A stretch of DNA of 26,460 nt from an uncultured Muribaculaceae bacterium (GTDB taxonomy: Bacteria; Bacteroidota; Bacteroidia; Bacteroidales; Muribaculaceae), in contig CAKUAR010000026.1 in NCBI GenBank assembly GCA_934636465.1, positions 1-26,460 on the forward strand. The letters are read 5' to 3'. The notes beneath the pieces are model-generated. The model was not told where the DNA came from, ran no database searches, and saw only the letters and a program-made list of their open reading frames with translations. Of the stretch, positions 1 through 26,460 are shown piece after piece (positions within the stretch are counted from its first letter, which is position 1; each line of letters begins with the position of its first letter). The position numbers and the translations under genes are program-made.

Positions 1-1
1 A

Positions 2-925
2 GAGTCCGGTGCAATACCGAACTCTTTCTCAAATCGGATAGTTAATAACCTGTCCAACTTTTTGGGGTCACTTCAGATTGCTGCCGGTGGGGCAATTTTG
101 ATTCTTGCCTTGTTTTCTGATCCTGGCATATATCCAGCTCTGTTTTGCTTGGCTGTGATTGCCTATATCTGCCAGCTAATAGCCTACTGGCGCATGTTCC
201 ACGCCAGCTACAGACACAGTGCTAAGCGGCTCGATGACTACTATGATGACGAGGAGTCGGGGCGGCTTCGCTGGTTGCGGCATTTCTTCTACAGTGCCCT
301 TGCCATAGGCTTGCTTGCCTTGGCTTTCTCGGTGTTTGAGGTGCCGGTGCAATACTACGACTGGTTTACCATCACGTTTACCGTGTATTATGTGTATGTG
401 GTGATGTGCGTCATCAATTATCGCATCAACTACACATTTGTGGTGAAGGCGGTGGGCGTGGCTGAAAAAGTCCCAGCCGACAAGGTGGTGGGCGACAATG
501 CTCCGGGAGCTAACGCGGCGGCGGTCACAACAGCTTACGACGCTGCACCGCCCACCGACGTCAAAAACCACGACGACGGACAACTGCTGCGCTTGGAGCA
601 AGCTATTGACCGCTGGGTGCAAATGAGGAAATATACCCAAAAAGACGTTTCTCCCGACGATGTGGCGGAGCAACTGGGCACCAACAGGCGTTATCTGGCG
701 TGGTATTTCACCACGCAACGCCACACCACGTTTCGCTCATGGCGGCTCAAGCTGCGCATTGCCGAGGCCGAGAGGCTGCTGCGCGACAACAGCGAGGTGT
801 CAACCGCCTCGCTTCACGACATGGTGGGTGTGGGCGACAAGAGCAACTTTCACAAGCAGTTTAAGCTGGTGACTGGCCTGACGCCCTCGGAATACAAAGC
901 CGCTCACGGCAAAAAGAAAGACTGA
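2..925 (+). CDS. Membrane-anchored AraC-type transcriptional regulator, 5'-truncated by the window edge
   Basis: The reading frame is open from the first bases of the window, so the true start lies upstream; 307 residues are visible. The visible N-terminal part has hydrophobic, probably membrane-spanning segments (one rich in AILILALF, then FCLAVIAYIC, then FYSALAIGLLALAF, then a Tyr/Val-rich one). A variable linker follows, and the last ~100 residues form an AraC-type double helix-turn-helix: VAEQLGTNRRYLAWYF is the first HTH and the stretch to KSNFHKQFKLVTGLTPSEYK is the second, ending in the usual F-x-G-x-T-P-S-E-Y-K pattern. This layout is common in Bacteroidota and suggests a membrane-tethered DNA-binding protein, perhaps sensing an envelope signal. 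Target genes are unknown. A strong hairpin terminator follows at 983. Confidence 0.8.
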   Translation, partial: ESGAIPNSFSNRIVNNLSNFLGSLQIAAGGAILILALFSDPGIYPALFCLAVIAYICQLIAYWRMFHASYRHSAKRLDDYYDDEESGRLRWLRHFFYSALAIGLLALAFSVFEVPVQYYDWFTITFTVYYVYVVMCVINYRINYTFVVKAVGVAEKVPADKVVGDNAPGANAAAVTTAYDAAPPTDVKNHDDGQLLRLEQAIDRWVQMRKYTQKDVSPDDVAEQLGTNRRYLAWYFTTQRHTTFRSWRLKLRIAEAERLLRDNSEVSTASLHDMVGVGDKSNFHKQFKLVTGLTPSEYKAAHGKKKD

Positions 926-982
926 TAGCTAATTGTGGGCACTTGCCGCCGCCACTGGGTGTGCGGTGCAAGAAAAAAACAG

Positions 983-1035
983 CACAGGGCCAATGATAAC
1001 TGACTCATTGTCATTGGTCCTGTGGGAGTGTTTTT
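983..1035. terminator. Bidirectional intrinsic terminator between the AraC-type gene and the 1074-1475 unit
   Basis: A 17-bp stem (983-999 with 1008-1024, two G-U-type pairs) begins CACAGG and ends CCTGTG. On the plus strand it is followed by GGAGTGTTTTT. On the minus strand it is followed by GCTGTTTTTTT (972-982 region). It can end transcripts from both flanking convergent genes. Confidence 0.8.
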
Positions 1036-1073
1036 AGTGCATGGCAGCACTATGTGCGTCATCGCGACAAAAG

Positions 1074-1475
1074 CTAATGCTTTAGAACAAATTTGTCATC
1101 GACCACATAGATGCTTAAATGTAAAGTTTTCCATGGTGTGGTTGTCTTTATTCCGCTTATAGTATAAGTTTCTTGTTTTGGCCGTTTGCAGCCGCCATCG
1201 TTGAATGACGCGTCGTTGCTGCCATAGGTCAGAGCTGCGTTGCGCGTCGAGTGGTGTGGGCTGGCTGCGAAAGGTTCTGTAAATTTTGAGGTTTTTGCGA
1301 TTGGACTTGTCGGGTGGCCTATGGCACCTGGTGTTGCCACCTCGACATAGCCGTGAGAGTGGCAGTGCGCACTCTTGCTGGCTGTGTGGCAGCCAACTTG
1401 CGGCGTCACGCAACACCAGGTTGCTGCTTGGGCTGCCGGCTGCGAAGCTGCGTTAAAGAGTGCTTGTGTTTTCAT
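1074..1475 (-). CDS. Hypothetical protein, 133 residues, isolated transcription unit
   Basis: I do not recognise this protein. It begins MKTQALFNAASQPAAQAA, is rich in Ala, Thr, Ser and His, has Cys pairs near residue 21 and no clear signal peptide or membrane segment. The case for a real gene is contextual. A consensus Bacteroidota promoter (1513-1545) places the transcription start about 30 bases before this ATG, and a strong hairpin with a T-run on this strand lies just beyond the stop. The amino-acid composition is not clearly that of a folded protein, and a second minus-strand frame (1096-1416) is also open, so the transcript could instead be a non-coding RNA. Confidence 0.4.
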   Translation of the reverse strand: MKTQALFNAASQPAAQAATWCCVTPQVGCHTASKSAHCHSHGYVEVATPGAIGHPTSPIAKTSKFTEPFAASPHHSTRNAALTYGSNDASFNDGGCKRPKQETYTISGIKTTTPWKTLHLSIYVVDDKFVLKH

Positions 1476-1512
1476 ATCATTTTTTATGAGTAATTCGATT
1501 TTTTTTGTTTAG

Positions 1513-1545
1513 CAAAAGTAGATTAAAACAATGGTTTTGAGCAAA
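1513..1545 (-). promoter_or_regulatory. Bacteroidota-type promoter for the 1074-1475 unit
   Basis: Read on the minus strand there is TTTG (1545-1542), 21 bases, then TACTTTTG (1520-1513), matching TTTG/TAnnTTTG. The predicted start of transcription is near 1506, about 30 bases before the ATG at 1475. The TTTG element lies inside the T-run of the preceding terminator. Confidence 0.6.
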
Positions 1546-1586
1546 AAAAGAGCGTGGTATTTGCTCAACATGCAGCAAATACCACG
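1542..1586 (-). terminator. Second of two tandem terminators after the GLUG-repeat gene
   Basis: Perfect 13-bp stem CGTGGTATTTGCT (1553-1565) with AGCAAATACCACG (1574-1586), 8-base loop, followed on the minus strand by CTCTTTTTTTG. It lies downstream of a first hairpin at 1613-1643. Confidence 0.8.
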
Positions 1587-1601
1587 AAAAATGTCACAAT
1601 T

Positions 1602-1643
1602 ATACAAAAGAAAAGCGGACTTCTGCAAAATGGAAGTCCGCTT
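1602..1643 (-). terminator. First terminator after the GLUG-repeat gene
   Basis: Perfect 11-bp stem AAGCGGACTTC (1613-1623) with GAAGTCCGCTT (1633-1643), followed on the minus strand by TTCTTTTGTAT. It lies about 65 bases beyond the stop codon of the 1708-6249 gene and should end the subtilase/GLUG operon. Confidence 0.8.
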
Positions 1644-1707
1644 AAATATTGGTTGCCGTCAGTTAGTGCCGTCGAGCGGCGCAACTGTCAGGCTAAGATT
1701 TATCTCA

Positions 1708-4700
1708 TCATTTCACCAAAACTTTGGCTGCTGCTCCAGCGGCTTTCACCACATAGAGGCCATTGGCAAGATTGATTACATCACCGGCCTTGGCCACGCC
1801 GCTCTTAACCAGAGCGCCAGCCACGGTGTAGATGGCATATTTGCCTTCGGGCAGCACCACGCCGCCAGCCACGGTTTGCACGCCGGTAGCTGTCTTGGCC
1901 ACGCCGTCAACACCAGTGCCTTCAGGAGCATTGACGTGGAGCTTGTAGCTGCGAGAATATTTGCCATAGTTCACTGTGAGTGTATAGTCGCCCACGGTGT
2001 TTGGCTTGGCAGCCACATAGTATCCGCTCACGATGAACTCTTCTGGAGTGTCCCATGTGAGGTCTTGTGGTTGAGCCACACGGAATGTCTTGGTCACATT
2101 GTAGCGGGTGTCGCCTTCCTCAAGATAAAGAGGAGTGGTGGCAACTACCACGGCCGAATCCTCGCCGATTGTAGTCGGGTATGGGTAGCGGCTGTTTGCG
2201 TCAAATTCCTGCTTGGCTGTTGTGGTGGTCCAGTCAGCACCTGGCACGTAGTTAGACACGAGCTCGTAGGTGGTGAGAGAACTTACACCCTCGGCATCGG
2301 CTTTGCCGATTGCCTTCACGTTGCACATCTGGTTGTCGAACGCCACATTCTCAATGGTGAGATATTTGCTTGTCTTGGCTGCCACTGCGCCCACGTTGGC
2401 TGCACTGCTACCATAGCCGTCGAGGCTACCGGTTGAGATTGAGTTGGCAATCTTAAACTTGCTGTAGCTGCTGCCCGGCATACCCATGATGCCAGCCACG
2501 CCGTTGTGTGCGCTGATAGTGCCAGAGTTGTAGGCATTGGTGATTTCTGGGTTACCCTTGCCCACGATGCCGGCTGCACCGGCAGCTGTTGACGACACGC
2601 TTGCCTTGGTGTTTGCCACGTCGGCAGTGTTTGCCACATTGTTCACAAATGTTTGTCCTGCCTCGCTGTCAATGTCGCCCACTATACCGCCAGCTGCATT
2701 GTAGCTGGTTGTGACTTTGGCTGCATTGACACTGTTGCTGACCACAAGCTTCACATCTTTTGCGTCGCTATAGGAAATGGTGTTTTGTCCCACGATGCCG
2801 GCAGCAGGACCATAGGCGCTGATTGCTCCATAGTTGTTGGTCTTGTTGATTGCGGCTCCATGCTCCACATAGCCCACGATACCGCCGGCCACGCTCTTGT
2901 TGCTCTTAATCTCGCCATAGTTTTTGGCGTTGTCGAGAGTTACTGCCGATGCCAGAGATGCGATACCTCCTGCATAGCCAGATGAGCCTGTGGCTGACAC
3001 AGAACCGTAGTTGGTGAGTTTGCTGTATTTGCTTGCTGTGCCGCAGATGTGTCCTGCGATGCCGCCGGCTTTGGCCGTTGCCACCACAGAGGCATAGTTG
3101 ATCACGTTTTCAATAGAGCCTTCAGCCTCGCCTGCCACAGCACCCGCATATGTCTTACCGGTTATAGTGCCGCTCTTGATTGTGAGGTTCTTGATAGCGC
3201 CATCAAGGCCGAGAGCACCCACGAGACCCACATAGTCGGTAGTGCCTTTGCTGATTGTGAGGTTGCTGATAGAGTGGTTCTTGCCATCGAGTGTGGCGTT
3301 GAACTTGGCAGTTGTCTTGCCGCCTATTGGCTCAAATTCGGCATTGTCCATGTTGAGGTCGGCTGTTATGGCAAATATCTTGCCGCTGAAGCCATTTTTG
3401 GTTGAGGCCACAGTGCTTGACAGCTTCACGAGGTCGGCTGGAGTGGCAATTATATAAGGATTCTCGGCTGTTCCGTCGCCAGACAGAATCTTGCCTATTG
3501 CTGATAGAGGAATCACCTTGCTGAGGCCTGCGAATGTGGCAGTGAGGTTGTCGTTGGCTGCCTTGTCGCTCTCCTTGTAGTTGAGCGTGTTGCCGCTGAT
3601 AGTGAAGTCGGTGCCCTTTTCCACTGCCCAGGCAAGGCCGTCGGCAGCATAGAGAGTGGCATTCTTGCTGATTTGCGCACGGGTGTCGCCAGCGTCAAAT
3701 GTCACAGGATAAGAGCCGAGTTTTGCGCCGTTTTCGTCTTTGAACAGCTTGAGTTGCGGATAAAGTCCGCTGGTGGCCGTCCAGTTGTCATCGCCAAATG
3801 CGTCAGATGTGAGTTCGCTTGTGAGTTTGCCTTCGAGTCCGGCTGCATCAATGTTTTTGTAGATGGCGATTTGCTTGTCATAAACGACATTGCTGAATTT
3901 GCCAGAATCATATTTGCCTACCACGGCACCCGCAGTGGCATCGTCGCCAGTGAACGACACGGCTCCCAGTGAGAGCACATTGCTGAATGTGGCAGCCTTG
4001 GCCGAACCAGCCACGCCACCCACGTTGGTCACAGCCGACACATTGCCGGTGTTGAGGCAGTTGGTCACTGTTCCGGCACATGAGCCCACAAGACCACCCA
4101 CGCTTTGTGTGGTTGTTCCGGCGGAGCTTACTGTTCCTGCGTTTTGGCAGCCACTCATTGAGGCTCCGGCCTCGATGTTGTAGGCTACACCGCCAATATA
4201 GCCTTTGTCGAGGCTCGTCACGTTGCCTTCGTTGTAGCAGTTGGTGATTTTGCTGCCAGAATAGGCTATATACACAAGACCTCCGGCAAAACCTTCGGCA
4301 GTGTAAACTTCTGCGTAGTTTTTGCAGTTATCTATGGTTCCCATGAGTGCCGATACGAGAGAGGCGGCGTTGCGGTGGAATTTGAGAGAGCAGCTCTTGT
4401 CGATGTTGAGGTTTTTAATCACTCCGTCTTTGGCTACGAAGCTGAACAAAGCTGACCAGAGGTCGTCGGTGTTCACATTGTTGAACTTCCAGTTCTTGAT
4501 GCTGTGTCCTTGTCCGTCGAACACTCCGGCAAATGCGCATGAGCTGGCGTCGGAAATGATTGGGAAAGTGGCATCGTTTTGCATGTCGATGTCGGCAGTC
4601 ACCTTGAAATATTCGCCGTCGAACGACATGTCCTGACTGTTGGTAGCATCGCTAAGTTTCTTCATGTCGTTGAAGTCGGCGATGATATATGGGTCGGCCT

Positions 4701-6249
4701 CGGTTCCTGTTCCATTGAATATCTCAGGATAGATGCTTACGAGGCTGCGTTTCTCATAGTCGCCAAGATAGGCGTGGAGCACAGCATTTACGAGCTTGCT
4801 TCCGCGAGTAACATTGACTGTGGTGCCGCTAATGCGAGCCTGTGTTGTTCCGGTGATTTCCCAATCCACGTCGTTGAGGCTGCTCACAGTGAAGTTCTTT
4901 GTCACTTTTCCATGTGACTCGCCGTCGGCAAGGAAGAATGGCGTGGCGTTGAGCAACGCTATGTCGAGGTTAGCTGATTTCTTGAGGCGAGGATACATGC
5001 CGGCAGCAAATTGCCAAACGCTGGTGTCAAAGCCGTCGATAGCTGTGCCTGTGGTCAGCTCTTTAGTGGCTTTCGGACCGATTTTGCCGCCCCAGCCAGC
5101 CACCTGAGAGTCGTAGTAGCAGTTTTTGAGCGTGACGCTCACTGTGTTTTGACCAATGAACTCGCAGTTTTCGGAGCGAGCTATGATGGAATTGAATATT
5201 GTGCCGAAGCTCAAGCAGTTTTCGATAGAGGTTTTTGATGCAGAGCCAGACAGGTATCCAATCAGGCCACCCACAGATGAAGTGCTTTGGTTATACACCG
5301 TTCCGGCATTGTAGCAATCTTTGATTGTGGCGTCGGAAATTTGTCCTGCCAAGCCGCCAGTGTAGTTGCCCGATTGAATGTAGCCGGCATTCCAGCAGCG
5401 TTCCACAACCACTTGCTGGCCATTGCCCAAGATGCCGCCGCAGTTGCCGTTGGCAGACGATAGAGTGCCGAAGTAGTAGCAGTCTGAAATCTCCACTTGA
5501 GGCTTGCCTGTGCCAGCCATTGAGCCAAGTGCCACACCCGCAATGCCACCGGTGAACGTCTGGCTCTCAAGCTGTGCGGTGAGGGTGGCGTCGCTCCAGC
5601 AGTTGCGTACCACGCCATAGTCTTGGCCAACGATGGCTGCAAATGTGCTGACGCAGCTCATGCTTCCAGAGTAGGAGCTGTTGAGTACATAACCACCTCC
5701 CACAAGGTTACCCACAAGGCCGCCCTTGAAGCCGCTTACTGTGGCGTTATATGAGCCGCCTTTAACATGCACGTTGTCGAGCGTGCCGGCAAGTTGACCC
5801 ACAATTGTTCCGCCCGACAGCGATGTGCCGGCATCTACGGTGACTTTTGGGTTGACGAGGGTGATGTTCTTGATTACACCGGCGGTGTCAACAATGCCGA
5901 ACAGACCGCCGTAGCGCTCTCCGTCTTTTGAGGTGAGCACGAGGTTGGTGAGCGTGTGGTTTTTGCCGTCGAACACGCCGTCGAACTTGTTTTGCTCCTT
6001 AAATGAAATCCACTTGCCTATCGATGGGTAAGTGAAGCTCGAAGCAAACGTTATGTCGTTCTCCAAGGCAAAATATTTGCCTGTGAACGAATTGGCTTTC
6101 TCATTGACCTCGTTGGCGAGCTCGGTGAAATCCTCGGCCTTAGTAATCTTGTAAGGGTCGGCTTTGGTTCCTGTTCCGCCGCTGAAAGTCTGACCCCACG
6201 CCGTGATGCCGGCTGTGAGTGCCAATACTAAAAGAGTGACTTTCTTCAT
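1708..6249 (-). CDS. Large secreted GLUG-repeat (adhesin-like) protein with C-terminal sorting domain
   Basis: A 1513-residue protein with a signal peptide (MKKVTLLVLALTAGITAWGQ). Three tandem modules each open with a Gly-Thr/Asp-Gly-Thr-x-A-D/E-x-P-Y-x-I segment, near residues 24, 512 and 922. Each continues into an F-x-G-V/T-F/L-D-G-K/Q-x-H strand and a run of GLUG-type repeats (GGLVG, GGIAG, GGLAG, each followed by C-Y/W-N-x-G-x-V). Such repeats build right-handed beta-helices in bacterial surface and IgA1-protease-like (M26) proteins. Modules 1 and 2 are followed by spacer regions of beta-sandwich character. The last ~75 residues (after GTGVDGVAK, ending GLYVVKAAGAAAKVLVK) resemble a type A sorting domain of type IX secretion. 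I infer a cell-surface or secreted adhesin or glycan-binding protein. The gene starts 20 bases after the subtilase stop, so the two are probably co-transcribed. No catalytic motif was seen. Confidence 0.85.
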   Translation of the reverse strand: MKKVTLLVLALTAGITAWGQTFSGGTGTKADPYKITKAEDFTELANEVNEKANSFTGKYFALENDITFASSFTYPSIGKWISFKEQNKFDGVFDGKNHTLTNLVLTSKDGERYGGLFGIVDTAGVIKNITLVNPKVTVDAGTSLSGGTIVGQLAGTLDNVHVKGGSYNATVSGFKGGLVGNLVGGGYVLNSSYSGSMSCVSTFAAIVGQDYGVVRNCWSDATLTAQLESQTFTGGIAGVALGSMAGTGKPQVEISDCYYFGTLSSANGNCGGILGNGQQVVVERCWNAGYIQSGNYTGGLAGQISDATIKDCYNAGTVYNQSTSSVGGLIGYLSGSASKTSIENCLSFGTIFNSIIARSENCEFIGQNTVSVTLKNCYYDSQVAGWGGKIGPKATKELTTGTAIDGFDTSVWQFAAGMYPRLKKSANLDIALLNATPFFLADGESHGKVTKNFTVSSLNDVDWEITGTTQARISGTTVNVTRGSKLVNAVLHAYLGDYEKRSLVSIYPEIFNGTGTEADPYIIADFNDMKKLSDATNSQDMSFDGEYFKVTADIDMQNDATFPIISDASSCAFAGVFDGQGHSIKNWKFNNVNTDDLWSALFSFVAKDGVIKNLNIDKSCSLKFHRNAASLVSALMGTIDNCKNYAEVYTAEGFAGGLVYIAYSGSKITNCYNEGNVTSLDKGYIGGVAYNIEAGASMSGCQNAGTVSSAGTTTQSVGGLVGSCAGTVTNCLNTGNVSAVTNVGGVAGSAKAATFSNVLSLGAVSFTGDDATAGAVVGKYDSGKFSNVVYDKQIAIYKNIDAAGLEGKLTSELTSDAFGDDNWTATSGLYPQLKLFKDENGAKLGSYPVTFDAGDTRAQISKNATLYAADGLAWAVEKGTDFTISGNTLNYKESDKAANDNLTATFAGLSKVIPLSAIGKILSGDGTAENPYIIATPADLVKLSSTVASTKNGFSGKIFAITADLNMDNAEFEPIGGKTTAKFNATLDGKNHSISNLTISKGTTDYVGLVGALGLDGAIKNLTIKSGTITGKTYAGAVAGEAEGSIENVINYASVVATAKAGGIAGHICGTASKYSKLTNYGSVSATGSSGYAGGIASLASAVTLDNAKNYGEIKSNKSVAGGIVGYVEHGAAINKTNNYGAISAYGPAAGIVGQNTISYSDAKDVKLVVSNSVNAAKVTTSYNAAGGIVGDIDSEAGQTFVNNVANTADVANTKASVSSTAAGAAGIVGKGNPEITNAYNSGTISAHNGVAGIMGMPGSSYSKFKIANSISTGSLDGYGSSAANVGAVAAKTSKYLTIENVAFDNQMCNVKAIGKADAEGVSSLTTYELVSNYVPGADWTTTTAKQEFDANSRYPYPTTIGEDSAVVVATTPLYLEEGDTRYNVTKTFRVAQPQDLTWDTPEEFIVSGYYVAAKPNTVGDYTLTVNYGKYSRSYKLHVNAPEGTGVDGVAKTATGVQTVAGGVVLPEGKYAIYTVAGALVKSGVAKAGDVINLANGLYVVKAAGAAAKVLVK

Positions 6250-6269
6250 TTGTCGAAAAAATTAAATAA

Positions 6270-8456
6270 TTATTTGTTGAGATATTTGAATGTCTGCTCT
6301 TTGCCGCCGCCCGACACATGCACCACATACACGCCTTTGCCGAGGTCGTCGAAGCTCACCACGCAGTCGTCGCCGGTGGTTTTGCCTGCGAGTGTGAGTG
6401 TCTTGGCAAGCGCGCCGCTTGTGGTGTAAACGTTGACGCGTGTCTTGTCAACGTCTTTCAGGAAGAGCACATGCAGACCGTCGGCCATGGGTGTGCCTTT
6501 CCATGTGTCGGAGAACTTCTTCACCTGCTCCACGCTTGAGAAGTTTTTCAAGAGATACACCAGTCCGGCATAGGCGTCGATTTTGCCATAGCCCCATGTG
6601 TTGTTTGGCACATCGCCGGTGTATTTGTCCTTGATTGCGGTGTTTTTGAGTGTTTCTCTAATTTGCTCGGTGGTGAGGGTGGGGTTGGCCTCAAGCCATG
6701 TGGCTATGATTCCTGCCACTTGAGGCGCCGACATTGAGGTGCCTTGCATGGCACCGTAGCCATAGGTGCGGCCGTTCCACTTCTCCTTGCCCATGAGCAC
6801 ATATGACGCGTCGCTGTAAGAGAAACTGTTGAGAGCCGAGATGATATATGAGCCTGGAGCCGAGATGTCGGGCTTCATGCGGCCGTCGAGCGTTGGGCCT
6901 TGATTAGAGAATGGTGCTATGTCGTGCAATGGGAAACCTTGCGTCCAGCCGGCAGAGCCGCCATTGTTGAGCGTGTCGCCACTCACGGTGCGCACAAACG
7001 GACGTGTGACGTATGCGCCCACAGTTATCACGTTTTTGCCCACACCGCCTATTTCGCCTGTCTGATATTTGTTGTCGGGCAAATCCATCTTCTCGTTCCA
7101 CTTTCTGAAGCAGCAGTAGTTGTTGTTGGCCCAGCCGTGCACTGTGGTGCCTGGCTCGCCAATCACCATTATGGCTATCACCTTGCCTGGCTTGTAGTCG
7201 CTGAGGTTGAGGGTGATGTGTGCCGTGGGGCGGTTGTTGAGCGGACTGGTTTGCGTCACTATGTCAAACGAGCCGCTTGCCATGTCGTAGGGCTTTTGCA
7301 GCACCACCGAGCCGCTATAGCTGCGCGAGGCATTGAAAGCGCGGCTCTGGTACACTGGTTGCAGTGTGGTTTTGTCGATTGTGCAAACCTTGATTTTGAA
7401 CGACTTGCCCTCGTCGCCCCAGAATTGCATCTCGCCGCTGCCGGCCATGTTGAGGCTCTCGGCAAAGGCTATGCCTATGAGCAGGGTGTCGTTGTCTGCT
7501 GTGAACGACTTCGACACGTGGGCATCTACAAGGCCGTCGTTGCCGGCAGAACCCACGAATATGTGGCCAGGGCCAGCGAGCTGGTCGGCAATCTGGTCGC
7601 GGAGCGAAGTGCCGTCGTGCGGACCCATCTGGGTGCCGAGGCTCATGTTGATAACGGCAGGCTCGCCCACCGAGTCGGCGTAGTTGAACACATATTTCAT
7701 TGCGTCGGCAATGCCGGTGTCAACAGAGCCAAATGTGGTGAACACCAAGTCGGCTTCGCGGGCTATGCCGTAATAGGGGTTGCCGTTGGTGGTGTCGGCT
7801 CCAGCTGCGATGCCGAGCACATGGCTTGAGTGGGCATAGGAGCTAAGGTCGGTGCCTTTTTTCAATATGGCCTCTGGGGTGGTGAACTCCTTGCCGTAGC
7901 CAAACTTGGCTGGCACGGTGCCGCCCACGGTGTCGGCTTGAAGCCACACGCGCTTCAGTCGCAGTGTCTTGCGGTCGCTGGTGTAGAAGTCGGGGTGTCC
8001 GAAATCGAGTCCGGCATCTATGTCAGCCACCACCACCCCTTTGCCTAAAAACGGCATGGTGAGCGGAGCCTGGCCGGCTTGCGCCTTGTCAACATTGGTG
8101 AGAATGCGCGAAGAGTCCATGGCCAGAGTCACCTTTTGGGCGGCCTCAATCACATCTACGCCTTGCAGGGCTGCCACGGAGTCAACCGCATCAACAGGAA
8201 TGCGAGCCGTGAGAATGTTGCCAGCCACTGTGCCGACTTCCACTCCGAGCTGCTTGATTGAGTCGATGACCGACGCGTCGTTAAACTTCACGAAAGCCGA
8301 CAGCTTCGTGCCGTTGACCGACGGGGCTTTGCGCACGCCACTGTGCTGGCGAGGCATCAAGTCGAGAATAGTGTTGGTGGTCAGTTTGTTTGAGATTTGC
8401 GCAAAGGCAATCACAACAAATGCCAGACACATAATTGCAGTAATTTTTCTTCTCAT
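6270..8456 (-). CDS. Secreted S8-family serine peptidase (subtilase)
   Basis: A 728-residue protein with a signal peptide (MRRKITAIMCLAFVVIAFAQ). A propeptide-like region follows to ~residue 130, then the peptidase domain. The catalytic triad is visible: Asp147 in VADIDAGLDFGHPDF, His209 in YAHSSHVLGIAAG, Ser574 in QGTSMSAPQVAG. The oxyanion Asn306 is in GSAGNDG. The His motif is unusual: HSSHVLG instead of the common HGTHVAG, though the catalytic His is kept. A ~170-residue insert separates the Asn from the Ser motif, as in larger Bacteroidota subtilases. The C-terminus (FDDLGKGVYVVHVSGGGKEQ, ending FKYLNK) is a sorting-domain-like beta module, pointing to type IX secretion. It is first in a two-gene operon with the GLUG protein. 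Its substrate cannot be told from sequence. Confidence 0.9.
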   Translation of the reverse strand: MRRKITAIMCLAFVVIAFAQISNKLTTNTILDLMPRQHSGVRKAPSVNGTKLSAFVKFNDASVIDSIKQLGVEVGTVAGNILTARIPVDAVDSVAALQGVDVIEAAQKVTLAMDSSRILTNVDKAQAGQAPLTMPFLGKGVVVADIDAGLDFGHPDFYTSDRKTLRLKRVWLQADTVGGTVPAKFGYGKEFTTPEAILKKGTDLSSYAHSSHVLGIAAGADTTNGNPYYGIAREADLVFTTFGSVDTGIADAMKYVFNYADSVGEPAVINMSLGTQMGPHDGTSLRDQIADQLAGPGHIFVGSAGNDGLVDAHVSKSFTADNDTLLIGIAFAESLNMAGSGEMQFWGDEGKSFKIKVCTIDKTTLQPVYQSRAFNASRSYSGSVVLQKPYDMASGSFDIVTQTSPLNNRPTAHITLNLSDYKPGKVIAIMVIGEPGTTVHGWANNNYCCFRKWNEKMDLPDNKYQTGEIGGVGKNVITVGAYVTRPFVRTVSGDTLNNGGSAGWTQGFPLHDIAPFSNQGPTLDGRMKPDISAPGSYIISALNSFSYSDASYVLMGKEKWNGRTYGYGAMQGTSMSAPQVAGIIATWLEANPTLTTEQIRETLKNTAIKDKYTGDVPNNTWGYGKIDAYAGLVYLLKNFSSVEQVKKFSDTWKGTPMADGLHVLFLKDVDKTRVNVYTTSGALAKTLTLAGKTTGDDCVVSFDDLGKGVYVVHVSGGGKEQTFKYLNK

Positions 8457-8590
8457 ACGCTTATATTTATTATTAAATTAATTCAACAGATAAATAGGTG
8501 TGCTTTTCTGTGTGGTGCTGCCGTTGGTCGCAACAGTGTGGGAGAAATCTCGGGAAAATATGCAACAAACTCCACATTGAATTTCCATTA

Positions 8591-8621
8591 CAAAATTAAT
8601 CAAAAATAAGTGTTTTGCAAT
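8591..8621 (-). promoter_or_regulatory. Candidate promoter of the subtilase/GLUG operon
   Basis: On the minus strand: ATTG (8621-8618), 19 bases, then TAATTTTG (8598-8591), an exact TAnnTTTG with a one-base deviation in the upstream element. It would give a 5' leader of about 125 bases. The interval 8622-8830 holds only small inverted repeats (for example GGTTAAA/TTTAACC and TTAAC/GTTAA) and no gene that I can see. Confidence 0.4.
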
Positions 8622-8830
8622 CACATTGGGTGTAAAAGCCAACGAATTGGAGTTTTTAACTCACTTGAGGTTAAAAACTTTAACCGGTGTGTCGGCAAAA
8701 CTGTGGGGGGCTGGTGGTAAAGAAAAATCAAATGTCTGCTTGTTTTTCCAGTCTTTTTGTGGCGTTGGGGCGAAAATCAGGCTCTAATTAACGTTAGTTA
8801 ACAAAACATTTTTTTTTTTTAGCAGATTTT

Positions 8831-8862
8831 TTTGGATTTATTTAAATCCGAGGCTATATTTG
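8831..8862 (+). promoter_or_regulatory. Consensus Bacteroidota promoter of an orphan plus-strand RNA
   Basis: TTTG (8831-8834), 20 bases, TATATTTG (8855-8862): an exact match to TTTG/TAnnTTTG with ideal spacing. A T-rich tract precedes it. The predicted start is near 8868. No plus-strand protein gene follows until 15949, so this promoter must serve a short or non-coding transcript. Confidence 0.65.
8834..8849. repeat. Palindrome in the promoter spacer, candidate operator
   Basis: GGATTT-ATTT-AAATCC occupies 8834-8849, almost filling the spacer between the two promoter elements. A dimeric DNA-binding protein bound here would block the promoter. No regulator has been identified. Confidence 0.35.
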
Positions 8863-8868
8863 CAACGT

Positions 8869-9309
8869 TTTTTAAGGATATCCCAAGGTTTAAACCCTCT
8901 TAATGAAAAACGAGGATATAGGATGAAAAATAACGAACGAAAAGTTATTGAAGGAGTTTTTTAGTGTGTATTTAAACCCATAATGTCTTTCTTTTTCTGA
9001 TTGCGATTGACCGCTGTGCCGCATGGCACAAATTCTCTTAACAAAGGTAGGTGGTCTGCCTGCATCAGTATTTCTTTATTCACAACTACGACATTGTGAC
9101 ACACTGATTGGTCGAGAGGCTTGGAGTGGCAATACACTGCGGTGTTTCGTTTTTTTTGAGACACCAATTTGCAACTCTTAGACCTCAAACGTTTTGGTAG
9201 ATTACGTGTAATTGTAATCCTGTAATCTGGAAAAAGACTAAACGTATTGGTTTTATTAATTTTTAGACATTAAGCGAAGTCGGCCTGTGAAGGTAAGCTC
9301 CGCTTTTTT
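8869..9309 (+). ncRNA. Candidate structured non-coding RNA of unknown family
   Basis: The region downstream of the 8831 promoter has no protein gene I trust but many stem-loops. TGTGCC/GGCACA (9015-9020 with 9025-9030) closes a GCAT loop. A two-part hairpin pairs ATCAGT/ACTGAT (9064-9069 with 9103-9108) around TCACAA/TTGTGA (9080-9085 with 9094-9099). AGATTAC/GTAATCT pairs near 9201-9230. CTTAATG (8899-8905) is fully complementary to CATTAAG (9268-9274), which would close the whole molecule. Possible 3' ends are a T8 run at 9150-9157 and a hairpin plus T6 at 9272-9309. I see no signature of RNase P RNA, tmRNA or SRP RNA. 6S RNA or a family-specific sRNA remains possible. The 5' part also contains two overlapping mini-ORFs (8903-8926, 8923-8964). 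A minus-strand ORF (8961-9188) is open but unsupported. Confidence 0.4.
9272..9309 (+). terminator. Probable terminator of the orphan RNA
   Basis: AAGCGAAG (9272-9279) pairs with CTCCGCTT (9298-9305) apart from one mismatch, with a smaller CCT/AGG pairing inside, followed by a T6 run (9304-9309). Confidence 0.4.
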
Positions 9310-9378
9310 GGTGTCGCCACCATTCCGTCACAGCCGGCTCCATAGTGTCTATGAGGTATGCCAGCAGCCCTATTTTCC

Positions 9379-9414
9379 ACAAATCACTGAACGAAATGGC
9401 TACAAATCACCGAA
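9379..9414. repeat. Short direct repeat ACAAATCAC(T/C)GAA
   Basis: ACAAATCACTGAA at 9379-9391 recurs as ACAAATCACCGAA at 9402-9414, 12 of 13 identical and 23 bases apart, in the intergenic stretch before the terminator. Role unknown. Confidence 0.3.
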
Positions 9415-9432
9415 TAGATTAGGTAATAGTGT

Positions 9433-9489
9433 GAAAAACAACCCTCAAGAGTGCCGGAACTGACGGCTTCACTTGAGGGCTGCTTTTTT
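9433..9489. terminator. Bidirectional terminator after the phosphatase operon
   Basis: CCCTCAAG (9442-9449) pairs with CTTGAGGG (9472-9479), with an inner CCG/CGG pairing. A T6 run (9484-9489) follows on the plus strand and TTGTTTTTC on the minus strand. It can end the 13716-9554 operon and any plus-strand read-through from the orphan RNA. Confidence 0.75.
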
Positions 9490-9553
9490 GTTTAGGCTGG
9501 CTGTTGCTTGGTTTCATGCAACCAGCTTGCAAATTTATATATGCGCTGAAAAA

Positions 9554-10837
9554 TCAGTCGATTTGCGGCTTGGCAGCTATTTTCTTGAGGAAATAGTCGC
9601 GCACGTCGCGCCAGTGATAATATGGGGCAACATTGGTCTTGACAGGCAGAGTGGCTTCGTGCTCGTTGAGCAGCACTTTCACGAGCACGTCGTTGCTGCC
9701 CTTTTTGCGATAATAAATCATCTGTATGTTGCAGCCCATAGGGAATATTTTGTAGGCTTGCCAGTTGTTTGCCACTTGCTCAAGGTCGCTTGTTTGGTAG
9801 TCTGCTCCGTTGAGCCCCATGAGGCATGCCAGCGGCAGAAGCACCGATTCGTGGCCAAAGCGCAGGTCGGCGCAATATTTTCCACTGGCTATTGCTTTGT
9901 CGGCGCAATCAATAATGTTGTTGAGCAGGTTCACCTGGTTGTAGTCGATGCGGCAGTGCGTGAGCGGAGTCTCGCCCGACAAGATGTACCACTTGGCGTT
10001 GTTCACAGCCCACACGTTATAGATGTCGTCGGCGGAGAACAAGTCATAGAAGTTCACTTTCTCAAACTGGTGGTGGCTCTGCATGTTGCCAGTCACATCG
10101 AATAACTTGGTCATCAGTTCTGTGCCGTTGATGTTGGCGTTAGCCCAGTTGACGTCGGTAAACAGCTTGGCAAACATGCCTTCGGGGTGAATGTGGTTGC
10201 GCTGGAATGTGAGCAGCAGTGGCGACATGGCACTGCGCCACTTGCCCACCACTGGGTCGTCATAGTTCATGTAGTGCATGTCGGTCTGGCTGGCGTCGGT
10301 GTGAATGTCGAGATAGGGGTTGAGCGACTTGAGCATGTCGGTCTCATTCTGCATAGAGAGTATGCAGCGAATCACGATGGTGGAACGCGCGTCAATGCGC
10401 TTGCCGTTGCCGGCAAACACTTCGGGGAAGTTGCGGAACATGCGGCGTGCTATGCCTTGATGCTGCTCTGCGCCTATGTCGCTCAGTTCGCCCAAGCGGT
10501 TGGTTGCAGCTGTGCGCACCATGCGCAGCGTGTCGAGCACCTGTTTGCCGCGCAGCGTGAGCTTGCCGGCTTTTTCTGCTATCTCGAGCTGCTCCACAGG
10601 CACGTTATATTGCGACGGCGATATGAGCCAACGGCTGCCGTGACGGCCGTAGTGGTTGATGTAGAAAGCCTTGTAGCCAGCCGGTGCTGGTGTGAGCTTG
10701 GGCAGATTGTTGTCGGGATAGGCAACATAGTTGTTGGCACTGAGCCTTGGGTTGGCTTTGAAGTCCTCTTTTGGAGTGCCTGCCGTCACGGCGAGTGCGG
10801 TGACGAGGCAAAGCAGTAGTAATGTGATATTTCTCAT
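9554..10837 (-). CDS. Secreted histidine acid phosphatase family protein (paralogue 2, HE type)
   Basis: A 427-residue protein with a signal peptide (MRNITLLLLCLVTALAVTAG). It is a member of the two-domain histidine phosphatase superfamily: the phosphohistidine motif is RHGSR with His66, and the second motif is LRFGHES at His329-Glu330. The family removes phosphate from esters such as phytate and other inositol or sugar phosphates. The acid/base position is Glu here and Asp in the upstream paralogue. The start ATG overlaps the upstream stop in ATGA (10834-10837), so the pair is translationally coupled. The two proteins are alike over their whole length (shared blocks include ARRMFRNFPEVFAGNGK and KSLNPYLDIHTDAS), indicating tandem duplication. 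Exact substrate unknown. Confidence 0.85.
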   Translation of the reverse strand: MRNITLLLLCLVTALAVTAGTPKEDFKANPRLSANNYVAYPDNNLPKLTPAPAGYKAFYINHYGRHGSRWLISPSQYNVPVEQLEIAEKAGKLTLRGKQVLDTLRMVRTAATNRLGELSDIGAEQHQGIARRMFRNFPEVFAGNGKRIDARSTIVIRCILSMQNETDMLKSLNPYLDIHTDASQTDMHYMNYDDPVVGKWRSAMSPLLLTFQRNHIHPEGMFAKLFTDVNWANANINGTELMTKLFDVTGNMQSHHQFEKVNFYDLFSADDIYNVWAVNNAKWYILSGETPLTHCRIDYNQVNLLNNIIDCADKAIASGKYCADLRFGHESVLLPLACLMGLNGADYQTSDLEQVANNWQAYKIFPMGCNIQMIYYRKKGSNDVLVKVLLNEHEATLPVKTNVAPYYHWRDVRDYFLKKIAAKPQID

Positions 10838-12138
10838 AATTGGTTAAATGATTTTTCGAGTTTTGTGAGTTTTGAGATGTAGTAGGCACGCACGTCGCTC
10901 CAGTGATAGTATGGTGCCATGTCGGTCTTAACCGGCAGTGTGGCCTCATGCTCGTTGAGCAAGGCTTTCACCAGTGTGTCGCTGCTGCCGCGCTTGCGGT
11001 AGAAGACGAGTTGGATGTTGCTTGCCATGGGGTAGATGCAGTAGTTGTGCCAGTGGTTGCTCACTTGCTCAAGGCCGCTCACGGCAACGCCGCAGCTGTC
11101 GAGCTCGAGCAGGCACGCGAGAGGGCCGACCACCATGTCGTGGCCAAACCGCAAGTCGGCGCAAAATTCGCCACCGGCTATGGCCTTATCGGCATCGGCA
11201 ATGATTTTGTGCAAAAGCGGTGCGCGTGAGTAGGGCATCAGCCCTTTGGTGACCGGTGCGTTGCCAAACAACGTGTATGCGCTCACATTCTCAGCATCCC
11301 ACAGCGCATATATCTCATCGTCGGTGAACAGGTCGTAGAGGTCGATCGGGTCGTCCTGGTTCTGCTGAATCGAGGCGATGGCAAACATGTCACGCATCAT
11401 GATGCTGCCGGAGATGCTGTCGTGCGCATAGGTGGAGTCGCTTATGAGCCGAGCCACAAATTTGTCGTGGCTGGTGTGGGCTGCGGTGTAGGCTGTGACG
11501 GCGCTGTGGGCGAGGGTGCTTACCTTGCTCATGCCGGACGTGCCGTACATCATGTAGCCCATGTCGGCCTGGCTGGCATCGGTGTGTATGTCGAGGTAGG
11601 GGTTGAGCGACTTGAGCGTGCCCGTTTCGTTGGTCATCGACAAGACACAGCGCGGGTACACTGTGGAGCGTGCCTGCAATTTCTTGCCGTTGCCGGCAAA
11701 CACTTCGGGGAAGTTGCGGAACATGCGGCGTGCTATGCCCTGATGCTGCCTTGCCCCGAGTGCGGTGAGGTCGCCTGCGCGTCCATCGGCGCGTCGGGCT
11801 ATCTCGCGAAGCCTCGACAGGGCACTCTTGCCAAGGCTGGTGAGGAAGTTGTGCCGGTTGGCGCGTTCAAGCGAAGCCAAAGGTTCACGGTAGTTGTCGA
11901 AATAGCGGCTGCCGTGCCGGCCATAGTGGCTGATGTAGAATGGGCGGTAGCCTGCCGGAGCAGGCGTGAGCCGTGGCAGATCGGCATCGGGATAGGCGAC
12001 AGAGCCGCTCGCGCTGAGCTTTGGGTTGGCCTTAATGTCGCTGCGCGGAGAGCCTGCCCACGACAATGCCGACATGGCAACCACGGCAATGGCCGTGATT
12101 GCTGTCCTTAGTGCTGCTGTGTGTGTGAGCCGTGACAT
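10834..12138 (-). CDS. Secreted histidine acid phosphatase family protein (paralogue 1, HD type)
   Basis: A 434-residue protein whose hydrophobic signal segment lies within residues 9-28. The active-site motif is HYGRHGSRYF with His75, and the second motif is LRFGHDMVVG with His333-Asp334, the HD pair typical of phytase-like histidine acid phosphatases. It lies second in the operon, 30 bases after the GH109-like gene, and overlaps the next paralogue by four bases. It is more GC-rich and Ala-rich than its sister copy. Predicted to act in the periplasm or outside the cell, releasing phosphate from organic phosphates; phytate is possible but not shown. Confidence 0.85.
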   Translation of the reverse strand: MSRLTHTAALRTAITAIAVVAMSALSWAGSPRSDIKANPKLSASGSVAYPDADLPRLTPAPAGYRPFYISHYGRHGSRYFDNYREPLASLERANRHNFLTSLGKSALSRLREIARRADGRAGDLTALGARQHQGIARRMFRNFPEVFAGNGKKLQARSTVYPRCVLSMTNETGTLKSLNPYLDIHTDASQADMGYMMYGTSGMSKVSTLAHSAVTAYTAAHTSHDKFVARLISDSTYAHDSISGSIMMRDMFAIASIQQNQDDPIDLYDLFTDDEIYALWDAENVSAYTLFGNAPVTKGLMPYSRAPLLHKIIADADKAIAGGEFCADLRFGHDMVVGPLACLLELDSCGVAVSGLEQVSNHWHNYCIYPMASNIQLVFYRKRGSSDTLVKALLNEHEATLPVKTDMAPYYHWSDVRAYYISKLTKLEKSFNQL

Positions 12139-12168
12139 GATGATGCGGAGAGCGTGAATGATGATGTG

Positions 12169-13716
12169 TTATTTGTTTTCGAGTTTCTTCCATGCCTCGG
12201 CACCCTTGGCCTTGAGCTGGCGTGTGAATTCCTCAGAAGCCTTGTCGACTTGTTCTTCCTCGGCTTGTGGGGCAAATGCGTGCGAGAACCCCTTTACCTC
12301 GTTCCAGTGTCCGCGTGTGAAGTCGGGTATCTGCACCGGCATGTTGCCGTGGTCCATCGACAGAGAGCCGAGCTCGGCAAGGCAGCACCACTCAGCAAGG
12401 TCGTAGATGTCGATGTCGAGCGGCAGGCCGTGTTGCAGACAGTAGACAAGGCGTGCGTCCATAATATAGTCCATGCCGCCGTGTCCGCCAACTTTGCGGG
12501 CTTTCTCCTCGTGGCGCGACACGATTGGGCTGCGGTATTTGTTGACGAGCTGTGTGGCTGCATCAGACGGCAGGAAACTGTGCCCAGCCTGGTAGCCGTC
12601 GGCTTTGATGCCTGTGAGAGCCATTTTCTCCTTGTTGAGGCAGTAGCCCTCGATTGGGTATTTGTTGGCGAAGCCGCTGGAGCCTGTGAGCTGGTACATG
12701 CGGCTGTAGGGCTGCGGCGACAGCGTGTTGTGCTGAATTTCAATCACTTTGTCGCCGGCTGTGCGTATGAGCGTGGTTGTGTGCTCACCGTTGCGGAAAC
12801 TCTCGCATGGCTTGCCGGTGTATTTCTCCACCCATTTAGGGCCGTTGACTGGTTTGGTGTCCATGGCCACGAGGGTAGCCATGCGGTCGCCGCGGTGAAT
12901 GTTGAGCAGTTGGGCTATAGGGCCGAGGCCGTGAGTGGGATAGATGTCGCCGCGGAAGTTCTGGTTGTAGCGCAGGCGCCAGCCCAGCAGGTCGTCTTTA
13001 TCTTTGCGCCAATATGTGTCCCAGTTCTCGTCGAGGTTGTGCAGATAAGCACCCTGCACGTGCAGCACTTCGCCAAACAGGCCTTGCTGTGCCATGTTAA
13101 GCGTGTTGAGCTCAAAGAAGTCGTAGCAGCAGTTTTCGAGCAGGGTGCAGTGCAGACGCTTTGTCTCGGCAAGGTTGATGAGTTCCCAAATTTGGGTGAG
13201 GTCCATGGCCGACGGCACTTCGATGGCCACGTTTTTGCCGTTTTCGAGAGCGCATTTGGCTATCTCGAAGTGATGCTCCCAGTCGGTGCAGATGTAGATG
13301 AGGTCGATGTCGGGGCGGCGGCACATGTCTTTGTAGCCATATTCGCCAGAGTAGGTGTCGGCCGGCGGCATGCTCATGGGTTTGAGTATGTTGTTGTTGG
13401 CGGCATCGGCGCGCTGCTGCTCATAGTCGCACAGAGCCTTGATTTCTATTCCGTTGATTTGGCACCAGCGGTTCACGGCTCCAGTGCCGCGCCAGCCGAG
13501 GCCGGCAAATCCCACGCGCACCACGTTGATTTTTGGAACGGTGAGCTTTATGGCGTCTTTTTGGCCTTGCGGACGCTTGGGCACTTTGGTGATGATAGTG
13601 CCGTTTTTAATTTTGTATGACCAGTTGAACTGTGCCCTGTCGTGTGCATAGGCTGCTGATGCTGCCATAGTTGCAATCAATACGAGGACAAACAAACGGA
13701 AAATGTTTTTTTTCAT
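12169..13716 (-). CDS. Exported Gfo/Idh/MocA-fold protein, GH109-like
   Basis: A 515-residue protein with a signal peptide (MKKNIFRLFVLVLIATMAAS). The NAD-binding Rossmann motif is at residues ~66-78 (VRVGFAGLGWRGTGAV). Next come the acidic strand end ALCDYE and the segment YICTDWEHHFEIAKCAL. The usual EKP of Gfo/Idh/MocA dehydrogenases is replaced by EVP (VAIEVPSAMD), as in GH109 glycosidases, which use bound NAD+ to hydrolyse alpha-N-acetylgalactosaminides. I therefore favour a GH109-type glycosidase, but a related oxidoreductase of other sugars is possible. It is the first gene of an operon with two secreted phosphatases, suggesting use of a phosphorylated or host-derived glycan (inference). 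Confidence 0.8.
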   Translation of the reverse strand: MKKNIFRLFVLVLIATMAASAAYAHDRAQFNWSYKIKNGTIITKVPKRPQGQKDAIKLTVPKINVVRVGFAGLGWRGTGAVNRWCQINGIEIKALCDYEQQRADAANNNILKPMSMPPADTYSGEYGYKDMCRRPDIDLIYICTDWEHHFEIAKCALENGKNVAIEVPSAMDLTQIWELINLAETKRLHCTLLENCCYDFFELNTLNMAQQGLFGEVLHVQGAYLHNLDENWDTYWRKDKDDLLGWRLRYNQNFRGDIYPTHGLGPIAQLLNIHRGDRMATLVAMDTKPVNGPKWVEKYTGKPCESFRNGEHTTTLIRTAGDKVIEIQHNTLSPQPYSRMYQLTGSSGFANKYPIEGYCLNKEKMALTGIKADGYQAGHSFLPSDAATQLVNKYRSPIVSRHEEKARKVGGHGGMDYIMDARLVYCLQHGLPLDIDIYDLAEWCCLAELGSLSMDHGNMPVQIPDFTRGHWNEVKGFSHAFAPQAEEEQVDKASEEFTRQLKAKGAEAWKKLENK

Positions 13717-13818
13717 TGTTGTATTGCTTTGTGATGTTTGTTAACAGAATTGATGTTGGTAATTCGTAGCTTTGTGTGGAGAAACATATGCTAAGTTCAC
13801 CATAATTTCGCAAGTATG

Positions 13819-13848
13819 CAAATATAGTCGCCCAAAAACACCCACAAA
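13819..13848 (-). promoter_or_regulatory. Promoter of the GH109-like/phosphatase operon
   Basis: On the minus strand: TTTG (13848-13845), 18 bases, then TATATTTG (13826-13819), an exact TAnnTTTG. The predicted start near 13812 leaves a leader of about 95 bases. Confidence 0.55.
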
Positions 13849-13886
13849 AAGCAACAGAAGCGATGGCCATGGGCTGCGAATCACGG

Positions 13887-15026
13887 CTATCGTAATAGAA
13901 ACAGACCGCTTAGTCCCCAGTAAACCATGCCTGCGGAGGTTGCTACAGCCAGTGCCAGCATCACGAGCTGCTGTGTCAGGGTCAAGTTTACCCTGATGTA
14001 ATTGAAGTCGGCAAACTCTTTGCGCTTCCACAATGTGTAATTCTCTTTTAGCCAGCTGAGGTAAGCCATCATGTCGAGAGTCTTGTGTTCTCTGAACCAG
14101 GCTTCTGTTTTCACTTCAAGCGTTGGTTCGTCGGCCCATGACCAAGCCCTCGCCCAAACTACGGTGTTGTTGCTCAAGCCGAGGCATACCACAAACTCGT
14201 TTTTGTTGCCGCCAGTCCAGTAGGCACGTTGCTTGTCAGCTATTGTAATGTCGCTGTGGTCGGCGTCAAAGAGTAATACAAACAGCCGCATTTCGTTGTC
14301 GGGAGCCCACATGGCATTAAAACGGTCGTAGGCGCGTATCACATCGTGGTCAACTGTGAATTCGTCAGAAATTATGGCGTGTTGGTTCCAGCCGTCGAAC
14401 TCTGGATATTTGAGCAAACCAAGCCTTATTGTGTCGGCTTTTTCGAGATGCTCGAAGCGGAATATGGAGTTTGAGTTCTTCACGCGGTTGGTGTATGTGT
14501 GTGTTGCGGTGATGGGTATCATGCGCAAAAATCTCGATGCTGCATCGTCGTTTATCACATCGTTGTAGCAAAAGTGACAACCAAATCTCACGCCGCCCAC
14601 TATGTCGGAGTCGCACCACGAGTCATTTTGTTGTGTGGCACCCCATCTGCTTGCTATCGTCCAAAAGGTGCTGCTGTCGAGATTTATTTGTTTGCCTACG
14701 GTGGGAATGGCATAGTAAAGTGGAGGGTGATGCACATGGCGAGTTTTCTCCACGGTGCGGGTGTTGCCTTTGGAGTCAGTCTCGGTTTCAGTGTAGTGTT
14801 CTATTTCGGTCCAGGCTGCCTCATATTGCACAATGGCCATGTAGCCGCCCAGAAACTCCTCACTGGTGGTGCGGTAGCGATACATGCGCCAGTGTGCAAA
14901 TCCGGTGACAATCCATGCCGGTATTGCCACAAGTGCATACACAAACCAGTCTTCAAGTGCATAGCCATAGCCAAAGTAAAGCAGCAGGCATGCCACAAGC
15001 GGAATGAGGTAGCAGACAACAATCAT
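13887..15026 (-). CDS. Membrane protein of unknown function
   Basis: A 379-residue protein that I do not recognise. The N-terminus holds two hydrophobic helices (residues ~2-20 and ~27-45), followed by a long soluble part rich in aromatic and charged residues, and a C-terminal helix (~355-378, starting LTQQLVMLALAVATSAGMVY). The soluble part has a Cys pair, FGCHFC, and otherwise no catalytic motif I can name. The gene lies 39 bases after a LemA-family gene in the same direction, so the two probably form an operon. LemA proteins often neighbour membrane proteins of unknown role, in keeping with a shared envelope function. A weak hairpin (13863-13891) overlaps its stop codon. Confidence 0.75.
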   Translation of the reverse strand: MIVVCYLIPLVACLLLYFGYGYALEDWFVYALVAIPAWIVTGFAHWRMYRYRTTSEEFLGGYMAIVQYEAAWTEIEHYTETETDSKGNTRTVEKTRHVHHPPLYYAIPTVGKQINLDSSTFWTIASRWGATQQNDSWCDSDIVGGVRFGCHFCYNDVINDDAASRFLRMIPITATHTYTNRVKNSNSIFRFEHLEKADTIRLGLLKYPEFDGWNQHAIISDEFTVDHDVIRAYDRFNAMWAPDNEMRLFVLLFDADHSDITIADKQRAYWTGGNKNEFVVCLGLSNNTVVWARAWSWADEPTLEVKTEAWFREHKTLDMMAYLSWLKENYTLWKRKEFADFNYIRVNLTLTQQLVMLALAVATSAGMVYWGLSGLFLLR

Positions 15027-15065
15027 AGTCGTTAAAAGGGGAAAGAAAAAGAAGAATGTGTCTGC

Positions 15066-15599
15066 TTATTTGTTGAACGACAGTACTGTGTCGTCTATGC
15101 CAGTGTGCATAACGTCATTGGTGGCGGTTGAAGCTATAACCACGTAGTCTATTGGCGACTTGTTGCTTATAAACCAGCGAGATGGGTATTGCTCAATGAG
15201 CGCGGCACGCATGTTGATTATGTCGAGCATGCGGGTTTGAGCAGTGTTGAACGCCTCGCGTTGTACCTCAATAGATTGCATGAGGTCGGCATAAAGCGTG
15301 GTGTCGAAATTAGGATTTTGTTCTTGAATCCATTTCATCATCTCATTGTTGTTGCCGGAGTAGCGTCCTGCTATCAAGTCGGGGTAAATTTTCTCAAAAG
15401 CGTCGCGGTATTCAGAAGCCACATTGGCTTTTTCTTGGATTATCTTGAACATCTTGTCGTGAACAGACTTGATTTTGCCCCTTTGAGCCTCTGCTTCTTT
15501 ACGCAACGAGATTTCTTTGTTGTTGTAAGAGAAAAACATCATCACGCCTATTATCACGATTAGCGCTACGACACCCCAGATGATAAAATTTGTTTCCAT
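15066..15599 (-). CDS. LemA family protein
   Basis: A 177-residue protein with an N-terminal membrane helix (residues ~6-25, IIWGVVALIVIIGVMMFF) followed by a predominantly helical domain. The pattern of LemA proteins is visible: polar helices with EAQRGKIKSVHDKMFKIIQEKA, then a middle segment, then AFNTAQTRMLDIINMRAALIEQ and a Pro/Ser/Trp-Phe turn. LemA proteins are membrane-anchored helical bundles with no established enzymatic activity. First gene of a probable two-gene operon with the 13887-15026 membrane protein. A weak promoter-like TAATTTCG lies upstream on this strand, one base off consensus. Confidence 0.75.
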   Translation of the reverse strand: METNFIIWGVVALIVIIGVMMFFSYNNKEISLRKEAEAQRGKIKSVHDKMFKIIQEKANVASEYRDAFEKIYPDLIAGRYSGNNNEMMKWIQEQNPNFDTTLYADLMQSIEVQREAFNTAQTRMLDIINMRAALIEQYPSRWFISNKSPIDYVVIASTATNDVMHTGIDDTVLSFNK

Positions 15600-15846
15600 A
15601 AGTTGAAAAAATATTGTGTTATTGTTTGTCTTGCAATGTTGATGTGCGTTGACAATTGTTTTTTTGATTGCGACACGAAATTAGTGAATTCCGCGTTTTG
15701 CAGCAAGTTAATGGTTCGATAAAGCACCAACTCACTGCATTAATTCATCTTTCAAATATTGTGCCAAATTACTTCGCCACCAAATCGCGGTTAACTCACT
15801 CAAAGGAAAAACAATATTCAAAAAAAGAAGTGAACCTCTTTTTGGA
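15600..15846. other. Divergent intergenic region, no gene seen
   Basis: This AT-rich stretch separates the minus-strand LemA unit from the plus-strand DUF1573 cluster. Apart from promoter-like elements and the short inverted repeat AAAAAGA/TCTTTTT around 15823-15844, I see no gene. The direct repeats just downstream are listed separately. Confidence 0.5.
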
Positions 15847-15887
15847 TGTACATTCAAAATGGAAGTGCAAAATTTGTGTACATTCAA
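15847..15887. repeat. Direct repeats TGTACATTCAA, candidate regulator sites
   Basis: TGTACATTCAA occurs at 15847-15857 and again, identical, at 15877-15887. The copies are exactly 30 bases apart (about three helical turns) and 35-75 bases upstream of the promoter of the DUF1573 gene. Confidence 0.4.
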
Positions 15888-15921
15888 GAGAAACGTGAAA
15901 GAATAAGTGGAGAAAATATTG

Positions 15922-15945
15922 TATTTTTGCTGATTAAAGGAGATT
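15922..15945 (+). promoter_or_regulatory. Promoter -7 element and ribosome binding site of the DUF1573 cluster
   Basis: TATTTTTG (15922-15929) is an exact TAnnTTTG; the matching upstream TTTG is not clear, which suggests dependence on an activator. AAAGGAGA (15936-15943) lies just before the ATG at 15949 and is a stronger Shine-Dalgarno sequence than is usual in this group. Confidence 0.45.
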
Positions 15946-15948
15946 AAA

Positions 15949-16347
15949 ATGCAAAAGCAGATGAAGCGAATATTAAGCATGGCAGTGGCTTTAGCTCTTG
16001 GCATGGCAGCAAATGCCGCCAACGACTACGCTCAGGCAACATTTGCCGTGCGCAGCCATGATTTTGGTTACATAAAGGAAGCCAAAGGCCCAGTGTCGCA
16101 CACATTTGAGTTTGAAAACACTGGCAACAAGCCGCTTATCATAGTTTCTACTACCACAGAGTGCGGCTGCACCAGGCCTGAATATCCCACAAAGCCCATC
16201 AAGCCAGGCAAAAAAGGCAAGGTGAAAGTGACGTTCAGCCCGATAGGTCGCCCGGGGGCATTTGTCAAGACCATAAAAGTGAGGACAAACGGCAAGGAGA
16301 AGACCACGGTGCTTGTGATAAAAGGCTCGGTGATACCTAAAAAGTAG
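15949..16347 (+). CDS. Secreted DUF1573 domain protein, single domain
   Basis: A 132-residue protein with a signal peptide (ILSMAVALALGMAANA, cleavage near residue 24). A single DUF1573 immunoglobulin-like domain fills the rest: FAVRSHDFGYIKE, then HTFEFENTGNKPLII, the conserved Cys pair in TECGCTRPEYP, then KPGKKGKVKVTF and a final VRTNGKEKTTVLVIKG. These domains are common in Bacteroidota and have no defined activity; the CGC motif may bind metal or form a disulfide. The gene starts a plus-strand cluster; a second DUF1573 gene follows 9 bases later. Confidence 0.85.
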   Translation: MQKQMKRILSMAVALALGMAANAANDYAQATFAVRSHDFGYIKEAKGPVSHTFEFENTGNKPLIIVSTTTECGCTRPEYPTKPIKPGKKGKVKVTFSPIGRPGAFVKTIKVRTNGKEKTTVLVIKGSVIPKK

Positions 16348-16356
16348 GCGGGAGGC

Positions 16357-17472
16357 ATGAAAGTGAATTTACGCAACATAGGACTGACGGCGTTTTGCGC
16401 CATGACGGTGCTTGCCGTCAATGCAAAGGGTGTGGTGTCGTGGCTCGAAACGGTGCACGACTTCGGCACGTTCAGAGAGGAAGTGCGCGAGGTGAAGTGC
16501 GACATGCGGCTGGTAAACACCGGCGACGCACCACTCGTGATAACGAGTGTGCGCCCCACATGCGGCTGCACGGCAGGCGACTATCCACACGGAGCCATAT
16601 CACCTGGCGACACGGCAGCCATCACACTGATCTACACGTCGATAAATCGCCCTGGCGATTTTGAGAAAGAAGTGTTCGTTTACACCAATGGCGAGCCACG
16701 CAAGTCGGTGGTGACAATAAAAGGCCGTGTGATAGGGTCGGCAAAGACGGTTGACTCGCAATATCCTGTGGTGCTCGGCCCGGTGAGGCTGAATGCCTCG
16801 ACGGTGCCGTTTGGCGATGTGACCAAGGGCAAGACACGCATGGGCTATCTGACGGTATATAACACCGCCACCGACTCTATGCGCATAGCCTTTGACAAGG
16901 CCCCGGCACACATAGTGCCTCACGCTGTGCCAGAAGTGGTGGCACCAGGCGGACAAGCCACGCTGACGTTTTTCTACGACACCGCCGGCGCTCGGCAGTG
17001 GGGCATCAATGCCGACACGATAGGCGTGTATGCCGAACCGCTGCACGTTTCGGCAGGAGCCTCGGCAGGGGCTGCAAAGGTGGTTGTGTCGGTGTTTGTC
17101 AATGAGGACTTCTCGCGGCTCACTGACAAGCAGCGCAGCTTGGCGCCAGCAGCGAGCCTCTCGACCGACAAACTGGATTTCTCGCCCATAGCCAAGGGCA
17201 AGGCTGTGACAAAGGAGTTTGTGATTAAAAACACCGGGCACGACAAGCTTGTGGTGAGGCGCGTGTTTTCAACCGACAAGGGCGTGACTGCCACGGTGAG
17301 CAAAAATGAGATAAAAAAAGGCAAGATGGCAACTGTGAGGGTGACAGTCACACCAGATGCCATAGCCGACAAAATATTGAACACGAGATTGACCGTGATG
17401 ACCAACGACCCATATTCGCCGCGCGTGCATGTGAGGCTTGTGGGGGTGGTGGCACCCGCGGGTGAAAATTGA
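16357..17472 (+). CDS. Secreted multi-domain DUF1573 protein
   Basis: A 371-residue protein with a signal segment (NIGLTAFCAMTVLAVNAKG). The first DUF1573 domain (~residues 25-120) carries the CGC motif in RPTCGCTAGDYP. A second Ig-like unit starts near 147 (VPFGDVTKGKTRMGYLTVYN). A third near 265 (LDFSPIAKGKAVTKEFVIKN) ends in MTNDPYSPRVHVRLVGVV. The later two lack the CGC pair, so only the first domain keeps that site. A GGGAGG Shine-Dalgarno sits just before the ATG. It is likely co-expressed with the preceding single-domain paralogue. A periplasmic or surface scaffold role is inference. Confidence 0.85.
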   Translation: MKVNLRNIGLTAFCAMTVLAVNAKGVVSWLETVHDFGTFREEVREVKCDMRLVNTGDAPLVITSVRPTCGCTAGDYPHGAISPGDTAAITLIYTSINRPGDFEKEVFVYTNGEPRKSVVTIKGRVIGSAKTVDSQYPVVLGPVRLNASTVPFGDVTKGKTRMGYLTVYNTATDSMRIAFDKAPAHIVPHAVPEVVAPGGQATLTFFYDTAGARQWGINADTIGVYAEPLHVSAGASAGAAKVVVSVFVNEDFSRLTDKQRSLAPAASLSTDKLDFSPIAKGKAVTKEFVIKNTGHDKLVVRRVFSTDKGVTATVSKNEIKKGKMATVRVTVTPDAIADKILNTRLTVMTNDPYSPRVHVRLVGVVAPAGEN

Positions 17473-17499
17473 GAGACGTATATAGAGCACAAAAGCAAT

Positions 17500-18648
17500 A
17501 TGAGCACAAGCAGAATAGTGAAGCACACGGAAGAGTGCCCTAAGGTGGAGCACCCCGAGAATGAAAAGCAATACACTGGATTGCAGGTGAACGCCGGCAT
17601 AGAGCAACCACCCACGGTGAACCCCTATCTGAATCTGCGCCGCAAGCACAAGCCGCAGCTTTCGGTCAACGACTATGTGGAGGGCATAATCAAGGGCAAC
17701 ACCACGGTGCTTGGTCAGGCCGTGACGCTTGTGGAGAGCCTTGCTCCTGCTCACCAGGCGATAGCGCAAGAGGTGATAGAGAAGTGTCTGCCATACGCTG
17801 GCAAATCGCAGCGCATAGGCATAACCGGTGTGCCTGGAGCCGGCAAAAGCACGTCGATTGACGTGTTTGGACTGCATGTGCTGAAGCGTGGCGGCAAACT
17901 TGCCGTGCTTGCCATTGACCCAAGCAGTGAGCGGTCGAAAGGCTCAATACTGGGCGACAAGACACGCATGGAGAAGCTCTCGGTTCACCCCAAGGCGTTC
18001 ATTCGCCCTTCACCCTCGGCTGGCTCGCTGGGCGGTGTGGCACGCAAGACGCGCGAAACCATAGTGCTGTGTGAGGCCGCCGGTTACGACAATATTTTTG
18101 TGGAAACCGTGGGCGTGGGGCAGAGCGAAACGGCTGTGCACTCCATGGTGGATTTCTTCCTGCTCATTCAGCTTGCCGGCACAGGCGATGAGCTGCAAGG
18201 CATAAAGCGTGGCATCATGGAAATGGCCGACGGAATAGTAATCAACAAGTGCGACGGCAACAATGTGAAGCGCGCCGAGCTTGCCGCATCGCAGTTCAGG
18301 AGCGCACTGCACCTCTATCCGCTGCCGCCGAGCGGCTGGTCGCCGCAAGTGCTCACTTACTCGGGCTACTATGGACTTAATATCGACAAGGTGTGGAACA
18401 TGATAGACCTGTATTTTGAGTTTGTGCACAAAAACGGCTATTTTGAGGAGAAACGCCGCCAGCAAGAAAAATACTGGATGTATGAAACTATTAACGAGCA
18501 CCTGCGCACCAACTTCTACAATAACCCCGAAATAGAGAAGTTGCTCGACATAAAGCAGGATATGGTGCTCGGCAACAAGCAGTCGTCGTTTGTGGCGGCG
18601 GCCGATGTGCTTAACTACTATTACAAACATATTGTGGCCAAAGAATAG
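17500..18648 (+). CDS. meaB: Methylmalonyl-CoA mutase-associated GTPase MeaB
   Basis: A 382-residue G3E/ArgK-family P-loop GTPase. Walker A is GVPGAGKST (residues 110-118). It is followed by AIDPSSERSKGSILGDKTRM, FIRPSPSAGSLGGVARKTRE, FVETVGVGQSE and NKCD (in place of NKxD). The N-terminal ~45 residues form an extension (EHPENEKQYTGLQVNAGI) that I recall from other Bacteroidota MeaB proteins. MeaB protects and reactivates adenosylcobalamin-dependent methylmalonyl-CoA mutase, an enzyme of the succinate-to-propionate route. The mutase genes are not in this window. It lies 27 bases after the DUF1573 gene and 26 bases before the Nudix ATG, so co-transcription is likely, though a functional link with its neighbours is not evident. 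Confidence 0.93.
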   Translation: MSTSRIVKHTEECPKVEHPENEKQYTGLQVNAGIEQPPTVNPYLNLRRKHKPQLSVNDYVEGIIKGNTTVLGQAVTLVESLAPAHQAIAQEVIEKCLPYAGKSQRIGITGVPGAGKSTSIDVFGLHVLKRGGKLAVLAIDPSSERSKGSILGDKTRMEKLSVHPKAFIRPSPSAGSLGGVARKTRETIVLCEAAGYDNIFVETVGVGQSETAVHSMVDFFLLIQLAGTGDELQGIKRGIMEMADGIVINKCDGNNVKRAELAASQFRSALHLYPLPPSGWSPQVLTYSGYYGLNIDKVWNMIDLYFEFVHKNGYFEEKRRQQEKYWMYETINEHLRTNFYNNPEIEKLLDIKQDMVLGNKQSSFVAAADVLNYYYKHIVAKE

Positions 18649-18674
18649 TGCATGATTTTGGAATTTTAAAAACA

Positions 18675-19205
18675 ATGAGTGAAGACAGATTTTGCTATAA
18701 GTATCCACACCCGGCAGTGACCACCGACTGCGTGGTGTTTGGTTGGGACGGAGCAAGGCTTAACTTGCTGCTGATAAAGCGTGGTCATGAACCATACGAG
18801 AACTGCTGGGCTTTTCCAGGCGGATTTCTCAACATCGACGAAGACGCCCCCGACGGTTGCCGCCGCGAGTTGCGCGAGGAAACCGGGCTTGATGTGGCAA
18901 ACGACGAGATAGTGCAGCTTGGAGCTTACACCAAGCCAGACCGCGACCCGCGTGAGCGCGTAATCTCGATAGCGTTTTTCACGATAATCAATGTGGCCGA
19001 TGTGCATGGCGGCGACGACGCCACACAGGCGCAGTGGTTCACTGTTGACTCCATACCGCCGCTGGCATTTGACCACCAGCAGATATTGAACGATGCCGTG
19101 GGGCGAATTCAGGCGTTGCTGCATTTTGGCTCGCAGAAGTTTGTGGCTGCCCAGGACCTCTCGGTGGAGCAGCTTATGGTGAGCTTGCCAAAGCCCAAGA
19201 AATAA
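18675..19205 (+). CDS. Nudix hydrolase, ADP-ribose pyrophosphatase-like
   Basis: A 176-residue protein. The Nudix box fits G-x5-E-x7-R-E-U-x-E-E-x-G-U exactly (GFLNIDE, then RRELREETGL). The N-terminal TTDCVVFGWDGARLNLLLIKR strand pattern resembles COG1051 ADP-ribose pyrophosphatases and the Nudix domain of NrtR regulators, but no winged-helix domain follows. It therefore probably hydrolyses a nucleoside diphosphate derivative in the cytoplasm. I chose the ATG at 18675 over the upstream GTG at 18648, which overlaps the meaB stop and would add nine atypical residues. Confidence 0.85.
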   Translation: MSEDRFCYKYPHPAVTTDCVVFGWDGARLNLLLIKRGHEPYENCWAFPGGFLNIDEDAPDGCRRELREETGLDVANDEIVQLGAYTKPDRDPRERVISIAFFTIINVADVHGGDDATQAQWFTVDSIPPLAFDHQQILNDAVGRIQALLHFGSQKFVAAQDLSVEQLMVSLPKPKK

Positions 19206-19233
19206 AAGACCAAACTAAAAAAAGAATACTGAT

Positions 19234-20121
19234 ATGACCAGACCATTAAGAATTGTTGCCATGGCGGCATGCATACTGCTTGCATGCCTGCCGACGTTTG
19301 CCCAGCGGCATGTGCAGGACTCATGTAAGGTGAACGGCCGCATGCGCCACTTCGTAATAACCGTGCCGTCGGCAGGGCTTAAAGCAAAAGCTCCGCTCGT
19401 GATGTGCGTGCACGGCTACGGACGCAGCGACAATCCGACAAATCCTGCCGACTACGACCTTGACCCTGTGGCAGAGCGCGAGGGATTTGCTGTGTTTTAT
19501 CCGGTGGGGCTTCGCGACACTACCGGAAACAACAGCTTCAATGTGGGCTACCCCATGCAGCGCGGCTGGAAAGTTGACGATTTGAGTGACTTGTGCAAGA
19601 TGGCTCGCTACATACAGAAGAAATATAACCTCAGTGCCGACAACACGTTTGCCACAGGCATGTCGAACGGCGGCGAAATGTGCTATCTGCTTGCTTACAG
19701 CAACCAGACGGTGTTTAAGGCCGTGGCACCAATAGCAGGACTGACAATGAGGTGGATATACGAAACAATGAAACCTGTGCGCCCCATTCCGCTCATGGAG
19801 GTGCATGGCACGGAAGACCGAATATCGGAGTGGACTGGCGATCTGACCAACAAATATGGCTGGGGAGCATATATGCCAGTGCCGATAGCAGTGAACTTTT
19901 GGGTGGCTCACAATCGCTGCCTTGAGGAGAAAACTGACACCATAGCCGGCAAAGACCCCACTAACGGCCACTACACGATTTGTCACCGCTATGTGGGTGG
20001 CAAAAACGGCACGCAAGTGTGGCTGTATGAGGTGGTGGGAGCTTCTCACCGCTGGCATAGCCCTGATTTGAACGTGGGCGAGGAAATCTGGAAGTTTTTC
20101 TCTATGTATCTCAAAAAATAA
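19234..20121 (+). CDS. Secreted PHB-depolymerase/feruloyl-esterase-like alpha/beta hydrolase
   Basis: A 295-residue protein with a signal peptide (VAMAACILLACLPTFAQ). Catalytic residues are visible: nucleophile Ser144 in GMSNGG, Asp195 in VHGTEDRI, His272 in GASHRWH. VMCVHGYGRSDNP provides the oxyanion region. The family (LpqC/PHB depolymerase-like, related to CE1) includes acetyl-xylan and feruloyl esterases, so removal of acyl groups from plant or host polysaccharides is likely. It is last in the plus-strand cluster, 28 bases after the Nudix gene, and converges on pgeF. Confidence 0.85.
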   Translation: MTRPLRIVAMAACILLACLPTFAQRHVQDSCKVNGRMRHFVITVPSAGLKAKAPLVMCVHGYGRSDNPTNPADYDLDPVAEREGFAVFYPVGLRDTTGNNSFNVGYPMQRGWKVDDLSDLCKMARYIQKKYNLSADNTFATGMSNGGEMCYLLAYSNQTVFKAVAPIAGLTMRWIYETMKPVRPIPLMEVHGTEDRISEWTGDLTNKYGWGAYMPVPIAVNFWVAHNRCLEEKTDTIAGKDPTNGHYTICHRYVGGKNGTQVWLYEVVGASHRWHSPDLNVGEEIWKFFSMYLKK

Positions 20122-20146
20122 GGCTGCGAAACAGCGCGGCTTTGCG

Positions 20147-20178
20147 ATGCGCTGGCGGCGAGAGAGCCGTCAGCGCAT
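20147..20178. other. Strong hairpin between convergent esterase and pgeF genes
   Basis: ATGCGCTGGCGGC (20147-20159) pairs along its whole length with GCCGTCAGCGCAT (20166-20178), including one G-U. It overlaps the last codons of pgeF. There is no T-run on either side, so it is not a standard intrinsic terminator, though it may protect 3' ends or help termination. Confidence 0.5.
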
Positions 20179-20970
20179 TATTATGCCTGTGAACACGCGG
20201 CCGGAGTTGATGCCAAGGCGGCGTGCCGAGAAATATTTGTCGGGATTGCACCGCGTGCAGTTGGCACTCACAACGATGTTGGCTTGCGGCACGCCACACT
20301 CTATGAGGGTGATGCGGTTGGCCTCTTTGAGGTCGATGTGAGCCTTGCCGGTGTCGGGGTTGCGCGTCATAATGGCGTCGGGGGCAAATCCGCATTGCAC
20401 AAAATGGTCAACCACTTCGTCGCCCACTTCAAAGCAGTCGCGGCAAATAGCAGCTCCGAGGCTTGCCTGAATGTTGGCGGCAGAAGCGCCGAGTTTCAAC
20501 ATTTGCTTCACGGCAGCGGCGGCAATGCGCGCAGCAGTGCCTTTCCACCCAGCGTGCACGGCGGCTATCACACCGGCATCTGGGTCGGCAAGGGCTATAT
20601 TGACGCAATCGGCGGTGTTGACGCCTATGCACACGTTTTTAAGGGTGGTGACCAGTGCATCAACGTCTTGCAAGCGTTGCTCCTGGTGCTCTATGCTGTC
20701 GGTGATGAAGCTGCGGTCTATCACCGCCACGTTGGCAGTGTGGGTTTGCCGAGGCATGATGAGGCGGTCGAGGTCAATGCCGAGCTGCATGCACAGCAGC
20801 ATGCGAGAGTCAATCACGTCCATGCCGTCGTCGCCTGTGTAGTCGCACAGGTTAAACTGCGAGTAGTTGTTGCCCCTGATGACTTTGCCTCGCAGTGTGT
20901 TGAACGCCTCGATGCGAGGCATTGCCTTGGCATATTGCAGATTTTCAAGCGTCATCATCGTCGTCGTCAT
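20170..20970 (-). CDS. pgeF: Peptidoglycan editing factor PgeF (laccase-domain/DUF152)
   Basis: A 266-residue protein of the YfiH/YlmD family. The metal-site residues are visible: His77 in PRQTHTAN, Cys122 in NTADCVNI, His139 in AVHAGWKG, with conserved [15 protein letters not shown] and [14 protein letters not shown] near the C-terminus. Family members trim or correct peptidoglycan precursors carrying wrong residues, and older work called them polyphenol oxidases. The first codons overlap the 3' end of obg. The start at 20970 is not certain, because in-frame ATGs also occur at codons 5, 6 and 17. The codon 17 start (20922) would remove the overlap and give a length nearer the usual ~245-250 residues. 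Confidence 0.88.
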
Positions 20971-22189
20971 TTACGATTTGGAAATTCTCATCTTGGTCGT
21001 CGAAATTGTCGGCCCAGTATTCATCAGCCCAGTTGCGGCCGCTGTCCACCATCTTGCCGCCGGCGTCGGGAGCTTCTTCAAACTTGTCTTCATCGGGCTC
21101 TTCGTCCTCGGCTTTGAAGATAAAGTCGTCTTCCTCTTTCACACGGTGGCGTGCGTCGAGGTCATGCTCCACCAGGCTTTCGGGTATGCGGTTTTTCTCG
21201 TCGTTGATAGTGCGCCAAAGCAGGTCTTTAAGCTCGGTGAGACCCATTTGTGCCACCGATGATATGAACACTGTGGAAACGCCGTCTGGCAACTCCTCGC
21301 GCATCTGCTCAATCAGCTCTTCGTCGAGCATGTCGCATTTGGTTATGGCAAGCACGCGTGGCTTCTCCACAAGGTCGGGGTTGAACGTCTCGAGCTCATG
21401 GCAAAGCACGGCATACTCTTTGCGTATGTCGTCGGCGTCGGCAGGAATCATGAACAGCAGTACGGCGTTGCGCTCTATGTGGCGCAAGAAGCGCAGTCCG
21501 AGTCCACGCCCCTCACTCGCGCCCTCAATTATGCCCGGAATGTCGGCCATGACAAATGACTGCTGGCCACGGTAGGTGACAATGCCGAGGTTTGGCTCAA
21601 GCGTGGTGAACGGATAGTTGGCTATCTTTGGCTTGGCAGCCGACACCACCGACAGCAGGGTTGACTTGCCGGCATTTGGAAAGCCCACCAGACCCACATC
21701 AGCCAGAAGTTTCAGCTCAAGAATCACCGTCTTTTCCACTCCGTTCTCGCCTGGCTGGGCAAAACGCGGAGTTTGGCGTGTGGCGGTCTTGAAGTGGGTG
21801 TTGCCCAGTCCGCCGCGTCCGCCTTTAAGCAAGCGCACCACTTGGCCGTGCTCGGTCACGTCACACAGAAACTTGCCAGTCTCGGCATCATACACGGCAG
21901 TGCCGCAAGGTACCTCTATGGTGCGGTCTTGACCATTTTTGCCGGTACACTGGTTCTCGGAGCCGGCGGCACCGTTGGTGGCAAAGATGTGGCGAGTGTA
22001 TTTGAGGTGAATGAGAGTCCACAGGTTGCGGTTACCTTTCAAGAAAATGTGGCCGCCACGTCCGCCGTCGCCGCCGTCGGGTCCTCCCTTTGGCATGTAT
22101 TTGGCACGGTGAAGGTGTGCAGAGCCGGAGCCTCCGTGACCGGAGCGGCACATAATCTTAACGTAGTCGATGAAATTGGATTCTGCCAT
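20945..22189 (-). CDS. obg: GTPase Obg/CgtA
   Basis: A 414-residue protein. The N-terminal glycine-rich Obg fold is clear ([35 protein letters not shown]). GTPase motifs follow: G1 GFPNAGKST (169-177), G3 [14 protein letters not shown] (216-), and G4 as TKCD (283-286). The C-terminus is an acidic tail ending in six Asp residues and Ala. Obg is an essential GTPase involved in large-subunit ribosome assembly and stress control. A promoter element (TAACTTTG) lies ~25 bases upstream. The last 26 bases overlap the called start of pgeF. Confidence 0.95.
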
Positions 22190-22214
22190 TTTTGTCCTTT
22201 TGATTGATTGTTTG

Positions 22215-22222
22215 CAAAGTTA
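22215..22222 (-). promoter_or_regulatory. Promoter -7 element of obg
   Basis: TAACTTTG on the minus strand (22222-22215) is an exact TAnnTTTG, 25 bases before the obg ATG. No clear TTTG is seen at the upstream position. Confidence 0.4.
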
Positions 22223-22348
22223 CGCCAAATTTTTGTATGAGCCTTGAGAGTCAGCTTGATTTAATTTCGCGAGGTTGGTCGGGGGCTGTGGCGCATGAGG
22301 TGTTGCCGGTGGCGAGGGGAGTATGTGTCGAAATATGCTTGTTTTGAC

Positions 22349-22675
22349 TTTGAATTTGTGGTTTGTGTAATATTTTTGGGTAAAATTGTAACAAAATGTA
22401 TGATTTTTGTAAGAAAAAGTTGCAAAATTGTAAATTGATGCGTAATTTAGCATCGATATGTAAAACGAATAGTTCTGTTGTTTAATGAAGAATTAAAAAG
22501 ATTAGTTGTTAGTGATATATTTAATAAGAAGTAGTTTTCATTTTTTTTGTGTTAACCGTCTAAACCGTTATGAATTGTTTTTGAAAAGAATCCGATTATT
22601 AGGGAAACAGTAAAAATTTTTCTCATATTTAAATTTTGAAAGGGAATCTGGCCGCGTGGTTCGATTCCTTTTTTT
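22349..22675 (+). ncRNA. Possible small RNA between obg and the zinc-ribbon gene
   Basis: A plus-strand promoter (TTTG 22349-22352, 18 bases, TATTTTTG 22371-22378) and a hairpin terminator (GGAATC 22643-22648 with GATTCC 22663-22668, then T7) bracket ~290 bases that contain no convincing ORF. A small hairpin GATGC/GCATC lies around 22437-22454. The stretch is very AT-rich, so chance matches to the promoter are likely; this is a weak call. Confidence 0.25.
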
Positions 22676-22716
22676 GTCGGTGGCGCCGTCGTGACGTTTT
22701 TTGGGCTCTCTTTTCC

Positions 22717-22745
22717 ATTGAATTGCGGAATTTTAGGTAACTTTG
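22717..22745 (+). promoter_or_regulatory. Promoter of the zinc-ribbon gene, decides its start
   Basis: ATTG (22717-22720), 17 bases, TAACTTTG (22738-22745). Transcription would begin near 22752, leaving only ~6 bases before the first ATG (22758) but ~18 before the second (22770), which favours the second. Confidence 0.5.
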
Positions 22746-22769
22746 TGAAAGTGAAAAATGCGTTGTGCT

Positions 22770-23300
22770 ATGAAGTTTAATTGCCCACATTGCGGAAAGA
22801 CTGTTGACGTTTCGGCCGAGGCGCTTGAAGCTCGGCATGGAGTGCTTGTGTGCCCACAGTGTCTGTCGGAAATAAAGGTTGACGGATATGAGACAGGGCG
22901 GCACGAGACCACAGGTGCGCTCGCCGACGAGGTGCGGTTTTGTCCGGAGTGCGGAAAGAAATTGCCTGCTTCTGGGCTTAAATTTTGCCCATATTGCGGC
23001 ACAGGGCTCAACTTGTCGGAGCGCGCGGCCAAGCCGCAAGAAAGCGTTGCCGCGCAGCAGCCAAAGCCGGCAGCTGGGCGTAAACAACAAAAAGCGACTG
23101 CCGCGGCTGGTGAAACTGCCGATGTGAAGCTCGGCGTAAAAGCTGGCTATATGCGAAGCTACACCTATGCGAAGCCGTCGGCCGACACGGCAAAAGGTCG
23201 CACCCACAAAGAGATTGTGGTGAGGCGGTGGTGCTATGTGGCGATATTGGCACTTGTGGCGATTTTCTGTGTCATCATGTATGCCGCAAGCCGCTCGTGA
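22770..23300 (+). CDS. Zinc-ribbon protein with C-terminal membrane helix
   Basis: A 176-residue protein with two treble-clef or zinc-ribbon Cys sets. The first is NCPHCG at Cys5/Cys8 with VCPQC at Cys28/Cys31. The second is FCPECG at Cys58/Cys61 with FCPYCG at Cys73/Cys76. A low-complexity Ala/Lys/Gln linker follows (~90-125), and the C-terminus is a membrane helix (YVAILALVAIFCVIMYAA). It resembles tail-anchored zinc-ribbon proteins of unknown function, with the metal-binding part facing the cytoplasm. I chose the start at 22770, where the zinc motif begins, over 22758, based on the promoter. 84 bases separate it from the guanylyltransferase gene. Confidence 0.75.
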   Translation: MKFNCPHCGKTVDVSAEALEARHGVLVCPQCLSEIKVDGYETGRHETTGALADEVRFCPECGKKLPASGLKFCPYCGTGLNLSERAAKPQESVAAQQPKPAAGRKQQKATAAAGETADVKLGVKAGYMRSYTYAKPSADTAKGRTHKEIVVRRWCYVAILALVAIFCVIMYAASRS

Positions 23301-23384
23301 CAGTGGTGGCAGCGCAGAGCTGGGCACAATTTGTTTCCCTAAAAAACTTTTTTATTGTAGAACGAAAACAACAAATTTCAGAAT

Positions 23385-24473
23385 ATGAGTGAAAATAAAG
23401 ACAGATATTGCGTGATAATGTGTGGCGGCGTTGGCAGCCGTTTCTGGCCCATGAGCCGCAAAGACAAACCCAAGCAGTTCCTTGACTTTTTGGGCACAGG
23501 ACGCACGTTGCTGCAAATGACGGTTGACCGTCTTAAAGGACTTGTTCCGGCCGAAAATATAATTCTTGTCACCAACGAAAGTTATGCCGCTCTCATCAGA
23601 GAGCAGTTGCCTGAAGTGCGCAAGGAGCACTTGCTGCTTGAGCCGGCACGTCGCAACACGGCACCATGCAACGCATGGGCTGCTTGGCACATAGCGGCAC
23701 GCAATCCAAACGCAAAAATAATGGTGGCTCCGAGCGACCACTTGGTGCTTAACCGCGAGGCGTTTGCCCAGAGTGTGGAAAATGCCTTTGACTTTCTCGA
23801 TGCCCACGACCAGGCAATGCTGACCATGGGGGTGAAGCCGAGCCGCCCCGAAACGGGCTATGGTTACATACAGGTGGGTGAGCCGGTGGATTCGAGTTTC
23901 TCGTCGGTGAAGACATTCACAGAGAAACCAAACGAGGAGCTTGCAAAAGTGTTTCTTGAGTCTGGCGAATTTTTTTGGAACTCAGGCATGTTTTTCTGGA
24001 CTGCCAACAGCATAAAGGAGGCTATCAGGGCTTATGCACCCGACATTGCTGCCGTGTTTGACCGCGCGGCCGACGTGTTTGCCACCGATGCCGAGCAGCA
24101 ATACATTAACGAAAACTACGCTTCTTGCCCCAATATATCTATTGACTTTGCGGTGATGGAGAAAACACCAAACGCTTTTGTGGAGCGTGTTGACATCGGC
24201 TGGAGCGACTTGGGCACATGGGGTTCGCTCTATGAGGTGTCGCCGAAAAATCGTGACGGCAATGTGACGCAAAACTGCAAGTCGCTGGCATTTGACAGCC
24301 ACAACAATGTGTTTGCAGTGAAGGGCGACAAGCTGATTGTGGTGTCGGGACTCGACAACTACATTGTGGCTGACGTTGACGATGCGTTGCTCATAGTGCC
24401 ACGCAGTGATGAAAGCAAAATCCGCACCTACGTCAATGAGGTGAAAGCAAATCTCGGTGACAAATATTTATAA
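23385..24473 (+). CDS. Mannose-1-phosphate guanylyltransferase
   Basis: A 362-residue nucleotidyltransferase that makes GDP-mannose from mannose-1-phosphate and GTP. The signature GGVGSRFWPMSRKDKPKQF is at residues 14-32. FTEKP and FWNSGMFFW (sugar-binding region) and VERVDIGWSDLGTWGSLYE near the C-terminus are all visible. The length matches single-domain enzymes; there is no fused phosphomannose isomerase domain as in ManC/AlgA types. GDP-mannose supplies mannose and fucose units for surface glycans. Its nearest neighbour is the zinc-ribbon gene; no glycan cluster is present here. Confidence 0.92.
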   Translation: MSENKDRYCVIMCGGVGSRFWPMSRKDKPKQFLDFLGTGRTLLQMTVDRLKGLVPAENIILVTNESYAALIREQLPEVRKEHLLLEPARRNTAPCNAWAAWHIAARNPNAKIMVAPSDHLVLNREAFAQSVENAFDFLDAHDQAMLTMGVKPSRPETGYGYIQVGEPVDSSFSSVKTFTEKPNEELAKVFLESGEFFWNSGMFFWTANSIKEAIRAYAPDIAAVFDRAADVFATDAEQQYINENYASCPNISIDFAVMEKTPNAFVERVDIGWSDLGTWGSLYEVSPKNRDGNVTQNCKSLAFDSHNNVFAVKGDKLIVVSGLDNYIVADVDDALLIVPRSDESKIRTYVNEVKANLGDKYL

Positions 24474-24502
24474 TTGACAATTAAGCGATTGTGATATGAA
24501 AC

Positions 24503-24540
24503 GGCTTGGGCTGCAAAAGTGTGTCTCAAGCCATTTTTTT
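24503..24540 (+). terminator. Terminator of the guanylyltransferase gene
   Basis: GGCTTG (24503-24508) pairs with CAAGCC (24527-24532), followed by ATTTTTTT. Confidence 0.6.
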
Positions 24541-24607
24541 GATTTACCGCAAAAATGCCGATTGGCTTCACAGTTAAGGCAAAATCGTTAATGATTGGGT
24601 GAAGAAA

Positions 24608-24641
24608 AACAGGTTGTGAGTTTGGGTTCTCACAACCTGTT
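24608..24641. terminator. Terminator of trpB2, probably bidirectional
   Basis: Perfect 13-bp stem AACAGGTTGTGAG (24608-24620) with CTCACAACCTGTT (24629-24641), 8-base loop. On the minus strand it is followed by TTTTTCTTC; on the plus strand by TGTTTG. Confidence 0.8.
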
Positions 24642-24676
24642 TGTTTGAGGGTTAGATGTGTGTTTTTGTGTGGAAG

Positions 24677-26038
24677 TTACACCTTTGGCACGCTGGAGAG
24701 GTAGTTCTCAATTTCGGCATCGCTCAGCGAGTAGTTTAGCAGGTCGCCGTTGATGTAGCTGTTGTATGACGGCATATCAATTAGGCCGTGGCCAGAAAGA
24801 CAGAACAAAATCACGGTGGGTTTGCCTTCGAGTTTTGCTTTCTTGGCTTCGCGTATGGTGGCGGCTATGGCATGGTTACTCTCCGGGGCAGGAATTATGC
24901 CCTCGGTGCGCGCAAACAGCATGCCGGCTGCAAATGTTTCGAGCTGCGGAATGTCAACACCGTGCATATAGCCGTCTTTGATGAGCTGTGATATTATCAT
25001 TCCGGCTCCGTGATAGCGCAAACCTCCGGCGTGAATGTTGGCCGGCTTGAAGTCGTGGCCGAGCGTGAACATGGGCAGTAGAGGAGTGTAGCCGGCTTCA
25101 TCGCCGAAATCATATTCAAACTTGCCGCGTGTGAGTTTCGGGCAACTGTCGGGCTCGGCGGCTATGAATTCTGTGTCGGCATGCGAGCCGTTGAACTTGT
25201 GGCGCATAAACGGGAATGCAATTCCGCCAAAGTTGGAGCCTCCGCCAAAGCATGCAATCACCTTGTCGGGGTATTCTCCTGCCATTTCCATTTGCTTCTC
25301 GGCTTCAAGTCCGATGATTGACTGGTGCAGAGCCACATGATTGAGCACAGAACCAAGTGTGTATTTGCAGCCGGGAGTGGTGGTGGCAAGCTCTATTGCC
25401 TCGCTGATGGCTGTGCCGAGAGAACCTGGGTGGTTGGGGTCGGCAGTGATGATGTTTTTGCCGGCTCTGGTTGACATCGACGGAGAGCCTTCAACGGTGG
25501 CGCCAAACGTGCGCATTATGATGGAGCGGTAGGGCTTTTGCTGCATGGTGATTTTCACCTGATATACGGCGGCTTCAAGTCCGTAGAGCTTGGCTGCGTA
25601 AGACAGCGCCGCTCCCCACTGTCCAGCTCCGGTCTCGGTGGTCACGTTGGTGTCGCCCTCTTGCTTGCAGTAGTAGCATTGGGGAATTGCAGAGTTGACT
25701 TTATGCGAGCCAAGAGGATTGACCGACTCGTTTTTGAAATAGATGTGCGCCGGAGTGTCGAGAGCTTTCTCAAGGGCGTAAGCTCGCACGAGAGGGGTGG
25801 CGCGGTAGAACGTGTATTTGTCAAACACCTCGTCGGGTATATCTATGAAGCTGTGCTTCTGGTCAAGCTCTTGGCGCGAGCACTCGGCACTGAAAATGTG
25901 GGCGAGGTCGTCGGGCGTGAGCGGCTCGTGTGTGGCCGGGTTCAGCAGCGGCAGGGGCTTGTTGGGCATGTCGGCTTGAATATTGTACCATTGACGCGGA
26001 ATTTCATTTTCTTGTAATAAAAACTTTTTTTGTCTCAT
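24677..26038 (-). CDS. trpB2: TrpB2-type tryptophan synthase beta chain
   Basis: A 453-residue PLP-dependent enzyme. The PLP lysine is Lys113 in NPLGSHKVNSA, the catalytic Glu is in TTETGAGQWG, and the phosphate loop is CFGGGSNFGG. The length, N-terminal extension (RQWYNIQADMPNKPLPLLNP) and inserted segments match the TrpB2 subfamily (COG1350) rather than the ~400-residue TrpB that pairs with TrpA. TrpB2 condenses indole with serine and often works without an alpha subunit; related enzymes accept other substrates such as phosphoserine. The start is the ATG at 26038 (MRQKKFLLQEN); upstream in-frame codons would run into the terminator hairpin at 26088-26115. No other trp gene is in the window. 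Upstream lies a likely attenuator (see findings). Confidence 0.88.
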   Translation of the reverse strand: MRQKKFLLQENEIPRQWYNIQADMPNKPLPLLNPATHEPLTPDDLAHIFSAECSRQELDQKHSFIDIPDEVFDKYTFYRATPLVRAYALEKALDTPAHIYFKNESVNPLGSHKVNSAIPQCYYCKQEGDTNVTTETGAGQWGAALSYAAKLYGLEAAVYQVKITMQQKPYRSIIMRTFGATVEGSPSMSTRAGKNIITADPNHPGSLGTAISEAIELATTTPGCKYTLGSVLNHVALHQSIIGLEAEKQMEMAGEYPDKVIACFGGGSNFGGIAFPFMRHKFNGSHADTEFIAAEPDSCPKLTRGKFEYDFGDEAGYTPLLPMFTLGHDFKPANIHAGGLRYHGAGMIISQLIKDGYMHGVDIPQLETFAAGMLFARTEGIIPAPESNHAIAATIREAKKAKLEGKPTVILFCLSGHGLIDMPSYNSYINGDLLNYSLSDAEIENYLSSVPKV

Positions 26039-26081
26039 AGTTCTTTGAAAATTTATAGTGTTTTTTTTGTGAAAAAGCAAT

Positions 26082-26115
26082 AAAAAACCGGGCAACCCGA
26101 TTGGGGGTTGCCCGG
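26082..26115 (-). terminator. Leader terminator (attenuator) upstream of trpB2
   Basis: Perfect 11-bp GC-rich stem CCGGGCAACCC (26088-26098) with GGGTTGCCCGG (26105-26115), 6-base loop, followed on the minus strand by a T6 run (26087-26082). It lies 44 bases before the trpB2 ATG and after the short ORF at 26157-26285, so it must be bypassed for trpB2 to be expressed from the 26344 promoter. Confidence 0.75.
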
Positions 26116-26156
26116 CAATTAAATATTTTGTTGTTCAATAAATCTCAGTGAAAAAA

Positions 26157-26285
26157 TCATGCCTGCAAAATGCGCCACCCCCGACGGAACTCCTGCGAGC
26201 TACGCCAGACGCGGTTGGCTTCGAATTGGGCAGCACAGATAGCGTTGCCGCCGCGAGCCTGATATGTGGCCATGATTTCAATCAT
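26157..26285 (-). CDS. 42-residue leader ORF with two Trp codons, upstream of trpB2
   Basis: The ORF begins ATGATTGAAATCATG and ends at TGA (26159-26157). It encodes 42 residues, with Trp at 27 (codon 26207-26205) and 37 (26177-26175). The C-terminal part reads RVWRSSQEFRRGWRILQA. It is followed by the terminator at 26115-26088 and then trpB2. A start at Met5 is equally possible. The reading frame uses ordinary codons for this genome. It may be a regulatory leader peptide or a genuine small protein; I infer the former from position and Trp content. Confidence 0.6.
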   Translation of the reverse strand: MIEIMATYQARGGNAICAAQFEANRVWRSSQEFRRGWRILQA

Positions 26286-26343
26286 TTAATTTTAATCTTT
26301 TAAAAAGATGAACTTAAAAACAGCTTTTTTGAAATTGGTGATG

Positions 26344-26375
26344 CAAAAATAAAACGAATTTTTAATTTGACCAAA
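26344..26375 (-). promoter_or_regulatory. Promoter of the leader ORF/trpB2 unit
   Basis: On the minus strand: TTTG (26375-26372), 20 bases, TATTTTTG (26351-26344), exact consensus and spacing. The predicted start near 26337 leaves ~50 bases before the leader ATG. No comparable promoter is visible between the terminator and the trpB2 start; the nearest is TAAATTTT, lacking the final G. Bases 26376-26460 show no further feature. Confidence 0.65.
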
Positions 26376-26460
26376 TGTTTTGGTTGTAGAGTCAACAAGC
26401 AAGTGCAAAATTATTTCAAGAGTTTAAAGAATTCAACTAAAGGCGAAGAAAAATTCAGTT

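What the first reader, a model, noticed from the sequence alone, without database searches (positions are those of the whole stretch)
26082..26375. Candidate tryptophan attenuator controlling trpB2
Seen: an exact promoter, a 42-codon ORF with two Trp codons, a perfect terminator with T6, then trpB2 44 bases later. In addition, GGGGGTGGC over Trp37 (26182-26174, minus) can pair at 8 of 9 positions with GCAACCCCC (26111-26103), which includes most of the 5' arm of the terminator (26115-26105). The two structures exclude each other. A ribosome stalled at Trp27, 30 bases upstream, would leave this arm free, while one reaching the stop codon would mask it. That is the logic of classical trp attenuation. 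I recall a 'Bacteroid-trp' leader motif described for this phylum, but I cannot check whether this is a member; control of a solitary trpB2 by such a leader seems unusual.
Basis: partly seen in the sequence, partly recalled or inferred. Interest (0 to 1): 0.75.

Follow-up and report, generated by a model that had tools for sequence, protein, structure and literature searches.

The report
Possible tryptophan switch before trpB2
A short leader in front of a lone tryptophan-making gene in a gut-type bacterium has the parts of a switch that would turn the gene on when tryptophan is scarce, but unlike the well-conserved switch its relatives carry before the same kind of gene, it rests on a single tryptophan codon and is unproven.

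Summary
The anatomy is real: an exact Bacteroidota promoter (26375-26344, minus), a 42-codon ORF (26285-26157) with Trp27 and Trp37, a terminator with T6 (26116-26082), then monocistronic trpB2. The classical 1:2 hairpin is there too: Trp27 lies in strand 1, and strand 2 overlaps the GGGGGUGGC that can pair with the terminator's 5' arm. In a simulated ribosome walk the antiterminator forms with the ribosome at Trp27 under three footprints, never at Trp37 or the stop. Chance controls are mixed (0.5-12% jointly; single measures up to 50%). It is not Bacteroid-trp (RF01692): no hit, no tandem Trp, 7.6 bits against a model of trpB2 leaders. Relatives of the leader: three database peptides (Trp37 lost in one), none found in 101 + 397 kin genomes. 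The window's trpB2 groups with Segatella/Prevotella genes without Trp leaders, suggesting horizontal transfer under a different, perhaps independently evolved, attenuator. Probability of Trp attenuation: about one half.

The parts
26344..26375 (-). Promoter: -33 TTTG (26375-26372), -7 TATTTTTG (26351-26344), spacer 20; transcription start inferred near 26338-26333, not determined
26157..26285 (-). Leader ORF, 42 codons (38 from the second ATG at 26273, as in database entries P0001 and P0002)
26205..26207 (-). Trp27 codon, the only Trp codon inside the codon range where a stalled ribosome favours the antiterminator in simulation
26175..26177 (-). Trp37 codon, inside segment 2; a stall here gives no antiterminator in simulation; Arg in homologue P0003
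26197..26214 (-). Segment 1: CCGC, TCTGGCG and AGCTC strands around Trp27
   Evidence: minimum-energy fold
26174..26192 (-). Segment 2: GAGTT, CGTCGGG and GTGG strands of the 1:2 hairpin; GGGGGTGGC 26182-26174 is the antiterminator strand
26103..26111 (-). Segment 3: GCAACCCCC, in the 5' arm and loop edge of the terminator; pairs 8 of 9 with segment 2
26082..26116 (-). Intrinsic terminator 3:4, arms 26116-26105 / 26098-26087, T6 26087-26082
24677..26038 (-). trpB2 (TrpB-like PLP enzyme, TIGR01415 and NF009057 above cut-off), 453 aa, followed by its own hairpin with a T run near 24640-24607 (read by eye)

Best explanation
The 250-nt leader is a ribosome-mediated transcription attenuator of trpB2 that most likely senses charged tRNA-Trp through one codon, Trp27. 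With enough tryptophan the ribosome passes Trp27; segment 2 is then covered or returns to segment 1, the 5' arm of the terminator stays free, the terminator forms and trpB2 is off. When tRNA-Trp is uncharged the ribosome stalls at Trp27 and covers segment 1, segment 2 (GGGGGUGGC) pairs with the 5' arm before the 3' arm is made, and RNA polymerase reads through into trpB2, whose product would make tryptophan from serine and indole. Shown: promoter match, ORF, terminator, pairing potentials, and the codon range for antitermination in simulation. Inferred: transcription start, translation of the ORF, coupling, tryptophan response, the enzyme's substrate. It is of the trp-leader kind but has no detectable homology to Bacteroid-trp.
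For: Exact promoter and no good promoter after the hairpin; five leaderless relatives with a hairpin before trpB2 do show, by eye, a -7-like box after it. 1:2, 2:3 and 3:4 pairings with Trp27 in segment 1. Ribosome walk: with a 14/15-nt footprint the antiterminator forms with the A site at codons 21, 23, 26, 27, 30, 31 if upstream RNA may refold, at 21-31 if it may not; of all codons only 26 and 27 do so under all three footprints tried with refolding allowed; Trp37 and the stop never. The same walk on 24 WWW leaders of relatives gives the antiterminator at the third Trp in 23 of 24 (not L142) and at the stop in 0 of 24. Codon choice favours the antiterminator beyond the peptide: 9 of 2000 synonymous recodings as good in both measures. 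Homologous ORFs exist, Trp27 kept in all 4. The kin genus has Trp attenuators on its own solitary trpB2.
Against: Only one usable Trp codon, none in tandem; two Trp in 42 codons is not significant (8%). Trp27 invariance means little when 27 of 38 shared columns are invariant. Other nulls are weak: the antiterminator's energy is reached by 994 and energy plus pairs by 245 of 2000 codon-order permutations; 17-36 of 1000 dinucleotide shuffles match the pairing. Within codons 21-31 the outcome flips with the footprint assumed, and any slow codon there (Arg25, Arg28, Ser29, Ser30) would act alike. The complete terminator wins thermodynamically in every state, as also in the control leaders, so the switch must be kinetic. 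The nearest trpB2 genes have no Trp leader. No Rfam family reaches its cut-off.
Confidence: 0.5

Rival explanations
1. Ribosome-mediated attenuator that senses translation in general or another amino acid (Arg, Ser) rather than tryptophan; Trp27 is incidental.
For: The antitermination range, codons 21-31, holds two Arg and two Ser codons besides Trp27; the ORF is long, Arg-rich and conserved along most of its length.
Against: The controlled gene is a tryptophan-synthesis-type gene, and kin use Trp leaders for the same gene type.
Confidence: 0.15
2. No regulation by the ORF: a small independent gene, or an acquired insert with its own promoter and terminator, stands in front of a trpB2 that came in by horizontal transfer and is expressed by constitutive partial read-through.
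For: trpB2 groups with Segatella/Prevotella genes that have no Trp leader (11-row set, SH-aLRT 99), while Obg is closest to another family. The ORF has 58% G+C between flanks of 17%, its best codon score is in its own frame, though below that of three full genes, and homologues are conserved over most of the peptide. The antiterminator is only modestly above chance.
Against: The three-segment layout with Trp27 in segment 1 and the narrow antitermination range; synonymous codon choice favours the antiterminator. No second copy in the window; the organism's own genome is not held, so a repeat elsewhere cannot be excluded.
Confidence: 0.28
3. A diverged member of the Bacteroid-trp family that lost its tandem Trp codons.
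For: The 11-mer TGGCGTAGCTC (Trp-Arg-Ser-Ser) is shared in frame with L134, L135, L138, L141, L148 and L155, and lies in strand 1 of the 1:2 hairpin in both.
Against: No RF01692 match at E up to 5; 7.6 bits against the trpB2-leader model while the opposite strand scores 11.1; no nhmmer match at the leader, and peptide similarity reached by 566 of 2000 shuffles; the Trp27 site ranks 13 of 1048 TGG sites of the window. The conserved UCGUGAG and its partner are missing.
Confidence: 0.05

Closest known systems
Bacteroid-trp RNA, Rfam RF01692 (listed in Weinberg et al. 2010, PMC2864571; passages of the main text seen, additional files not read)
   Same: Bacteroidota leader before trp genes, short ORF with Trp codons, 1:2 hairpin, antiterminator, terminator.
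   Different: The leaders seen here have an ORF of about 15-25 codons with WWW (or WCW, WW) and a UCGUGAG overlapping or just after the stop that pairs with the loop and 3' arm of the terminator; the window has one usable Trp in a 42-codon ORF, segment 2 inside the ORF, pairing with the 5' arm, and no sequence similarity.
trpL-type attenuator of Proteobacteria, Rfam RF00513 Trp_leader
   Same: Segments 1 to 4; the antiterminator takes the 5' arm of the terminator, as in the window. It had the lowest E-value of the low-threshold scan (0.016 for 561 bases).
   Different: 23.9 bits against a cut-off of 41, resting mostly on the hairpin and T run; VrrA scores alike (25.6). From memory: trpL has 14 codons with two adjacent Trp codons and segment 2 starts near the stop codon.
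trpB2 leaders of the kin genus (this work: 24 of L134-L160, model R1)
   Same: Same gene type, solitary, Bacteroidales, Trp attenuator layout.
   Different: They resemble Bacteroid-trp: of five trpB2 leaders with an RF01692 hit (two from this genus) all score 33.2-40.4 bits, below the cut-off of 49. Different trpB2 clade and different leader from the window.

Membership tests
Bacteroid-trp (RF01692) | Match to the covariance model at or above the gathering score | tested here: not met
   No match in the window and none at E up to 5 in 25900-26460
Bacteroid-trp (RF01692) | Leader ORF with adjacent Trp codons (as seen in the leaders of this work) | tested here: not met
   Trp27 and Trp37 are ten codons apart; relatives have WWW, WCW or WW
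Bacteroid-trp, trpB2 type (model R1) | Sequence and structure match to 26 trpB2 leaders | tested here: not met
   7.6 bits on the right strand, 11.1 on the wrong one; the seven of 80 relatives with a full leader score 77.7-149.7, partly because they or their copies built the model
Bacteroid-trp (RF01692) | Intrinsic terminator directly before a trp gene | tested here: met
Classical trp attenuator (trpL kind, as a mechanism) | Mutually exclusive 1:2/3:4 and 2:3 structures | tested here: met
   Predicted pairings; not probed experimentally
Classical trp attenuator (trpL kind, as a mechanism) | Trp codon placed so that a stall frees the antiterminator | tested here: met
   Trp27 only, simulation
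Classical trp attenuator (trpL kind, as a mechanism) | Conservation of control codons and pairings among relatives | tested here: inconclusive
   Three peptide homologues, Trp27 4 of 4, Trp37 3 of 4; no DNA of relatives found
Classical trp attenuator (trpL kind, as a mechanism) | Read-through responds to tryptophan or charged tRNA-Trp | not testable with these tools
   Needs RNA-seq or a reporter
Trp_leader (RF00513) | Match at or above the gathering score of 41 | tested here: not met
   23.9 bits

The most novel reading that the evidence does not exclude
After horizontal transfer from a Segatella/Prevotella-like donor, a trpB2 without a Trp leader came under a new attenuator unrelated to Bacteroid-trp, built on a single Trp codon in a long structured ORF, while close kin regulate their own solitary trpB2 with Bacteroid-trp-like leaders: independent evolution of the same control on an apparent indole-salvage gene.
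Probability: 0.3. Interest if true: 0.6.

Novelty: new variant of a known kind. Interest (0 to 1): 0.42.

Why it matters
If it works, it is a tryptophan attenuator in Bacteroidota outside the one family I could find described, with a one-codon sensor, and a case where the same control arose twice. The comparison also shows something firmer: in one genus, 24 of 27 trpB2 genes of one clade sit behind a Trp attenuator, and none of those 27 genomes has a detected trpA. That fits control of indole salvage rather than of a full pathway, and can be tested by growth on indole.

Tried and rejected
Membership in Bacteroid-trp by Rfam, own model, profile and peptide comparison: not supported. Shared 11-mer TGGCGTAGCTC as a relic: not better than chance overall. 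Both Trp codons as control codons: Trp37 is excluded by its place. Inserted repeat: no second copy in the window or in the related genomes searched, and no long direct repeat in the region; the own genome is not held, so not fully excluded. Hits to the promoter part in four kin genomes about 3 kb upstream of trpB2 are only a promoter-like stretch; in the one read in full (L164) it precedes a helix-turn-helix-like ORF, and L167 looks alike. Hairpins before trpB2 in L004, L029, L040, L048 and L068: by eye each is followed by a -7-like box, so they look like the ends of upstream genes, and the WW ORF of L068 lies in the upstream gene's end. A known small protein: no NCBIfam match at 0.01 or Pfam match at 5. 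Shared gene order around obg: of nine window proteins only obg was found in 10 kin regions, plus the neighbour next to it in 1 of 10. Literature: searches for Bacteroid-trp, trpB2 with attenuat- and Bacteroid-, tryptophan attenuation with leader peptide and Bacteroidetes, transcription attenuation with tryptophan, Bacteroid- and leader, trpB2 with indole salvage, premature termination with five further terms listed 3, 2, 0, 8, 4 and 0 papers; none is titled as describing a trpB2 attenuator. I opened passages of three and read no paper whole; the library lacks most subscription journals.

Full report
Observation. The gene behind the hairpin is trpB2: TIGR01415 563.7 bits against a cut-off of 518.85, NF009057 665.3 against 366. 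A hairpin with a T run follows it near 24640-24607 and the next gene, a mannose-1-phosphate guanylyltransferase-like ORF at 23385-24473, is on the other strand, so trpB2 appears to be transcribed alone. Between hairpin and start codon the best promoter-like match is 7 of 10 positions and would leave almost no 5' UTR; the promoter at 26375-26344 matches 10 of 10, and a second site upstream (26437, -7 box 26413-26406) matches 9 of 10.

Anatomy. The minimum-energy fold of the leader contains a 1:2 hairpin: 26214-26211, 26209-26203 and 26201-26197 pair with 26178-26175, 26186-26180 and 26192-26188. The Trp27 codon (26207-26205) lies in its first strand and the antiterminator strand GGGGGUGGC overlaps its second. 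With the ribosome at Trp27 and only the 5' arm of the terminator made, GGGGGUGGC takes that arm (-18.7 kcal/mol for the stretch). A walk of the ribosome over codons 3-42 with an assumed footprint of 14 nt before to 15 nt after the first P-site base gives the antiterminator at codons 21, 23, 26, 27, 30 and 31 when upstream RNA may refold, and at 21-31, weakly 32-33, when it may not. With footprints of 12/13 and 16/17 the refolding sets are 24-28 and 21-23, 26-28, 30; only codons 26 and 27 are in all three. The stop codon gives none in any, and Trp37 none. Once complete, the terminator is the stable form in all states tried. This is also so in the 24 control leaders. In these, a walk with the 14/15 footprint gives the antiterminator at the third Trp in 23 of 24 and at the stop in none; L142 fails. 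An earlier, simpler version scored 22 of 24, L142 and L146 lacking the exact motif it looked for; L151 and L154 have the same leader. So the switch, here as there, must act during transcription.

Chance. Complementarity of the upstream leader with the terminator is reached by 36 of 1000 dinucleotide shuffles for the 5' arm, 17 for the whole hairpin and 273 for the 3' arm. For the antiterminator after a Trp27 stall, energy, pair number and both are reached, of 2000 each, by 49, 238 and 9 synonymous recodings, by 180, 89 and 43 insertions of random pieces of the window's genes in place of codons 28-42, and by 994, 349 and 245 permutations of codon order. The last shows that much of the energy comes from composition. 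Two or more Trp codons among 42 has a chance of 8%. Together this is suggestive and not proof.

Relatives of the leader. The peptide has three relatives among 5.8 billion proteins: P0001 (97%), P0002 (92%), P0003 (76%); a profile found no more. Trp27 is kept in all; Trp37 is Arg in P0003. Their DNA and neighbours are not available here. No credible match was found in 10 genomes reached through loci (best E 3.8e-4 over 42 AT-rich bases), in 398 genomes of the genus of G001 with the peptide profile (five weak matches at E 0.003-0.008, three with stops inside, two in longer open frames), in 101 genomes of the genus of G896 (only matches of up to 55 bases), in 397 of its family (none at E up to 1e-4, and the tool warns that an empty answer without a known positive shows little), or in viral contigs.

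Relatives of the gene. The window's organism was placed by Obg alone: at most 72% in 295 genomes of the order of G001, G001 itself 64%, and 86% among 297 of the family of G544, which includes G010, the genome of L066, titled Muribaculaceae. In the genus of G896 (101 genomes), 66 have a trpB2 match. The 27 full-length ones at 79-80% identity (L134-L160) were examined: 24 have a leader such as MTMISAYWWWRSSRLK, a UC-G-UGAG-like motif (AGTCGTGAG exactly in 22) and a terminator; L136 and L144 have only 112 and 119 nt of upstream DNA before a contig end, and L160 has the terminator without ORF. Of the more distant matches only L161-L163 were read, without leader. A model of 26 leaders (A2, R1) finds 32 of 101 genomes at E up to 0.001; 27 matches score 124 bits or more, 26 of them directly before a trpB2 match and one (G889) at a contig end. 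The pairing of GUCGUGAG with the terminator loop and 3' arm holds in 98.5% of cells and in at most 61% when slid by one to three columns, but has no double changes and is no better than shuffles (385 of 500 reach it), so it rests on conservation and not on covariation. In other genomes leaders of this kind stand before trpD (L086, L089, L092) and trpB1 (L091). trpA was found in 5 of 101 genomes of the genus of G896, none of them among the 27, and in 14 of 14 control genomes; incomplete assemblies may add to the absences.

History. In a tree of 109 trpB2 proteins the window groups with L002 (SH-aLRT 83) inside a set of 11 (99) whose other 10 members have no Trp leader; L003 among them has only 103 nt upstream, and L004 has a terminator-like hairpin that is followed by its own promoter-like box. 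Left out of the tree were L073 (a stop), three duplicates (L066, L080, L115) and eight distant rows. Since Obg points to another family, horizontal transfer of trpB2 is likely. The leader belongs neither to the donor-like genes nor to the kin's trpB2 leaders: RF01692 does not appear at E up to 5, R1 gives 7.6 bits against 11.1 on the wrong strand, and peptide similarity is at chance (566 of 2000 shuffles).

Verdict. The finding is real as anatomy, plausible as mechanism, and not a Bacteroid-trp member. I put tryptophan-specific attenuation at about one half, general or other-amino-acid attenuation at 0.15, no regulation by the ORF at 0.28. The firmest new result lies beside it: solitary trpB2 under a Bacteroid-trp-like attenuator in genomes without detected trpA.

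Noticed in passing
24 of L134-L160 (kin genus): Solitary trpB2 with a conserved WWW leader in genomes in which trpA was not found (5 of 101 have trpA, none of the 27 examined): tryptophan attenuation of an apparent indole-salvage enzyme. trpB2 leaders in five genomes (G009, G010, G011, G014, G015; two of this genus) score 33.2-40.4 bits with RF01692, below its cut-off of 49.
   Followed up: partly
L015, L033, L160 upstream of trpB2: Terminator of the Trp leader kept directly behind the promoter, but leader ORF and antiterminator are missing; either real deletions or assembly errors.
   Followed up: no
L186 and L144 (G889): Leader near the end of one contig and trpB2 at the start of another, with GTCCACTAAAAA / TTTTTAGTGGAC ends beside them: looks like an insertion sequence between attenuator and trpB2.
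   Followed up: no
L164-L167: A stretch of about 53 nt resembling the window's trpB2 promoter (78-79%) lies about 3 kb upstream of trpB2 in four kin genomes; in L164 and L167 it precedes an ORF that looks like a helix-turn-helix protein.
   Followed up: partly
window 9554-12138: Two adjacent, similar ORFs (427 and 434 aa) on the minus strand that look like histidine phosphatases (RHGSR motif, from memory); the second has no NCBIfam match at 0.01.
   Followed up: no
window 26437-26406: A second promoter-like site, 9 of 10 positions, upstream of the leader promoter on the same strand.
   Followed up: no
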